From: a virus | IMG/VR virus record: IMGVR_UViG_3300036045_000021 | Span: 1-48,436 of that record | Reading direction: 5' to 3' (one strand) | DNA: 48,436 nt | Part shown: piece by piece, positions 1-48,436 of the stretch | Position numbering within the stretch: the stretch's first letter is position 1 | How the letters are laid out: each line of letters begins with the position of its first letter | Translations under genes and position numbers: made by a program | Notes under the pieces: generated by a model | What the model saw: only the letters and a program-made list of their open reading frames with translations | Told to the model about the DNA's origin: nothing | Databases searched by the model: none

Positions 1-25
1 GGTTCAATTCCCGGCGCCTCCACCA
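1..25 (+). tRNA. 3' end of a tRNA or tmRNA gene (partial), probable phage attachment site
   Basis: The first 25 bases hold the end of the T stem (GG), a T loop TTCAATT, the 3' T-stem strand CCCGG, the acceptor strand CGCCTCC, discriminator A and an encoded CCA. The rest of the gene lies left of the window, so its identity is not fixed. An acceptor strand CGCCTCC followed by ACCA is compatible with tmRNA (ssrA) or tRNA-Ala carrying a G3-U70 pair, or with a GGAGGCG-starting tRNA such as Tyr. Phage genes start directly downstream, which is the usual arrangement for integration into an RNA-gene 3' end. No second copy of this end occurs in the window, so attR must be outside. Confidence 0.75.
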
Positions 26-62
26 AAAACCAGCACGAAAAAAGCCACTCCAGGAATGCGCG

Positions 63-100
63 TCAAGGAACGCATCAAGGAACCGTCACGAACTGTGACG
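63..100. promoter_or_regulatory. Direct repeats and palindrome beside the attachment site
   Basis: TCAAGGAAC occurs at 63-71 and again at 75-83, exactly 12 bp apart. It is followed at once by a perfect 6-bp inverted repeat, CGTCAC (84-89), spacer GAACT, GTGACG (95-100). Closely spaced direct repeats next to att are typical of arm-type integrase or excisionase sites, and a short palindrome is typical of a dimeric operator. The assignment to either role is inference from position. Confidence 0.35.
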
Positions 101-273
101 AATCTGGCCGCGCAAACCGGCTCCGAAAGAGCAAGCTCCTAGCCCTCGCTCAGATCGACCCAGACGGGGCCGCTCCAGGGCTGGCCGCATGCCGCGGCCT
201 GGACGCCGCGCTGATCGGGGATATGGCTCGGGTTGAGCGTCTGCTCGTCCGGGAGGCGAGCCGCCGTGGCTGA
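101..273 (+). other. Left-end stretch with an open frame lacking a clear start
   Basis: A frame stays open on the forward strand from near the att site to a TGA at 271-273, but has no ATG or GTG start except ATG 223, which would give only 16 residues. The stop overlaps the GTG of the next gene as GTGGCTGA, the same junction seen at 417-424 between the next two genes, so the frame may be translated and coupled. It could be the 3' end of a phage gene split by integration, or simple leader sequence. No RNA gene or convincing promoter was seen here. Confidence 0.25.
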
Positions 274-424
274 CCTCGCTTACACCTGCGAGCGGTGTGG
301 TCAGCGCTGCTCGGGAGAGCGTGGATCGCTTCTCGTGCTGCTGAGGCTGTGTTCCGAGTGCCAAGCGAAGCGCTATGCCAAGGGGCTAGCCGAGCAGCGC
401 CGAGCGGAGGTGCCGCGTGGCTGA
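266..424 (+). CDS. Small cysteine-pair (zinc-ribbon-like) phage protein
   Basis: This 52-residue protein carries two Cys pairs, CERC near the N-terminus and CSEC about 23 residues later, as in tiny zinc-ribbon proteins of phage early regions. GTG 266 was chosen because a clear GGGAGG lies at 251-256 with good spacing. The stop overlaps the GTG of the next gene by 8 bases (GTGGCTGA), indicating translational coupling. Function is unknown; nucleic-acid or protein binding through zinc is the natural guess. Its first residues (MAD) match those of the next gene, which may reflect an old local duplication of the start region. Confidence 0.5.
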   Translation: MADLAYTCERCGQRCSGERGSLLVLLRLCSECQAKRYAKGLAEQRRAEVPRG

Positions 425-635
425 CCCCACCTGCTTCCCCGGCTGTATCTGCAGCGACTGCACGGGGCACGCCCTGCGGCTCCCCGGAGCCGGCGTTCTG
501 CACGACGCGCGGCGCGCACAGCATAGAAAGTCTACCCCTACGCGCTCCGAGCTGCCAGAGCGCTCGCCAGTGCTGACGTTCTCATCCGAGCTCACGGCTC
601 GCCGCGCTGAAGCCCGAAAGGAGACCGACTGGTGA
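417..635 (+). CDS. Small Cys-rich hypothetical protein
   Basis: A 72-residue product starts with a compact Cys cluster (C6, C10, C12, C15, in the arrangement CFPGCICSDC) and continues as a basic, low-complexity tail. The GTG start overlaps the previous stop and has an SD-like GGAGG about 8 bases upstream. Its own stop overlaps the next GTG (TGGTGA). The cluster could bind one zinc ion. I do not recognise the family. The coupled spacing on both sides is the main reason to accept it as a gene. Confidence 0.45.
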   Translation: MADPTCFPGCICSDCTGHALRLPGAGVLHDARRAQHRKSTPTRSELPERSPVLTFSSELTARRAEARKETDW

Positions 636-844
636 GCGAACGGGTCATCTCCCTATTCGAGCGGCGCAAGCGCGCTCTGCACGAGCGCCGCACGGTCGAG
701 GCAGAGGCGCTTCCGGGTTTGGTCGTGCTCCGGACTGCCGGGCAGATGGCTCGACTCACGCCTGCTGCGGCTCGCACGCTGGCGAGCAACCTGCTGCACC
801 TAGCGGAGCTCGCCGAGCGACCTCCGGAGGAGCCGTGGCAGTGA
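632..844 (+). CDS. Small helical hypothetical protein
   Basis: This 70-residue protein is charged and mostly helical, with no Cys, membrane segment or recognisable motif. GTG 632 follows an AAAGGAG Shine-Dalgarno sequence with good spacing and overlaps the preceding stop. The 3' end overlaps the start of the sigma-like gene. It belongs to the run of four short coupled early genes, where phages often keep regulators and host take-over proteins, but no specific role can be read from its sequence. Confidence 0.5.
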   Translation: MSERVISLFERRKRALHERRTVEAEALPGLVVLRTAGQMARLTPAAARTLASNLLHLAELAERPPEEPWQ

Positions 845-1029
845 TGGCCAGAAATCAACGACTCGCCGACTGCGCTATTCGCACTCAAGAGGAGGTAGCG
901 CGTGAACTGGGCATCAGTCGTGCGCGAGTGGGTCAGCTCGAGCAATCCGCGCTCCGGAAGCTGCGTAGGGCGCTGACACTGCAACAGTACCGGCGGCTGC
1001 GGCTGCCGCGGGTGAGGACAGAACCATGA
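841..1029 (+). CDS. Sigma-70 region 4-like HTH DNA-binding protein
   Basis: The 62-residue product is almost entirely one helix-turn-helix. The stretch TQEEVARELGISRARVGQLE followed by QSALRKLRRAL matches the region 4.2 fold of RpoD-type sigma factors, where the equivalent helix reads the -35 box and ends in a KALRKLR-like helix. Regions 2 and 3 are absent, so it cannot be a complete sigma factor. Possible starts are GTG 835, GTG 841 and ATG 844; 841 gives the best spacing to GGAGGAG at 826-832. Its stop overlaps the initiator start (ATGA). Likely roles are transcription activation or appropriation of host polymerase; this is inference from the fold. Confidence 0.7.
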   Translation: MMARNQRLADCAIRTQEEVARELGISRARVGQLEQSALRKLRRALTLQQYRRLRLPRVRTEP

Positions 1030-2075
1030 GACACACTCGCTTCGAACTCGGCTTTCCCCGCAATCGCAAGGTTTCGAGGCTGAGCGATGCGGCGTTCCGC
1101 TTGTGGACGAGCGCTATAGATCACGCGCGAGAGCAGCGCACGGATGGCCGAATCGAGCCAGGCGACCTACTGGTTATCCCGCGAGGTGGCGGAGCGGTCT
1201 CCTGGAAGCCGTCGGTCGTCAAGGAATTGGTGGACGCAGGTCTCTGGGACACCGAGAAAGGCGGGTGGAAAATTCACAACTTTCTAGTCTGGCAGGACTC
1301 CAAGGCGCAGGTGGACCGTGCGCGAGAACAAGCTAGGGGACGAATGGCCAACGTTCGCGCGAACAGAGCGCGCGGTTCTCCAGAAGTTCACGCGAACAGT
1401 TCGCCTGATGTTCGCGCGAACTTAGAAAGAACTTCGCGAGAAGTTCGCGTTGGATCGTCTGATTCTGATTCTGCTTCTTCTTCTGATTCTGATCAGGTTT
1501 TCGATCCGGAATCAGGTACTCAGGAAATCTCTCCGCGCGCGCACGAGGGTCCTGGTACCGCCAACGCCGTGAAACGAATAGCGAATCTCGAAGATGCGCT
1601 CAGGTTGCCCGTGCAGGAAAGGGCCATATTCACCGAAGAAAACCGGCATTTGGCGGAGTGGTTACGGCCCGAGGCGTGGCCGGAAGTCCGATCCGTTGCG
1701 CATGCCCTGCACGCTGCAAACCGTGGAAATGGGGCGCCAAAACTGGGCTCCTACGCGGCCGATTCTGGTGTCCGGAGGGTGGTCGAGCTCTACGCCGCCG
1801 GGTTCACCGAGCACGAGCTCGAGGCGCTTTGCGCGACCGTCGTGCTCGAAAAATGGTGGACCGAGGGCGGCAAACCCAAGTCGCTGGGGGCCCTGACGGT
1901 CGAGGTTTGCCGTCGCGCAACGGCGGCTCCCGGAGCGCTGGAGCACGCCCAACGCGAGGCCGAACTCGACCCAAGCGAGCGCGAACGCATCCGAAGACTG
2001 GCCGACAAGCACCGGCCCAAGCCGGTCGCAGCGGTCGGTTCCGTGACCCCGGCGCTGGGTCGAGGAGGTTCATGA
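1026..2075 (+). CDS. Phage replication initiator-like protein (lambda O-like organisation)
   Basis: A 349-residue protein. The N-terminal ~100 residues resemble the winged-helix domain of phage replisome organisers: a short basic start, SDAAFRLWTSAIDHA, a segment on fixed function or grade (GRIEPGDL), then a VVKELVDAGLWD helix and a WKIHNFLVWQ strand. Residues ~110-160 form a low-complexity linker containing four V(R/H)AN-type repeats followed by Ser/Asp runs. The remaining ~190 residues form a helical domain. The linker DNA carries palindromic iterons, like the origin within lambda O. It would bind the origin and recruit helicase, possibly from the host, as no helicase gene is seen. ATG overlaps the upstream stop. 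Confidence 0.65.
   Translation: MRHTRFELGFPRNRKVSRLSDAAFRLWTSAIDHAREQRTDGRIEPGDLLVIPRGGGAVSWKPSVVKELVDAGLWDTEKGGWKIHNFLVWQDSKAQVDRAREQARGRMANVRANRARGSPEVHANSSPDVRANLERTSREVRVGSSDSDSASSSDSDQVFDPESGTQEISPRAHEGPGTANAVKRIANLEDALRLPVQERAIFTEENRHLAEWLRPEAWPEVRSVAHALHAANRGNGAPKLGSYAADSGVRRVVELYAAGFTEHELEALCATVVLEKWWTEGGKPKSLGALTVEVCRRATAAPGALEHAQREAELDPSERERIRRLADKHRPKPVAAVGSVTPALGRGGS
1353..1449. repeat. Palindromic iterons inside the initiator gene, candidate replication origin
   Basis: The perfect palindrome GTTCGCGCGAAC occurs at 1353-1364 and 1410-1421, and a near copy GTTCACGCGAAC occurs at 1386-1397. A fourth related inverted repeat (AACTTC, 4-nt loop, GAAGTT) lies at 1430-1445 and runs into GTTCGCG. 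The three 12-mers are in the same reading frame and encode V(R/H)AN. They are followed by a noticeably AT-richer, TCT/GAT-rich stretch at about 1455-1545. Iterons plus an AT-rich flank within the initiator gene is the known organisation of the lambda origin; function here is inferred. Confidence 0.6.
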
Positions 2076-2452
2076 TGGGCTGTGAGCAATACCCGTACGA
2101 CCCGCGCGCGCGCGTCGAGCATCTCGTCGGGCTGGAGAAGCTCCGCGCCGTGGCGGACCGCGAACTGGCGGCTCAATTGTTCCGGCTGTACCTCCACCTG
2201 GAGGCGGCGGAAGCAGACGGTCGAGCTGGAGCGTGGCGAACGCGCGATCAGAAAGCCAAGGAGGCAGCCGAGCTCAGCGAGCTGCAGAGCCTGGCCAAAG
2301 CGGCGTTTGACGGTGCGTACGGCCCCGCCGCAAAGGCCCTCGCGGCGCAGATGCTGGTCGATGACCAGACTTGGGGCAGGCCGCGTCGAACCGACCTACC
2401 CTCGCTGCGGGCCTTCAAGGCATCGCTCCAGGAACTTCGGAGGCATCCGTGA
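2075..2452 (+). CDS. Hypothetical early phage protein
   Basis: A 125-residue, mostly helical, Ala/Leu/Glu-rich protein with no recognised domain. ATG 2075 is preferred over ATG 2072 because GAGGAGG at 2062-2068 then has suitable spacing. The start overlaps the initiator stop (ATGATG). It lies between the initiator and further helical accessory genes, where phages commonly keep helicase loaders or host-interaction proteins, but the sequence gives no direct support for such a role: no Walker motif, zinc site or HTH is evident. Confidence 0.55.
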   Translation: MGCEQYPYDPRARVEHLVGLEKLRAVADRELAAQLFRLYLHLEAAEADGRAGAWRTRDQKAKEAAELSELQSLAKAAFDGAYGPAAKALAAQMLVDDQTWGRPRRTDLPSLRAFKASLQELRRHP

Positions 2453-3256
2453 ATGGACGATCTGTTGGCCTACGCGCTGGAGGTAGCGACCAAGGCGGCT
2501 CGCAACATCGGCGGGACCATTCGCGAGGTCGGCAAGCGCACCAAGAGTCAGGCGTACCTGTACGGGGCGCTTCGGAGGCGCTTTCCCGCCGCCTCGGAGG
2601 ACGCCATCCGAAATGCCCTGCACTGGCTTCGCCACGACGCTCCGGATGCCGACTTCACGACCACCCCACGGCGCCCCACCCTCGGACGAGAGCCGGCTTC
2701 AGACGCATGCTGGGCACAGCGAGCGGCTCAATTGGCGCAGGTGGTCGAGTGCAGCTCGCCGGAGGAGCTGCTCGACCTCGCCCGGGCGCGCCTCAGCTGG
2801 CGACGGAACTTCACAATCCAGGTCCTGGTTGCGGCCGAGGACGCTGGCCTCTTGGTCTACGAGGCCCACTGCTGGGCCAGGAGTAACGAGATGACAAAGT
2901 CCAAGCTCAAGACGATCCGAATAGAGCGAACCCTGCCCTGTCACCTCACCCCAGAAGAATCCCACCAGGCGAGCATGGCAGCGGCCGAGAAGCTGCTCGA
3001 GCGCGAGAGGCTCGAAGCCAAACTCCGGGCCGTCACGGCCGAGCTCCGCGCACGCATCAAGGAGTCCCAAAAAGAACTGTACCGCCTGCTGCTCCAGAGC
3101 GCCCAGCAAAAGGCCGAGCGCCCCGTAGAGTGCGAGCAACGCATCAACTACCGCTTGGGTACGTGCGAAATCGTCCGCCTCGACACCGGGGAAATTGTCG
3201 AGGCGAGAGCTCTTACGCCCGACGAGCGCCAGCTTGAGCTGGGGGCGGTGGGTTGA
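2453..3256 (+). CDS. Two-part hypothetical protein with a strong internal start
   Basis: The 267-residue frame has two distinct parts. Residues 1-146 form a basic helical domain of unknown type. Residues 147-267 resemble a small stand-alone phage protein family: a polar start, a long coiled coil rich in Glu/Leu/Lys (roughly residues 165-210), then a Cys-containing strand segment with RLDTGEIVEARALTPDERQ. ATG 2891 begins the second part and has GGAG 8 bases upstream, so a 121-residue product may be made alone as well as within the longer protein. The gene starts 1 base after the previous stop and overlaps the next ATG. Confidence 0.55.
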   Translation: MDDLLAYALEVATKAARNIGGTIREVGKRTKSQAYLYGALRRRFPAASEDAIRNALHWLRHDAPDADFTTTPRRPTLGREPASDACWAQRAAQLAQVVECSSPEELLDLARARLSWRRNFTIQVLVAAEDAGLLVYEAHCWARSNEMTKSKLKTIRIERTLPCHLTPEESHQASMAAAEKLLERERLEAKLRAVTAELRARIKESQKELYRLLLQSAQQKAERPVECEQRINYRLGTCEIVRLDTGEIVEARALTPDERQLELGAVG

Positions 3257-3501
3257 TGGGTCCGGACGAACGTGCCGCGCAGCGGCGACTCGATATGCAA
3301 GCGCGCGGACCGTCCAGCTACGAACAGCGAGCCTGTTTGGGCAAGCACACGCATCCGACACGCAAAGCCGCTCGGCAACTGGCTCGTCAGGTGCGTGGTC
3401 GCGGCCACGGCACGCAGGTACCCTATCGCTGTCCGCACTGCGGGCTGTTCCATCTGACCACCAAGCTCCCCGGTCATGCGCCCGCGCGCGATGGCCACTG
3501 A
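3256..3501 (+). CDS. Small zinc-finger-like protein
   Basis: An 81-residue, strongly basic protein whose C-terminal half has a single YRCPHCGLFHLTT motif, as in small phage zinc-ribbon proteins in which CxxC plus nearby His ligands bind zinc. ATG 3256 overlaps the previous stop (TGATG); a TTG three bases earlier is less likely. It may bind nucleic acid. It sits at the end of the early gene run just before the repeat-rich Ala protein, with which its stop region overlaps. Confidence 0.55.
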   Translation: MGPDERAAQRRLDMQARGPSSYEQRACLGKHTHPTRKAARQLARQVRGRGHGTQVPYRCPHCGLFHLTTKLPGHAPARDGH

Positions 3502-3523
3502 GCAACAAAAGAGACAACGAATA

Positions 3524-4618
3524 ATGACCCAGCACACCAACATCACCCGCCACGAAGTCGAAACCGCCCTCGCCCGAATCGGCAAGACGCTGCCTAAGTT
3601 CTACGACGACGAATATTTCGCGCAGCTCTGCTTGCGCGGCGGAAAAGGCAATGGCGAGGCCGGCAACCGCTGCAGCATTCAAGAACGGCGGGCCTGGGAG
3701 CAGCTTCAAGCCGACAGGGACCAGATCCCGGAGACTGACTGTCCGGTAGTGGGTCGGTTCATCATTGGGTTCCAGGACCCCATCACGGACCAGTACGTGC
3801 GGACACGTCTCATGGCACCACGCCTGCTCAGACTCATCGGGAGTAGGAGCACACCGGAGGTCGAGGAACGGCGTAGGTTTATTGCGCTGGACTGGGCGAT
3901 TCGTGAAGGTGCCGTAGCCTGGCTCGAGCTTGCGCCATCTCTCGCTGAATATGCGGCCCAATTGAGGGCCCTGCCAGAGATTCTGGGCGACGCTGACCTA
4001 TACGAGGCTCGCAAAATCACAAGCGCGGCGCGAGCGGTAGCCAAGACCATCCGCGCGGGCAAGGTGCGCGAGCTGCGCGACAAGCTGATACCAGCCATCA
4101 AAGCGGAGGTCGAGAAGCGTGGGCTAAAGGCCGCTGCCGATATCGCTGTCGATATCGCTGCCGATATCGCTGCCGATATCGCTGCTGTTGCCGCTGCCGA
4201 CACGGCTGTCGTTGCCGCTGCGGTTGTTGCTGCCGCTGCGGTTGCCGCTGCTAATGTCGTTACCGCTGTTGTTGCCACTGCCGTTGCCGATGCCGCTACC
4301 GCTGTTGTTGTCACTGCCGTTGCCGATGCCGCTACCGCTGCCGCTGCTGATGCCGCTGTGGCAACCGTTGCCGTTGCCGATCCCGTTGCCTGGCACCAAG
4401 TCTACACATCCGTTTCCCGGTCCCTGGGCGAGAACGAAGAGTGGCTGCGGTGGCGTGAGAAGTTTCTGACTTCGGTGCGCGACACTCGCCTAGCGGCGTG
4501 GGAGAGCGGCGCGCGCTGCATCGATCGGATGCTGGATGTCCGGGACGACCGTCACGTCCAGGTGGTGGACAGTTCGTTTCTTGGTAACAGTTGGGAAGCG
4601 GATGGAAGCGTTGGATAA
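3524..4618 (+). CDS. Accessory protein with a large Ala/Val-rich repeat domain
   Basis: The 364-residue product has three parts. Residues ~1-200 are a globular region with a conserved-looking N-terminus (RIGKTLPKFYDDEYFAQLC), several Trp and Arg residues and helices. Residues ~203-290 are nearly pure Ala, Val, Ile, Asp and Thr, encoded by tandem 12-bp and 36-bp repeats. The final ~75 residues are a Trp-rich globular tail. The middle is hydrophobic but has regular Asp and no long uninterrupted apolar run, so a repeat solenoid or helical linker is as likely as a membrane anchor. Alternative start ATG 3491 has no SD. Function unknown. Homologues would be expected to differ in repeat number. Confidence 0.6.
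   Translation: MTQHTNITRHEVETALARIGKTLPKFYDDEYFAQLCLRGGKGNGEAGNRCSIQERRAWEQLQADRDQIPETDCPVVGRFIIGFQDPITDQYVRTRLMAPRLLRLIGSRSTPEVEERRRFIALDWAIREGAVAWLELAPSLAEYAAQLRALPEILGDADLYEARKITSAARAVAKTIRAGKVRELRDKLIPAIKAEVEKRGLKAAADIAVDIAADIAADIAAVAAADTAVVAAAVVAAAAVAAANVVTAVVATAVADAATAVVVTAVADAATAAAADAAVATVAVADPVAWHQVYTSVSRSLGENEEWLRWREKFLTSVRDTRLAAWESGARCIDRMLDVRDDRHVQVVDSSFLGNSWEADGSVG
4129..4390 (+). repeat. Tandem 12-bp and 36-bp coding repeats (VNTR-like)
   Basis: The unit GATATCGCTGCC repeats about four times from 4138 to ~4186, giving several EcoRV sites in a row. It degrades into GCTGTTGCC/GTTGCCGCT variants to ~4390. Within this, ACTGCCGTTGCCGATGCCGC at 4277 is repeated at 4313 as part of an approximately 36-bp tandem duplication. 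All units are multiples of three, so gain or loss keeps the frame. Slipped-strand expansion is the likely origin. Confidence 0.8.
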
Positions 4619-5147
4619 GTCCAAGCGAGCCAGGAAACCGAAGGCGAAGGCCGAGGCGAAGAGAGGCAACGTCCCTGAGGGCGCGCTGGAGTTCGACGAC
4701 GATGGCAAGCTCATCCCGCCGCGGATCACGAAGCAGCGGAGAATCTTCACCATTGCGCTGCTGATGGCGGAAGGAGAGTGGCGCCCGTCGCTCGCGAAGG
4801 ACCTGGCTGGTGAGTGGAAGCTCGAGCCAAAGACCGTGCAGCACTACTCAGCCGAGGCTGGCCGGCTCGTCACCTACACAGCCGACCAGCGCGAGACCCT
4901 GGTGAAGGTTGCCCGTCTGCGGCTGCGACAGATTGGGCTCGAGGACGGGCCGGACCGCGTGCAGGCCTGGCGCACACTGCTCGAGAACCTCGGCGAGCTC
5001 CGCCAGCAGCACACCGTGCGTCACGCGCCCACCGACTACGACGGCTGGACCCAGGCGGAGATCGAGGAGTACGTCCTCAGCGGCCGGTACCCCGATCGCC
5101 TGAAAGGGGCGAAAGCGCCGTCACCGGATGGCACAGGCCAGCCATGA
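4602..5147 (+). CDS. Putative terminase small subunit / DNA-packaging protein
   Basis: A 181-residue protein immediately before, and overlapping by 20 bases, the large terminase. It starts with a Lys/Arg-rich N-terminus, then has a helix-turn-helix-like stretch around residues 55-85 (LAKDLAGEWKLEPKTVQHYS) and an acidic C-terminal half. Small terminases bind pac or cos DNA through an N-terminal HTH and stimulate the large subunit, which this layout fits. ATG 4602 was chosen because it begins the basic region and overlaps the previous stop; longer starts would add residues lying wholly within the upstream gene. The assignment rests on position and HTH, not on a specific family match. Confidence 0.55.
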   Translation: MEALDKSKRARKPKAKAEAKRGNVPEGALEFDDDGKLIPPRITKQRRIFTIALLMAEGEWRPSLAKDLAGEWKLEPKTVQHYSAEAGRLVTYTADQRETLVKVARLRLRQIGLEDGPDRVQAWRTLLENLGELRQQHTVRHAPTDYDGWTQAEIEEYVLSGRYPDRLKGAKAPSPDGTGQP

Positions 5148-6669
5148 GCTCATCGAACGTGCGCGAGCGCGGCGGTACCTGACCGAGCTGCAGACACGCG
5201 AGGACCTGCTCCGATACATCCCGTTCGTGACGCCAGAGTACGTGGCCCCGGTCGCGCTGGCGCCCATCTGCGCGCTGTTCGACCGCATCATGCGGGGCGA
5301 GCAGGTATTCGCCTGCATCCAGGCCCCGCCGCGCCACGGCAAGAGCCACGTGCTTTTTCACGGGGTGGCGCGCCTCCTGCGCTGGCGGCCGCGCACGCGT
5401 GTCGGGTACGTCTCGTACAACGAGATCATCGCGGCTCAGCAAAGCCGCGAAGCGTGGCAGGTGGCAGCGCGGGCAGGGGTCGTGTTCGAGAGTCCCGCCA
5501 AGCACGGAGGGGTGAGAGTCGATCCGAGCGCGAGTGTGAGGCACTGGCAGACGGCCGCGGGAGGGGGCTTCCAGGCCGTGGGTCGTCACGGAGGCATCGT
5601 AGGGACCGGCGTGGACTTGCTGATCAGCGACGACCCGATCAAGGAGCGCGCAGAGGCGGAGAGCCCGGCCTTTCGGGATAGCGTCTGGCAGGCGTTCACG
5701 GACAGTCAATTCACGCGGCGCGAGCCAGGCGCCTCGGTGCTGGTCTGTCACCAGCGCTGGAACGACGACGATCTGATTGCACGCGTGCTCCGGCTGGCCG
5801 AGGAAAATCCCAACGCGCCGCGATTCGAACTGGTCTCGCTGCCGGCACTCAACGAGCACAACGAGCCGCTGTGGCCGGAGCGCTTCGACGTACACGCGCT
5901 AGCCCAGATTCGTGCCGTCGTGGGCGAGCATACCTGGTGGGGGCAGTTCATGCAGGCGCCCCGTCCGAAGGGCGGGAGTCTGTTTGGCGAGGCGGCGCGC
6001 TACCCAGGCAAGGCGCAGCTCATCGGCCGCCGGGTAGTCATCAGCGTCGATGCCGCCGGCACGGCCAAGACGAGCGCCGACCATACCGCCATCACGATCA
6101 CGGTCTACTGGCGGCAGGAATGGGTGAGCCCAGACGGCACGCGGCTACCCGGGATGCTGCACGGCCAAGTGCTGCGCTGCTACCGATTCCAGCTCGAGAC
6201 TCCCGACGTCGTACGGGTCCTCGACCAGCTGCAGCGCGATTGGCCGGGCGCTCCGGTCGTGATCGAGAGCCAAGGAGGCTCAGGGCAAACGACGGCGCAG
6301 ACGCTTCGTCGGCTCCAGCCTGCTCTGCGCATCACCGAGGTGCCGCGCACGGTCGACAAGTTCACGGCAGCTCAGCCGTGCGCGGCTGGCTGGAACCAGG
6401 GGCGGCTCATGGCGCCGCTGCAGCACGACACCTCGCTCGATTCCGTGGCGCTGCAGAAGCTCCTGCGGCAGCTGGGTGTCTGGGACGAAGGGCAATGGCT
6501 AGCGCCCTACCTGAAGGAGTTTGCGCGCTTCACAGGGCTGGCCGGCGGCGAAGATGACCAGGTGGATGCAACGGTGCACGGTTGGGACTTCGCGGAGGCT
6601 ATGTCGATGGGCAGCGCACAGAGGCCCGTGCGAGGGCCGCGGAAGGCGGCTCAGACGGGCGGGTTCTAG
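5128..6669 (+). CDS. terL: Terminase large subunit (packaging ATPase/nuclease)
   Basis: A 513-residue packaging motor that cuts concatemeric DNA and pumps it into the prohead. The ATPase domain shows a Walker A-like APPRHGKS (residues 66-73) and Walker B VDLLISDD (162-169). The RNase H-like nuclease domain starts near residue 305 with VISVDAAGTAK, and the last part has the conserved GGEDDQVDA acidic cluster that supplies nuclease metal ligands. Length and motif order match phage terminases of the Mu gp28/T4-like class. It overlaps the putative small subunit. The portal normally follows, but here a 7-kb appendage and sulfatase island intervenes. Confidence 0.95.
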   Translation: MAQASHELIERARARRYLTELQTREDLLRYIPFVTPEYVAPVALAPICALFDRIMRGEQVFACIQAPPRHGKSHVLFHGVARLLRWRPRTRVGYVSYNEIIAAQQSREAWQVAARAGVVFESPAKHGGVRVDPSASVRHWQTAAGGGFQAVGRHGGIVGTGVDLLISDDPIKERAEAESPAFRDSVWQAFTDSQFTRREPGASVLVCHQRWNDDDLIARVLRLAEENPNAPRFELVSLPALNEHNEPLWPERFDVHALAQIRAVVGEHTWWGQFMQAPRPKGGSLFGEAARYPGKAQLIGRRVVISVDAAGTAKTSADHTAITITVYWRQEWVSPDGTRLPGMLHGQVLRCYRFQLETPDVVRVLDQLQRDWPGAPVVIESQGGSGQTTAQTLRRLQPALRITEVPRTVDKFTAAQPCAAGWNQGRLMAPLQHDTSLDSVALQKLLRQLGVWDEGQWLAPYLKEFARFTGLAGGEDDQVDATVHGWDFAEAMSMGSAQRPVRGPRKAAQTGGF

Positions 6670-6704
6670 GGGTCAGCGGGGCTCCAGGACCGCACAACGA
6701 GCGC

Positions 6705-9700
6705 GTGCCGAACCTCGCGCGTTTCACAATCAACGGCTCAGCGAGCTCGCCAGGTGGCTTTGACGCTACTAACGGCCAGGTCCTGACCTTCGGGCTGGAA
6801 GCGGCCGCGAGTCTAGTGCAGCGGTGGACACTGGAGGTCTACACGCCCAGCGACACGGCTTCCCCGCGCGCCTCCAAGAATGCTCCGCAGATCAATCTCG
6901 TCGGCGCCACCACGGGGCCGAAAGTGGATGCGGTCACACCGGGCAGCAACATCACGACAACGGCACCTCCCTCTGGAGCCCATTCGTACATCGTACGTTC
7001 GACGGTCAATGGCGGGCTAGGGGCAGATGGTAGGCCCAACCCGGACTTCGTGTTCGAACGCCTCGTTGCAGTCCGAGCCGGCGGGCGCCGAAAGATCGTC
7101 GCGTCGGAGGGGACGCAGTACGAGACCGCTGGTTGGGCGGGCGCTCAGAACGATGACGTGGATGTCCCGATCGCAGGCGGCGTCGGCTCGACATCCACGA
7201 CCGCCACGTTCGTGCAACCGGCGGTGAGCGCGACAGTGACAGTCAGTGTCGGATCGTCGCTGGGGTTTGCGATCGGGATGGTGTTGTTTGTCGAGGGCGG
7301 CGGTTACTACAGCGTCGATTCGGTCGGGAGCGCGACGTCGGTAGTGCTGAGAAACCTCGGGTACAACGGCAATACGGCGCCAGGGTCCAATATCGTAAGC
7401 CCCAAGCTCGTCGTAGCCGGCGGTCTGCAGGGAGCAGCAGGAGCCGCGGGAGCAGCAGGGACGGCCGGTGCTCCGGGCGTCACAGTGACCAACACGACCG
7501 CGAACTTCACCCAGCCAGCTGTAGGGGCGACCGTGTCGATTGCGGTGGCCTCCACCTCGGCAATGGTGGTCGGCTCGATCCACTTCGTGCCGGGTGGCGG
7601 CTACTACGAGATCGCCGGTGTCGCGAGTTCGACGGCCGCAACGTTCAAGAACCTCGGCATTGCGGGATTCGCGGCACCCGGCGCGACCATCAACAGCGGC
7701 GCCCAAGTGGGTCCAGTCGGCGCGCTCGGCGCTCCGTTCGTTGATCTCGTTCGCGGCACAGATTTAACGGACGCCGATCAAACGCTGACCGTCGCGCAAG
7801 GTAACGTGCGGGTTCAACCGGCGGGCAGCACCACCGCAAATCGCACCAAGACGCTTTCTCCGACCGGCGCTGTTAACAAAGAGGTGATCCGCATTGATAA
7901 CCTCGCGAGCCACAACCTGATCGTGGTGAATGGCGGCCCAGGCGCGGGAACGCTCTACACGATTCTGCCCGGCCGCAGCAGCGACTTTGGTTTCGACGGG
8001 ACCAACTGGGCGCAGGGCAATAACAGCGCAGTCGCGCTCACTCCAGGCACGCCTGGCCCGACGGGCCCGACGGGCGCCACGGGCGCGCAAGGCATCCCGG
8101 GCCTAGGAATCAACTGGCGCGTGCCGCGCACCAGCGTGCGCGTGAAGTCTACGGCGAACGTCAATATTGCATCCCCGGGCGCAACCCACGATGGTATCAC
8201 GTTATCGACTAACCAAGTCATTCTGCTCGGCAACCAAACGACGCCGGCGGAAAATGGGCTCTACATTTACGCCGGGTCCGCCGTTCCGCTGACTCGAATT
8301 TCGAGCTTTGAAGCGTGCTACGCGACGGGCAGCGGTTGCTATATCTACGTGCGCGAAGGCACTGCTGGCGCGGGCACGGCGTGGTTTATCAATTCCAGCT
8401 TCGCAGTTACCGCGGCGAGTCAACTACTCGGATTAGCGCTGACCGAATACGATATCGAGGATTTTTGGGTTCCGGCGGATGGCGTCGATTACTCTCCGGC
8501 GTTTCATCGTGCGCAGCAGGCGATGCGCTGCAATAATGCGCAAGGTACGCTTTGGGTCAGACGCCAAGCGTCCTATCGCTTTGCGACTCCACTGCTGTTT
8601 ACGACAGCCATGGCCCTAAAGGGCTGCGGCGGGACGCTGAAAAACCCACCTCAACTCAACTTCACCAAGTCAGGCGCATGGATCTTGGGCGGCCGCCGCG
8701 AGCATGATGACGCTCTTACTAACGCGGGCGGGACGGTGATCGAAGATCTCCTCTTGCTCGGGCCGAGTTCGACGGTGGGAGGCAACCTCCCTGGGCTACA
8801 CGCGACGTGCCAGATTTTCACCACGAATCTCGCCATCCAGCAGTTCCCAGGGCGAGGCGTCACGCTGCGCGCTTCGACGAGCGAGGACTACGGCTCGGTC
8901 AATACCACGCTGTCGGCCGGGTTTAACGTGCCCGCGGTTGGCTCGACCGTAACGATCCAGCTGACGAGCGGTACTGGCATATCTGTGGGCACCGTTTTGC
9001 GCATCGCCACGGCGGGCTACTATTTGATAGAGGCTGTCTTGGGTGGCGGCCAGTTCACGGCCCAGAACATCGGCTTTGCGCATGCAACCGCTTACGCAGT
9101 CGCGAATGCAGCGGCGGCCACGGCCATCGCCAACGGGTCCGCCGTGCGCGGCGTGTTCACGAATGTCGATGTGTCCTCAATGGTGGGAGGCAATATTTCG
9201 CTCTGCGGGCTGTCCGGGCTGTTCATCAGCGGCGACAACGCTAACGCGATGTATTTCCGGAATATCAATATCACGTCCAACGGCTTGCGCACGATCAAGG
9301 ACGACAATCACGGCTGTGTCGACCGCTCTTTCTTGGGCAACACGTTCGTGCAAATGCACGCTGCGGGCAACACTGGCTTCGTTGCAACAGGCGTCACCAC
9401 AACGGCAAACTTCAACCGTCCTGAAGAAACCATTGGCATAACCGATTACTTGGGGGCTCCCACCGTCACGCTAGATGTTACAGATACCTCGTTGTTCGTG
9501 GCGGGAGACCGGCTAGTTATCGAAGGCGCGGGGACGGTGGGCGTTGTGTCCATTGTCAGTGGCACGCAAATGAAGGCGAACTTCTTGCGGCAGACAGGGA
9601 CTGTTGGCGACGTCGTGACATCCGGAAAATCCTTGATGTGGCCAGCTTACGCTTACCTGGCCGATCAGAGCGCCACATCGGCATTTATCGGCTGCTACTC

Positions 9701-10541
9701 GGAAGCTTCTGATGTTAGTCGAATAGATCTTCCGAGTAGCATCTACAGCGGTCGCATCGGCAATGTCGGCACAGCCGGGCGTATCGCTCCCAGCACCAGC
9801 GGCTGGGAGCCAACGACCATGAAATTCAACACCAAGGGTAAGTACCGCTCTTGGTTTTCGACTGGTGCTCGTGGCTCCGACGAGATCCACTCCTTTGCTG
9901 CAGATGGCGCCGACGCAGGCGGGTACATCACGACGTGGGATAACACTCGCAAAGCATATGTAACGCGGTATCAGAACTCGGCCTCTTATGAGGCGGAATA
10001 CCTCACCGGTACTGGACACGGAAATAGCGTCGGCTTTCGCAGCTTCCCGCGAGGGCTGCTCATTGGCGCGCACCGCGTATTCTCGTCACTACTGGCGAAT
10101 CTACCGACGGTTTCGACGGAGACCGGCACAACCAATCCCTATAATATGGGGTCGGGCATCGCCGATACAATCATCGGTCGCGACCCGCTCGGCACCGCCA
10201 GCACTGGCTGGCTCTACAAGTGTGTCAAATCGGGCACCACACTGACGTGGCAGCCGGACCGGTTGGCGCTACGCAACGTAACGATCAACTTCGGCTCAAG
10301 CGTTGCTGACGCTGCCGAGGTGACGGCGACTACGACGCTCACGCCCACGGCGCCGGTCGTTGGGGCTGTCGTGGGAGACAATGCAGTCTGCAATCCCCGC
10401 GCGGCGCTACCGGCGAAGGTGCTGATTACGTCGTGTCGTGTCAGCGCGGCGGACACAATCGAGATCCGTCTACTGAATCTGAGCGGCAGTTCCCAGAATC
10501 TCTCCGCCACGACTTGGGACATCACGGTGTTCAAGTCGTGA
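6705..10541 (+). CDS. Large tailspike/tail fibre with collagen-like and beta-helix regions
   Basis: A 1278-residue appendage. Order: an N-terminal strand-rich domain (1-150); two ~65-residue modules of the type NFTQPAVGATVSI...GGGYY with collagen-like Gly-X-Y runs after the first (around residue 240) and near residue 447 (PGPTGPTGATGAQG); from ~585 a pectate-lyase-like right-handed beta-helix beginning with FWVPADGVDYSPAF; two further diverged modules (about 730-800 and 900-975); and a C-terminal strand domain after ~1175. Such proteins trimerise and bind or cut surface polysaccharide. GTG 6705 is the only plausible start after the terminase stop. Placement between terminase and portal is unusual. 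Catalytic activity is inferred from fold resemblance only. Confidence 0.8.
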   Translation: MPNLARFTINGSASSPGGFDATNGQVLTFGLEAAASLVQRWTLEVYTPSDTASPRASKNAPQINLVGATTGPKVDAVTPGSNITTTAPPSGAHSYIVRSTVNGGLGADGRPNPDFVFERLVAVRAGGRRKIVASEGTQYETAGWAGAQNDDVDVPIAGGVGSTSTTATFVQPAVSATVTVSVGSSLGFAIGMVLFVEGGGYYSVDSVGSATSVVLRNLGYNGNTAPGSNIVSPKLVVAGGLQGAAGAAGAAGTAGAPGVTVTNTTANFTQPAVGATVSIAVASTSAMVVGSIHFVPGGGYYEIAGVASSTAATFKNLGIAGFAAPGATINSGAQVGPVGALGAPFVDLVRGTDLTDADQTLTVAQGNVRVQPAGSTTANRTKTLSPTGAVNKEVIRIDNLASHNLIVVNGGPGAGTLYTILPGRSSDFGFDGTNWAQGNNSAVALTPGTPGPTGPTGATGAQGIPGLGINWRVPRTSVRVKSTANVNIASPGATHDGITLSTNQVILLGNQTTPAENGLYIYAGSAVPLTRISSFEACYATGSGCYIYVREGTAGAGTAWFINSSFAVTAASQLLGLALTEYDIEDFWVPADGVDYSPAFHRAQQAMRCNNAQGTLWVRRQASYRFATPLLFTTAMALKGCGGTLKNPPQLNFTKSGAWILGGRREHDDALTNAGGTVIEDLLLLGPSSTVGGNLPGLHATCQIFTTNLAIQQFPGRGVTLRASTSEDYGSVNTTLSAGFNVPAVGSTVTIQLTSGTGISVGTVLRIATAGYYLIEAVLGGGQFTAQNIGFAHATAYAVANAAAATAIANGSAVRGVFTNVDVSSMVGGNISLCGLSGLFISGDNANAMYFRNINITSNGLRTIKDDNHGCVDRSFLGNTFVQMHAAGNTGFVATGVTTTANFNRPEETIGITDYLGAPTVTLDVTDTSLFVAGDRLVIEGAGTVGVVSIVSGTQMKANFLRQTGTVGDVVTSGKSLMWPAYAYLADQSATSAFIGCYSEASDVSRIDLPSSIYSGRIGNVGTAGRIAPSTSGWEPTTMKFNTKGKYRSWFSTGARGSDEIHSFAADGADAGGYITTWDNTRKAYVTRYQNSASYEAEYLTGTGHGNSVGFRSFPRGLLIGAHRVFSSLLANLPTVSTETGTTNPYNMGSGIADTIIGRDPLGTASTGWLYKCVKSGTTLTWQPDRLALRNVTINFGSSVADAAEVTATTTLTPTAPVVGAVVGDNAVCNPRAALPAKVLITSCRVSAADTIEIRLLNLSGSSQNLSATTWDITVFKS

Positions 10542-11563
10542 GGATCTCGCTAGGCCTTTCGTTGGGACGCGCGGCGCTCGGGACGGTAACAATCCCGACG
10601 CCGGCCCTGTACTTAGAGATCCGAAAGAACATCACGTTCTTTGCTGGCAACATGCGAATTCTCACGGGCACAAGCGTGCCCAATATCGCCATGGCGGCAG
10701 CACCTTCGGGTTCGCTCACGTTCGCGAATAATCCGCCGGCCATCGAGGTCAATTGTGTGGACGTCTCGGGCGGGACGGCGCTCGGGCAGGCCAAGGTAGA
10801 CGTGCTGTATGACGGCGTTGTGAGCATGGCCGCAGTCACGACGAGCGCGACGCTCGACCTGACCGGTGCCGGTGCGGGCGTGCGGCTTGTCTGCGGCACG
10901 GGCACGTACGCCACTAATCAGAGCTGGCGAAACAAGGTGGGCTCCTGGACGTCCACCGAAGGCAACTCGCGAGTATTCGAGCAAACGACCGGCGCGCAGT
11001 GCCCGAGCTACGTCAAGGTCGGCTCCGTCTGGCGCCTCGACTTTACAGCAACCGGCAGCGAACGGCTCGTATGCACAACAGCTGCTGTCGCGCAGCTGTT
11101 TCAAAATGCTAGCCCGTTCAACCTCTGGTTCCGCACCGCAACAGACAACGCCAATCAAGCGCGCGCCATCTTCGCCGTAGGCAACAGCGCCCAAGCGTCC
11201 AATGGCTCGAAACGCTTCGGCACCTCTACCACTGGCAACGGGCGCTGGACGTGCTCTGTGGTGACGGACGCTGCCGGCACCGACGGCGGCCCCTTCGAAT
11301 CAGGCGTCAACATCGACACCAACGACCACCTGTTATTGTGGCGGCACACCGGCTCAACCATCACGCTGGACGAAGATGGAGTGAACCTGATTAGCACGGC
11401 CAACACTCCTGGCACGACCAGCCCCAATCAGGCCGCCATTGCGGCGCGCCCGTCGAGTACGCACACCCAGTTTTACGACGGGAAGGTCGGCAGCATTCGC
11501 GTCGATGCCTCCGACCTGTCCTCAGATGTCCGGGCCGCTATCGCGGCTGCGTTTCCTGCCTGA
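10538..11563 (+). CDS. Lectin-like (LamG/concanavalin fold) phage adhesion protein
   Basis: A 341-residue protein translationally coupled to the tailspike by a GTGA overlap. The N-terminal ~130 residues look like a structural strand domain (SLGLSLGRAALG start). The C-terminal ~200 residues, with SKRFGTSTTGNGRWT, VNIDTNDHLLLWRHTG and a closing YDGKVGSIRVDAS, have the alternating strand pattern of concanavalin A-like/LamG lectin domains found in phage fibres. It probably decorates the fibre or binds carbohydrate. The 3' end overlaps the convergent sulfatase by 26 bases, leaving no room for a terminator between them. Confidence 0.65.
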   Translation: MRISLGLSLGRAALGTVTIPTPALYLEIRKNITFFAGNMRILTGTSVPNIAMAAAPSGSLTFANNPPAIEVNCVDVSGGTALGQAKVDVLYDGVVSMAAVTTSATLDLTGAGAGVRLVCGTGTYATNQSWRNKVGSWTSTEGNSRVFEQTTGAQCPSYVKVGSVWRLDFTATGSERLVCTTAAVAQLFQNASPFNLWFRTATDNANQARAIFAVGNSAQASNGSKRFGTSTTGNGRWTCSVVTDAAGTDGGPFESGVNIDTNDHLLLWRHTGSTITLDEDGVNLISTANTPGTTSPNQAAIAARPSSTHTQFYDGKVGSIRVDASDLSSDVRAAIAAAFPA

Positions 11564-13088
11564 GCCGCTCGGCCAAAGCGGCTTGTGTGGCTGCAGGTAG
11601 CAGGTGCCAGGTGTTGGTGACCTGGTCCGGGTCAGTCTTTGAATCATGCCATTCGCGCTCTCCGGTCGAATATTCGACGTACAAGCCGTCCGGGCCTCGT
11701 AGAGCTCGGTAGCTTGGCGGGCCGCCCGCTTCGGCGCCCTCGACGGCATCCGGATCGTCGGGTTGGTCCACGGCCGAAGCCCGATGCTCGAGCAGCGCAT
11801 GCGTGCGCCACTCAGTAGGCTGGTTGCCCTTGAGCCAGGGCACCAGTGAACGGCCGTCACCGGGCAACGTCTCGGCGCCACCGAGCTCGGTGAACGTCGG
11901 GCAAAGGTCAACGTTTTGTGTGATTGCTTGAACGGTCGAACCAGCGGCAACGCCGGGACCGACCACGATAAGAGGGACATGCACATCCGTGTCGTAAGGA
12001 GTGCGCTTGCCCGGTAGCAGGCTGCGCTCTCCCATGTGGTAGCCGTTGTCACTGGTGAAAACGATGCACGTGTTTTCGGCGATGCCTAACTCTTCGATCT
12101 GCGCACGCAAGGCACCGATTGCTTCGTCGATGGCCTGTACAGCGCGAACTCGCTGACGGAATGCCGTGTCTATGGCGGTAATGTTGCCGTCCGTCAGCGG
12201 CGGCACAGCGCGGAGCCATGCCGGATCGGTTGCCGAAGCCCGAACGCCGAATGCTGCGGTCCGCGGGTAGACGGTATCCGCATGCACGGCAGCGTGCCGC
12301 TTGGCCGCGATGTAAGGCTTGTGCGGCGCGAACGTCGAGAGCTGCACGAAAAACGGTGTTCGCGCCGTCGAGACAATCTCGCCAGCGATTCCCGCGAGCA
12401 CGTCGGTGATGTAATCCTCGGGCTCGGTGCCGTAGTGCACAACCTCGCCGTTGCGGCTGAGATCGTAGTTGTAGGCGCCGTAGGCGTAACCTGCGACGTG
12501 CCAGTCGGACCAGCCGCGCTGCGGCCTGTTCTTCGTGGGCTCGTAGCCGTTGATCCACTTTCCGAGTAGCGCTGTGTGATAGCCTGAGGCCTGCAGCGCA
12601 GTCGCGAACGTAGCGTCCTCGTGGTCGCCCGTTTGCCATGCGGCGAGCCCGCCTTCCGGGCCGATGTTCGCCCATACGCCGCTCGAATGAGGATGCAATC
12701 CGGTAAACAGCGTGGCGCGGCTAGGGCAGCACAGCGAATTGCTGACGAAGTAGTTTTCGAAGGTGACGCCATCCGCCTGCAGGCGCTTCACTTCGGGCAT
12801 GTAAGGCAGCAAGGTCCAGGTCAGATCGTCGGCAAGGATGAGGATAATATTCGGCGGTTTCGCGGGTGGCGACGGTGGCGTCGGCCCACCGCCGCTCCCT
12901 TCGGCTTGGGTAGCTTCCCGCCACTCTGGCGCCGGCTCAGTGGGCTCTGTAGGCTCTTGCGGCTCTCGGTCTGAGAACGCAGCCGGGACCGGATCAAGCA
13001 CCGAAGCAGTCAAGCCGCTGGGTTCGGCTGGTTCGACGCCGCAGCCGAGCGCCAGTGCGGCAAACAAGATTCGTTGTACGATAGCCAT
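11538..13088 (-). CDS. Lipoprotein sulfatase (formylglycine-dependent) carried as phage cargo
   Basis: A 516-residue type I sulfatase. It starts with a lipoprotein signal (hydrophobic FAALALGC, lipid-accepting Cys16), followed by a Pro/Glu linker to ~75. The catalytic domain shows ILADD (metal ligands D87, D88), the sulfatase signature CCPSRATLFTG with Cys120 as the formylglycine site (C-x-P-S-R), GKW and SDNGYHMGE. The family hydrolyses sulfate esters of polysaccharides and needs a host formylglycine-generating enzyme. AGGAG precedes the ATG. It is transcribed against the phage operon. Combined with its own signal peptide this suggests a gene expressed in the lysogen, not a virion part; the substrate is unknown. 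Confidence 0.92.
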   Translation of the reverse strand: MAIVQRILFAALALGCGVEPAEPSGLTASVLDPVPAAFSDREPQEPTEPTEPAPEWREATQAEGSGGGPTPPSPPAKPPNIILILADDLTWTLLPYMPEVKRLQADGVTFENYFVSNSLCCPSRATLFTGLHPHSSGVWANIGPEGGLAAWQTGDHEDATFATALQASGYHTALLGKWINGYEPTKNRPQRGWSDWHVAGYAYGAYNYDLSRNGEVVHYGTEPEDYITDVLAGIAGEIVSTARTPFFVQLSTFAPHKPYIAAKRHAAVHADTVYPRTAAFGVRASATDPAWLRAVPPLTDGNITAIDTAFRQRVRAVQAIDEAIGALRAQIEELGIAENTCIVFTSDNGYHMGERSLLPGKRTPYDTDVHVPLIVVGPGVAAGSTVQAITQNVDLCPTFTELGGAETLPGDGRSLVPWLKGNQPTEWRTHALLEHRASAVDQPDDPDAVEGAEAGGPPSYRALRGPDGLYVEYSTGEREWHDSKTDPDQVTNTWHLLPAATQAALAERLRQETQPR

Positions 13089-13156
13089 GTCTCAATCACT
13101 CCTATTGGTTGGGACCACGGCCCGGGTCGTTCGTAGCGACGCCGGGCCGACTTCTG

Positions 13157-13185
13157 AGAGTACACCGCTAGGCCGGGTCTAGCAA
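13157..13185 (-). promoter_or_regulatory. Weak candidate promoter for the sulfatase gene
   Basis: On the reverse strand a TTGCTA box (13180-13185) and a TACTCT box (13157-13162) are separated by 17 bp, predicting a start about 60 bases before the sulfatase ATG. The -35 box matches consensus at 4 of 6 positions and the -10 box at 3 of 6, so this is only suggestive. A promoter somewhere in 13089-13207 is expected because the gene is isolated on its strand. Confidence 0.25.
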
Positions 13186-13207
13186 CCGGGGTCGTGACGC
13201 GAGGCGC

Positions 13208-13510
13208 GTGACAGGTTGCGGCGTGGATTCTGCCCAGCAAAACCGTGCCATCGGCGTCGCTCAGGGCCGCCGAGAGGCGGCGGAACACTTCGCCCGAGCT
13301 CTCCGCACCGTCGTCGCACGGTGGCGCGCCGAGGAGGCCGGAGCGGGCGCCTTGCGCGCGGCCCTGCTGCACTCTCTTACCGAGCGTTGGTGCTCTCGCG
13401 TCGAGGCTCTGGCGCTTGAGCTGGAGCAGCAGCTGCCGGCACTCCGGGCGGCAGAGGCACAGGCGATCGCCGCCTGCCCGCCAGGATCCCGCTGGTGGAG
13501 GCGCTGGTGA
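13208..13510 (+). CDS. Small helical protein upstream of portal
   Basis: This 100-residue, Ala/Arg-rich helical protein reopens the head gene operon after the sulfatase. It starts at GTG 13208 with only a weak SD and overlaps the portal start by GTGA. It has no recognised domain; the long helix rich in Leu and Glu (residues 45-85) could form a coiled coil. It may be a small packaging or head accessory protein judged by position, but the evidence is limited to its coupling with the portal gene. Confidence 0.45.
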   Translation: MTGCGVDSAQQNRAIGVAQGRREAAEHFARALRTVVARWRAEEAGAGALRAALLHSLTERWCSRVEALALELEQQLPALRAAEAQAIAACPPGSRWWRRW

Positions 13511-15102
13511 ACGCCAAGCTCGCGCCCCTGCATACCCCGCAGGGCATCGCGCAGCGAGCCGAGGCGGAGCGGCGCAAGGAGATCGATGCCGCCGCCAAGC
13601 GAGGCATCCGCCTGCGCTTCGACAGCGCTGGTAATCCGCTGCTCAGCGCCGCCAGCCTGCAAGACTCGATGTATGGCGGCGAGCTGCCGCTGATGGAGCA
13701 AAACCGCCGGTACTTCGGGCGCTCTCTCACGCCCGAGCACATCGAGCTAGCCATCCGCTCCGCTGATCTCGGGTTCATGCGGGACCTGACCGATCTGGAG
13801 TACGAGACTCTGCACATCGATCCGAGCTTTTCATCCGTCGTGAACAAACGAATGCGTGCGATGGCCAGCGTCCCTGCGCAGGTTTTGCCGGCAGTCGGCG
13901 ATGGCCTCGACGAGACGAAAGCAAAGTTCTACGCGGATGTCGTGCGCCAGCAGCTCGCATGGGTCCCGAACCTGCGCCTCCAAATCCGTAGACTCAACTG
14001 GGCCCACTGCCACGGTCGCGCGGCGCTCGAGAAAGTCTGGCGCGAGAACCCGTCAGGCAGCCAGGTGCGCTGGCGCATCGACTCGCTCAACTGGATCCAT
14101 CCTCGAAGGTTGAGCTTTGGTCCGGAACGCGAGCTCCGGGTGCGCGACGACATGTTCGCGGGCGCCGGCTTTGAGAGGCGAGGGCTCGAGCTCAGGAGCG
14201 TGCCGTTCAAGTTTGTGAGCTTCACGCCCCAGGACTTCGACGACTACCCGGAGCGCGAAGGCTTTGGACCCCGTGCTCTCTATTTCTCGTTCTTCAAGCG
14301 CTTTGGATGGCGTGAACGCATGATCCTGCTCGAGGTGTTCGGTAAGCCCTGGAGGATCGTGCGGATGCTCGAGGGTGCTCAGGGCGTGCAGCGCGAGGAC
14401 CTCGACGAGGCGGGCGAAGCGGCTGACGCCATGGGCGCCAACGCAACGGGTGTAATGCCGCCGGGCGTAGATGCCGAACTCATCAGTCCCGATCAGTACG
14501 CCGGGCAAATCCACAAGGACGTCGCGGCCGAGTGCAACGACGAGATCAGCAAGCTGGTACTTGGCACGACGCGCACGACCGACGCGAAGCCGGGAGCGCT
14601 CGGATCCGCCGGTGACGAGGTTGGGCAGGAGGAACAGAGCGGCGTTTTCGCGGCGGACGGCTGGGACCTTTCGGACCTGCTCACCGAGCAACTCGCGGCC
14701 GACATCATCGCCCTCAACTTCGGAGCCGAAGCGCTAGATCACTGTCCGCGCATCGAGCTTCGCTACGAGCTCAAGGCGAGCCGAGGCGTCGAGATCGAAC
14801 GAACCGTGAAGGTGTTCGGGATGGGGCAGCCGCTCAAGAAGAGCGAGTTCTACGAGCGCGTGGGCTTCACAGCGCCCGAGCCCGACGACGAAGTCGTGCA
14901 GCAGCAGGTGGCGCCGGCGATGCCCGGGGGCTCTTCAGGTCTCGGCGATTTGGGCCTACCGGGGGGCGACGAAGCGAGCCCGCTCGGCGACGGCGGCGCG
15001 TCGCTGCCCGACCCGGAGACCTTCGCCGACGCCACGGACCCGCTCGTATTGGTGCGCGCTGCACGCGTGCTGCAGCTGCTCGACCGTAGCCGCACCCGAT
15101 GA
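13507..15102 (+). CDS. Mu gp29-like portal protein (DUF935)
   Basis: A ~531-residue portal subunit: twelve copies form the ring through which DNA enters and the tail attaches. The central region matches DUF935/Mu gp29 features: FMRDLTDLEYETLHIDPSFS, VVNKRMRAMASVPAQVLP, a Trp-rich WAHCHGRAALEKVW strand, and ERMILLEVFGKPWRI. Another typical stretch is LVLGTTRTTDAK..GALGS. The C-terminal ~70 residues are a Gly/Pro/Asp-rich tail. GTG 13507 is preferred: GGAGG at 13497-13501 has good spacing and the start overlaps the previous stop. GTG 13495 in the same frame is the alternative. It is followed by the MuF-type gene with an ATGA overlap, as in Mu-like phages. Confidence 0.92.
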   Translation: MNAKLAPLHTPQGIAQRAEAERRKEIDAAAKRGIRLRFDSAGNPLLSAASLQDSMYGGELPLMEQNRRYFGRSLTPEHIELAIRSADLGFMRDLTDLEYETLHIDPSFSSVVNKRMRAMASVPAQVLPAVGDGLDETKAKFYADVVRQQLAWVPNLRLQIRRLNWAHCHGRAALEKVWRENPSGSQVRWRIDSLNWIHPRRLSFGPERELRVRDDMFAGAGFERRGLELRSVPFKFVSFTPQDFDDYPEREGFGPRALYFSFFKRFGWRERMILLEVFGKPWRIVRMLEGAQGVQREDLDEAGEAADAMGANATGVMPPGVDAELISPDQYAGQIHKDVAAECNDEISKLVLGTTRTTDAKPGALGSAGDEVGQEEQSGVFAADGWDLSDLLTEQLAADIIALNFGAEALDHCPRIELRYELKASRGVEIERTVKVFGMGQPLKKSEFYERVGFTAPEPDDEVVQQQVAPAMPGGSSGLGDLGLPGGDEASPLGDGGASLPDPETFADATDPLVLVRAARVLQLLDRSRTR

Positions 15103-17762
15103 CGGCCACCCAAGCCCTGGCTGAGCTCACCGAGCTCGACCGCTTCCTGGTGTCTGCGGCGCATCGCCAACAGCTGGGCGTGCATATCTGCCTGGCCGAG
15201 CAGCCCGAGACCGTGAACGGCTCGCCCGAGGACCTGGTGGTTACGGCCGTCGCAGACGGGGCCCTCATCACGGGCGGCTGGGCCGACGAGCTCGTCGCGG
15301 CGCTCGAAGGCAAGGACAGTATCGCTGAGATCAGTCTCGCCATCCGGCGCGCCGGCGATGCTTTTGACCTCGAGCCGTTTGCGCGGCTGGCCGAGGAGCA
15401 GATCCTGAGAGGGCTCATGCTCGGTGCGCTGGACTCGCAATGGGAGCGGGAGAACGATCTAGAGGTCGCGCCAGCGCGCTTCCGCGACGAGGGCAAAGCG
15501 CCGGCTGTTTACGCACCGTTCACGCGCGCGATCGAAGTGTTCGAGCAAAAGCAGGTTCTCAGCCCGCTCGCCTTCGGAAAGCTGCAGGAGGCGGCGAAGC
15601 AGAAGGCTTTCACGGTCGCGGGGCTCGCCAAGCAGGAGCTACTCGCCGCCGCGCACGCTGAGCTGCTGAAGCGCATCCGTGAGGGGCAGAAGCTCGAAGG
15701 CGGCCCGAACCTGCGCGACTTCAAGCGCTTCGCCAAGGAGCGGCTCGAGAGCGCGGGCTGGACGCCGGCAAACAAGAGCCACGTAGAAACGATCTACCGA
15801 ACCCAAATCGTCGGCGCCTACCAGGGCGGCCGAGTGCTCGAGATGAGCCAGCCTAGCGTGCTGGCGGCGATGCCGTTCTGGCAGATTCGTGGCGTGACCG
15901 ATGCTCGGCAGCGCGCGACGCATCGCAAAGCGCACGGAATCGTGCTGCCGGCGAACCACCCGTTTTGGCGCACGGCCTATCCGCCTTTTGGTTTCGCGTG
16001 TCGCTGTAAAGCGGTAGCGCGAACAGCATCCTATCTCAAAAATAACGCCATCACCCCGGGACCGGTCCCGACCGGCCTCCCCGATCCCGGCTTCGAGAGC
16101 GGGACTCGCGCGCTGATCCAGGTACCGCCGCAGCTGCTGCAAAGGCCCGCCGCGAACGTACCGGTACCGGTACCAGTGCCGGCGCCACCCGCCCTGGCGC
16201 CGGTCGTTCGACTTCCGGCTTCGCTCCCGCCGCCGCCTCCCGCGCCGCCGCCACTGCCGCCGCCGCGGGTCCCCGTCCAGGAACTCGACGTGCTGGCGAA
16301 GAAGGTCGCCGAGGCCACCGGCTCGAACCCCGGAGGGGTGTACGTCGGCTCGGACGGTGTGAAGCGCTACGTGAAGTTCTACGAGGACAGCGCGCAGGCT
16401 GCCGGCGAGCATCTGGCCAACAGCATCTACCGGGACCTCGGCCTGGCGGGGCCCGAGAGCGTTCTGTTCGTGCACGAAGGCAAGCTTGCTTACGCGAGCG
16501 AGATCTTGCCGGAGGTCAAGACGCTCGGCTCCAAGCTCACTCCAGAACTCGCCAAGAAAGCACTCGACGGATTCGCGGCCGACGTGCTGATGGCCAACTG
16601 GGATGCCGCCGGCCTCGTCCTCGACAATATGCTGGTCGATGCGAAGGGGCGCATCATCCGCATCGACAACGGCGCCGCGTTTCTGACCCGCGCCCAGGGC
16701 GCCCGCAAGCCACTCGAGCTGCTCGGGCGAGTGACGGAGTGGGATACGTTCTTCTCGGTCGCCAAAAACCCAGGCTATGCGCGGCTCGCTGCGGAGGCTG
16801 GTATCACCGGCCCGGCAGGCCTAGCGGCAAGCATCAAGCGCGGCGTGACCAAGATCGAAAAGCTGCGCGACGCGTCCGGCGGCTGGCGCGCGTACGTCCA
16901 GGCGCGTGCGCAGGGCCTGAGCATCGCGGACCGCGAGCAGATCATCGGCATGCTCGAGGCGCGCACGACGTTCCTGCGGCGCAAGGTCGCCGAGCTCGAG
17001 TCGGCTGCGGTCAGGCCCCGGACTCGCAAGATCGCGAAGCTCGAGGCGGCGCCGCTGCCGAAGGAACGAGAGCGCGCCGTAGTAGACCTGGACCACGGCG
17101 AATACCAGAGAAAGGCGGCCGAGAAGCTACAGCTCCTCACCGACCGAGAGCGCGTCGCCATCACCGAGTATACGGGAGGCGACTATTCGCGGATACGCGA
17201 CGCGCAGTTTCTCACTCCTGAGCAGTGGCAGGACAAATGGAGCAGAGAGCTCAAACGAGCGCTCGCGCCGGAAGAGTATTTCCAGGCCCGCTTGACCGCC
17301 GACCAGATCGAGCAGAGCTTCACCAAACTGGCCGGCGCCGTAGGTGTCGAGGCGCAGGTAACCGAGGTGTTCCGCGGCATGAGACTGCCCGCCGAGATGG
17401 TCGAGGAGCTCATTAATGCCCGCGTCGTGGAGTGGCAGGCCATGACGAGTTCGAGCTGGAACCCCAGCGTCGCGGAGGACTTCAGTCGCCCCTACAGCTC
17501 AGACCAGGTCGGCGTGGTGTTCGTCATGCGGACCATGGGCAGCAAGACGGCGGGCCGGCGCATGGCAATCGAGCCCGTCTCTGCCGTGCATGGCGAAGGG
17601 GAGGTGCTGCTGCAACGGGGCACCCAGTATCGCATCGTCGACGTCAAAGCCGACAGCGACGCTGAGCGCGTGCTGAGCAACGGTCAGCGCCGCGTGATTA
17701 TCTACTGCGAAGAGCTAGCGCCTGGCAGCCGTCTGCCCGAGACCGTCAAACTCGCGGCGTGA
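15099..17762 (+). CDS. MuF minor head protein fused to kinase-like and ADP-ribosyltransferase domains
   Basis: An 887-residue three-part protein. Residues ~1-305 are the Mu F/SPP1 gp7-like minor head protein, with the conserved end around THRKAHGIVLP, HPFWRTAYPPFGFACRC. A Pro-rich linker follows (~345-400). Residues ~405-560 look like a HipA/PI3-4-kinase-like fold: VYVGSDGVKRYVKF with Lys426, LDNMLVD (D509, N510) and RIDNGAA (D523). The C-terminus (~690-870) is an ADP-ribosyltransferase with the R-S-E triad: FRGM (R759), TSSSW (784-786) and EGEVLLQRG (E833, E835, the ExE motif). MuF proteins enter the cell or sit in the capsid with DNA, and MuF-toxin fusions are a known polymorphic toxin class. 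Targets unknown. Confidence 0.9.
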   Translation: MTATQALAELTELDRFLVSAAHRQQLGVHICLAEQPETVNGSPEDLVVTAVADGALITGGWADELVAALEGKDSIAEISLAIRRAGDAFDLEPFARLAEEQILRGLMLGALDSQWERENDLEVAPARFRDEGKAPAVYAPFTRAIEVFEQKQVLSPLAFGKLQEAAKQKAFTVAGLAKQELLAAAHAELLKRIREGQKLEGGPNLRDFKRFAKERLESAGWTPANKSHVETIYRTQIVGAYQGGRVLEMSQPSVLAAMPFWQIRGVTDARQRATHRKAHGIVLPANHPFWRTAYPPFGFACRCKAVARTASYLKNNAITPGPVPTGLPDPGFESGTRALIQVPPQLLQRPAANVPVPVPVPAPPALAPVVRLPASLPPPPPAPPPLPPPRVPVQELDVLAKKVAEATGSNPGGVYVGSDGVKRYVKFYEDSAQAAGEHLANSIYRDLGLAGPESVLFVHEGKLAYASEILPEVKTLGSKLTPELAKKALDGFAADVLMANWDAAGLVLDNMLVDAKGRIIRIDNGAAFLTRAQGARKPLELLGRVTEWDTFFSVAKNPGYARLAAEAGITGPAGLAASIKRGVTKIEKLRDASGGWRAYVQARAQGLSIADREQIIGMLEARTTFLRRKVAELESAAVRPRTRKIAKLEAAPLPKERERAVVDLDHGEYQRKAAEKLQLLTDRERVAITEYTGGDYSRIRDAQFLTPEQWQDKWSRELKRALAPEEYFQARLTADQIEQSFTKLAGAVGVEAQVTEVFRGMRLPAEMVEELINARVVEWQAMTSSSWNPSVAEDFSRPYSSDQVGVVFVMRTMGSKTAGRRMAIEPVSAVHGEGEVLLQRGTQYRIVDVKADSDAERVLSNGQRRVIIYCEELAPGSRLPETVKLAA

Positions 17763-18077
17763 CTGCAGCAGCAGAAGGTCCTGCCACACGTCGTGATACA
17801 CCGTGGCGCGCACTGCCCCCTGCTGCTCGGCGACGGCATTCTTGAAATTGTCGTAGTCGACCCCGTCGACCGCCTCGGTCATGACCGTCGCAAAGTCGAG
17901 CCGGTCCACCTCTACCCGGTAGGGGTAATCCGCATTCGGCGTGTGCTGCAGCGGCTCGACCAGCCTGCGCGCCAAGGCTTCGACGTCGGCCCTGACACGT
18001 CCTCGGACCAGCAGGCGGTCGGGCTTGCCGCGGTGCTGCACGACTGAAAAGAAACCGAACGTCGTGAACACCCACAT
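17715..18077 (-). CDS. Small conserved hypothetical protein, possible immunity/cargo gene
   Basis: A 120-residue reverse-strand protein resembling a recurring family of short proteins that begin with MWVFTTFGFFSVVQ and end with ATVYHDVW, with a middle DYPYRVEVDRLDFA and DNFKNAVAEQQG. The biochemical role of that family is not known to me. Its start overlaps the upstream gene stop by one base (TGATG), and its 3' end overlaps the 3' end of the MuF-ADP-ribosyltransferase gene by 48 bases. That convergent position beside a toxin domain raises the possibility of an immunity factor, but there is no direct sequence evidence. Confidence 0.75.
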   Translation of the reverse strand: MWVFTTFGFFSVVQHRGKPDRLLVRGRVRADVEALARRLVEPLQHTPNADYPYRVEVDRLDFATVMTEAVDGVDYDNFKNAVAEQQGAVRATVYHDVWQDLLLLQSRREFDGLGQTAARR

Positions 18078-18283
18078 CAGAACACCCGCGCGACGCCGTC
18101 TTCACCCACCGATACCTCATCGGAGATGAACCGGAAGGGGCGCACCTGCAAACCGGTGTCGTAGGTCACCAGGATCTGAGCGGCATCGACGTGAGGGTCG
18201 GCCGCCAGCCGCTCCACCTCCGCCCTCGTGGAAAGGTACTGTTTGCCGCCATACTCGACAGCTACGATCTTGCGCTGGGCCAT
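18077..18283 (-). CDS. Small hypothetical protein coupled to the 120-residue gene
   Basis: This 68-residue product (start MAQRKIVAVEYGGKQYLSTRA) is a mixed strand/helix protein. It is the first gene of a two-gene reverse-strand unit and is coupled to the next gene by TGATG. The Lys-Tyr-Gly rich first strands followed by an ERLAADPHVDAAQILVTYDTG segment look like a compact alpha/beta fold. No family is recognised. The forward-strand protease gene starts about 60 bases away, so the two units are divergent across 18284-18346. Confidence 0.6.
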   Translation of the reverse strand: MAQRKIVAVEYGGKQYLSTRAEVERLAADPHVDAAQILVTYDTGLQVRPFRFISDEVSVGEDGVARVF

Positions 18284-18346
18284 CCATCTAGCGTGCGGCG
18301 GACGGCGCGAGGGGTCAAGCGCATTGAGTGCCGCCAAGCTCCGGCC

Positions 18347-19942
18347 GTGGCAGCGAAGCTTTCTAAGCCCAAAAACCCGCGCCGCCTGACTCGCTTCGGC
18401 GCCCCCATTCGCCTGACCTCCGAGGTTTCCGACAGCGACGAGCCGGTCTGGATCCAGATCGCCTACGAGGGGACATGGAGCGGGCACCCCAGCGGCGAGA
18501 AGGTGGAGTTCGACCGCAAGGTGTTCTCCCAGATCATCGAGAACTTCCGGGCTCACCCCTGGTACCACAAGGGCGAGGACGGAGTCGGCGACAAGCCCGT
18601 CATCCCGTACGACTACGAACACGCGAGCGAGATGGCGCCCACCGAGGGAAGTATCCCAGCGACGGGCGCGCCGGCGCCGGCGTGGGCGCTGGAGCTGGAG
18701 CTGCGCGATGGCGACGCCGGCAAGCTCGAGTTGTGGGCACTCACCCAGCTGAGTTCGCAAGCGCGTGAACAGATTCGAGCAGGTGGTTACCTGAGCACGT
18801 CGGTCGCGGTCTGGATGAACGCCAAGGACAACGTCTCGGGCAAACCGATCGGGGCGCTGCTCACGAGCATCGCGTTCACGAACCACCCCTTCGTCAAGGG
18901 GATGGCGCCGATCGCTGCCTCGATGGGCGTGTATGGCAAGGCGGAGACTCCGGAGGAGTTCATCGTCGGGCTGCGCGACCTGCTCGGTTTGCCGTCGGAC
19001 GCCGACGTCGCCGCGGTCACGCTCGAGCTCGAGGCGCTGCGTGTGGCGGTGAGTGAGGGCTTCGCGACAGCTGCATGTCCCGAGGGCTACGGGTGGCTCG
19101 TCAACAGCATGCGCTGTCTGCTCGGGCTCAGAGTGCTGGCCACCACAGATGAAATCTTCGCTTCGGCGGGTCAGGCGCTCGGTACTAGCGCAAACCCCAC
19201 CGCATCCGCGCCACAGCCGGCGCCCGAGGAAGCACCCATGACCGCACCTGCGATCAACACGCTCGCTCAGAAACTAGCCGACCTGTTCAACTGCCGCGAC
19301 GCTGAGCCGTTGCTCCTGGCGGCGGCGGAGAAGGCGAAGCAGAAGGGCGACACGCTCGACCAGTTGATCGGACTGTTCGAGTCCGACGACATGGCGTCGC
19401 TGCTCGGAGACGCGGCCAAGGTGATCGAGAAGGCCAAGCGGGCCGATGAGTACCTGGCTGGTCTGACCTCGGTGCGTGACCGGCTCAGCGCGGCCGAGAA
19501 GAAAGAGGCCGAGTCCGAGGTCGAGCAGGTGGCGGCGTCGATGGGCCTCACCGGCGACACGCTCGAGAAAGTCAAGTCGCTGCTGCTCACCGAGCGACTC
19601 GCATGCGATGTCGATGACAGCGCGAAGCGTGAAGAGAAGCTCGTCGCCTTCCGCGCCAAGTACCCGTCGCCCAGGATCGACCCGAGCAAGACGCTGCTGA
19701 CGCAGCCGCTCGTCGCCGGTCGCAACGGAGTGCAGCTCATCGCTGCAGCGCCAGCGGCCGCGCCGCAGGCGGGACAGGCTGGCGAGCACGTCACGCTGTT
19801 CGCGGCGTATCCAGGCCGCAATGACGTGGAGAAGGCGCAGGCCTATCTCTGTGACAAGCAGCCAGGGTTTCGGCTGAACGACCGCGCGACGCAGGTGCGT
19901 CTCGCAGGCAAATTCGTACGCACCGGCACCATCGCCGCCTGA
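18347..19942 (+). CDS. Mu I-like prohead protease with C-terminal scaffold
   Basis: About 531 residues. The N-terminal ~230 residues fit the Mu gpI-type maturation protease: WIQIAYEGTWSGHPSG, a conserved YDYEHASEMAP stretch (with the catalytic-type His), a GKLELWALTQLS strand, REQIRAGGYLSTSVAVW, and SIAFTNHPFVKGMAPIAAS. The C-terminal half is acidic and helical, as expected of an internal scaffold. GTG 18347 is the first in-frame start beyond the divergent gene; it has no good SD. The enzyme would cleave scaffold inside the prohead. A strong internal start at 19238 suggests a separately made scaffold. Next come the decoration and major capsid genes. Confidence 0.85.
   Translation: MAAKLSKPKNPRRLTRFGAPIRLTSEVSDSDEPVWIQIAYEGTWSGHPSGEKVEFDRKVFSQIIENFRAHPWYHKGEDGVGDKPVIPYDYEHASEMAPTEGSIPATGAPAPAWALELELRDGDAGKLELWALTQLSSQAREQIRAGGYLSTSVAVWMNAKDNVSGKPIGALLTSIAFTNHPFVKGMAPIAASMGVYGKAETPEEFIVGLRDLLGLPSDADVAAVTLELEALRVAVSEGFATAACPEGYGWLVNSMRCLLGLRVLATTDEIFASAGQALGTSANPTASAPQPAPEEAPMTAPAINTLAQKLADLFNCRDAEPLLLAAAEKAKQKGDTLDQLIGLFESDDMASLLGDAAKVIEKAKRADEYLAGLTSVRDRLSAAEKKEAESEVEQVAASMGLTGDTLEKVKSLLLTERLACDVDDSAKREEKLVAFRAKYPSPRIDPSKTLLTQPLVAGRNGVQLIAAAPAAAPQAGQAGEHVTLFAAYPGRNDVEKAQAYLCDKQPGFRLNDRATQVRLAGKFVRTGTIAA
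19238..19942 (+). CDS. Nested in-frame scaffold protein
   Basis: ATG 19238 lies in the frame of the protease gene, with GAGGAAG starting 12 bases upstream, and would give a 234-residue protein beginning MTAPAINTLAQKLADLF. It is acidic, Ala/Glu/Lys-rich and helical over ~150 residues, like capsid scaffolds. Nested scaffold starts within protease genes are established for lambda C/Nu3 and Mu I/Z. The product itself is predicted from the start signal and position. Confidence 0.55.
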   Translation: MTAPAINTLAQKLADLFNCRDAEPLLLAAAEKAKQKGDTLDQLIGLFESDDMASLLGDAAKVIEKAKRADEYLAGLTSVRDRLSAAEKKEAESEVEQVAASMGLTGDTLEKVKSLLLTERLACDVDDSAKREEKLVAFRAKYPSPRIDPSKTLLTQPLVAGRNGVQLIAAAPAAAPQAGQAGEHVTLFAAYPGRNDVEKAQAYLCDKQPGFRLNDRATQVRLAGKFVRTGTIAA

Positions 19943-19954
19943 GGGAAATAGAGA

Positions 19955-20347
19955 ATGGCAATCATACAAGGCGAAGTTACTCAGCCTAACTGGCACCGTA
20001 CGGCAAAGAACGTCTCTGCGGCAGTGATCGTCAAAAACGTCGTCGTCAAACGCGGCGCTGCTCGTGATGAGGCTCTGCTGCCGGCCGCGGTGACTGATCA
20101 GCCGTGGGGCGTCACGACTGAGGATTTGCCGATCGGTGGCACGCGTTCGATCCAGGTCGAGGGTGTGGCGCTCATCAAGGTGAGTGCGGCGATCGCAATT
20201 CACGCTCGGGTGCAGGCCGGTACTGACGGCCGCATCGCGACGGCGGCCACTAACAGTGCGATCGTCGGTCAGGCGCTGGCCGCCGCAGCGGCGGCTGACG
20301 ACATTATTCCGGTCGAGCTCTGGAAGGGCCGATTCATCGAACCGTGA
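19955..20347 (+). CDS. Capsid decoration/stabilisation protein (DUF2190-like)
   Basis: A 130-residue, strand-rich protein between the protease/scaffold and the major capsid gene, where capsid cement proteins usually lie. The Ala/Val/Gly-rich pattern with VTDQPWGVTTED, IQVEGVALIKVSA and GRIATAATNSAIVGQALAAAAA matches DUF2190-type head decoration proteins. GAGGG precedes ATG with suitable spacing. It probably binds to and stiffens the mature capsid. Confidence 0.75.
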   Translation: MAIIQGEVTQPNWHRTAKNVSAAVIVKNVVVKRGAARDEALLPAAVTDQPWGVTTEDLPIGGTRSIQVEGVALIKVSAAIAIHARVQAGTDGRIATAATNSAIVGQALAAAAAADDIIPVELWKGRFIEP

Positions 20348-20369
20348 TTGAGGGAAAGACACCACTACC

Positions 20370-21482
20370 ATGAGTCAACCTCCCCGCTCCCCAAACCTCC
20401 CGCTCGACACCCGATCCAGTCAGGACGGCGCCCCGCCAGGGCACCGCTACTTCACGCTCGCCGAGGACGTGGACGGTGTCGGTCGGGCCGGCACCCGAAT
20501 CCTCATGGCGGTGACGCCTGCCGAGGTAGGCGACCAAGCGCGAGAACTAGACACCTATCTCGCCGGGTTCTCGCCCTATGCCTTTTGCGCCGACCTGCTG
20601 TCGCCGGTCGTGCTGGTGGACAAGGAAAAAGGCAAGCGCCGAGACTTCAGCATGGAGAACATGTTCGAGGTCGTACCGACCGAGGTCGGTCGCAACGGCG
20701 CGATCAAGGAGATCAGTCACGCTTCGGCGACGACTGACTATCAGACCTTCGAGCACGGTCTGGCGAGCTACATCCCGTGGGGAGCGCAGAACGAAGCCGT
20801 GGAGCTCTACGACGTGCGCGCCGCCTCCGGCGAGATGTGCATGGTCAAGCTCGACCTGTCGCGCGAAGTGCGCGTGTTCGCGCACGCAACCACGCTGACC
20901 AACTGGGCCTCGACGAACCGGACGACGCTCGGCAGCACGGCCAAGTGGGACAACGGCTCGGCGAAGAACCCGCGCGCCGACCTGCACGCTCGCATCACTG
21001 CGAGTTCGCAGCCGGTGACGGACATCTTCATGAATCCGGACGTCGCGTTCTGGTTCTTGGGCGACACCGAGGTGCGCGCGTACCTGAAGCAGATGATGGG
21101 CGACAACGCGCTGCCTCCGGACGTTGCTCGCAGTGCCGATACTCAGGGCTACATGAAGCTGAGCATCGAGGGCTTCCCGCCAATTCACATCTGCCCAGCG
21201 AAGCGCATCCCCGCGGCCGGCGGCGCCCTCACCTACGTGCTGGGAGATGATGTCATTTTGACCTGCAATCCTCCTGGCGGTCTGCCGCGAGACGGTAAGC
21301 GCCTAATGACCTTCACGACCTTCCGCGCCAAGGGGCGTAGCGGCGTGGGTGTCACCACGAACGAGTACATCCCGCAAGGCCGCGGCATCAACGGCGGAAC
21401 GATGTTCGAGGTGGGTTACGGCGAAACCCATTTCATCACCAACAACACGGCAGGCGGTCTAATCAAAGACGTCCTGTCCTGA
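20370..21482 (+). CDS. Major capsid protein
   Basis: A 370-residue shell protein. Features of HK97-fold phage capsid proteins: a flexible N-terminal arm, a central region with SPVVLVDKEKGKRRDFSMENMFEVVPTEVG, a long helix, and a C-terminal domain with GFPPIHICPAKRIPA and a FEVGYGETHFITNNTAGGLIKDVL end. The DYQTFEHGLASYIPWGAQNE segment fits the E-loop/arm region of Mu-like and related capsids. The arrangement protease, decoration, capsid supports it. It starts at ATG 20370, about 20 bases after the decoration gene, with GAGGGAAAG upstream. Confidence 0.88.
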   Translation: MSQPPRSPNLPLDTRSSQDGAPPGHRYFTLAEDVDGVGRAGTRILMAVTPAEVGDQARELDTYLAGFSPYAFCADLLSPVVLVDKEKGKRRDFSMENMFEVVPTEVGRNGAIKEISHASATTDYQTFEHGLASYIPWGAQNEAVELYDVRAASGEMCMVKLDLSREVRVFAHATTLTNWASTNRTTLGSTAKWDNGSAKNPRADLHARITASSQPVTDIFMNPDVAFWFLGDTEVRAYLKQMMGDNALPPDVARSADTQGYMKLSIEGFPPIHICPAKRIPAAGGALTYVLGDDVILTCNPPGGLPRDGKRLMTFTTFRAKGRSGVGVTTNEYIPQGRGINGGTMFEVGYGETHFITNNTAGGLIKDVLS

Positions 21483-21527
21483 GTCCTGAGCGGGTCGCCC
21501 GTGCCGTCATCAGCTACGTGATGGGGC

Positions 21528-22064
21528 ATGGGAAAGACCGCCAAGACCGAGACCGAGACCGAGACTACGAGCGACCAGCCGAACGAGCCGCCGGCTACCC
21601 GAGACGCGCCCCAGGCCAACGCCGAGGACGCGCGCATCGCGCAGCAGCGCGCCCGCGCTCTCGAGGACAGCAGCGCCGAGAAGGCGCAAAAGCTAGCTCT
21701 CGCAGAAGCCAAGGTCCACGGGCTGGAGGGTGAGCTAACGAAGGCACGGGAGCGGATTGCCGAGCTCGAGCAGCAAGTGGAGCAGCTCAGCGTCGATGTC
21801 GCCAAGGCCACGACTGCCGCCAAGAATGCAGGCGCGAAGATCGATGGGCTCCCTGAAGGAGCCGTGCAGCTGAACGAATCCGTCACCTTCTTCTGCGCTC
21901 ACACGCGCCAGAGGCTCAGCGTCAAGGCCCGGGATGTGCTGTTTGCGGCGAAGTCCGACGACGAGGTGGCGGACCTGCAGCGCCAGCTGGGCCAGCAGGC
22001 GACCGTGCACCGGGTGAGCCGGAAGGACCTCGAGCAGCTGTCGGCTGAAGGGTTCATCGGCTGA
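21528..22064 (+). CDS. Coiled-coil head-region protein
   Basis: This 178-residue protein has an acidic, Thr/Glu-rich N-terminus, a long heptad-patterned coiled coil (about residues 35-95, LEGELTKARERIAELEQQVEQL), and a C-terminal strand/helix domain (residues ~110-178). It follows the major capsid gene and precedes the DUF1320-like connector. Similar small proteins with a coil and a compact domain occur at this position in several Mu-like phages, but the function is unclear. A role in head completion is likely from position only. Confidence 0.65.
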   Translation: MGKTAKTETETETTSDQPNEPPATRDAPQANAEDARIAQQRARALEDSSAEKAQKLALAEAKVHGLEGELTKARERIAELEQQVEQLSVDVAKATTAAKNAGAKIDGLPEGAVQLNESVTFFCAHTRQRLSVKARDVLFAAKSDDEVADLQRQLGQQATVHRVSRKDLEQLSAEGFIG

Positions 22065-22071
22065 GGGGTTG

Positions 22072-22542
22072 ATGCCCGCACCAGCTCTCATCACCCGCGC
22101 AGATCTGGAGGAGCGATTCCCGCCGCAGCACGTGCGTGGTGTCTTTCGGGACGATGGCGCGAGCGAACCGGGCCCGCGACTCGCGGTGGCCTGCGCGGTA
22201 GCAACACGCCAGGCCGAGGCAGTCCTGCTGAAGGCCTGGTCGCTGGAGCAGATGGCGGGTCTGGTTGCCGAGGACGAGGCAATCAAAAGCGCGCTGTGCG
22301 ACCTGGCCATGGCCGAAGGCGTCAAGGGAAAGCCGGAGTGGATGGGCGAAGGGCGGCCCTACGCCACGCTGAGGAAGGACGCGCTGACGACGCTCGAAAT
22401 GCTCGCCAAGGCGGAGCTCAGAACGCGCGCCGAGCGAACCGTCGGCGCCAATCCTAACCGCCGCGGGAACGTTGGCAGCGGTGACTGCCGGGCCTTCACG
22501 TTCGCGCCGGCGCGCGACGGATCGCGGCGTGGTGGCTACTGA
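22072..22542 (+). CDS. Mu gp36-like head-completion protein (DUF1320)
   Basis: A 156-residue helical protein with a DUF1320-like start (ALITRADLEERFPPQHV) and a characteristic RLAVACAVATRQAEAVLLKAW helix, followed by ALCDLAMAEG. It corresponds to Mu gp36, a connector protein between the portal and neck. ATG 22072 follows GAGGGG closely. The C-terminal ~35 residues are a basic Gly/Arg-rich tail. It overlaps the next gene by one base (TGATG), the usual pairing with the gpG-like protein. Confidence 0.75.
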   Translation: MPAPALITRADLEERFPPQHVRGVFRDDGASEPGPRLAVACAVATRQAEAVLLKAWSLEQMAGLVAEDEAIKSALCDLAMAEGVKGKPEWMGEGRPYATLRKDALTTLEMLAKAELRTRAERTVGANPNRRGNVGSGDCRAFTFAPARDGSRRGGY

Positions 22543-22967
22543 TGGCGCTCTTCGAGATCCAGGCGGACACCAACCTCGAAGCGGTTCTACGCGACGTGCG
22601 AGGACGTGGGCAGAGCGTGGACAGGCTCTTGCCGACTGTCGCGGAAATGCTCGTGGGCGGGGTTCTGGACGTCATCGAAGCGGAAGGTCCAGGTTGGACG
22701 CCGCTTGCTGACTCGACGCTGCGTGCCCGGCGCAAAGCGGGGCGAGGAGCCAAAATCCTGCAGGACACTGGAGTGGCCGCGGCAACGATCGGGCAGGGCT
22801 TCGGCGCTGACTACGCTGAAGCTTTCGCGGGCGTTGACTACCTCGTCTACCACGCGAGTGCGGCGCCCAGGACGGTTATCCCGCGGCGTAACCCCTTCGA
22901 CCTCGGGCCGTTTGAGGGCCCGCTACTGAACGAGGTGGCGGAGCTGCTGCTGGAGCAGGTGCCCTAG
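22542..22967 (+). CDS. Mu gpG-like tail completion/virion morphogenesis protein
   Basis: A 141-residue protein matching Phage_tail_S/Mu gpG features: WTPLADSTLRARRKAGRGAK, the ILQDTG turn typical of the family, and a C-terminal YLVYHASAAP, VIPRRNPFDLG end. The family joins head to tail or completes the neck. It ends just before the reverse-strand operon at 23046, so the structural operon is interrupted here. Confidence 0.8.
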   Translation: MALFEIQADTNLEAVLRDVRGRGQSVDRLLPTVAEMLVGGVLDVIEAEGPGWTPLADSTLRARRKAGRGAKILQDTGVAAATIGQGFGADYAEAFAGVDYLVYHASAAPRTVIPRRNPFDLGPFEGPLLNEVAELLLEQVP

Positions 22968-22990
22968 CTTTCGCGCGCTCGCGCTGCGTA

Positions 22991-23024
22991 GCACCTGACG
23001 TGCGTCGGGCACATCGTCAGGCGC
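22991..23024. terminator. Stem-loop between forward structural operon and reverse operon
   Basis: CCTGACG (22994-23000) and CGTCAGG (23015-23021) form a perfect 7-bp stem, extended by two pairs past one mismatch, with a 14-nt loop. It lies between two convergent transcription units. There is no U-run, so it is a weak terminator candidate or a transcript-end stabiliser. Confidence 0.35.
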
Positions 23025-23045
23025 CGGTAGGCCGCGGCGAGGTTG

Positions 23046-23321
23046 TCATTGTGAGCGCTTTGCTGCTTCGCGTCGAGATGCGTCACGTGCTGCGTAGTAC
23101 TTCGCGTGCTCGCGGCACAGTGTAGCGAGGCCGCCGCCAACCATACGCTTGGCGACAGGTTTACCGCACACGACGCAGCGCTTTGCTCGCTTCAGCTTGG
23201 CCGTTCGTGCGCGGGCCGCTTTGCGATGCCGGTCGCCGCATTCCGCGCAACGGGACCGGCCCGGCTCGCGCTGAGCCGGGCAGTCCTTGCAGCGGGGGTC
23301 TTGAGGCGGTCGCTGGGCCAA
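23046..23321 (-). CDS. Small zinc-ribbon protein at the end of the reverse operon
   Basis: A 91-residue basic protein with several Cys pairs (CKDC, CAEC, CVVC and a C/H pair LCREH), suggesting two zinc-binding modules. It starts at TTG 23321 only 6 bases after the stop of the ParB-like gene, which makes it the last gene of the operon. Similar Cys-rich proteins are common next to phage DNA-modification or nuclease genes. A role in nucleic-acid contact is inferred. ATG alternatives give much shorter products. Confidence 0.6.
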   Translation of the reverse strand: MAQRPPQDPRCKDCPAQREPGRSRCAECGDRHRKAARARTAKLKRAKRCVVCGKPVAKRMVGGGLATLCREHAKYYAARDASRREAAKRSQ

Positions 23322-23327
23322 GGTGTC

Positions 23328-23951
23328 CTATTCCTCTGGTTCCCACGCTTCGGAAAAGTCTCGGTGCGCAAACAGCTCAGCTAGCCCGGTGATCTGTTTT
23401 AGTCGGCGGAGCTCTTCGGAGTCCATGCCTAGTTCTTCCTGGATCTTCTCGTCGCGTAGCCCGGACTGGTACATCTCGCGTACGAGTTCGCTCATGGCTT
23501 CGACACGATGCTCGCCGCGTGCTCGATTGTGCTCCACGGTGGCGGCAATTCGCCCGATACGATCGGCGCGCTCGGGTCGAATCTGTGTGACCGGGAGACG
23601 ACCGCGTACGCTCGCGCGCACTTCCGGCACATCTGTGCCGACACGACGTCGGTGGAAGCCGTCCACTACCACCCATCCTTCACCCTCCGCATTGGCGACG
23701 ATCGGCATCGTGTAGCCGTTGGCGTCCACAGAGTGCGCCAGAAGGCGCATTTCTGGAGGAGCTACGGCGTTTGGGTTGTAGTCGTTCGCATGCAACTGCT
23801 CGGCGCGCACCCATCGCACAAAGTCCACGGGGTGGTGTTTGAAAGGAGAGACTTCGTGCAACGCCGCACGCACTTCGTTGAGTGCATCGATCCTCTCCTC
23901 CTCGGGCAATGCTGCGAGAGCTTCGACCAGAGACTGTATATGTTGCTTCAT
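23328..23951 (-). CDS. ParB/IbrB-like protein
   Basis: A 207-residue protein with a ParB/Srx-type N-terminal domain: the VRAEQLHANDYNPNAV strand segment, a helix MRLLAHSVDANGYTMPIV and the WVVVDGFHRRRV motif in the place of the ParB GERRxRA box (about residues 45-110). The C-terminal region (EMYQSGLRDEKIQEELGMDSEELRRL) looks like an HTH. Together with the adjacent PAPS-reductase-like gene it forms an IbrB/IbrA-type pair, known from E. coli prophages as transcription co-activators. It could also be a DNA-binding or NTPase-linked component. GGGAGG precedes ATG 23951. Confidence 0.85.
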   Translation of the reverse strand: MKQHIQSLVEALAALPEEERIDALNEVRAALHEVSPFKHHPVDFVRWVRAEQLHANDYNPNAVAPPEMRLLAHSVDANGYTMPIVANAEGEGWVVVDGFHRRRVGTDVPEVRASVRGRLPVTQIRPERADRIGRIAATVEHNRARGEHRVEAMSELVREMYQSGLRDEKIQEELGMDSEELRRLKQITGLAELFAHRDFSEAWEPEE

Positions 23952-23994
23952 GTCGCCTCCCGCTTGCTGGCCAGGATCACGCGACCGTCGCCGG

Positions 23995-25242
23995 TTACAC
24001 GCCCCATTGACTCCTCCGCTTCCTCATTATCTTGCGGTACCGCGCGAAGGCCGTCTCCGAGCTGCGTTGCTGAGAAAAGCCCAGGCGCCGACACATCCGG
24101 TCGTTGAGCAAAATGGTCTTTGCAACACGGCGCCACGTCGGCGCCTTGCGCGCCGCCTCCACTTCGTGCGGAGCCTCGTCCAACATCTCCATGTTGCGGT
24201 GCGTGCGCCACCACTGGCGAAACACGGCGATCTTATTCTCGTAGTGCTCACGCTCGAACTCAGGCAGCGAGTCGAGCAGGAAACGAACGTAGCTCTCCCA
24301 CGTCTGGTGTGGGTCAGGGAGCGATACCCTTCCGATTCCTAGGACGTTGCCGCGCTGTCCAGCGTAGAGAGCGCCGTAACGAGCCCCGGACACGCGAGCT
24401 ACCACCTTGGCCCATGTCTCCGGCTCGATGACGTGCCACATCGCCAGGCCGCGGCGCTGGTCGTCGCCGTACGGCTGACAGATGCGCTGCTGGTGGATTG
24501 ACAGCCCCGCCTTGTACATCAGATCGTAGAGCGGGTTGTGCGGGAGGCCGGTCTTGCCGTGGTAGGTCCAGATGTCCTCGGTCCGCCAGTCGTAGATCGG
24601 ATAGACGTTGAAGAGCGAGGCGCCTTTCCACGCCGTCCACGGCTTACCCTCGAGGCGGCTCTTGCGTGCTCGCACGATGGCGCGCCAACGGTTGAGGCTC
24701 TCGTCCGTCCGGATGCCCACGAGGCAGGCCGTCGCCTCGCCCTGCGAGTACCAGTGGCCGAAGTGGTCAATGAACTCCTCGAATTCCTGGGCCGCGCGTT
24801 CGCCATTCGATCGCGTCGATGGCTCCTTGTAGAACGGGTAGGCGCCCGGGTCCGTGATGGCCTCGGGCGGCGGCTGCCGAACCCAGCGGTCCTTTGCCTC
24901 AGGGTCCCACGACACCCAGTAGGGCTGCATCATGCTCACCGCGTTTCGGAGGCGGAGAGGCAGTGCGACCCAGTGAGGAACGATCACGTCCGCGTAGAGT
25001 CGAAACATCTCCCTAACGTGGCTGATGGTGCACGCGTATTGCGCCTCGAGATCGAGGTAGAGCACGCCGATCTTCCGCCCGCGCTTGCGCGCCTCCAAGC
25101 ATGCGAGGTGCATCATCACGCCGGAGTCCTTGCCGCTGGGGCCAGACAGGTAGATGCGCGGGAAGGAGTCGAACGTCCAGGCGATGCGCCGCTGCGCGGC
25201 CGTGAGCACGTCTATGCCGATTGGTCGCTTTTGGTGAGCCAT
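23995..25242 (-). CDS. PAPS-reductase-like / IbrA-like protein
   Basis: A 415-residue protein of the PAPS reductase/adenine-nucleotide alpha-hydrolase superfamily, with a DUF3440-like organisation (IbrA). The ATP-binding PP-loop is seen as SGPSGKDSG (residues 33-41), followed by a long helix and the IGVLYLDLEAQY strand. The segment LFNVYPIYDWRTEDIW, then YHGKTGLPHNPLYDLMYKAG, is characteristic of this family. The C-terminal ~120 residues are a helical domain (FLLDSLPEFEREHYENKIAVF). No Cys cluster of assimilatory reductases is visible, so sulfate reduction is unlikely; nucleotide activation is more plausible. It overlaps the upstream gene by 31 bases. Confidence 0.85.
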   Translation of the reverse strand: MAHQKRPIGIDVLTAAQRRIAWTFDSFPRIYLSGPSGKDSGVMMHLACLEARKRGRKIGVLYLDLEAQYACTISHVREMFRLYADVIVPHWVALPLRLRNAVSMMQPYWVSWDPEAKDRWVRQPPPEAITDPGAYPFYKEPSTRSNGERAAQEFEEFIDHFGHWYSQGEATACLVGIRTDESLNRWRAIVRARKSRLEGKPWTAWKGASLFNVYPIYDWRTEDIWTYHGKTGLPHNPLYDLMYKAGLSIHQQRICQPYGDDQRRGLAMWHVIEPETWAKVVARVSGARYGALYAGQRGNVLGIGRVSLPDPHQTWESYVRFLLDSLPEFEREHYENKIAVFRQWWRTHRNMEMLDEAPHEVEAARKAPTWRRVAKTILLNDRMCRRLGFSQQRSSETAFARYRKIMRKRRSQWGV

Positions 25243-25817
25243 GACCAGGCCTCCTGCTCCGACAATCGCGTCAGCGCGTCAACCTGCACACCAACAAAGC
25301 GGCGCCGCCCTTGCTCTACGACCTCGTAGACGCCGGGCGGTAGGCGGTACAGGCGTTCGCCATCGAACGCGACAAATGCCACGCGCTCAGGCGTGCCGAG
25401 ACCCGTTACGCGCGCAACCCATGTCGTGCCGTCGCGATCCTCCGGCAGCGCGAGGCGAGCGGCGGTATCTCCGCCACCGACTCGAGCGAGCGCTTCGAAC
25501 GGCTCGAGGGCGACGCGCTTGCCGCCTTCGATGGCGACGAATTCGCGCACGACGCGGCGCTTGCTGGGTTTCCCGCGGCAGCGCTGGACCTCGTACAGGT
25601 TGCCATCCCGGAGTGGGAAGCATGCGACGCGACCATAGATGTTGCCGCGCATCGATCGCGATGCTTGGCTCCAGTCATTCTTCGGGTCGATAAACTTGCG
25701 GGCCAGGCCGTACCTGGGATCAGGGCCGAGTATCTCGGCCACCCACGGGCGGACTGGCTCGCCGCCGTGGTAGTGGCCGTCGATCTCGACCTTCAGAATG
25801 TGGAGCATGCCGGTCAT
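25212..25817 (-). CDS. Unknown protein of the IbrAB-like operon
   Basis: A 201-residue protein starting MTGMLHILKVEIDGHYHGGE. It contains GLARKFIDPKNDW, GKPSKRRVVREFVAIEGGKRV, and two repeated short strand blocks (WVARVTG and RVAFVAFDGERLYRLPPGVYEV). It appears to be an all-beta domain with a basic middle. I do not recognise the family. ATG 25817 has AGGAGG at proper spacing, while ATG 25823 is too close. The end overlaps the IbrA-like start, so the two are translationally linked and likely act together. Confidence 0.7.
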   Translation of the reverse strand: MTGMLHILKVEIDGHYHGGEPVRPWVAEILGPDPRYGLARKFIDPKNDWSQASRSMRGNIYGRVACFPLRDGNLYEVQRCRGKPSKRRVVREFVAIEGGKRVALEPFEALARVGGGDTAARLALPEDRDGTTWVARVTGLGTPERVAFVAFDGERLYRLPPGVYEVVEQGRRRFVGVQVDALTRLSEQEAWSWLTKSDQSA

Positions 25818-25819
25818 GC

Positions 25820-26002
25820 TCATTCCTCCTTCAAGAAAAGCTCCTGCGCCCGCTCCTTCACGCGCGCGAGCTCGTCGTCGGGAACATCCGACAGGTCGGT
25901 CTCGATGACGGCGTAGCGCCCGTCGCGGTAGAGCGTCACTTCGATCGGGTGTTCCCCCGTCGCGTCCTCGTAATACACGGTCACGGTTCGAGAGGTGGTC
26001 AT
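25820..26002 (-). CDS. Small acidic operon protein
   Basis: This 60-residue protein has a strand-rich N-terminus (RTVTVYYEDATGEHPIEVTL) and a charged helical C-terminus (DELARVKERAQELFLKEE). Its start overlaps the upstream gene stop (ATGA), and its 3' end lies directly next to the next start, so it is clearly within the operon. No function is recognised; it may be a regulator or a subunit of the system. Confidence 0.6.
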   Translation of the reverse strand: MTTSRTVTVYYEDATGEHPIEVTLYRDGRYAVIETDLSDVPDDELARVKERAQELFLKEE

Positions 26003-26604
26003 TTGCTCTGCTCCGCCTTCCAGCCCGCGTAGCCGATTCGCTCGAGCCGGCGCGCCTCGTCGAAGTAATCTTGGTCTTCGGCTGCCTCGATCGCGTCCTG
26101 GTAGTCTTGGTAGCTGGTTCCGCTCTTGGCTTCTTCGGCGAAGCGCTTGAGCCGCGCGATGGTCTGCGGCCGGTCATAACTCTTGGTGATCTGCAATTCC
26201 GCGCGCGCGGCCCAGAACTGGCTCGAGCCATCGCGGAACAGGAGCAAGACGCGAGACCCGTCCCGACTCTCGACCCGGCTCACACGGTCGTCGTAGTGGG
26301 TGCGTCCGCGCTCGATGCGACCAGCGACGTAGTACGACTTGCCCTTGTAAATCGCGCGCCCAGCGACTACGGCCTCCTCGCCAGGTGCTTCGCGAGTCGG
26401 ACGCTCCGAGCCTGGCGCAGCGTCGCCACCAGCTCCGCCACTCAGCTTGGCAGCCAAGGCTTCGGCCGTCTCTCGCTTGCCCGTCCACCAGGACTTTCGG
26501 TCAGCATCCCACTTGCAGCCCGCCGCGCGAATCGCGTCCTTGATCGGGTAGGTATTACCGACGAGGTAGTGACGGCGGCCTTCGCTTTGAATTGTAATGG
26601 TCAT
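25999..26604 (-). CDS. Operon protein with a DUF5710-like N-terminal domain
   Basis: A 201-residue protein. The first ~55 residues match the small domain with TYPIKDAIRAAGCKWDADRK, followed by SWWTG, frequent in phage and plasmid proteins (DUF5710-like, often joined to primase or helicase-type partners). After a linker there is a second strand-rich domain (~95-160: AIYKGKSYYVAGRIERG, SRVLLLFRDGSS), and a helical tail with ERIGYAGWKAEQ. ATG 26604 begins the recognisable domain. A longer reading from TTG 26790 would pass through low-complexity repeats and is less likely. Confidence 0.7.
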   Translation of the reverse strand: MTITIQSEGRRHYLVGNTYPIKDAIRAAGCKWDADRKSWWTGKRETAEALAAKLSGGAGGDAAPGSERPTREAPGEEAVVAGRAIYKGKSYYVAGRIERGRTHYDDRVSRVESRDGSRVLLLFRDGSSQFWAARAELQITKSYDRPQTIARLKRFAEEAKSGTSYQDYQDAIEAAEDQDYFDEARRLERIGYAGWKAEQSK

Positions 26605-26610
26605 AGGTCT

Positions 26611-26661
26611 CGCTTTCTGCTCGCTTTCTGCTCGCTTTCTGCTTCTGCTTCTGCTTCTGCT
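26611..26661 (-). repeat. Short tandem repeats in the leader of the operon
   Basis: On the forward strand CGCTTTCTGCT occurs three times in tandem (26611-26643, 11 bp each), then TCTGCT three times (26644-26661). In the transcribed strand this is a purine-rich AGCAGAAAGCG/AGCAGA array. It lies between the small first ORF and the 201-residue gene, close to that gene's ribosome-binding region. Repeat-number change could alter leader length or translation; this is inference. Confidence 0.75.
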
Positions 26662-26774
26662 CACAGCCCGCGGCGCCAGTCGTTGCCAGCCGAGTCCGCG
26701 TCGTGGGCGATGGTGACAGTCTCGTTTTGGGCGATGCTCTGCTGGATGGCGTGTTCGGCGTTGTTCATGCCCAT
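26661..26774 (-). CDS. Candidate 37-residue leader gene of the operon
   Basis: A short open frame (MGMNNAEHAIQQSIAQNETV and on to a WRRGL end) with biased, coding-like third positions. It could start at ATG 26774, where an AAGGA sits 8 bases upstream, or at ATG 26768, which coincides with the predicted transcription start and would make a leaderless message. Stop TGA lies immediately before the purine-rich repeats. Function unknown. It could be a true small protein or a translated leader. Confidence 0.4.
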   Translation of the reverse strand: MGMNNAEHAIQQSIAQNETVTIAHDADSAGNDWRRGL

Positions 26775-26810
26775 ACCATACGTCCTTCAATGGGGCCCGT
26801 CAATGGGGCC
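26775..26810 (-). promoter_or_regulatory. Promoter and direct repeats driving the reverse operon
   Basis: On the reverse strand TTGACG (26798-26803) and TATGGT (26775-26780) are exactly 17 bp apart: 5 of 6 and 4 of 6 consensus matches. The predicted start falls on or near the A of ATG 26768. TCAATGGGGCC is repeated at 26787-26797 and 26800-26810 (13 bp period), overlapping the -35 and spacer, as an operator for a repressor would. This is the best promoter in the window. Confidence 0.55.
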
Positions 26811-26866
26811 GCGCGAATAAACCGCCGCAGCAGGCCACGGTCGCCACTCGCCCCTAAGCTTCTGCC

Positions 26867-27805
26867 ATGAGCGCCACGGTCCAGAACGCCAGAGCCATCG
26901 AAGCGGCTCTCCAGCCGCTGATGGGCACCGCGGCCTCAGGCAGCCTCACCGTGCGCTCAACCGGATTGAACGGGACCGTGCCCTACGGATCGGCGCTGAT
27001 ACCCATCCTGCGAGGCGGGCTCGAGGAGGAGGCTACGGCGTTCGTCCCCAAAAACCCGGCCACAGCGAGCGGGGCGTGGCCGATCGTCCAAGCCGGCACC
27101 ACGGTGCCCGTCGTGGCCGTGCAGGGAGGTGCCGTCGGCAATACGCCGCCAGGCACCCAGTACCGCTGGAACGAGCCATTGGAGGGCATCGAGAGCGTCA
27201 GCGTGAGCGCGGCGGGTCTCGCTGGCGGAGCGGCGAGCACGGCGTACGCGGCGCTCAAGCAGCTCCGGCACTACAAGGCTCTCACCCAGAATTTGCTGGA
27301 AGACTTTCTTCGCGCCTCGCTCGGACAGTTCCCGGCGGGGCTACTGGCCTGGGACAGCACGCAGCCACTTGATGGGCCGATGGCAGCGCGCCCGGCACCT
27401 CGCGCCGCTCGCGCCGGTCGCGGCAAGGTCCTCTTTAGGCACACGTGGATTCTGTTCTTGGTGAGCAGCAGGCTCGATAGCGAAGCCGAGCGGCGCCGCG
27501 AGGGCGACACGCTGCGCGACGATGTCATCGAGACCCTGCTCGATACGACCAGCGCTCGTGGGCTACGCGTGTCCACGGATCCCGGCGCGGAGATCCTCGA
27601 CGCTCGGATTCATGCGGTTACTCCGACCTCCTACGTTGACCTCGTTCGATTCGCCACGACGGTGACGGTCCAGCATCGCCCGCAAGGCGCGACGTACAAC
27701 AATTGGCTGCGCACGCGTCTCCGGCAGCAGACGGCTGCACAGGGCATCTACCCGCCCATCCATTTACCGGACGTGACGATCCCGATGCCGCCGGGTGGTT
27801 CGTGA
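26867..27805 (+). CDS. Mu gp37-like tail/neck protein
   Basis: A 312-residue protein starting the tail gene block, directly before the gp38-like and sheath genes, the slot of Mu gp37 (DUF1834 type). The N-terminal half contains GSALIPILRGGLEEEATAFVP and WNEPLEGIESVSVSAAGLAGG. The C-terminal half has HTWILFLVSSRLDSEAERRREG and IEILD..IHAVTP-like strands with a Pro-rich end. It probably forms a tail-terminator or neck part. The start lies 92 bases from the divergent operon, with no strong SD. Confidence 0.65.
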   Translation: MSATVQNARAIEAALQPLMGTAASGSLTVRSTGLNGTVPYGSALIPILRGGLEEEATAFVPKNPATASGAWPIVQAGTTVPVVAVQGGAVGNTPPGTQYRWNEPLEGIESVSVSAAGLAGGAASTAYAALKQLRHYKALTQNLLEDFLRASLGQFPAGLLAWDSTQPLDGPMAARPAPRAARAGRGKVLFRHTWILFLVSSRLDSEAERRREGDTLRDDVIETLLDTTSARGLRVSTDPGAEILDARIHAVTPTSYVDLVRFATTVTVQHRPQGATYNNWLRTRLRQQTAAQGIYPPIHLPDVTIPMPPGGS

Positions 27806-27855
27806 TGCGCTCGATGGGTCACGACGCGCGCTAGCGCTCACACCACACGGGCTTC

Positions 27856-28179
27856 ATGCCCGACCAGCCGAAGTTTGCGCGCTTCGTGTCGCCCGTCCCG
27901 GGGCGACTCGTTTCGCGTTGGGATGTCCCCGGTAGCTATCTCGGGGCGCGCGTCACGACCACGGCAGAGCGGCTCGACGGAGCGCCGCCCATCCTCTGGG
28001 ACGAGGACGCGGTAATCCCGCTGACCGAGCAGTTCTGCGCGCGTTACGGCCGTGAGCTGCACAACGCGTTTCGGCACGGCGACCTCGAGGAGCGCACGGC
28101 TGACGACTGGACCGCGTGGCTCGCTCACCAGCAGGAGCTCGAGGCTCCTGAACCCACCCAGGTGGAGGAGGAGAACTAA
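27856..28179 (+). CDS. Mu gp38-like small tail protein (DUF2635-like)
   Basis: A 107-residue protein with the DUF2635-type theme of a SPVPGRLV start, a proline/glycine loop, VIPLTEQFCARYGRELHNAFRHGDL, and an acidic tail (QVEEEN). Mu gp38 proteins precede the sheath gene and have no well-defined role. ATG 27856 lacks a clear SD. The stop overlaps the sheath ATG by one base (TAATG), so the two are coupled. Confidence 0.65.
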   Translation: MPDQPKFARFVSPVPGRLVSRWDVPGSYLGARVTTTAERLDGAPPILWDEDAVIPLTEQFCARYGRELHNAFRHGDLEERTADDWTAWLAHQQELEAPEPTQVEEEN

Positions 28180-29705
28180 TGCCCGCGCCGCTCGCAGTCG
28201 ATCCGAGTAATCCAAAGCCTGGCCTGTACCTCAAGGTCGAACTGCTGCGCGGCAGCTCGAGCCCAGGGGCACTGGGTCTTCGAGCCGCCATCGTCTCGCC
28301 GCCGGCAACGGTCGGCGGCAACATCGTGGTAGGGACCGAGATTCGGTCCGTCTTCTCGGCGGAAGATGTCGAAGTGGCCATCGGCAAGGGCCTTGGTTAC
28401 CTCGCCTACCAGGCCCTGATCGCCAATCACCCAAGCGCGCTGGTGGATCTGGTGGCTTGCGCTGAGTCGGGTGGAGCGGCCGCGACGGGAACGCTCACGT
28501 TTGCCGGTACGCCCACCTCCAACATGTCCTGGCGCGTTTGGGTGCAGGGGGTCGCCGTAGATCTGTTTTGGAACGTCGGCGAGACCACGACGCAGGTGCG
28601 CGACAACAACTTTCCGCGCATCAACGAAAAGGGCAATGACCTGCACGCGATTGCCTCGGCCGGCGGCGCGGGCGTCATCAACCTGACTGCGCGCAGCAAG
28701 GGCCCTGCCGGCAACGATATCCGGCTAAGAGTCCAGCTGCTGACCGGTGCCGGCGGAACGCTCACTGCGTCCGGCGCGACGCTCACCGGCGGTACCACCG
28801 AGGTGGACATGACGACCGCGCTCGCGACGCTGTCCGTGCGCGAGTACGACTACATCCTCCCGTGCCTGAGCAACGCGGACGCTCAGTCAGCGTCCGGTTC
28901 CAGCAACCCAGCGCGCGTTGCGACCCATATCGACACTTACCTGTCGGGATCGAACGCGAAGCTTCAGCAAGCTGTCTACGGATCCACCGGATCCATCGCG
29001 TCCGCCAAGACCAACGCTCTGGCTCGAAACCACACCAACCTCGAGCACTACTGCTCGGTGAGCGACGAGTCACTGCCGTGCGAAATTGCAGCGGCCGAGC
29101 TCGGTGATCGCATGCGGCGGCGCTCTCTCGAGAGCAACGCCAATCGCGTGCTGCAACCGATCAAACGAATCCGCGGCTCGGCCGATGTTGCAGGCGACCA
29201 GCCCACGGATGCCGAGGCTATCGATGCCCTGACGAACGGTGTGACGCTGCAGGGCTACGCCGCGAGCGGGGCTCCGATCCTGCTTCGCTCGGTCACGACC
29301 CACAGCAAGGACACGGGCGGCAATCCCGATCGGCGCGCCTTCGACACGAGCGAAATCGATGCGCTGTACGACTACGCGAAGGACCTGCGAGCGGCGCTGC
29401 CGCAGGAGTTCATGAGCCCTGATGGGCAGGTGAAGATTGCCAAGAACCGTCAGCCGGGCGATGAGGAGCTGCCCGCGGGCGTGGTGGAGGAGCGAGACGT
29501 CAAGGCTTTCCTGGTGCAGCGAACCCTGAACTTCTGGGTACCGAAGGGCGTGATCGACGGCGTTCATTTCCTCGGTGTCGTGAGTGACGGGTCGCTCATC
29601 GTGCAGGTGAACGCCTCGGACCCGACGCAGCTCGACGTGTTCATCCCGGCTCGTGTGTTCAAGATCCTCGCCAAGATCGGCGTGGTGCTGGCGAAGGTGG
29701 GTTAA
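28179..29705 (+). CDS. Tail sheath protein
   Basis: A 508-residue sheath subunit. The chain around the tube contracts to drive DNA injection. It is recognised by length, its position directly before the tube protein, and features such as PGLYLKVELLRGSS, GTEIRSVFSAEDVEVAIGKG, LVDLVACAESGG, LSVREYDYILPCLSNAD and the C-terminal VKAFLVQRTLNFWVPKGVIDGVHF. The final strand block (VQVNASDPTQLDVFIPARV) matches the domain that knits sheath subunits to their neighbours. Confidence 0.9.
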   Translation: MPAPLAVDPSNPKPGLYLKVELLRGSSSPGALGLRAAIVSPPATVGGNIVVGTEIRSVFSAEDVEVAIGKGLGYLAYQALIANHPSALVDLVACAESGGAAATGTLTFAGTPTSNMSWRVWVQGVAVDLFWNVGETTTQVRDNNFPRINEKGNDLHAIASAGGAGVINLTARSKGPAGNDIRLRVQLLTGAGGTLTASGATLTGGTTEVDMTTALATLSVREYDYILPCLSNADAQSASGSSNPARVATHIDTYLSGSNAKLQQAVYGSTGSIASAKTNALARNHTNLEHYCSVSDESLPCEIAAAELGDRMRRRSLESNANRVLQPIKRIRGSADVAGDQPTDAEAIDALTNGVTLQGYAASGAPILLRSVTTHSKDTGGNPDRRAFDTSEIDALYDYAKDLRAALPQEFMSPDGQVKIAKNRQPGDEELPAGVVEERDVKAFLVQRTLNFWVPKGVIDGVHFLGVVSDGSLIVQVNASDPTQLDVFIPARVFKILAKIGVVLAKVG

Positions 29706-29708
29706 CAG

Positions 29709-30095
29709 ATGGCCGATACCAAAGACTTTCTGGACTACCCGAAGGGCGTGGGTGCGCTCGGCGCGGGCGACCTGCTCGACGTTGTCGATATCAACATAGC
29801 GTTTACCGACGGCGAGAAGGTGATCTCGACTCTCCGGCAAAATCCCGCCGGCTCCACAGGCGGCTCGAAGAGCGCAACGTGCACGTTCCGGACGGTCGTT
29901 TCCAGCGAAGGGTTTGAGCGGGACTGGATGGGCCAATACCGGCGCCGCAAGGAAGTGCAGTTCCGGTTGAAGGTACCGGGTCTTGTGTTCTCGGTGACGG
30001 GGCGGCTGACCAATCCTCAGCTCGTCTCGAATGTCGATAACGCCGTCGAATTCACGATCACGATCATCGGCAAGGCTGCCGCCGACCCGGTGTAA
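29709..30095 (+). CDS. Tail tube protein
   Basis: This 128-residue protein follows the sheath by three bases. The pattern ALGAGDLLDVVDINIAFTDG, KSATCTFRTVVSSEGFERDW, and FRLKVPGLVFSVTGRLTNP, closing with EFTITIIGKAA, fits the small beta-barrel tube proteins of Mu-like phages (Mu M). Rings of this protein form the inner tail tube. Confidence 0.85.
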   Translation: MADTKDFLDYPKGVGALGAGDLLDVVDINIAFTDGEKVISTLRQNPAGSTGGSKSATCTFRTVVSSEGFERDWMGQYRRRKEVQFRLKVPGLVFSVTGRLTNPQLVSNVDNAVEFTITIIGKAAADPV

Positions 30096-30097
30096 CG

Positions 30098-30676
30098 ATG
30101 GGGCGGCCGACATGGGCGGACGCGGAACTCATCCGGCACGAGTCGGGCCGTTTGCTGTTCGCGGACCGGCTCAGGCGGTACAGCGAGCGCGGCGAGCTCG
30201 TCGAGACGAAGGTGCGTGTCTGGGTGCCGGTGCCGGTCGATCATGTCGAGGCGCGGGTACAGGCACGCGCCTGGTTCGCAGGCAAGAAGCTCGACCCGGT
30301 TCTGAACCAGAAGCTCTTCGACGAGGTCGAGCAAGTGTGCCTGTTGGCCCGCGCGATCCGCACCTTCGAGCCGCCGCATCCGCAGCTCTACCAGCCGGAG
30401 GAGCTCGGCACCTTCGACGACGGGTGCCTGACGGATATCCAGGAGCGGATCAATCAGTACAAGGATCTGATCGATCCGCGCGTCGATGTCGTGGACGAGG
30501 ATGCGTTCTGGCGACTGGTCAGCAATCTCGCCAAGTCCGAGACCCTGCTCCCTTTAGCCGATATCGCACCGCGCGCGCTCAGGCGCTGTATTGTGCGTAT
30601 GGCGCAGGCAGCCTTACGCTCGCCGACGGCACCGTCCTCTGCCACGTCGTCCGAGAACTCGACGCCGGAACACTGA
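30098..30676 (+). CDS. Tail assembly chaperone, short (G-like) form
   Basis: A 192-residue protein between tube and tape measure, the position of tail assembly chaperones. It is rich in helices (RHESGRLLFADRLRRYSERG, RVQARAWFAGKKLDPVLNQK). A CCCTTTA heptamer at 30550-30556 lies in the X XXY YYZ phase of this frame, and a slip back by one base extends it into a second open frame to 30774. So a longer G-T-like fusion is expected. Chaperones of this class bind the tape measure and are absent from the final virion. Confidence 0.8.
   Translation: MGRPTWADAELIRHESGRLLFADRLRRYSERGELVETKVRVWVPVPVDHVEARVQARAWFAGKKLDPVLNQKLFDEVEQVCLLARAIRTFEPPHPQLYQPEELGTFDDGCLTDIQERINQYKDLIDPRVDVVDEDAFWRLVSNLAKSETLLPLADIAPRALRRCIVRMAQAALRSPTAPSSATSSENSTPEH
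30550..30556 (+). promoter_or_regulatory. Slippery site for programmed -1 frameshift
   Basis: CCCTTTA fits the canonical heptamer with codons CCT TTA in the zero frame (453 bases after the start, thus in phase). After a -1 slip, reading resumes at 30556 and stays open for 72 codons to TGA 30774. Programmed frameshifts in tail assembly chaperone genes are widely conserved in long-tailed phages; a downstream pseudoknot was not worked out. Confidence 0.8.
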
Positions 30677-30774
30677 CGCTCGACGAGCTTGCGGCGATCG
30701 TGAGCGGAAAACGCGCCGATCCCAAGTGGCGACGGCTGCTCGCGGAGATCGAGCAGGAGCCTAGCGATGGCTGA
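30556..30774 (+). CDS. Frameshift extension of the tail assembly chaperone (T-like part)
   Basis: This open frame is reached by the -1 slip and adds 72 residues to the first 153 of the short form, giving a fusion of about 225. The extension includes ALYCAYGAGSLTLADGTVL, LTLDELAAIVSGKR and a basic helix DPKWRRLLAEIEQE. It has no suitable start codon and SD of its own. It ends 8 bases inside the tape measure gene. T parts of such fusions bind the tape measure. Confidence 0.75.
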   Translation, partial: SRYRTARAQALYCAYGAGSLTLADGTVLCHVVRELDAGTLTLDELAAIVSGKRADPKWRRLLAEIEQEPSDG

Positions 30775-32752
30775 CAAGGACGCCCGCGTCCGCCTAAACC
30801 TCAACGCCGGCGGCTTCGTGACGCTGATGCGGCAGCTCGAGAAGCTAGCCGGTGAGCTGGGCGACGAAATCGAGGGCATCGGGACTGCGGCGGACAAGGC
30901 GGACAAGAAGGTCTCGCCACTGGTGGGCACGTGGAAGCGTGGCTTTGGCGCAGCCAAGTCGTCGCTGGCCGAGCTCGGCTCAACCCTCAAGAGCACGCTC
31001 AGTCAAGCAGCGACGCTGGGCGGGGCGCTTTCGTTTGGAGCTGGCGTGCACCGCGCAGCGGAGCTCGTCGATAGCTACAAGGACGTGGCGTTTGCTGTCC
31101 AGCTGAGCACGGGCGAGGCTCACAAGTGGGAGCAGGTTCAAGCAGAGGTCGAGGGAGCGTCGAAGCGCTGGAAGATCGCCAACAGTGAACTAGTCGGCTC
31201 ATACCAGGAGCTGTTTAAGACCACCGAGGACCTCGAGTTCACGCGCGAGGCGCTCGACTCGATCGGTAAGGCGCATCGCGCGACGGGCGCGAGCGTGTCG
31301 TCGCTCACGGCGCTGGCAAACGAGCTCGGTGAGAAGTTTGGGGTGACAGGCGACCGAATCGACGGCGCCATGACGACGCTCATCGGCTCGGTCCCGGGCG
31401 GCAAGGCCGGTCTGGAAGAGCTCGGCGACAAGCTGGGGCTGCTCGGCGCGAGCGCTCGCGCCGTAGGGCTCGAGGGCGAGGAGGGGCTCGGCAAGGTCAT
31501 GTCGATGTTGAACATGGCCGGCGCGACCGGAGGCTCCTTCAAAAAGGAGTTGATGAGCGTCATCAGCTTGCTCGAAACCCTCGGCGACGCGGACCAGGCC
31601 CAAAACATCGAGAAAAAGCTCGGCATCAAGATAACGGACAAGAGCGGAGCAACCCAGGCCAACGCCATCGAGAAAATCCTACAGAAGACCGGCGGTCGGC
31701 ACGAAGAGCTCTCGAAGGTGTTCAGCGGGCCGCTGCTCCGCTTCGTGGGCGAGATGGGCAAAACCTACGAGAAGACCTTCAGCGAGACGGCGGGCTCCGA
31801 GGAGGAGAAGACCAGGGCCGCTACCGAGGCCTTTCGTAAGGCGGTGACGGATGCCGGAAAGGTGAGCCTAACCAGCGCTGACCTGCAAAAGGCAGCGACC
31901 GAGCGCCTCAACGACCCGAAAGCTCGGCTGCAGGAGGCCATGAACACGTTTGAAGCAGCGTTCGCCAAGCCCGAGATGATCAGCGCCATCGAAAAGCTGG
32001 CCGATCTGATGCCGCGCGTTGCCGACGGCGCCGCGAGTCTGGTCGAGTTCATCGCCGACAATCCCCTGGTCGCGGGCGCGGGGTTCGTGGCCGGCAAGGC
32101 CGGCGGATCGGTGGCAGGTTCGGTCGCGGGCGACGCTGGCAAGGCGCTCATCGAGGCGCTCAAGCCAAGAGCCAAGGGCGTGGGCGACAGCATCGCCGGG
32201 GCCGCCTCCCGGCATCCAGGCTGGGCCACGGCGGGCAAAGCGATGGGAGTGGCGGCAGCGGCGGTCGCGGGCTTCGAGATCGGTCGGGCGATAGTCGATT
32301 CACGGCTGGAGACCAAGCAAGCCAATCAGGACAGCGTGATCATGGCGGGCGTCGGGGCGCACACCGCCGCGGCGAGCGGAGACCGCGAAAAAATGCTCAC
32401 GGCGCGCGACAACCTGAAGGCCAGCATCGCCAAGATGAAGCGGGACCAAGGCGGCATCGGTGGCGCCTTCGATACGTTGATGGGCGGGCTGGCGACGTTC
32501 GTGGATCCGAAGTTCGTGGCACCTGAGCAAAAGCAGCTGATGACCGCTCAGGCCGACCTGCGAAAGCTCGAGGATGCGCTCGCCAAGGGCGCCAAGGGCG
32601 GCGAGAAGGCCGGTGACTCGATGACGCGAGCCGCTCAGGCCGCAGAGCGCTTCGCGCAGGCGCTCGATCGCTCGCGACCCGGTGACGCCGGAGGTGGCAA
32701 CAACGGTCTGCCGCCTCCGCCAACTAACCAATCAGGGAGTGCGCCGCGATGA
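30767..32752 (+). CDS. Tail tape measure protein
   Basis: A 661-residue protein. Long Ala/Lys/Glu-rich helical stretches occupy residues ~1-150 and ~200-420, with a hydrophobic Gly/Ala-rich segment at ~420-500 (NPLVAGAGFVAGKAGGSV, MGVAAAAVAGFEIGRA), typical of a tape measure that later forms a channel in the host membrane. A Pro/Gly-rich tail ends the chain. CAGGAG precedes ATG 30767. Length would set a tail of about 100 nm by the usual rule of roughly 0.15 nm per residue, an estimate only. Confidence 0.88.
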   Translation: MADKDARVRLNLNAGGFVTLMRQLEKLAGELGDEIEGIGTAADKADKKVSPLVGTWKRGFGAAKSSLAELGSTLKSTLSQAATLGGALSFGAGVHRAAELVDSYKDVAFAVQLSTGEAHKWEQVQAEVEGASKRWKIANSELVGSYQELFKTTEDLEFTREALDSIGKAHRATGASVSSLTALANELGEKFGVTGDRIDGAMTTLIGSVPGGKAGLEELGDKLGLLGASARAVGLEGEEGLGKVMSMLNMAGATGGSFKKELMSVISLLETLGDADQAQNIEKKLGIKITDKSGATQANAIEKILQKTGGRHEELSKVFSGPLLRFVGEMGKTYEKTFSETAGSEEEKTRAATEAFRKAVTDAGKVSLTSADLQKAATERLNDPKARLQEAMNTFEAAFAKPEMISAIEKLADLMPRVADGAASLVEFIADNPLVAGAGFVAGKAGGSVAGSVAGDAGKALIEALKPRAKGVGDSIAGAASRHPGWATAGKAMGVAAAAVAGFEIGRAIVDSRLETKQANQDSVIMAGVGAHTAAASGDREKMLTARDNLKASIAKMKRDQGGIGGAFDTLMGGLATFVDPKFVAPEQKQLMTAQADLRKLEDALAKGAKGGEKAGDSMTRAAQAAERFAQALDRSRPGDAGGGNNGLPPPPTNQSGSAPR

Positions 32753-33681
32753 GCGACCCCTGGCTCGAACTCGGTCCGACCACCTACCAGGCGGACGGGT
32801 TCACGCAGCTACAGTTTCCAGCGCGTCTAGTCGGCGAGGACGGCGGACTCCGAGTCGTGGAACGCGTGCGCCCGTGGCAGGCGGGCGCGAAGCTGGATGA
32901 GACCGGGGCGATGCCAGATCGCTTCACCATCGAGTCGGTGATTCACAACGACATCATCGAGCAGGGGCTCGAGGGCGTGCCAGTGTGGCCTGGCCTGATT
33001 GAGGACCTCATCGAGCAATTCAAGTCCGGCAAAACGGGCACGCTCAACCTGCCATGGAAGCGAGGCTTGCGCGTCAAGCCGGAGACGTGGAGTCGTCGGG
33101 CCAACGCTGATGAGCACCGCGGTGGCGAGTCGTTCGTCGTGAACTTCAAACAAGACAACGAGGACAATCTCGACCGGGAGGCGTTCGAGCGGGTCAGCGT
33201 AAAGGCGGGGGCGGCTCGCGTGGTGGACGAGGCCATCTTCTCAATGGAATCTGAGGGCATGAGCGCCGATCCGATCGGCGACCTGACCGAGTTGGCAGCC
33301 AACCTCGTTGGGCTCCTGAATACGCCCAGTGACTACGCCCAAGCCATTTTGACGCAAGCACGCAGGCTGCGACGAGCCGGCAAGATTCTGATCGGTGAGT
33401 ACCAGGCCGAGTCCGAAGGGCGCGATCAGATGAACAGCCCGGCGGGCTTCGCTGCTCGGCTCAAGCTGCTCGAGCTGCTCGAGCTGGCCGCGCGCGCCGA
33501 GTCGGACGCCCGCGAGTTCCTACCGCGAACGCGCTCGTATATTGCTCCGAGACGCACCGACATCTGGACCATCGCAACCGAGCTCGGTCAGGACGCTCGC
33601 CAGCTCATGGCCGTAAACAGTGCGGTGGAGGACTTCAGCAACATTGAGCAGGGCACGGCCGTGCAGGTGTTCGCGGAGTGA
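32749..33681 (+). CDS. Mu N-like baseplate/DNA circularisation protein with LysM-like end
   Basis: A 310-residue protein after the tape measure. The start resembles the Mu gpN N-terminal domain (DNA_circ_N): SDPWLELGPTTYQADGFTQLQFPARLVGEDGG, seen as short blocks, then RVVERVRPW and WPGLIEDLIEQFKSG. The C-terminal ~50 residues (TRSYIAPRRTDIWTIATELG, followed by QLMAVNSAVED) have a LysM-like pattern common in baseplate proteins that link tape measure and hub. It overlaps both neighbours by four bases. Confidence 0.8.
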   Translation: MSDPWLELGPTTYQADGFTQLQFPARLVGEDGGLRVVERVRPWQAGAKLDETGAMPDRFTIESVIHNDIIEQGLEGVPVWPGLIEDLIEQFKSGKTGTLNLPWKRGLRVKPETWSRRANADEHRGGESFVVNFKQDNEDNLDREAFERVSVKAGAARVVDEAIFSMESEGMSADPIGDLTELAANLVGLLNTPSDYAQAILTQARRLRRAGKILIGEYQAESEGRDQMNSPAGFAARLKLLELLELAARAESDAREFLPRTRSYIAPRRTDIWTIATELGQDARQLMAVNSAVEDFSNIEQGTAVQVFAE

Positions 33682-34817
33682 CTCGCCTGCGCGATACCGT
33701 CTCGATTGAGAGTCAGCAGGGACCTGGCTTCGCGATCGTCGTGGACAGAGCGACGCAGTACGAGATCACGACGGACCTGACGGCACCCTCCGCGGCTCGC
33801 TTCGAGCTCGGCGACGACGGGACGTGGTCGGTGATCCGTGACGCCCTGGCGATCGGCGCGCGCTTTTCGGTCAGCGTCAACGACCGGCCTCGTGTCACGG
33901 GTCGCCTGCTGACGCGGAACTTGGCCACGTCCGCTGACGGCGGCGCGACCGTGCAGCTTATGGTCCGGACGCTGCTGGCGGACGCCATGTTTTGCGCGGT
34001 AGACGCCAAGATCGGCGTCAAGAACACGAACCTCGAGGCCATCATCCTGGCGGCGTTCAGTCGCATGGGGCTCGGCAAGGCAGACTTCATTCTGCGCGCC
34101 AATCTCGCGCGCGACGTCATCACGGGGCGCTCTAGCCCCGGTACGCCGGCGCTCGAGATCCAAAACATGACCGAGGACGAAGCGCGCCCGCACCCGCCGG
34201 AGAGCGTGTATGCGTTTGTCGAGCGGCACTTGTCACGGTTTGGGCTGCAGATGTGGGACTCCGCAGACGGAAAAATCGTGATCGGGGCGCCGGACGATTC
34301 GCAGCCGCCGCTGTACCTGATGACGTCGCGGCGTGGTCAGGCAGGGCGCAGCAACAATCTGCTATCAGCCGCCAAAACCGAAGACTACGAAGAAGTGCCG
34401 GCAGAGCTGCTCGTCTACGGCGTGGGTGGCGGCAAGGACCAGCAGAAGGCTCGCGTACAGTTTCTGGCCGTGGACGACAAGCTCATCGCGGTGGAACCGA
34501 TACTCGATCGCACCGCGATCATTATCGACGAGAGCCTCAAGACGCAGGCCCAGGCTAGAGCACGCGCCCGACGCGAGATGATGCGGCGCCGCTTGATGGC
34601 CGATTCGTGGGTGCTCGAAACGGATGGGCTCACGTACTGGACCGGTCAGGAGCGGATCCCGTATGCGGTCGATACGGTGGCCGATGTGCGTGTCGACGTC
34701 GCCGGCGGCGCCGTGGGCCCGTACCTGATCTATCAGGTCCGCATGGCAGGCAGCGCCGAGCGCGGGCACACCACGTCTCTCACCTGCTGCGGCAAGGGGA
34801 TCTGGAGGCTCTCGTGA
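33678..34817 (+). CDS. Baseplate hub protein (Mu gpP / P2 gpD-like)
   Basis: A 379-residue protein starting at GTG 33678 (overlapping the previous stop). It shows the order seen in tail hub proteins: an N-terminal strand domain (DTVSIESQQG, VDRATQYEITTDL), an LSRFGLQMWDSADGKIVIG domain, and a C-terminal strand region with TYWTGQERIPYAVDTVADVR. These proteins form the central trimer that supports the spike and closes the tube. The family is the Mu P/gp44 and P2 D type. Confidence 0.82.
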   Translation: MTRLRDTVSIESQQGPGFAIVVDRATQYEITTDLTAPSAARFELGDDGTWSVIRDALAIGARFSVSVNDRPRVTGRLLTRNLATSADGGATVQLMVRTLLADAMFCAVDAKIGVKNTNLEAIILAAFSRMGLGKADFILRANLARDVITGRSSPGTPALEIQNMTEDEARPHPPESVYAFVERHLSRFGLQMWDSADGKIVIGAPDDSQPPLYLMTSRRGQAGRSNNLLSAAKTEDYEEVPAELLVYGVGGGKDQQKARVQFLAVDDKLIAVEPILDRTAIIIDESLKTQAQARARARREMMRRRLMADSWVLETDGLTYWTGQERIPYAVDTVADVRVDVAGGAVGPYLIYQVRMAGSAERGHTTSLTCCGKGIWRLS

Positions 34818-35563
34818 ACGTCTCGCACCTCACGTCCTGGGTACTGTCGTTCGTGCGCGTCGTCGGTAGCACGGTCGTCGGAAAACACTCGGCGGTACTG
34901 GTCGGCGGTGACGGGGCGGTGGGCAGCAATGATGCCGACGATCCCGGGTTCGAATCGGCAGATCCGTTGGGCGAGAAGGTGACGGACGCCGAGCAGTACA
35001 GCGCCCTAGGCCTGGTGTTTCGCCCGCGGCCGCCCGAAACCGTCGCCGGGGACTTGCTCGCCGCCGAGGCGATGGCGGTGCGCACTGGTGGCGGACTCGT
35101 TCCGATCGCGTGGCGTGATCTGCGCCTGAACCGCCGTTTCTCGGCGCCCAAGCCGGGCTCGGTGGCGCTCGTCGGCTACGGTGGAGCGTTCCTGGCCTTT
35201 GACGACACGGTGGCGAATTCCGGCAGCGAGAAGGCATCGAAGACGACACTCTACGTTCCGTACCAGTTCTCAAACGGCGCGCCGACAAAGGCACTCACGA
35301 TCGCGCTCGATCCTGAGCAGGAGTCGATATCCATCATCCACGCGAACGGCGCGGCCGTGGTCCTAGACAAGGACAATCACATCACGATGCGCGCGGACGG
35401 CTCCACCTGGCTGTCGGTAAAGCCGGGCAAGATCGAACTCGTGGCGGCCAGCATCAGCGCCCGCGGGAACGTGGCGCTGGGCGCCAACACCGCGACAGCA
35501 GTCCCGCTGCTGCCGGGAGCCACCTCACAGCCCACCTTCAGCATCTTCTTCTCGCCGGTCTGA
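34814..35563 (+). CDS. Baseplate spike protein (Mu gp45 / P2 gpV-like)
   Basis: A 249-residue protein with an OB-fold-like N-terminal domain (SALGLVFRPRPPETVAGD, APKPGSVALVGYGGAF) and a repeated-strand C-terminal region (IIHANGAAVVLDKDNHITMR, GKIELVAASISARGNVALGA) that resembles the triple-stranded beta-helix of contractile-tail spikes. GTG 34814 is used because it overlaps the hub stop (GTGA) and GGAGG lies 6 bases before it. The needle pierces the outer membrane on contraction. Confidence 0.82.
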   Translation: MNVSHLTSWVLSFVRVVGSTVVGKHSAVLVGGDGAVGSNDADDPGFESADPLGEKVTDAEQYSALGLVFRPRPPETVAGDLLAAEAMAVRTGGGLVPIAWRDLRLNRRFSAPKPGSVALVGYGGAFLAFDDTVANSGSEKASKTTLYVPYQFSNGAPTKALTIALDPEQESISIIHANGAAVVLDKDNHITMRADGSTWLSVKPGKIELVAASISARGNVALGANTATAVPLLPGATSQPTFSIFFSPV

Positions 35564-35778
35564 TGTCGCTCTGCCCGTACCCTTCGCTAGGCTTGGCGCT
35601 GCCGGGGATTCCGTCGCCGGCACTGCCGCCGCTGCCGACCGTGCCGACGCTCCCTTCGCCTCCGGCGCTGCCGGGCCTGCCACCCTTGGGGCTGGCGCTG
35701 CCGGGGATTCCGTCACCGGCTTTGCCGCCACTGCCGACCGTGCCGACGCTCCCTGCTCCTTTCTGCCCACTGGACTAG
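35563..35778 (+). CDS. Small proline-rich repeat protein, possible spike-tip or tail-tip part
   Basis: A 71-residue protein with an internal duplication: LGLALPGIPSPALPPLPTVP is present at residues ~9-28 and again at ~42-61 (33-residue period, DNA near-identical). It starts MSLCPYPS and ends APFCPLD, so a Cys occurs near each end. It overlaps the spike gene (TGATG). Similar short Pro-rich proteins follow spike genes in other contractile phages, and a role as tip or spike accessory is plausible but unproven. Confidence 0.6.
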   Translation: MSLCPYPSLGLALPGIPSPALPPLPTVPTLPSPPALPGLPPLGLALPGIPSPALPPLPTVPTLPAPFCPLD

Positions 35779-35809
35779 AACAGCAGTCAAGCTGGGCGCA
35801 TGGCCAGTA

Positions 35810-35851
35810 GGTAGACGACAGTCAGGGGCACCGCTCCTGCGAGCGTCTACC
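35810..35851. promoter_or_regulatory. Stem-loop between the Pro-rich and gp25-like genes
   Basis: GGTAGACG (35810-35817) and CGTCTACC (35844-35851) form an 8-bp perfect stem with a 26-nt loop. The loop holds a second small stem (CAGG/CCTG at 35823-35826 and 35836-35839). It ends 8 bases before the gp25-like GTG start, which has no visible SD. It may set translation of that gene or mark a processing site. Confidence 0.4.
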
Positions 35852-35859
35852 CTCCCCGG

Positions 35860-36312
35860 GTGTCGCAGCTCATCCCGGCCGCAGGCGTCACGCCAGCAGT
35901 CTTTTTCACGCCGGTGAACTTTCGCACCACGGGAGAGCCTGTCGCGATGCTGGCGGATCCCGTGGACTTCGTGACCGGCGAGCTGCTCTCAATCGAGCGA
36001 GGCTTTGACGCTACCGACGCGGCAGTCATCACGGCGCTCCGCACCTTGCGCGGATCGGGGAGCGCTGTGTCTGGCGTAGGCCATCGCTTCAGGGAAGCAA
36101 AGCTCGTCACCCCGCAGCTCGCAAGCTTCTTTCGTGAGGAGGCGCGCCTCGCTCTCGCGCACCTCACGAGCTCTAGGCAGATCCGCATCGACCTGGTCGA
36201 GACGTTCGCGCAGGGCGACACGGGCGAAGTCCAGGTGCACTACACCAATCTCGCGCGCGGCGAGCAGAGGCTCGTGACGCTGCAGCTCAACCAGCTCCTG
36301 GGGGCCGCCTGA
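35860..36312 (+). CDS. Baseplate wedge protein (gp25/GPW-like)
   Basis: A 150-residue protein with gp25-like features: VAMLADPVDFVTGELLSIER, an internal ITALRTLRGSGSAVSGVGH, REEARLALAHLTSSRQIRID, and a final strand VQVHYTNLARGEQRLVTLQL. The fold begins the wedge that links the sheath to the rest of the baseplate. GTG 35860 is the only good start and lacks an SD; a stem-loop lies just upstream. It overlaps the J-like gene by one base. Confidence 0.82.
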   Translation: MSQLIPAAGVTPAVFFTPVNFRTTGEPVAMLADPVDFVTGELLSIERGFDATDAAVITALRTLRGSGSAVSGVGHRFREAKLVTPQLASFFREEARLALAHLTSSRQIRIDLVETFAQGDTGEVQVHYTNLARGEQRLVTLQLNQLLGAA

Positions 36313-37916
36313 TGGCGCTCACGACTCCTGCTGAACGCGAGTTCCAGCTGCACGCGGCTGGGTTTGTCCGCGACAAGGTCGTCCTGGCGAATTTTCGCGA
36401 GGGCCTCCGGGCGCTCTCCAATCCGGAGACCGGGCAACCGTTCACGGAGGACGAGATTCAGCGCGCGACGCAGCCCGGCTCGCGCTGGTACGTGGGCGCG
36501 CAGGCGATCGATGATTTCGGCCAGGGCGAGCAGCGGCGCGCTTTGTGGTTGGCCGATCAGATCAGGCTAGAGCGAGCGAGCACGAAGTGGCTCGAGGGCT
36601 ACCATGCGCGCCTCTGGGGCGAGGACAAGCTCGCGGCTACTGGCGGCTCGGGCGAGGTCACGGTGCCCGGCGCGAACGGTACGATCGTGCTCGGCTCAGC
36701 CACGCTCGGCGATCCGAGCGCCTACACAGCGCGGGACCCTGCAGGGAACGTGTACCAGGTCCTGCTCACCGAATCGATCCCGTCGAGCGGCACGGCTGAA
36801 GTCGTGGTCACGATGGGCGCGGTCGGTGGCGGGGCTGCAACGAACCTCTCGCCCGGGACCAAACTCACCTGGGTGACGCGAGATCCGAACATGGCCGCGC
36901 AGGCCACGGTCGCGACGCAGTTCGCGGGCGGGACAGACCGTGAGACCGACGCCGAGCATGCCTCGCGGATCGCTGGAATCATCCGGCACCGACCTGGCGG
37001 CGGCAATGACGCTCAGCAGCGGGCATGGGCGCGGGCGAGCTCGAATGCGATCGAGGATGGGTTCGTGTATCCCTGCGCGTTCTACGCCGGGTCTCTGCTG
37101 ATCTCGATTGTCGCGAAGCGGACTGTGCCCGGTCCGATTGGGCGCAAGCCCGACAGTAATACTCTCGCGAACGCGATCGCCTACCTGACGCCGCCGTTGT
37201 CTCCGGTGGCCAACCCACGGTCGTTCGTGCTGGTGACGTCGTGGTCCGAACAGTACGCGGACCTGGTGCTTAGGCTCTCGCTGCAGCGCGGCAGTTCAGG
37301 GGGTTGGCTCGATGCCAGGCCATTCCCTTCCTATCACGCGACGACCCCTCAGGTCGTGTCGCGTGTGAGCGACACGGACTTCAATATCAGTTGTCCGGGA
37401 GATCTCACGCTGCCGGGGCAGCTTTCCGGAGCGACTCTCAGTGGCGCCAGCGCGCCGCGCGTCATGCTCTGGAATCGAGCTGCCTCGCAGTTCGTGAGCT
37501 GCGCTATGACCTCGGTGCAGGACCTTACAGGCTCGGTCTATCGGATACTGCTGGCGGCGCCACCAGCTGGCGGCGTGTCTGTCGGACAGCGAGTGAGCCC
37601 TGCCATGGCGGCCTCGCGGCACGCGATCGTGAGCAGGGCGATCGAGTCGTACTTTGACGAGCTCGGCCCGGGCGAGCTGTTCGATCTGCCGTCGGACGTG
37701 CGCGGCGGGCGCTGTGTGCGATTCGTGAGCGCGATCGAAGAGAAGCCGTTCCGAGCAGGCGCGATCGTCGCCACGCGCGTCATCGAGGCGCTGGGCGGCT
37801 CCGCCGCCGACGGAGCGCTGGCCAGCATTTCGCAGACCGTCCCGACTTACCCGAGTAATCTCATGGCGGGCCCGAACATGCTCGTTTGCGGGCACGTGGG
37901 AGTGTACGAAATCTAA
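36312..37916 (+). CDS. Baseplate J-like protein (Mu gp47)
   Basis: A 534-residue baseplate wedge protein. Features include LWLADQIRLERAS near residue 75, the GGTDRETDAEHASRIAGIIR block typical of the J-family (around residue 205), and a C-terminal ELGPGELFDLPSDVRGGRCV. Between these is a large insertion with strand-rich segments (FVLVTSWSEQYADLVLRLSL), longer than in P2 J. It partners with the gp25-like protein in the wedge. Confidence 0.88.
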   Translation: MALTTPAEREFQLHAAGFVRDKVVLANFREGLRALSNPETGQPFTEDEIQRATQPGSRWYVGAQAIDDFGQGEQRRALWLADQIRLERASTKWLEGYHARLWGEDKLAATGGSGEVTVPGANGTIVLGSATLGDPSAYTARDPAGNVYQVLLTESIPSSGTAEVVVTMGAVGGGAATNLSPGTKLTWVTRDPNMAAQATVATQFAGGTDRETDAEHASRIAGIIRHRPGGGNDAQQRAWARASSNAIEDGFVYPCAFYAGSLLISIVAKRTVPGPIGRKPDSNTLANAIAYLTPPLSPVANPRSFVLVTSWSEQYADLVLRLSLQRGSSGGWLDARPFPSYHATTPQVVSRVSDTDFNISCPGDLTLPGQLSGATLSGASAPRVMLWNRAASQFVSCAMTSVQDLTGSVYRILLAAPPAGGVSVGQRVSPAMAASRHAIVSRAIESYFDELGPGELFDLPSDVRGGRCVRFVSAIEEKPFRAGAIVATRVIEALGGSAADGALASISQTVPTYPSNLMAGPNMLVCGHVGVYEI

Positions 37917-38407
37917 TGGGCTTCCCGACTCGAATTCTGCGCAGCGCACTGGGCCCCAAGTTCCTCGACACGGCTCCGGTAGAGAACCCGGAAACCGATA
38001 TCGGGGCACGGCAGTTCAACCTGGCTTTTCACCAAGTTGCCGGCCTGAACTTGGTTGCCCCACGCGTGTCGCTCGTGGCGCACTACACGGGCGGGCAATT
38101 CGTCATCCAGCATCAGCAGGAGGCCTGGAACACTGAGGGTGCTCAGGCCCGGCCGGTACTGGCCCGCTCAGCAGCGGGCGTCTACACGTACACCTTCGCG
38201 TCGAGCTACCTCGATGAGGATGGGGTGTCGGTCGCGACGGTCCTGCGCGCGCCGCGCATCTCGTGTCACAAGGTCCTCACGGCGTTTGCTGATCGGATCG
38301 ATCCCCTCTCGTGGGTGGATGGCGGAAGCCCGCTCGTGCTCCAGATTCGCCTCTGGAACCAATCGGGTGCCGGCGTCGATGAGCCGTTCTGGCTGGAGGC
38401 GTTGTGA
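37916..38407 (+). CDS. Baseplate/tail protein of unknown type
   Basis: A 163-residue protein. Its ATG overlaps the J stop (TAATG). It is strand-rich: QFNLAFHQVAGLNLVAPRVS, VYTYTFASSYLDEDGVSVAT, then LVLQIRLWNQSG. It lies in the slot between J and the I-like gene, normally empty in Mu, so it may be an additional baseplate piece. No known family recognised. Confidence 0.65.
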   Translation: MGFPTRILRSALGPKFLDTAPVENPETDIGARQFNLAFHQVAGLNLVAPRVSLVAHYTGGQFVIQHQQEAWNTEGAQARPVLARSAAGVYTYTFASSYLDEDGVSVATVLRAPRISCHKVLTAFADRIDPLSWVDGGSPLVLQIRLWNQSGAGVDEPFWLEAL

Positions 38408-39129
38408 TAGGAGCGCTCAACCCTCTGCCGCATCGCGTGGGAGGCGGGCTCACGCCTGCTGCGCGCGCGTACCGCACGCTTCGGCAAGCCGTCGGCACCG
38501 GCGGTAGTGCCTCGAACGAACGAGGCATCGAGGGACTGTGGCGCCGGAGTGAAGCCAAGGGCCTTGCCGCGGCAACCAGTCACACGCGCCGCGCCATCAG
38601 CCAGGCCTTCCCCTATCTGGCGACAGATCTACTGTCGTACTACGAGCGCATTCTCGGTCTGGTGCCGGAGACGGACAGCACGGAAGCGGCTCGTCGCAGT
38701 GAGGTCACGACTCTCTGGACTCGACCGCGAGATGTCACGACAGCAGCGCTGCTGGCTGAGCTACAGAAGATTGATTCGCGGCTCTCTCTCATCGAGACGT
38801 CACACGATCAAGCCGCCTCGGCCCAGTTTGGGCGAGCGTTCGCGGCTCACGACATCTTGCTCGAGGGTCCGGCTTGGGGACTCACCCGGCCGCACGCGCA
38901 CGCGCCTAACTACTCCACCGACATGGTCGTGCGAGTGCTCTTTTCTGTCGGGCACACCGGTCCACTTGTGCCGGGTGAGCTCGTGGTCGTCGAACGAGTA
39001 AGGCGGCTCATGCGCAGCTTGCTCCCGAGCGACACCGACTTCACGATTGCGGCGGACGGCGGCCTGGGCGGTACGCCCGGGCTCTGGCGACTCGGTAGTA
39101 CACCCATCGGATTTGGAGGGCTCGGATAA
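38404..39129 (+). CDS. Tail protein I-like / DUF2313 (Mu gp48)
   Basis: A 241-residue baseplate protein with AFPYLATDLLSYYERILGLV (the family's typical YERILGL stretch), LLAELQKIDSRLS and strand-rich C-terminal HTGPLVPGELVVVERV. GTG 38404 overlaps the previous stop. It links the baseplate to fibres and is followed by tail appendage genes, as expected for P2 I/Mu gp48. Confidence 0.75.
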   Translation: MIGALNPLPHRVGGGLTPAARAYRTLRQAVGTGGSASNERGIEGLWRRSEAKGLAAATSHTRRAISQAFPYLATDLLSYYERILGLVPETDSTEAARRSEVTTLWTRPRDVTTAALLAELQKIDSRLSLIETSHDQAASAQFGRAFAAHDILLEGPAWGLTRPHAHAPNYSTDMVVRVLFSVGHTGPLVPGELVVVERVRRLMRSLLPSDTDFTIAADGGLGGTPGLWRLGSTPIGFGGLG

Positions 39130-40205
39130 TGCCGTGGCCGTTTTTGCGAGCGAAGCCCGCAGGCTGGGTAAACAACGATGTGCCGACCCACAGCGAACTC
39201 AACCTGATGGACGAGCAGATTGCGCAGGCCGCGGACGGCGCCACGTGGTCTGATGTGGCGGCGATCGCGACGTTGCCACATGCATTCACCAACAGCGCGG
39301 GTGGGCGATTCGCGCTGTGGAATCCGGTGCTCCGGAAGTTCTTTTCGTTTAACGTCTCATCAGGTGATCCGCTGGGCTGGCGCAGCAATAACCCGTTCGA
39401 GACGTTGACGTCTCTGACGCTGCCCACCACGCCCGGCTGCGATATCACCGACGTGGCCGTGAACCCGTCCACTGGAAACATGATCGTGGTGGGGCACCTG
39501 TACTCGAGCTCGCAGGGCAGGGTGCGACAATCGACTGATGGCGTGACGTGGACGACGCGCAATACGGCCAAGTCCGCTAGCGTTCTCGGACCGAGTTCGT
39601 GCCTCTACTGCGGCGGCAGTATCAACAAGTTTTTCTTAGGCTTCGGGGCGAGTGGCGGCGGCGCTGGAGAGATCGAGAGTTCGCCGGACGGAATCACCTG
39701 GACGAATCTCACGGTCCCGAACACGTTCGAGCGAAAGACGCCGGCCTTTTCGCCCACGCTGAACCGTATTTTGTGGGCGCGCGAAACCTCGGGCACCTAC
39801 GTCACGTCCGACGACGGCGTGTCCTGGACTCAGCGCACGGCCCCATGGGGAGGCTGTTCGCTTGCGACGTGGAACAGCCACTTTGGCAAGTTCTTCATCT
39901 TCGACAACACGAGCGGGACGTTTGGGATGTGGTCGTCGCCCGATGGGATCAGCTGGTCCACGGTGATTCCTCTCACTGGCTTTTCGTCCGGCGGTACCCA
40001 CGGCACGCGGCTCTTCAGTCGCGGGCGGCTCATGGGGCTGACGCTCGGGTCCGAGCTCGTCGTGTCGGTGGACCAATTCGCCAACACCGTGCGCGTGGCA
40101 GAACTTTCTGGGTCCGCTCACGCCATCGCGCTGGGCGACTACCAGCTGCTGCTCGCCAACCCGGCGAACGGCAAGCACTGGGTGTCACAGCGCATAGGGC
40201 TCTGA
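39129..40205 (+). CDS. BNR/Asp-box beta-propeller tail protein
   Basis: A 358-residue protein. Four Asp-box-like blocks are seen: STDGVTWT, SPDGITWT, SDDGVSWT, SPDGISWS, with similar spacing, which indicates a propeller of sialidase/WD-like type. The N-terminal ~40 residues (WVNNDVPTHSELNLMDEQIA) form a helical attachment region. No sialidase catalytic residues were identified, so binding to host glycans is more likely than cleavage. It is positioned after baseplate genes and probably is an adhesin. Confidence 0.75.
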   Translation: MPWPFLRAKPAGWVNNDVPTHSELNLMDEQIAQAADGATWSDVAAIATLPHAFTNSAGGRFALWNPVLRKFFSFNVSSGDPLGWRSNNPFETLTSLTLPTTPGCDITDVAVNPSTGNMIVVGHLYSSSQGRVRQSTDGVTWTTRNTAKSASVLGPSSCLYCGGSINKFFLGFGASGGGAGEIESSPDGITWTNLTVPNTFERKTPAFSPTLNRILWARETSGTYVTSDDGVSWTQRTAPWGGCSLATWNSHFGKFFIFDNTSGTFGMWSSPDGISWSTVIPLTGFSSGGTHGTRLFSRGRLMGLTLGSELVVSVDQFANTVRVAELSGSAHAIALGDYQLLLANPANGKHWVSQRIGL

Positions 40206-40582
40206 TGGCAGACTTCACAGTAGTGGTAGCGAGCGGCGCGATCGTGCAGGACTGGCTTGATCCGCCGACCGCAAGCGGCACGCCGAGCCGGCTGAACCCG
40301 CGGCCCAGCTACCGGCACAAGCGGTGGGTGGGAGCCCGCGGCGTGCAAGTGATCCTGAAGGCAGTCGTGGCGGGCGTGGTGGCGCCGCTCGACAGCGTGC
40401 TCGGAGGGCGACTGTTCGCGGCGTGGCCAGTCGAAGCGCCGGCCCAGCCCTTCGCCGGCATTCTGCAGGTTCCTGGCTTCTCATCCACGATCTACGTGCT
40501 GCCGCCGGTGGCCGGCCACTACACGATCGGCGTGCGCCGCCCCAGCGGCGGCCTTGAGCACGTCCACCTGGATATCGCATGA
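40205..40582 (+). CDS. Small tail-tip protein
   Basis: A 125-residue strand-rich protein, coupled to the propeller gene (TGATG) and to the next gene by a four-base overlap. Contains SYRHKRWVGARGVQVILKAV and a closing VAGHYTIGVRRPSGGLEHVH, an Ig-like pattern. A fibre-accessory or Ig-like adhesion role is plausible, based on neighbours only. Confidence 0.6.
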   Translation: MADFTVVVASGAIVQDWLDPPTASGTPSRLNPRPSYRHKRWVGARGVQVILKAVVAGVVAPLDSVLGGRLFAAWPVEAPAQPFAGILQVPGFSSTIYVLPPVAGHYTIGVRRPSGGLEHVHLDIA

Positions 40583-40941
40583 GCGAAGTGCTGCTCGAGG
40601 AGATCGCGCCCCGGTACGTGCGGGAGAAGCGTTTTGACCTCACGCTGGACGCTGGGATATCGATCGTTCGGGCCGGCGCCTCGGTCGTTGTGAACGTCAG
40701 CTATGTCCGATCCGCGCCGGAAGGCGCGATGCTGCCGCTGCTCCTGGAGGTCCAGGGCCCGAGCCCCACGAGCTACCAGCGGAGAGCGTACCTGCGCACG
40801 GCGCCAGCCAGCATCGTGTTCTCGCCGCGCGAAGGCGGACCGCACACCCTTGTGCTGCGCGAGCTGGGCCATAACAAATGGTTCGGGACGTTGAACCTGG
40901 ACGTAGAAGGGGAACTTTTGGAGCCGCCGATCACGGTGTGA
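40579..40941 (+). CDS. Ig-like or small tail-tip protein
   Basis: A 120-residue protein of alternating strands: RFDLTLDAGISIVRAG, SVVVNVSYVRSAPEG, SIVFSPREGGPHTLVLREL, closing LNLDVEGELLEPP. The pattern resembles an Ig-fold. It overlaps the upstream gene and ends the tail gene block; the lysis genes begin about 40 bases later. Exact function not recognised. Confidence 0.6.
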   Translation: MSEVLLEEIAPRYVREKRFDLTLDAGISIVRAGASVVVNVSYVRSAPEGAMLPLLLEVQGPSPTSYQRRAYLRTAPASIVFSPREGGPHTLVLRELGHNKWFGTLNLDVEGELLEPPITV

Positions 40942-40981
40942 TCGGGGTCACGTGCCCCGGATGCCGACAAGCTCCGGGCCA

Positions 40982-41482
40982 ATGACTGCCATTCAGCTCG
41001 CCGCCATCATCGCCGCCTACGTGCTCGCGCTCGCCCGGTTGTTCAACGCGGGCAAGTGGGCATGGGAGTTTCTCCCGAAGCCCGCGCAACCGCTCCTGCC
41101 GGCCTTCGTGCTGCTCGCCCCGACCCTGGCGGAGCAGCTAGCCGGCGTGAAAACGGGACTCGACTTGGCCGAGCTCGGCCTGCTCGCTCTCGGGGCCATG
41201 ACCACGGCCATTCGAGGGACGCAGCCGGCGAAAGTAGGGGTGTTCTGTGTGCTGGTGGCGTTTCACTCGCAAGCGTGCGCGGGCTGGAAGCCCTTCGCGC
41301 GGGACGCCAGCGACGTCGCACGGAACCTCTGCGGGCTCTTCTTCGCTGAAAAGCAGGGACTGTCGCTGGAAGATGCCGCGCGGCAGTTCTGCGTCACGCG
41401 GGACCAGCTCGATCCGTGGCTGGAGGAGATCCTCCGGGCGAAGGCGACTGCCGGTAAGTCCTCCACACAGGGCACGCCGTGA
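40982..41482 (+). CDS. Holin-like membrane protein
   Basis: A 166-residue protein with at least three or four hydrophobic segments: residues ~3-20 (TAIQLAAIIAAYVLALARLF), ~33-52, ~58-77 and ~84-101 (VGVFCVLVAFHSQACAGW). A soluble C-terminal domain follows with LCGLFFAEKQGLSLEDAARQF and CVTRDQLDPWLEEIL. It starts the lysis cassette, where it would open the membrane to let the wall enzymes through. ATG 40982 begins a clean transmembrane start; the frame also opens at ATG 40952. Holin role inferred from topology and position. Confidence 0.6.
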   Translation: MTAIQLAAIIAAYVLALARLFNAGKWAWEFLPKPAQPLLPAFVLLAPTLAEQLAGVKTGLDLAELGLLALGAMTTAIRGTQPAKVGVFCVLVAFHSQACAGWKPFARDASDVARNLCGLFFAEKQGLSLEDAARQFCVTRDQLDPWLEEILRAKATAGKSSTQGTP

Positions 41483-42234
41483 GCCTGTTCAGGCGGCGCC
41501 CTGGACTCGGCTACCTCCGGGACCCTGAAGACTCTCGGGACTACCGCTTGTCTGCCTTGCGTTTGGCGACTACGCCGCCTCCGGCGGTCAACCTATCGCG
41601 CAGGGTAGTGGCGGTACTCGACCAGGGCTCCACGAACTCTTGCGTGGCCAACGCCTGGGCGCAGGCCATTCAGCTGTCTCGAGTGCTGGATGGCGTGCCC
41701 AGTCCGGAGCTCGCGAGCCGAAAGGCGATTTATTGGTGGGCTCGCGCGGAGCACGGCGACGACAAGCGCGACGAGGGCACCTACCTGCGAAGCGCTGCCA
41801 AAGCGATCACGCACTTCGGGTTGCCGCCGGAAAAGTACTGGCCGTTTGATCGCCCAACGAACAAGCAACCGAGCTACGCGGCGCACCGCGCAGCGTTTAG
41901 CCATCGCGGGCCGCGCGGCTACTACCGCATCACGGAACACGACCTCGACGGCATCCGCCGCGCTTTGGCATCGAATAAGCCTGTCGTGTTTGGGCTTCAG
42001 ATCGGTGTGAGCTTTTTCGACAATGACGGCCCCAATACCATCGATACTGACCGTGGTGGTTTTGTCGGCGGCCACGCGATGGCGCTCGTGGGCTACGACC
42101 GCGACCGGTTCCAGCTGGTCAACAGCTGGGGCACGCGCTGGCGAGCCAACGGGTTTGCTTGGCTGACCGAGCGGCGCATGGCTGAAGCCCACGACGTGTG
42201 GGCGGCCGACTTCGACCCGGGGACGACGCTATGA
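41479..42234 (+). CDS. Papain-like C1 cysteine peptidase
   Basis: A 251-residue peptidase. The active-site Gln and Cys are seen in VLDQGSTNSCVANAWAQAI (Q49, C55), the His in FVGGHAMALVGYD (H199), and the Asn in QLVNSWGTRW (N215), all in papain order. It has an N-terminal extension of ~40 residues but no signal peptide. GTG 41479 overlaps the holin-like stop. Placed in the lysis cassette, it may attack envelope-linked or peptidoglycan-associated proteins; family activity is known, the target is inference. Confidence 0.88.
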   Translation: MSLFRRRPGLGYLRDPEDSRDYRLSALRLATTPPPAVNLSRRVVAVLDQGSTNSCVANAWAQAIQLSRVLDGVPSPELASRKAIYWWARAEHGDDKRDEGTYLRSAAKAITHFGLPPEKYWPFDRPTNKQPSYAAHRAAFSHRGPRGYYRITEHDLDGIRRALASNKPVVFGLQIGVSFFDNDGPNTIDTDRGGFVGGHAMALVGYDRDRFQLVNSWGTRWRANGFAWLTERRMAEAHDVWAADFDPGTTL

Positions 42235-42494
42235 GGGCGCTGCTACTGCTTGTCCTGCTGCTCGGAGCGCGCTGTCACCCAGCGGACGAGCCCGAGCCGT
42301 CAGCGCCTTGTACCTGTGAGAGCGCCTGCGCGCGCCTGCGGGAGATGCGATGTGCGGAGGCGGAGCCGACGGACCTTGGAGAAACGTGTGAGGATATCTG
42401 TGGGAACGCCGCACAGTCACGGGCGCCGCTACCGGTGGAGTGTCTGGCGACGGCTCGGTCATGCTCCGAGGCTGCGCAATGCGGGGAAGACTGA
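42231..42494 (+). CDS. Small secreted Cys-rich protein
   Basis: An 87-residue protein with a signal peptide (MRALLLLVLLLGARC), followed by nine or ten Cys residues in ~65 residues: PCTCESAC, a MRC, LGETCEDICG, VECLATARSCSEAAQC. The pattern suggests several disulphides and export. The Cys15 region is not a good lipobox because the residue before it is Arg. ATG 42231 overlaps the peptidase stop (ATGA). It may be a spanin-like or inhibitor protein of the lysis cassette; no function is recognised. Confidence 0.65.
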   Translation: MRALLLLVLLLGARCHPADEPEPSAPCTCESACARLREMRCAEAEPTDLGETCEDICGNAAQSRAPLPVECLATARSCSEAAQCGED

Positions 42495-43030
42495 TGCTTT
42501 CGGGTCTTATGACCATCGTTGCGGTGCTGCCGGCGCCCTGGTGCGCGCCTCGATCTTGCGAGTCAGAGGCGGACCGGGCGGCTCGCCTGGGCACCATCGC
42601 GCAGGCAATTCACGACGTCGCCGCGGCTCCGCCTCCGGGCTGGTCCTGGGGACCCGAGGAGCTGGCGGCGGCATTGCTCGCCACAGCGTACGAAGAGAGC
42701 GGGCGCTTCCGGCGCGACGTGCACGACGGCACCAAGCTAGGCGACAACGGTCGTGCGCGGTGTCTGACGCAAGTGCACGCGCAAGATGCGCTGCCGCGGA
42801 ATCAATGGCGCGGCACGACCGGGCTCGATTACGACGCTACCCGCCGCTGCTTCCAAGCAGCAGCAACGCTGCTGGCGCTCTCGGCGCGATGCGTGACTCG
42901 GCCAGAACTGGGTGCTCATCAGCGCGCGCGCATCGTGGCGGCCTACGGCACCGGAAAAACGTGTGACCCGACGCTGGGTTTTGCGCGCCGCCGAGCAGAG
43001 CTTTGGGGAGGAGTGGTCAGATGGTTGTAG
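42494..43030 (+). CDS. Secreted lysozyme/transglycosylase-like endolysin
   Basis: A 178-residue protein with a signal peptide (MLSGLMTIVAVLPAPWCA) and an SLT/goose-lysozyme-like core: LLATAYEESGRF contains the likely catalytic Glu (67 or 68), then GDNGRARCLTQVH and RARIVAAYGTGKTC. It cleaves the glycan strand of peptidoglycan. ATG 42494 overlaps the previous stop (TGATG) and has GGGGAAG upstream. A longer start at 42479 adds five residues. Confidence 0.72.
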   Translation: MLSGLMTIVAVLPAPWCAPRSCESEADRAARLGTIAQAIHDVAAAPPPGWSWGPEELAAALLATAYEESGRFRRDVHDGTKLGDNGRARCLTQVHAQDALPRNQWRGTTGLDYDATRRCFQAAATLLALSARCVTRPELGAHQRARIVAAYGTGKTCDPTLGFARRRAELWGGVVRWL

Positions 43031-43809
43031 TCCCGCCGACCATACAGTTTCTGCAGGCCAAGCATTATCGGCCGGGGCCACGACACGTCAGCTGGGTGGT
43101 CATTCACTCGGCGGAGATCGGCGAGAGCCTGGAAGGCGCCGAGGCTCTGATGCGTGTCTGCGCCAACAATCCACGGGTCGCGAGCTGGCACTACGCTGTG
43201 GATGCGGACAGTATCACGCAAAGCGTACGCGAGGACGACATCGCGTTTCACGCGCCTGGCGCGAACCAGTTCGGGATCGGCATCGAGCTCACGGGCAGAG
43301 CGCGACAAACGGCCGCTGAGTGGCTTGACGACTTCAGCACGCGCACGCTGGAGCTGACAGCGTGGCTCGTGGCCGACATTTGCCTCAGACGCGGCCTGCC
43401 GGTCCGGTTCGTCGGCGCGCAGGATCTCTTGCGCGGTCAGCCGGGCATCACGACTCACCACGAAGTGAGTCAGGCGTGGCGCAAGTCCGATCACTGGGAT
43501 CCGGGCCCCAACTTCCCGATGCAGTATCTGCTGAGCCGCGTGCAGGCCTACGCGGACAAGAGTCCGACCGACCCAGCTCCGCCCATGGAAACGACACTGC
43601 CTGATCTGCGTCTTGGGGACTCCGGAGAATCGGTGAGAGAGCTGCAGCGGCAGCTGAACGCGGCACAGCTGCAGCCGGCGATCACGCTGGTCGTAGATGG
43701 GCGTTTTGGTCTCAAGACCTCGGCGGCCGTGCGGCGCTTTCAGCGCGCGCGCGACCTGCCGGATCACGGCATCGTGGATGAACACACCTGGGAGGAACTG
43801 TTCAAATGA
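43021..43809 (+). CDS. N-acetylmuramoyl-L-alanine amidase with C-terminal peptidoglycan-binding domain
   Basis: A 262-residue endolysin. The Amidase_2 domain includes VVIHSAEIGES (Zn ligand H29), a WHYAVD strand, and THHEVSQAW and DHWDPGPNF near 155-165 (remaining metal/active residues). The C-terminal ~65 residues form a PG_binding_1 domain (LRLGDSGESVRELQRQLNAA, then FGLKTSAAVRRFQ). It has no signal peptide and so needs the holin. GGAGGAG precedes ATG 43021. This amidase and the preceding lysozyme-like gene overlap by 10 bases. Confidence 0.9.
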   Translation: MVVVPPTIQFLQAKHYRPGPRHVSWVVIHSAEIGESLEGAEALMRVCANNPRVASWHYAVDADSITQSVREDDIAFHAPGANQFGIGIELTGRARQTAAEWLDDFSTRTLELTAWLVADICLRRGLPVRFVGAQDLLRGQPGITTHHEVSQAWRKSDHWDPGPNFPMQYLLSRVQAYADKSPTDPAPPMETTLPDLRLGDSGESVRELQRQLNAAQLQPAITLVVDGRFGLKTSAAVRRFQRARDLPDHGIVDEHTWEELFK

Positions 43810-44006
43810 ACTCACTGGAGGAGCGGGTCACGTTGCTCGAGCGCGTGTCGGCGAGTCAGAACGAACGACTGACGGCGCTCGAACTGCTGCAGAGCAGGGC
43901 GGCCACCAATCTGGATCTCGTGCTCAACTACTGTCGAGAACTCGCCAAGATGCAGCTCAGTGCAGAGCGTATCGCTGAGATCGAAAGGTCGGTCGTGCGG
44001 CCCTGA
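43806..44006 (+). CDS. Small coiled-coil protein
   Basis: A 66-residue protein, heptad-patterned nearly throughout (LEERVTLLERVSASQNERL). It overlaps the amidase stop by four bases and shares its last base with the next ATG (TGATG). A lysis-accessory role is likely from position. No membrane segment. Confidence 0.55.
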   Translation: MNSLEERVTLLERVSASQNERLTALELLQSRAATNLDLVLNYCRELAKMQLSAERIAEIERSVVRP

Positions 44007-44557
44007 TGGCGCCGCCGGATGCTCCAGGCATCCCTGGCACTCGGCTGCCGAGTGCGCAGGAGCAGGGGCGGGCGCGCGAGCCTGCTCCTCGCCCGCGGAG
44101 CTTCGAGCTGGAGTCGATTCCTCCTCGAAAGGACAGTCCACCGGCAGGCATCAAGGTGCAGGGCAAAGGCTGGCAGGTGAGTGTGCCGGCGGTCGCGCTA
44201 ACGGCGATCCTCACTGCTGCGGGCACACTAGCCGGCAGTCGTGCAGTGAATGACCAGTCGAGCAGTGCGGAACTGCGCAGTGAGATGCAGGCGCTGCGCG
44301 AAGACTTCAAGTCACTGCGGCAGGAGTTCCGCGAGGAACTGCGGGAGCAGCGCTCGAACAACCGAGCCTTGCTCACCTACACCCGAGACAGCGTCACGCT
44401 GCTCGGGCAGACGCTGCGCGAGCTCGGCGCCAAGGTGGATTCTGCGTCGGGGCCGCTGCCGCCGCTTGAGCTGCACCCGCCGCCGCTCAGAGGATCCGAG
44501 GCGCCACGCGTGCAGCCACGCGCCACGCTCCCGGCCCCTCCGGAGTTTGGACCATGA
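44006..44557 (+). CDS. Spanin-like membrane coiled-coil protein
   Basis: A 183-residue protein with a Pro-rich cytoplasmic start, a single transmembrane segment (residues ~57-78, VSVPAVALTAILTAAGTLAG), and a coiled coil of ~60 residues (LRSEMQALREDFKSLRQEFR). A Pro-rich tail ends the chain. This layout, N-in with a periplasmic coil, resembles an inner-membrane spanin that links with the outer membrane. An Rz1-like partner is not obvious; the Cys-rich secreted protein at 42231 is one candidate. Confidence 0.6.
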   Translation: MAPPDAPGIPGTRLPSAQEQGRAREPAPRPRSFELESIPPRKDSPPAGIKVQGKGWQVSVPAVALTAILTAAGTLAGSRAVNDQSSSAELRSEMQALREDFKSLRQEFREELREQRSNNRALLTYTRDSVTLLGQTLRELGAKVDSASGPLPPLELHPPPLRGSEAPRVQPRATLPAPPEFGP

Positions 44558-44874
44558 GCTATACGCTGGTTGGACCGATCGCGCCCGAGGCGTTGAAGGT
44601 GCGGCTCACGCCCGGCACGACGGGACTCGACATGCAGCTGGTGAGCGCGTGCTCACTGGCGGTGACGCGACCCGACGGCTCGACGGCGACCTGGACGACG
44701 ACCATCAGCGACAAGACTGCGTTGCAGTGTCTGGCTACCCACGTGTTCGACGTGGCCGGTCTCGAGGCCTCTTTGCCGGGCGGCTACGTCGTCGTGCCGA
44801 CGATTATCGCGGCCGGTACGCCACGACGGTGCGCACCGTTCAAACTGCACTTGGTCCCGCTGCCGAAGCCCTGA
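44554..44874 (+). CDS. Small phage structural-type protein
   Basis: A 106-residue strand-rich protein: LKVRLTPGTTGLDMQLVSAC, LAVTRPDGSTATWTTTISDK, and GGYVVVPTIIAAG. Similar short beta proteins precede fibre genes in many phages. It overlaps the spanin-like gene by four bases. A fibre-tip or connector role is inferred from position. Confidence 0.6.
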   Translation: MSYTLVGPIAPEALKVRLTPGTTGLDMQLVSACSLAVTRPDGSTATWTTTISDKTALQCLATHVFDVAGLEASLPGGYVVVPTIIAAGTPRRCAPFKLHLVPLPKP

Positions 44875-44881
44875 GGAAGCC

Positions 44882-45580
44882 ATGAGCGACAAAAACAACA
44901 CGTTCGAGAACGAGCTACTCTTACTCCTGTTCCAGAACGCCAACATCGCCAACGTAGGCGATGCAACGGGTTTGCGCGGCAGCACCACGGCAGGTTCGCT
45001 GTACTGGGCGCTGCATTCGGCGGACCCGGGCGAAGCCGGCGACCAGACCACCAACGAGCTCAGTTGGGCGGGGGCCACGCCGTACGCGCGTGTGGCCGCT
45101 GCGCGGAGCTCGGGCGGATTCACGGTCACGGCCAACGTCGTCAACCCTGCCGCGGAGGTGACCTTCGCGCAGAAGCAAGTCGCGGGCACCGTCGAGGCGC
45201 TATTCTGGTCGTTGGGCGTGGCGGCCAGCGGCGCGAGCAAGATTCTGTACCGCGGTCCGATTGGTGGAGCTGCGAAGTTGTTCGTTGGCACGACCGACGA
45301 CAACGTTTCGTGCCCGGGCCATGGCTGCGCGGTCAACGATCGCGTGTACATCACGGCACTCGAGGGCGGACCTGCGCTGCCTACGGGAATCGCCGCGGGC
45401 GTGTACTACGTCAAGACCGCGCCCGACGCCAACACGATCACGCTTTCGGCCACGCAAGGCGGCGCGACGATCGACATTACGGCGATCGGTTCGGGAATCT
45501 TGCGCCGGCTTGCGCCGATGAGCATCGGCGAAAACACCGTGCCGAAACTCACGACCGCCACCAGCATCACGGAGGGCTAA
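44882..45580 (+). CDS. Tail-fibre-type structural protein
   Basis: A 232-residue protein. The N-terminal half matches a recurring phage domain: LLLLLFQNANIANVGDATGL, TAGSLYWALHSADPGEAG, and ATPYARVAAARSSGGFTV. After it comes a strand-rich insertion (RVYITALEGGPALPTGIAAG, NTITLSATQGG). A GAGGAA SD precedes the ATG. A tail-fibre or receptor-interaction role is inferred. Confidence 0.65.
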   Translation: MSDKNNTFENELLLLLFQNANIANVGDATGLRGSTTAGSLYWALHSADPGEAGDQTTNELSWAGATPYARVAAARSSGGFTVTANVVNPAAEVTFAQKQVAGTVEALFWSLGVAASGASKILYRGPIGGAAKLFVGTTDDNVSCPGHGCAVNDRVYITALEGGPALPTGIAAGVYYVKTAPDANTITLSATQGGATIDITAIGSGILRRLAPMSIGENTVPKLTTATSITEG

Positions 45581-45582
45581 CC

Positions 45583-46158
45583 ATGTCCGGCATTGCACAA
45601 TTCTCGCAAGTTCTCACGTCCCAGAAGAAGGCAGGGACGTCGCTCAGCAACTTCACGACGGCGCAATCGATCCTCGTGCCGGAAGACCTGTACACGTTAC
45701 CCGCGAATGCGCTGCGCGTGGGCAGCAAGCTCCGCGTACGCGCGGCCGGCGGCCTGAGCAACATCGTCACCACGCCGGGCACGATCACGCTCACGTTCAA
45801 ACTCGGCGCAGTCGCGGTCTGGTCAAGCGGCGCGATTCAGATGAATGCGACCGCTCACACGCTATTGCCCTGGTGGCTCGATCTGGACATGCACGTGCGC
45901 GCCGAAGGCTCCGGCACCAGCGCAAATATCCTCGCCATGGGCAAGCTCTGCGGGATTCAATTCACGCTGACAGCCGGTCAAACCGATCCGGCGAACACGC
46001 CGGGCGCGTACATGGTGCCGGCGACCGCGCCGGCAGTAGGCACGGGCTTCGACTCGACCGTGGCGAACCTCTGCGATTTTCACGCGGCGTTCTCGATTGC
46101 CAACGCCGGCAACGCAATCCAGTTGCAGAGCTACGACCTGACTCACCTCTGGTCGTGA
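45583..46158 (+). CDS. Structural protein, likely appendage
   Basis: A 191-residue strand-rich protein that begins two bases after the previous stop (GGAGG upstream). Features: SILVPEDLYTLPANALRVGS, TITLTFKLGAVAVWSSGAIQ, WWLDLDMHVRAEGSG and AIQLQSYDLTHLWS. The pattern suggests a jelly-roll or virion decoration domain. Position between two fibre-type genes supports an appendage role. Confidence 0.6.
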   Translation: MSGIAQFSQVLTSQKKAGTSLSNFTTAQSILVPEDLYTLPANALRVGSKLRVRAAGGLSNIVTTPGTITLTFKLGAVAVWSSGAIQMNATAHTLLPWWLDLDMHVRAEGSGTSANILAMGKLCGIQFTLTAGQTDPANTPGAYMVPATAPAVGTGFDSTVANLCDFHAAFSIANAGNAIQLQSYDLTHLWS

Positions 46159-46175
46159 TCGAGAGCGAGCGCTAA

Positions 46176-48182
46176 ATGCCCTCGCCTAGCTTTCGCTCGG
46201 AGTCGCACAACTACAATTATTCGTCGTCGCAGACGACGTTCACGATGACGGAGCCGTCTGGGGCGGCTCAGGATGATATCCTTGTAGCGTGCTTCATCGT
46301 CGCGAGCAGCGTGTCTTCCATCACGCTGCCTACTGACTGGCTCCTGATTTCGCGGGGCGGCAACGACACTGCCCCTTATTCCTGGTTTATCGCAGCGATC
46401 CGGCGGGGTGCTAGCGCCCCGGCTCTTGCCGTGTCTTGGAGCCCCACACGTAACTGGGAGTGGGTGTGTCTCGCAATCTCGGGGGTGCCGGCATCGATAG
46501 CCCTCAAAGATGTATTTGAGCAGGCGCACCAAGGCAACTGGCGCACTGGCAATGATCCCGATCCGCCGGCAGCCACGACACAGACGGCAGATACTCTCGC
46601 GCTCGCTGTAGGTAGGGCTTGGAGTGGATTTGCGAATGCCGGAACGATAAACGACGGGTTCACGATCGGATTTAGCGGCGCTCCGTCGGGGCAAACGGGT
46701 TTCGCGACCTGCATCGGATACAAGCAGGTCGCGGCGGCGAATACGACAGTCGACCCGCTGATCACAAATACGTCGTCAGGTTCATCGAGCTTCGATGCAT
46801 CGCTGGTGATCATAGCGACTGAACCGCGACCGACATCGTCGGTTTTGCCCGTCGGCAATTCACACACCTTCGGCACCAATAAGTGCGCCCGGCCTCACGT
46901 GAAACCGGGGCAGTGTCTGGTTGCAACAGCACACGGTTTCAACGCCTCCGGATTCGTTGCACAACTGCAGGCGCCGGCAGGCTGGACCCAGGTGCAGCTA
47001 ATGCCCGCGTGGATCTCGTTCCAGGGCGATCCTGATGCAGAATGGGACGTGGCCGGTCAATGGTATCGCATCGCAGACTCGTCGGACGAGACAACTACTG
47101 AGTGGACCTGGACAGGCATTGACAACACCGAGGTTCGGCTGACTATTGCGAGTTACGCAAATGTAGACTCTTCGGCGCCTCTCGGCGCGACGCCGACCAA
47201 CGATTCGCGGAATAGCGAGAATGCTACAAACACGGCTGTTGCGCCGACTACAACGGTCGCCCGCAATGGGTCGAGGTCTATTGTCGCGATCGCGCCCTAT
47301 TCGGTCGCTCCGGCCGTGCCGGCGGGCTACTCGCCGCGTTCCGAGTCGCTCACACAAATTCGGACATTCGACAAAGCAGTAAATGCGGGCCCAACCGGAT
47401 CAATAAGCTCGGCGCTTGGGGCGGCGCAGCCGTGGGGCGCGATGCAAATGGTGCTGCAGCCGATCGACAACTCCGTGCCGGGGCGCTTGCTGCAGCAGCC
47501 CATGGCGCGCGGCGTGTCGCTGCGCTCTGCCGACCCCGCGGCGCTCATGTGGGGCCGCGGGTTGCTCGTGCCAGGTAGTCCCGCCGCGACCGCCACGGCG
47601 ATCGAGGGCTTCGGTCATGCGATAGGCGGCGGTTTTGGCTTGGCCGTCGGCGCGCCAGACGGCTTCGCTTTTGGCGCCAGTTTTGGCTCAAGCTTCGGAG
47701 CTGCGCTCAGCGCTGCACAGGCGCTAGGAGGCGGCAACAGTGCTGGTGCCGGTATCGGTGCGGCCAGCAGCGCGCCGCAGGCGCAGAGCGCCGGTACGGC
47801 CCTGGGATTGTCTTCTGCCGGTGGACTCGCGGCGCCGTTGGCGCTCGGAGTCGGCACAGCGACTGCATCAGCTTGCGCCGCTGGTGTCTCGGTGGCGGAG
47901 TGCCGCGCTAGCGGTACAGCTGTTGGCGCTGCATGCGCGGCAGGTGTCGGGGTCGGAGACGTTCTTGGTGCGGGCTTCGGGCGCGCCGTTGGCGTTGCGC
48001 TGGCGCGTGGTGTTGCGGCGTCCGTCAGTGCGTGCACAGGGAGCGCTTATGGCTGGGGGCTCGGCTTTATTGACCAGACCCAGCAAGTGGGCGGACTGAC
48101 CGCAGAGAGCGCCGTTCTGGGCGACGTGCTGGCCGAGAGCGCCGTGCTGGGCGACGTTGAAGCATCGTCCGTCGTGCTTTGA
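46176..48182 (+). CDS. Large repetitive tail appendage protein
   Basis: A 668-residue protein. Residues ~1-230 and ~230-420 hold two related strand modules (each with a pattern like DDILVACFIV..W..ISRGG and PGQCLVATAHG..WTQVQL). Residues ~470-640 are Gly/Ala/Ser-rich, with a repeated ALG/GAG theme and no long uniform charge (FGHAIGGGFGLAVGAPDGFA). The end carries a decapeptide repeat AESAVLGDV(L/E) at 48102-48161, then ASSVVL. It could form a long fibre with a terminal strand stack. A strong terminator follows. Confidence 0.7.
   Translation: MPSPSFRSESHNYNYSSSQTTFTMTEPSGAAQDDILVACFIVASSVSSITLPTDWLLISRGGNDTAPYSWFIAAIRRGASAPALAVSWSPTRNWEWVCLAISGVPASIALKDVFEQAHQGNWRTGNDPDPPAATTQTADTLALAVGRAWSGFANAGTINDGFTIGFSGAPSGQTGFATCIGYKQVAAANTTVDPLITNTSSGSSSFDASLVIIATEPRPTSSVLPVGNSHTFGTNKCARPHVKPGQCLVATAHGFNASGFVAQLQAPAGWTQVQLMPAWISFQGDPDAEWDVAGQWYRIADSSDETTTEWTWTGIDNTEVRLTIASYANVDSSAPLGATPTNDSRNSENATNTAVAPTTTVARNGSRSIVAIAPYSVAPAVPAGYSPRSESLTQIRTFDKAVNAGPTGSISSALGAAQPWGAMQMVLQPIDNSVPGRLLQQPMARGVSLRSADPAALMWGRGLLVPGSPAATATAIEGFGHAIGGGFGLAVGAPDGFAFGASFGSSFGAALSAAQALGGGNSAGAGIGAASSAPQAQSAGTALGLSSAGGLAAPLALGVGTATASACAAGVSVAECRASGTAVGAACAAGVGVGDVLGAGFGRAVGVALARGVAASVSACTGSAYGWGLGFIDQTQQVGGLTAESAVLGDVLAESAVLGDVEASSVVL
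48102..48161 (+). repeat. 30-bp tandem repeat encoding AESAVLGDV(L/E)
   Basis: The unit GCAGAGAGCGCCGTTCTGGG is followed by GCGACGTGCTG at 48102, and a near copy begins at 48132, so the period is 30 bp (10 residues). A partial third unit (ASSVVL) ends the protein. Such short beta repeats are common at fibre C-termini. Confidence 0.7.
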
Positions 48183-48224
48183 CCGCGGTCAGCTGCCATA
48201 AACCAGCCGCGATGCCACACCCAA

Positions 48225-48258
48225 GAGCCCCCGTTGCCCTCACCGGCAGCGGGGGCTC
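48225..48258. terminator. Rho-independent-type hairpin ending the late operon
   Basis: GAGCCCCCGTTGCC (48225-48238) pairs with GGCAGCGGGGGCTC (48245-48258), 13 Watson-Crick pairs and one wobble, with a 6-nt loop CTCACC. A T-containing tail (GGTGCTTTGTGT) follows. It lies between the appendage gene and the convergent J-domain gene and may serve both directions. Confidence 0.85.
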
Positions 48259-48272
48259 GGTGCTTTGTGTGC

Positions 48273-48436
48273 CTACGAGCACCCACCGTAGTGGCGCCGC
48301 ATCTCCTCGCGCGCGCGGTTGAGCTCCGCCATCGCGGCGTCGCTGCCGCCGCGATCCGGGTGGGCCGCACGAGCCAGCTCCCGGTACTTGGCGTCGCACA
48401 TGGTCAAGTCGAGGAAGCGAACCGCGCCCTCCTCGA
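48273..48436 (-). CDS. C-terminal part of a J-domain (DnaJ-like) protein, partial
   Basis: The last 53 residues of a reverse-strand protein whose start lies beyond the window. It shows the HPD loop and helix III of a J-domain: KYRELARAAHPDRGGSDAAM, then AELNRAREEMRR. The J-domain stimulates the Hsp70 ATPase. As the chain ends right after the domain, this is a C-terminal J-domain protein. Whether it is phage or host cannot be decided here. Its 3' end faces the late operon across the hairpin. Confidence 0.8.
   Translation of the reverse strand, partial: EEGAVRFLDLTMCDAKYRELARAAHPDRGGSDAAMAELNRAREEMRRHYGGCS

What the first reader, a model, noticed from the sequence alone, without database searches (positions are those of the whole stretch)
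15099..17762. Minor head protein fused to kinase-like and ADP-ribosyltransferase domains
Seen directly: a single 887-residue frame with a MuF-type N-terminus, a Pro-rich linker, a kinase-like core (K426, D509/N510, D523) and an R-S-E ADP-ribosyltransferase end (R759, SSS 784-786, E833-x-E835). MuF-toxin fusions are an established polymorphic toxin class in temperate phages, but a middle kinase-like domain together with an ART is uncommon. The inference is that the phage packages or injects a two-enzyme effector with its DNA.
Basis: partly seen in the sequence, partly recalled or inferred. Interest (0 to 1): 0.8.

Follow-up and report, generated by a model that had tools for sequence, protein, structure and literature searches.

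The report
Phage capsid-linked two-enzyme effector protein
A bacterial virus encodes one protein joining a capsid-attachment piece to a HipA-like kinase and an ADP-ribosylating enzyme; the same kinase and enzyme occur together in many different phages, in some of them beside a small gene of unknown function, which makes it a good candidate for a protein that phages inject to disable or take over the host cell.

Summary
The 887-aa ORF is real and its three parts are confirmed: a MuF minor-head domain in the usual portal–MuF–protease–capsid order, a middle kinase fold, and a C-terminal R-S-E ADP-ribosyltransferase (ART) of VIP2/Alt type. AlphaFold of the middle domain (pLDDT 95.8) matches CtkA (Z 19.1), type II PI4-kinase, CotH and HipA; K426, E437, D502, N510 and D523 are almost invariant in an 80-row alignment. 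The pair is not uncommon: ART lies near the kinase in 56 of 80 viral-contig loci, in the same ORF in 53. Gene B occurs in 29 of the 80 loci and in 8 of 50,697 phage records, all 8 carrying the kinase. Five close relatives keep portal, MuF and protease but change the C-terminus; none shows an intact gene B. Most likely: a virion-borne, injected two-enzyme effector of the MuF polymorphic-toxin kind, with gene B (perhaps A) as protective or ADP-ribose-handling partner. Injection, activity, targets and immunity are inferred. A new variant of a known kind; nearest described relative: Bxa.

The parts
13495..15102 (+). portal protein; overlaps the start of the effector gene by 4 nt
   Evidence: phrog_113 portal, E 7.4e-47
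15099..17762 (+). MuF-kinase-ART effector, 887 aa
15693..16013 (+). MuF domain (residues 199-305; the phrog_220 match covers 90-320)
   Evidence: PF04233 E 4.9e-13; phrog_220 E 9.7e-44
16131..16283 (+). Pro-rich linker (residues about 345-395)
   Evidence: read in the translation
16284..17018 (+). HipA/CtkA-like kinase domain, 'Kin' (residues about 396-640): K426, E437, D502, N510, D523
   Evidence: AlphaFold pLDDT 95.8; CtkA Z 19.1; conservation
17067..17708 (+). R-S-E ADP-ribosyltransferase domain (residues about 657-870): R759, S784-S786, E833-x-E835
   Evidence: PF03496 E 2.7e-6; a 47-row ART profile matches VIP2 at 2.6e-33; invariants
17715..18077 (-). gene B, 120 aa, uncharacterised family; candidate partner or immunity gene; tail-to-tail with, and overlapping the end of, the effector ORF
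   Evidence: homologues beside Kin-ART genes; AlphaFold pLDDT 92.6
18077..18283 (-). gene A, 68 aa, overlaps the start codon of gene B (TGATG)
   Evidence: sequence; likely homologues in the same gap in L011 and L012, though an HMM search found none
18191..19942 (+). Mu-like head maturation protease; the real start probably lies downstream of gene A (inference)
   Evidence: phrog_328 E 1.3e-18; PF10123 E 8.2e-14
20370..21482 (+). major head protein
   Evidence: phrog_1005 E 9.7e-20
5128..6669 (+). terminase large subunit
   Evidence: phrog_38 E 2e-58

Best explanation
It is a capsid-anchored, virion-delivered two-enzyme effector of the MuF polymorphic-toxin kind. Shown: the MuF end sits in the canonical head slot, the middle is a HipA/CtkA-like kinase fold with its presumed ATP-binding and phosphotransfer residues kept, and the end is an R-S-E ART with its catalytic residues kept. 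Inferred, in order of confidence: MuF fixes a few copies at the portal; they enter the host with the DNA; the ART modifies host proteins (VIP2/Alt-type chemistry) to inhibit or redirect the cell; the kinase acts beside it, on host proteins, on the same targets or on the ART itself, as HipA-like kinases do; and gene B, perhaps with gene A, protects the producing cell or handles ADP-ribose products, as Bsi and BAH do for Bxa.
For: Domains. Head operon order. Recurrence: ART within the fetched locus in 56 of 80 Kin loci, same ORF in 53, C-terminal of Kin in 49 of those 53; MuF and Kin in one ORF in 17 of the 80, ART in the same ORF in 11 of these. Packaging: fHe-Yen8-01 gp129 (Kin-ART) is annotated 'phage particle associated protein', gp132 (gene B) is not. 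Cargo exchange: 5 portal relatives keep portal, MuF, protease and capsid but differ after MuF. Gene B: in 8 of 50,697 phage records, all 8 with Kin; among the 80 loci in 26 of 56 with ART and 3 of 24 without. Precedent: Bxa, a MuF-ART with two neighbouring immunity proteins (PMC11699363).
Against: No activity, injection or virion data for this phage. No ART model was predicted; ART rests on sequence profiles. Gene B is convergent, not downstream on the same strand as immunity genes usually are; it was not found in 51 of 80 Kin loci (many cut by contig ends); and in 80 bacterial gene B loci my HMMs found neither Kin nor ART, so it is not simply a dedicated immunity gene. Kin also occurs without a recognised ART: 24 of 80 loci, Gordonia phage Phendrix and phage DSL-LC01 (which has gene B) in the stretches read. 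No integrase was found in the window, so the 'temperate phage' feature of MuF toxins is unproven.
Confidence: 0.6

Rival explanations
1. Alt-like takeover enzyme rather than a toxin: the injected ART (and kinase) reprogrammes host RNA polymerase or translation early in infection, and gene B is a regulator or ADP-ribose-recycling protein rather than immunity.
For: phrog_802 'Alt-like RNA polymerase ADP-ribosyltransferase' matches residues 674-873, E 6.1e-6. Kin-ART proteins also occur in phages of about 90 kb without a MuF match in the same protein, and no integrase was found here. NUDIX genes lie near or fused to the module in some.
Against: Among 5 close relatives (about three lineages) the C-terminal part is replaced or shortened, as in polymorphic toxins; a core takeover enzyme should be kept. 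Small companion ORFs sit beside it.
Confidence: 0.25
2. The kinase domain is a regulatory or structural module (nucleotide-dependent timing, autophosphorylation or unfolding control of the ART) and does not act on host targets.
For: Where both share an ORF, Kin usually lies N-terminal of an ART (49 of 53). HipA-like kinases autophosphorylate (recalled knowledge, not tested).
Against: In L178/L179 MuF-Kin ends without an ART and keeps 60% identity to the window's Kin. In Gordonia Forza and in L002 Kin is a separate gene.
Confidence: 0.3
3. An ordinary minor head protein with decayed, inactive C-terminal domains.
For: ART is missing in 5 of 5 portal relatives, and L178/L179 keep only a possible 23-nt remnant of gene B.
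Against: The catalytic residues of both enzymes are intact here and almost invariant across 80 and 47 rows; the frame is open over 887 codons.
Confidence: 0.05

Closest known systems
Bxa of a Bacteroides stercoris prophage (MuF - middle domain - ART, with immunity proteins BAH and Bsi); PMC11699363, abstract and passages read
   Same: C-terminal ART on a MuF protein in the head module; similar layout (Bxa ART residues 621-869; here 657-870); small genes beside it
   Different: The word 'kinase' does not occur in the paper's main text, so its middle domain is not described there as one. Companions differ: BAH is an ARH1-type hydrolase and Bsi a binding protein; gene B is an uncharacterised family on the opposite strand. 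Bxa's sequence was not fetched or compared, so a related middle domain is not excluded.
MuF polymorphic toxins (Jamet et al. 2017, PMC5576092; passages read)
   Same: MuF N-terminus in the packaging module, variable C-terminal domains including ADP-ribosyltransferases, small ORFs next to the toxin gene
   Different: 'Kinase' does not occur in the paper's main text; companion genes here are convergent; lysogeny is unproven
Phage T4 Alt and the Alt/VIP2 ART clade (PMC9503650, PMC5512222; passages read)
   Same: R-S-E ART; many ARTs of this clade fused to MuF are reported in PMC9503650
   Different: Kinase-ART pairing and gene B were not seen in the passages read; figures of those papers are not held
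HipA/CtkA-type kinases and type II PI4-kinase
   Same: Fold (CtkA Z 19.1, PI4KII Z 15.0, HipT of Legionella Z 13.2, HipA Z 12.8); catalytic Lys and helix-C Glu align with HipA
   Different: Shorter; sequence below Pfam cut-offs (HipA_C matched 13 of 80 rows, best E 0.0024); no HipB-like partner looked for
Kinase domains of polyvalent proteins (PMC5512222; passages read)
   Same: Kinase domains in phage multidomain proteins that may be injected with the DNA
   Different: Those are described as lacking the whole C-terminal subdomain; this model aligns with both lobes of CtkA and HipA, and none of the 80 rows matched that Pfam family (its name recalled) at E 0.1

Membership tests
MuF polymorphic toxins | N-terminal MuF domain | tested here: met
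   PF04233 E 4.9e-13, phrog_220
MuF polymorphic toxins | Gene in the DNA-packaging/head module | tested here: met
   TerL, portal, effector, protease, major head protein
MuF polymorphic toxins | C-terminal domain varies while the N-terminus is kept | tested here: met
   5 portal relatives: weak GNAT match below cut-off (L176, L177), Kin only (L178, L179), unknown (L180)
MuF polymorphic toxins | Small (<150 aa) adjacent ORF encoding immunity | tested here: inconclusive
   Genes A and B are adjacent and gene B recurs with the effector, but both are on the opposite strand; protection not tested
MuF polymorphic toxins | Carried by temperate phages | tested here: inconclusive
   No PF00589 or PF00239 in the window; two PF00589 matches in the 109-kb contig of relative L176, none in 5 other contigs
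VIP2/Alt-type R-S-E ADP-ribosyltransferases | Arg / S-x-S / E-x-E catalytic motif in homologous positions | tested here: met
   R759, S786, E833, E835 invariant in A3; the 47-row profile matches Vip2 at 2.6e-33, also CdtA, Vis and C3
VIP2/Alt-type R-S-E ADP-ribosyltransferases | NAD-dependent ADP-ribosylation | not testable with these tools
   needs an assay
HipA-like kinases | HipA-like kinase fold | tested here: met
   AlphaFold pLDDT 95.8; CtkA Z 19.1 over 223 residues at 3.1 A; HipA 4pu4 Z 12.8 over 203 at 4.1 A
HipA-like kinases | Catalytic Lys, helix-C Glu, catalytic-loop Asp/Asn, metal Asp in homologous positions | tested here: inconclusive
   K426, E437, D502, N510, D523 kept in nearly all rows; K426 and E437 align with HipA invariants (weak: probability 25); the C-lobe residues are matched to HipA only by motif and spacing
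HipA-like kinases | Pfam HipA_C / HipA_2 sequence membership at the curated cut-off | tested here: not met
   window row: no match; 13 of 80 rows match HipA_C weakly, best E 0.0024
Kinase domain of polyvalent proteins | Match to its Pfam model | tested here: not met
   not among the 18 families matched by the 80 rows at E 0.1

The most novel reading that the evidence does not exclude
Kin, ART and gene B form one phage module: an injected kinase and ADP-ribosyltransferase write two linked modifications (or the kinase phosphorylates the ADP-ribose mark or NAD itself), and gene B stands for a new ADP-ribose-handling or immunity protein family that in bacteria is fused to NUDIX hydrolases.
Probability: 0.2. 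Interest if true: 0.85.

Novelty: new variant of a known kind. Interest (0 to 1): 0.62.

Why it matters
MuF-ART toxins are known, but a HipA/CtkA-like kinase placed before the ART, repeated in many different phages and annotated as particle associated in one of them, points to coupled phosphorylation and ADP-ribosylation at the moment of infection. Gene B gives a testable handle: a small, confidently predicted, uncharacterised family that accompanies the effector in part of these phages and is often fused to NUDIX hydrolases in bacteria. If it is an antidote or an ADP-ribose-handling protein, it would link phage effectors with bacterial ADP-ribose biology.

Tried and rejected
Kinase and ART as chance motif matches: rejected. 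'Rare combination': rejected. Gene B as dedicated immunity only: not upheld, because in the 80 bacterial gene B loci my HMMs found neither Kin nor ART among the picked ORFs (a gene B ORF itself was picked in 59 of the 80). Fold of gene B: no clear solved match (Foldseek best E 0.14; VIA best Z 4.7); the tool's notes say that a missing match does not show a new fold. Gene A: an iterated HMM search over the loci then held found only the window's own copy; the likely homologues in L011 and L012 were picked by eye and then tested by shuffling, and none was recognised in the gaps of L015 and L027. NUDIX-box expression as a neighbourhood count: too strict (7 of 80 Kin loci), so NUDIX linkage in phages rests on annotations and Pfam in single loci. 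Kin in bacterial genomes: 5 of 369 in one class; four of the five were read with flanks and none had ART, gene B or MuF by my HMMs; the fifth was not fetched. Promoter/terminator scan of the A-B region: nothing found. Control for ART and gene B frequency near MuF genes without Kin: not done; the portal scan gave only 5 loci. Papers: searches for kinase with MuF or ART. Opened by passages: PMC9503650, PMC5512222, PMC7824862, PMC12419801 (MuF and HipA named in separate lists, no kinase-ART fusion), also PMC3482391, PMC11699363, PMC5576092. Seen only as listings: PMC9206674, PMC3224701, PMC7180214. None of the passages read describes this kinase; figures are not held. No paper in the library holds the name fHe-Yen8-01 and one search found nothing, so its virion proteomics could not be checked beyond the record's notes. 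A structure of the ART or of the full protein was not predicted: both jobs went to Kin and gene B. PADLOC was not searched.

Full report
Observation. The frame 15099-17762 (+) is open for 887 codons from ATG. Pfam finds MuF at residues 199-305 (E 4.9e-13) and ADPrib_exo_Tox near the C-terminus (E 2.7e-6, above its cut-off); nothing in Pfam matches the middle. PHROGs adds phrog_220, 'minor head protein and DNA pilot' (E 9.7e-44), and phrog_802, Alt-like ART (E 6.1e-6). The window is a virus record of 48,436 bases. The gene sits in a Mu-like head module: terminase 5128-6669, portal 13495-15102, effector, protease 18191-19942, major head protein 20370-21482, with tail sheath and baseplate genes further on.

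Middle domain. An alignment of 80 rows (window plus 79 distinct viral-contig stretches) gave an AlphaFold model of pLDDT 95.8, pTM 0.92. Among the 1000 chains that Foldseek ranks highest in the PDB, VIA-align 2 puts CtkA first (Z 19.1, 223 residues, 3.1 A), then type II PI4-kinase (15.0), CotH (14.9), bacterial Ser/Thr kinases including HipT (13.0-13.5) and HipA (12.8); Foldseek's best is also CtkA (E 8.8e-7). Conservation: K426 79/80, E437 79/80, D495 80/80, N500 80/80, D502 79/80, D509 79/80, N510 80/80, D523 78/79. The search patterns were the GSN stretch and the stretch D495-D502, so conservation there is biased; that of K426, E437, D509, N510 and D523 is not. A profile comparison with six HipA-family proteins (E 7.6e-4 but probability 25, N-lobe only) puts K426 on their invariant Lys and E437 on their invariant Glu. 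By motif and spacing I take D502 as the catalytic-loop Asp and D523 as the metal Asp; the HipA roles are recalled. Pfam HipA_C matches 13 of 80 rows weakly (best E 0.0024) and the window row not at all, so the fold is HipA-like but membership by sequence is not met.

ART. R759, S786, E833 and E835 are invariant in seven aligned MuF-Kin proteins, window included. In 47 ART rows both Glu are invariant and the Arg is at least 90% conserved; the other rows share 11-29% identity with the window. The 47-row profile matches solved ARTs, Vip2 first (2.6e-33). No ART model was predicted.

Recurrence. tblastn of the whole protein against 50,697 phage records found 281, none covering 80% of it; the middle domain matched alone in Aeromonas ST4, Pseudomonas Touem01, Dolphis and Jeremy, Enterobacter phiT5282EW, Yersinia fHe-Yen8-01 and Gordonia phages. 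In the six that are not Gordonia phages Kin is followed in the same protein by an ART. In Gordonia Forza and Sixama Kin and ART are separate genes behind the portal; in Gordonia Phendrix Kin has no ART that my HMM finds in the stretch read. In viral contig L002 ART, Kin and a Zeta-toxin kinase are three successive genes behind a portal. In IMG/VR 431 of 600 listed pattern hits (more exist) were relatives; the best 80 were kept. In these 80, ART (my iterated HMM) is in the fetched locus in 56 and in the same ORF in 53, in 49 of which an ART lies C-terminal of Kin; in 24 no ART was found. Several of the 80 are near-duplicates (for example L020/L021, L029/L031, L042/L045, L067/L069) and many are cut by contig ends. 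MuF and Kin share an ORF in 17 of 80, with ART in the same ORF in 11 of those and gene B in 6. L014 has Kin fused to NUDIX (E 2.4e-12) with ART ORFs around it.

Companions. Tail-to-tail with the effector lie gene B (17715-18077, minus, 120 aa) and gene A (18077-18283, minus, 68 aa), overlapping by TGATG. Neither has a Pfam match. Gene B homologues occur in 29 of the 80 Kin loci: 26 of 56 with ART, 3 of 24 without (Fisher p 0.005, related loci not corrected). Of the three, L027 has a weak Pfam ART match after all (E 0.0014), L049 is cut at its Kin end, and L055 shows MuF and Kin but no ART. In the phage collection gene B is in 8 records and Kin in 19; all 8 gene B records carry Kin, the other 11 are Gordonia phages. 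Seven of the 8 look like one lineage by gene order; DSL-LC01 is separate, with gene B 15 kb from Kin and no ART found by my HMM in the stretches read. Likely gene A homologues lie in the gap between effector and gene B in L012 (score 57.5 against 22.8 +- 4.3 shuffled, 0 of 500 as high) and L011 (48.0 against 23.7 +- 4.5, 0 of 500); they were picked by eye from four gaps in six frames, the other two gaps gave none, and an HMM search found no homologue. Gene B is confidently predicted (pLDDT 92.6, pTM 0.80) and has no clear solved match.

Gene B in bacteria. A genome scan gave 190 relatives; 80 were kept. A gene B ORF was picked in 59; 22 of the 59 are 200-450 aa long; of the 15 of 240-300 aa that I printed, 13 show a NUDIX box after gene B, read by eye. 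On an Aeromonas plasmid a gene B-NUDIX gene lies two genes after an ADP-ribosylglycohydrolase; on a Sphaerotilus plasmid gene B sits among Sir2 and phosphatase genes; on a Rhodothermus plasmid nothing of the kind is annotated nearby. In none of the 80 bacterial loci did my HMMs find Kin or ART among the picked ORFs. Gene B therefore leans towards ADP-ribose biology in general and is not only an immunity gene of this effector.

Cargo exchange. Five contigs with the closest portals (59-72% identity) keep MuF at 49-56%, protease and capsid, but after MuF have a weak GNAT match (L176, L177), Kin only at the very end (L178, L179; 60% identical) or nothing recognised (L180). None has ART or an intact gene B in the fetched stretch. 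In the L178/L179 gap, at the same place and strand as gene B, 20 of 23 nt match gene B's start (blastn E 0.004 in a tiny database), which hints that ART and gene B were lost together. The five contigs are about three lineages.

Virion. In fHe-Yen8-01 the Kin-ART protein gp129 and gp130, gp131 and gp133 are annotated as particle associated; the gene B product gp132 is not. This is the record's own note; the experiment was not found in the paper library, and a small protein can be missed by mass spectrometry.

Interpretation. The best reading is an injected two-enzyme MuF effector. Bxa is the closest described case: a MuF-ART prophage protein, antibacterial in E. coli, neutralised by a hydrolase and a binding protein encoded beside it (PMC11699363, abstract and passages). 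MuF toxins with ART domains and small neighbouring ORFs are reported in PMC5576092 (passages), and MuF fusions to Alt/VIP2 ARTs in PMC9503650 (passages). The HipA-like kinase in front of the ART and gene B were not seen in the passages read of these, of PMC5512222, PMC3482391, PMC7824862 or PMC12419801, found through searches. Whether the protein kills, arrests or merely redirects the host, and what the kinase phosphorylates, is open.

Noticed in passing
window 11541-13088 (-): A sulfatase gene (PF00884, E 2.2e-45) with a CCPSR motif that looks like the sulfatase active site, on the opposite strand upstream of the portal; unusual cargo for a phage head module.
   Followed up: partly
L002 3282-6588 (same contig as L016): ART, Kin and Zeta-toxin ORFs behind a portal start with a shared stretch (like LIANGLEDWTL...PRDESGKxTGKGG), which could be a packaging, cleavage or delivery tag.
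   Followed up: no
L176, L177: Close relatives carry a weak GNAT acetyltransferase match after MuF (E about 4e-4, below cut-off), another possible cargo; the 109-kb contig of L176 has two integrase matches.
   Followed up: partly
L014 5845-7674: Kin fused directly to a NUDIX domain, with three ART-bearing ORFs around it.
   Followed up: partly
L091, L092: Bacterial gene B beside Sir2, dual-specificity phosphatase and MoxR/VWA genes, or in a NUDIX protein two genes after an ADP-ribosylglycohydrolase with a WYL regulator: resembles a defence or NAD-handling island.
   Followed up: no
L178 5215-5400 and the same gap in L179: A short minus-strand stretch like the start of gene B (MWLFTAFG) in the gap after MuF-Kin, perhaps a deletion remnant.
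   Followed up: partly
viral structure library: Kin-like folds also listed for tailed viruses of haloarchaea (HHTV-1, HSTV-2), one named PI3K/PI4K catalytic domain-containing protein.
   Followed up: no

Follow-up and report, generated by a model that had tools for sequence, protein, structure and literature searches.

What does a reverse-strand operon placed between two virion genes contribute to a tail-sheath-bearing phage, and how many of its genes form one system? The operon lies in IMGVR_UViG_3300036045_000021, whose whole 48,436-nt stretch is called here the window, and is read on the minus strand, starting at a sigma-70-like promoter (26803-26775) and extending through g1 to g7 down to 23046. 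An earlier note had described seven reverse-strand ORFs at 23046-26774, and all seven were found at that place and on that strand. The features are as follows.

22542..22967, plus strand: left flank, gpG-like neck/tail-completion gene (phrog_26)
23046..23321, minus strand: g7, 91-aa Zn-ribbon protein with a TTG start (DZR below cut-off, Cys pattern)
23328..23951, minus strand: g6 = IbrB, ParB/Srx-like domain (DGFHRR, EHNRARG) and C-terminal HTH-like segment (phrog_2159)
23995..25242, minus strand: g5 = IbrA, PAPS-reductase-like PP-loop domain and DUF3440, with SGPSGKDS as the loop variant (Pfam)
25212..25817, minus strand: g4, 201 aa, dedicated IbrAB partner, two beta-domain copies each ending in a helix (phrog_26647, linkage, AF2)
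25820..26002, minus strand: g3, 60 aa, local, no family assigned (ORF, codon score)
25999..26604, minus strand: g2, 201 aa, N-terminal DUF5710-like domain (Pfam, homologues in loci L009 and L099)
26605..26660, minus strand: leader separating g1 from g2, with short GCAGAA and GCAGAAAGCGA repeat units (sequence)
26661..26774, minus strand: g1, ORF of 37 aa that is doubtful as a gene and may be a leader peptide (codon score 0.47)
26775..26803, minus strand: sigma-70-like promoter TTGACG-17-TATGGT, directly ahead of the operon and on its strand
26867..27805, plus strand: right flank, neck/tail gene named 'gp37-like' at first reading (synteny in contigs L103-L105)

The operon is tightly spaced, with a 4-bp overlap of g2 and g3, 2 bp between g3 and g4 and a 31-bp overlap of g4 and g5, followed by gaps of 43 bp (g5/g6) and 6 bp (g6/g7). 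Using the phage's own structural genes as the reference, codon scores were positive in their own frame for g1 to g6 and negative for three long opposite-strand ORFs. The score of g7 is slightly negative, so that support for this gene comes from its CxxC...CxxC Zn-ribbon pattern and its spacing. Note that g1 is doubtful because its ATG follows right after the -10 hexamer, without a ribosome site, and its Pfam match to Toprim_2 (E=0.0095) is below the cut-off. The promoter-like site at the operon head is the one such site in 6 kb (22000-28000), for which shuffled sequences give a mean of 0.6.

The homologues of gpG and of the 26867-27805 gene are neighbours in three related contigs (L103, L104 and L105), where they lie 24-206 bp apart versus 3.9 kb here, the latter gene showing 44-48% identity to its gpG-adjacent homologue. 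Related phages with an empty site mean that the 3.9-kb operon is an inserted cassette, in agreement with the earlier proposal of an operon inserted among structural genes. The upstream flank was likewise confirmed as a neck gene, since it matches neck/tail-completion PHROGs (phrog_26), while the 'gp37-like' name of the other flank finds no PHROG match even though its synteny is kept in the relatives. Both the site left empty in the three related contigs found and the patchy distribution would suit a selfish passenger, i.e., a mobile cassette maintained by frequent transfer and of no stable benefit; however, frames are intact and the coupling is conserved in dozens of divergent loci, and we regard this explanation as highly unlikely.

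The identity of the two central genes had been correctly anticipated as IbrAB-like. Indeed, g5 matches the Pfam PAPS-reductase/DUF3440 families (PF11922, E=3e-33, above cut-off), in line with the claimed PAPS-reductase-like PP-loop SGPSGKDS, and displays 45-47% identity to the IbrA proteins encoded by E. coli phage PhiR5_2 and by enterobacterial plasmids. The claimed ParB-like protein with an HTH-like end is g6 (phrog_2159, E=6e-64), which also matches ParB/Spo0J structures at weak E-values; this IbrB adjoins IbrA in the window and in nearly all relatives. The same two families, in the order DUF3440 PP-loop gene then ParB-like gene, occur in the prophage islands of E. coli ECOR-9 and as YbdN/YbdM in K-12. 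Those loci, where examined, lack a third gene of the kind described below, whereas here g4 precedes IbrA and the window adds the GPSGKDS loop in IbrA and the DUF5710 and Zn genes.

Phage 'cysH' genes, which receive the same automatic annotation as g5 (PF01507), are commonly reported as auxiliary metabolic genes for sulfate assimilation (e.g., PMC10434257), and the Pfam PAPS_reduct match would let g5 be read likewise as a PAPS reductase, with the other genes as passengers; the same phage encodes a sulfatase. However, the C-terminal catalytic cysteine motif ECGLH is missing in g5 and absent from 79/79 aligned IbrA proteins, g5 is a 415-aa protein with DUF3440 and only 13-19% identity to true PAPS reductases, and it is obligately linked to a ParB-like protein and to g4 or its counterpart X. 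In addition, the loop of sister proteins is still of the ATP type (SGGKDS). This reading was rejected on the missing active-site motif and appears extremely improbable. The window IbrA itself has lost the canonical SGG (GPSGKDS), and its changed PP-loop could reflect altered or lost ATP hydrolysis.

By sequence comparison, g4 is a member of a dedicated IbrAB partner family that has no Pfam entry and is new here. A single-sequence search of phage and viral collections with g4 gave zero matches, and the family was revealed only by alignment-based and IbrA-anchored searches, the collection scan using an 11-sequence subset as the 30-sequence alignment was too diverse. With g4 as the query, IbrA lies directly downstream in 44/44 viral loci and IbrB is present in 43, a contig end cutting the remaining one. 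Counted from the IbrA side on the best 80 IbrA loci, g4 occurs in 33/54 A-B loci and 0/33 B-x-A loci; among 398 Pseudomonadota genomes, only seven of which have DUF3440, it was found once, next to IbrA. The distances of g4, IbrA and IbrB correlate (r 0.58-0.74; 0/5000 permutations). The family is recognised by a beta domain (WVAxIxG...DYxxAN...RG...YEV) encoded directly upstream of ibrA and usually overlapping it, and the window g4 fits this signature, with an internal duplication (probability 97%, E=8e-11) and an AF2 model at pLDDT 91.8. Phrog_26647, which has no functional annotation, is matched by g4 and by 21/30 aligned g4 proteins, its model spanning one g4 domain only. Comparison with BFVD gave single-domain likeness to unnamed viral proteins, and comparison with PDB folds gave 0 matches at E<=0.001, so that any role given to g4 is a guess.

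A second family of ~125 aa, X, also without a Pfam entry, occupies this role in the other IbrAB clades, and IbrA is present in 79/79 loci retrieved with X. The two families are unrelated, distant homology being ruled out by hhalign (0.2%), and were not found together in any sampled locus. Given 44/44 loci for g4 and 79/79 for X, most IbrAB loci in the sample are three-part; at the level of gene content, the IbrAB 'pair' is thus a three-part DNA-linked system in many phages, g4 accompanying it in dozens of unrelated ones. The IbrA tree tracks the identity of the third part (5 label changes vs 31 in shuffles), with every g4 row within one starred clade. Since neither family occurs in the IbrAB loci examined from E. 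coli, Streptococcus and mycobacteria, the third part is not universal. Small neighbour genes in Streptococcus, Lactobacillus and Fusobacterium were tested and are not g4. The IbrA/IbrB pair was already known; the g4 and X partner families are what is new.

The remaining genes are far less conserved. The window IbrAB is one of five members of a subclade marked by duplication of the g4 domain and by the altered PP-loop (GPSGKDS); the DUF5710 and Zn-ribbon accessory occurs in 3/5 of these members. Matches for the DUF5710-like and Zn-ribbon proteins proposed earlier were found, but below the Pfam cut-offs (g2, E=4e-4 and 20.4 bits against a gathering cut-off of 26.5 bits; g7, double-Zn-ribbon DZR, E=0.0017). 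In L009 and L099, the g2 homologues lie directly upstream of g4 and are fused to a C-terminal Zn ribbon, the g7 counterpart being part of this fusion protein. A stand-alone g7 was not found in other IbrAB loci, g3 has no homologue among the IbrAB loci retrieved, and g1 has no counterpart in other loci by eye and family search. Thus, the idea of extra partners holds for g4 and fails for g1 and g3; of the two 201-residue proteins, g4 stands beside IbrA in 44/44 loci and the g2 type, together with a Zn ribbon, recurs in 3/5 of the closest ones, and a conserved seven-gene system is not upheld. We infer that DUF5710 with the Zn ribbon, or a GNAT acetyltransferase in sister loci, are lineage-specific add-ons.

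As to function, the IbrA model adopts in Foldseek a PAPS-reductase fold (best matches 2oq2, 6vpu and 1sur, probability 1.00) and also matches human FAD synthase (TM 0.67 on target) and CysD. The recurrent neighbours of g4/X loci, assigned by sequence reading, are replication, recombination or terminase genes (e.g., DnaB helicase, SF2 helicase, exonuclease and recombinase-like genes), not regulators; among sister loci, a DNA methylase adjoins g4 and a GNAT gene stands between IbrA and IbrB in L008, and in one phage (L057) IbrAB is flanked by type IV CRISPR genes. The modelled fold, the missing catalytic cysteines and these neighbours favour an ATP-dependent adenylating complex acting on DNA over sulfate reduction. 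Our best explanation, to which we give a probability of about 40% as a whole, DNA chemistry included, is that the cassette is a self-contained 'moron' whose products, a three-subunit IbrAB complex and its accessories, would carry out ATP-driven chemistry at DNA. IbrB would sit on DNA as a truncated ParB-like protein that binds nucleotides and carries an HTH. There IbrA, a PP-loop enzyme with the fold shared by PAPS reductase, FAD synthase and ATP sulfurylase but lacking the catalytic cysteines of PAPS reductase or DndC, would adenylate a substrate with ATP. The double beta-domain protein g4, made just before IbrA in a coupled frame, may be a specificity or assembly subunit, a role that X would fill in other lineages. 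The most likely outcome would be that DNA, or a DNA-bound nucleotide or protein, undergoes an ATP-activated chemical modification, which would shield the phage genome or alter its expression rather than serve sulfate assimilation.

The only published IbrAB phenotype that we found is transcriptional, the activation of prophage eib genes in E. coli ECOR-9 (Sandt 2002, as cited in PMC10434257, reference 30). IbrA and IbrB, with g4, might accordingly turn on prophage or host genes as a lysogenic-conversion regulator without DNA chemistry; the HTH-like end of IbrB, the antirepressor or Cro genes that adjoin IbrAB in E. coli, Streptococcus and Lactobacillus phages, and a cassette promoter-like site running against the late genes are consistent with such a co-activator. 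However, this leaves the conserved PP-loop enzyme core unexplained and sits poorly with the mostly non-regulatory neighbours of g4/X loci, and we judge it unlikely.

Two known systems resemble the proposed ATP-driven complex. For CasCysH of type IV-B CRISPR, a PP-loop protein that resembles PAPS reductase and, like IbrA, has no catalytic cysteine, adenylation of nucleic acid has been proposed (PMC8175902); the viral locus L057 carries a g4-clade IbrAB between Csf2 and Csf3 of type IV CRISPR, whereas the window has a ParB-like partner and not a Csf complex (tblastn with the L057 csf proteins found no csf genes in the window, a search that could miss distant homologues). DndC/SspD phosphorothioation places a PAPS-reductase-fold enzyme alongside the ParB-superfamily protein DndB (PMC12839542), and PADLOC reports a weak DndC resemblance of the g5 PP-loop domain (E=1e-4 over 67 residues). 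However, this score is marginal, NCBIfam gives no DndC match for g5 at E<=0.01, the matching cysteines are missing, and neither DndD/DndE nor SspB/SspC families occur among the cassette proteins; Dnd membership was rejected on these missing motifs and partners. The DndC likeness, the L057 arrangement and the insertion of a moron-like cassette headed by a promoter-like site of its own would also suit anti-phage defence or superinfection exclusion that protects the lysogen, IbrA then working in the manner of DndC or of the type IV-B CRISPR CysH. Yet no nuclease, toxin or other effector was recognised in the cassette, and PADLOC calls no system there, its only further hit being a marginal match of g6, which makes defence distinctly unlikely.

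A broader version of the ATP-driven reading, which we consider doubtful, is that phage IbrAB with g4 or X constitutes a system for ATP-dependent hypermodification of DNA that is very widespread and so far undescribed, paired with a DNA methylase or GNAT in sister loci, and that its enzyme was taken into a guided complex by type IV CRISPR loci such as L057. Through the tie to type IV-B CysH, an unsettled matter in CRISPR biology can be tested on phages. An obligate third protein in many phages, from two alternative families, changes what needs cloning to test IbrAB and may explain why the pair alone resisted functional assignment; isolated phages with an intact g4/X-IbrA-IbrB set (Pseudomonas phage Amjad_SA with the X type and Chlorobiaceae phage CV-1-33 with the g4 type) offer a source of virion DNA. 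IbrAB occurs in at least 592 confirmed viral stretches, at least 602 plasmids and at least 201 phage records; it is often annotated as 'PAPS reductase' and interpreted as part of sulfur metabolism.

The seven minus-strand ORFs of the cassette (g1-g7, numbered in transcription order) and their promoter are placed as follows.

26774-23046, minus strand: operon g1-g7, seven tightly packed ORFs in the window, a virus record of 48,436 bp
Immediately upstream of the operon: sigma-70-like promoter TTGACG-17-TATGGT, the sole such site within 6 kb

The seven-ORF operon proposed in the earlier note is present, and codon scores, with the structural genes of this phage as the training set, back g1-g6, which were positive in their stated frames (long opposite-strand ORFs being negative under the same training), but the proposal is less firm for g7, whose score was slightly negative, and for g1, whose status as a gene is doubtful. 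Short GCAGAA/GCAGAAAGCGA repeats occur in the g1-g2 leader (26605-26660). In three viral contigs related in their head-tail genes (MCP 51-52% and sheath 71% identical to the window phage), two of which look nearly identical to each other, the homologues of the flanking virion genes gpG and gp37-like adjoin with a spacing of 24 or 206 bp; therefore, ~3.7 kb was inserted in the window, as had been proposed.

The claim of an IbrAB-like pair also held. By its family matches, g5 is IbrA (Pfam DUF3440, 3e-33, and PAPS_reduct, 2e-13; phrog_2302, 1e-83; 45-54% identity to the IbrA proteins of the phages and plasmids that match best), and g6, likewise, is IbrB (phrog_2159, 6e-64). IbrAB is common among phages (201 records), plasmids (602) and confirmed viral stretches (at least 592). 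Among 398 genomes sampled from the phylum of an Emcibacter MAG, Pseudomonadota, IbrA occurs in seven, with IbrB in 7/7, and g4, the 201-aa partner, occurs once, adjoining an IbrA.

g4 has no Pfam match, and its sole PHROG match is an unnamed family. A homologue precedes IbrA in the two nearest IbrA loci (IbrA 75% and 69% identical); in Chlorobiaceae phage CV-1-33, the same position holds a homologue with a single domain. With an iterated profile, g4 was found in 33/54 loci of A-B gene order (ibrA, ibrB) vs 0/33 of B-x-A order, some being near-identical contigs. When the query was an alignment of g4 proteins alone, without IbrA, 44 loci (including the contigs that supplied the query) were recovered, with IbrA directly downstream in 44/44, IbrB in 43 (the remaining locus ends at a contig edge) and X, described below, in none; the conservation of an extra partner across IbrAB loci, which the earlier note had put to a neighbourhood check, is thus true of g4. 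Most loci show an overlap of ~20-30 bp between the reading frames of g4 and ibrA.

Loci lacking g4 mostly have another conserved protein of ~125 aa, X (consensus ...RxYHxYxxWEE...HNLS...NRxAWLGHAACC...), in this slot, and a third small family (FYxEDLGL...KHGxRxYxDLWSQN) fills it in two g4-clade loci.

L004, L005, L042 to L096: X genes, directly upstream of ibrA
L053:2767-3147 and L060:4586-5020: third small family, upstream of ibrA

An X-only search found IbrA in 79/79 scanned loci and IbrB in 77. X has no Pfam or PHROG match except one chance-level hit, and deserves a family of its own; comparison ruled out kinship with g4.

The IbrA sample consists of the best 80 matches to a query alignment headed by the window protein, near-identical contigs included. 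On an IbrA tree built by a quick method (two long rows flagged), all g4 rows fall in a single supported clade of 36 rows, of which 31 have g4 and five have neither g4 nor X, and the three third-part labels need 5 changes vs 31 on average after shuffling. The g4, IbrA and IbrB distances are correlated (r 0.58-0.74, 0/5000 permutations), as expected for a module inherited as a unit. The IbrAB pair is already known; the portions of the literature found under the terms searched name no third IbrAB component.

A clade of five members with full support unites the window, L008, L009, L019 and L099; it has PP-loop SGPSGKDS (SFS[GA]GKDS in 69/79 IbrA proteins) and a g4 made of two copies of a domain (97% probability for the internal match, E=8e-11). 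At L077:4090-5002, two g4 genes separated by a 75-aa ORF stand ahead of ibrA, a parallel to this two-domain g4. A DUF5710-type protein (g2 in the window) lies upstream of g4 in the window, L009 and L099; a C-terminal Zn ribbon is fused to it in the latter two and is the separate gene g7 in the window, which weakly ties g2 and g7 together. In L008 and L019, a GNAT acetyltransferase sits between IbrA and IbrB.

L008:7209-7577, L019:6209-6580, L112:5399-5860 and L228:2270-2720: GNAT-type genes between ibrA and ibrB (matched, annotated or similar-looking)

The g4 model, a high-confidence prediction (pLDDT 91.8, 30 sequences), has two beta domains with a helix closing each of them; no solved counterpart was found, and single-domain likeness was to unnamed viral proteins alone. 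The IbrA model (pLDDT 86.9) matches PAPS reductases, FAD synthase and CysD. The ECGLH motif is absent from IbrA, and its conserved cysteines (C173, C255, C384, window numbering) are scattered and seem unlike the cysteine cluster of DndC.

We infer, with a probability of roughly 0.4, that the IbrAB system may perform DNA-directed adenylation: IbrB, a ParB-like NTP-dependent factor, would bind DNA, at which IbrA would carry out an ATP alpha-phosphate reaction, and g4 or X would serve for specificity or assembly. The gene context speaks for DNA: the neighbours of IbrAB loci include replication and recombination-like genes, an N6/N4 DNA methylase overlaps g4 in L008, which also has a GNAT (Mu Mom is a DNA-modifying GNAT-fold enzyme), and IbrA-IbrB of phage contig L057 lies between Csf2 (TIGR03115, 2e-17) and Csf3 (TIGR03116, 8e-11), both under curated cut-offs.

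L057:3094-7602: type IV-B-like CRISPR locus, with IbrA-IbrB in the CysH position; Csf2 and Csf3 assigned from family matches, Csf1 and Cas11 from their position alone

The L057 IbrA nests in the g4 clade, and g4 is absent from this locus. A review (PMC8175902) argues from a missing cysteine that the type IV-B CysH-like protein adenylylates nucleic acid. Against adenylation stand the single published phenotype, gene activation (Sandt 2002, as cited in PMC10434257), and the antirepressors adjoining some IbrAB loci. Co-activation by IbrAB seems unlikely compared with adenylation, and a defence role seems unlikelier again.

Two other window genes were noted.

11538-13088, minus strand: sulfatase (PF00884, 2e-45)
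15099-17762, plus strand: minor head protein of the Mu gpF type, 887 aa, whose C-terminal part includes an ADP-ribosyltransferase-like stretch (PF03496; phrog_802, Alt-like)

The sulfatase, a further minus-strand gene of the phage, has a CCPSR motif of the formylglycine type and an N-terminus resembling that of a lipoprotein, and it has matches in only 25 phage records, all below 60% identity.
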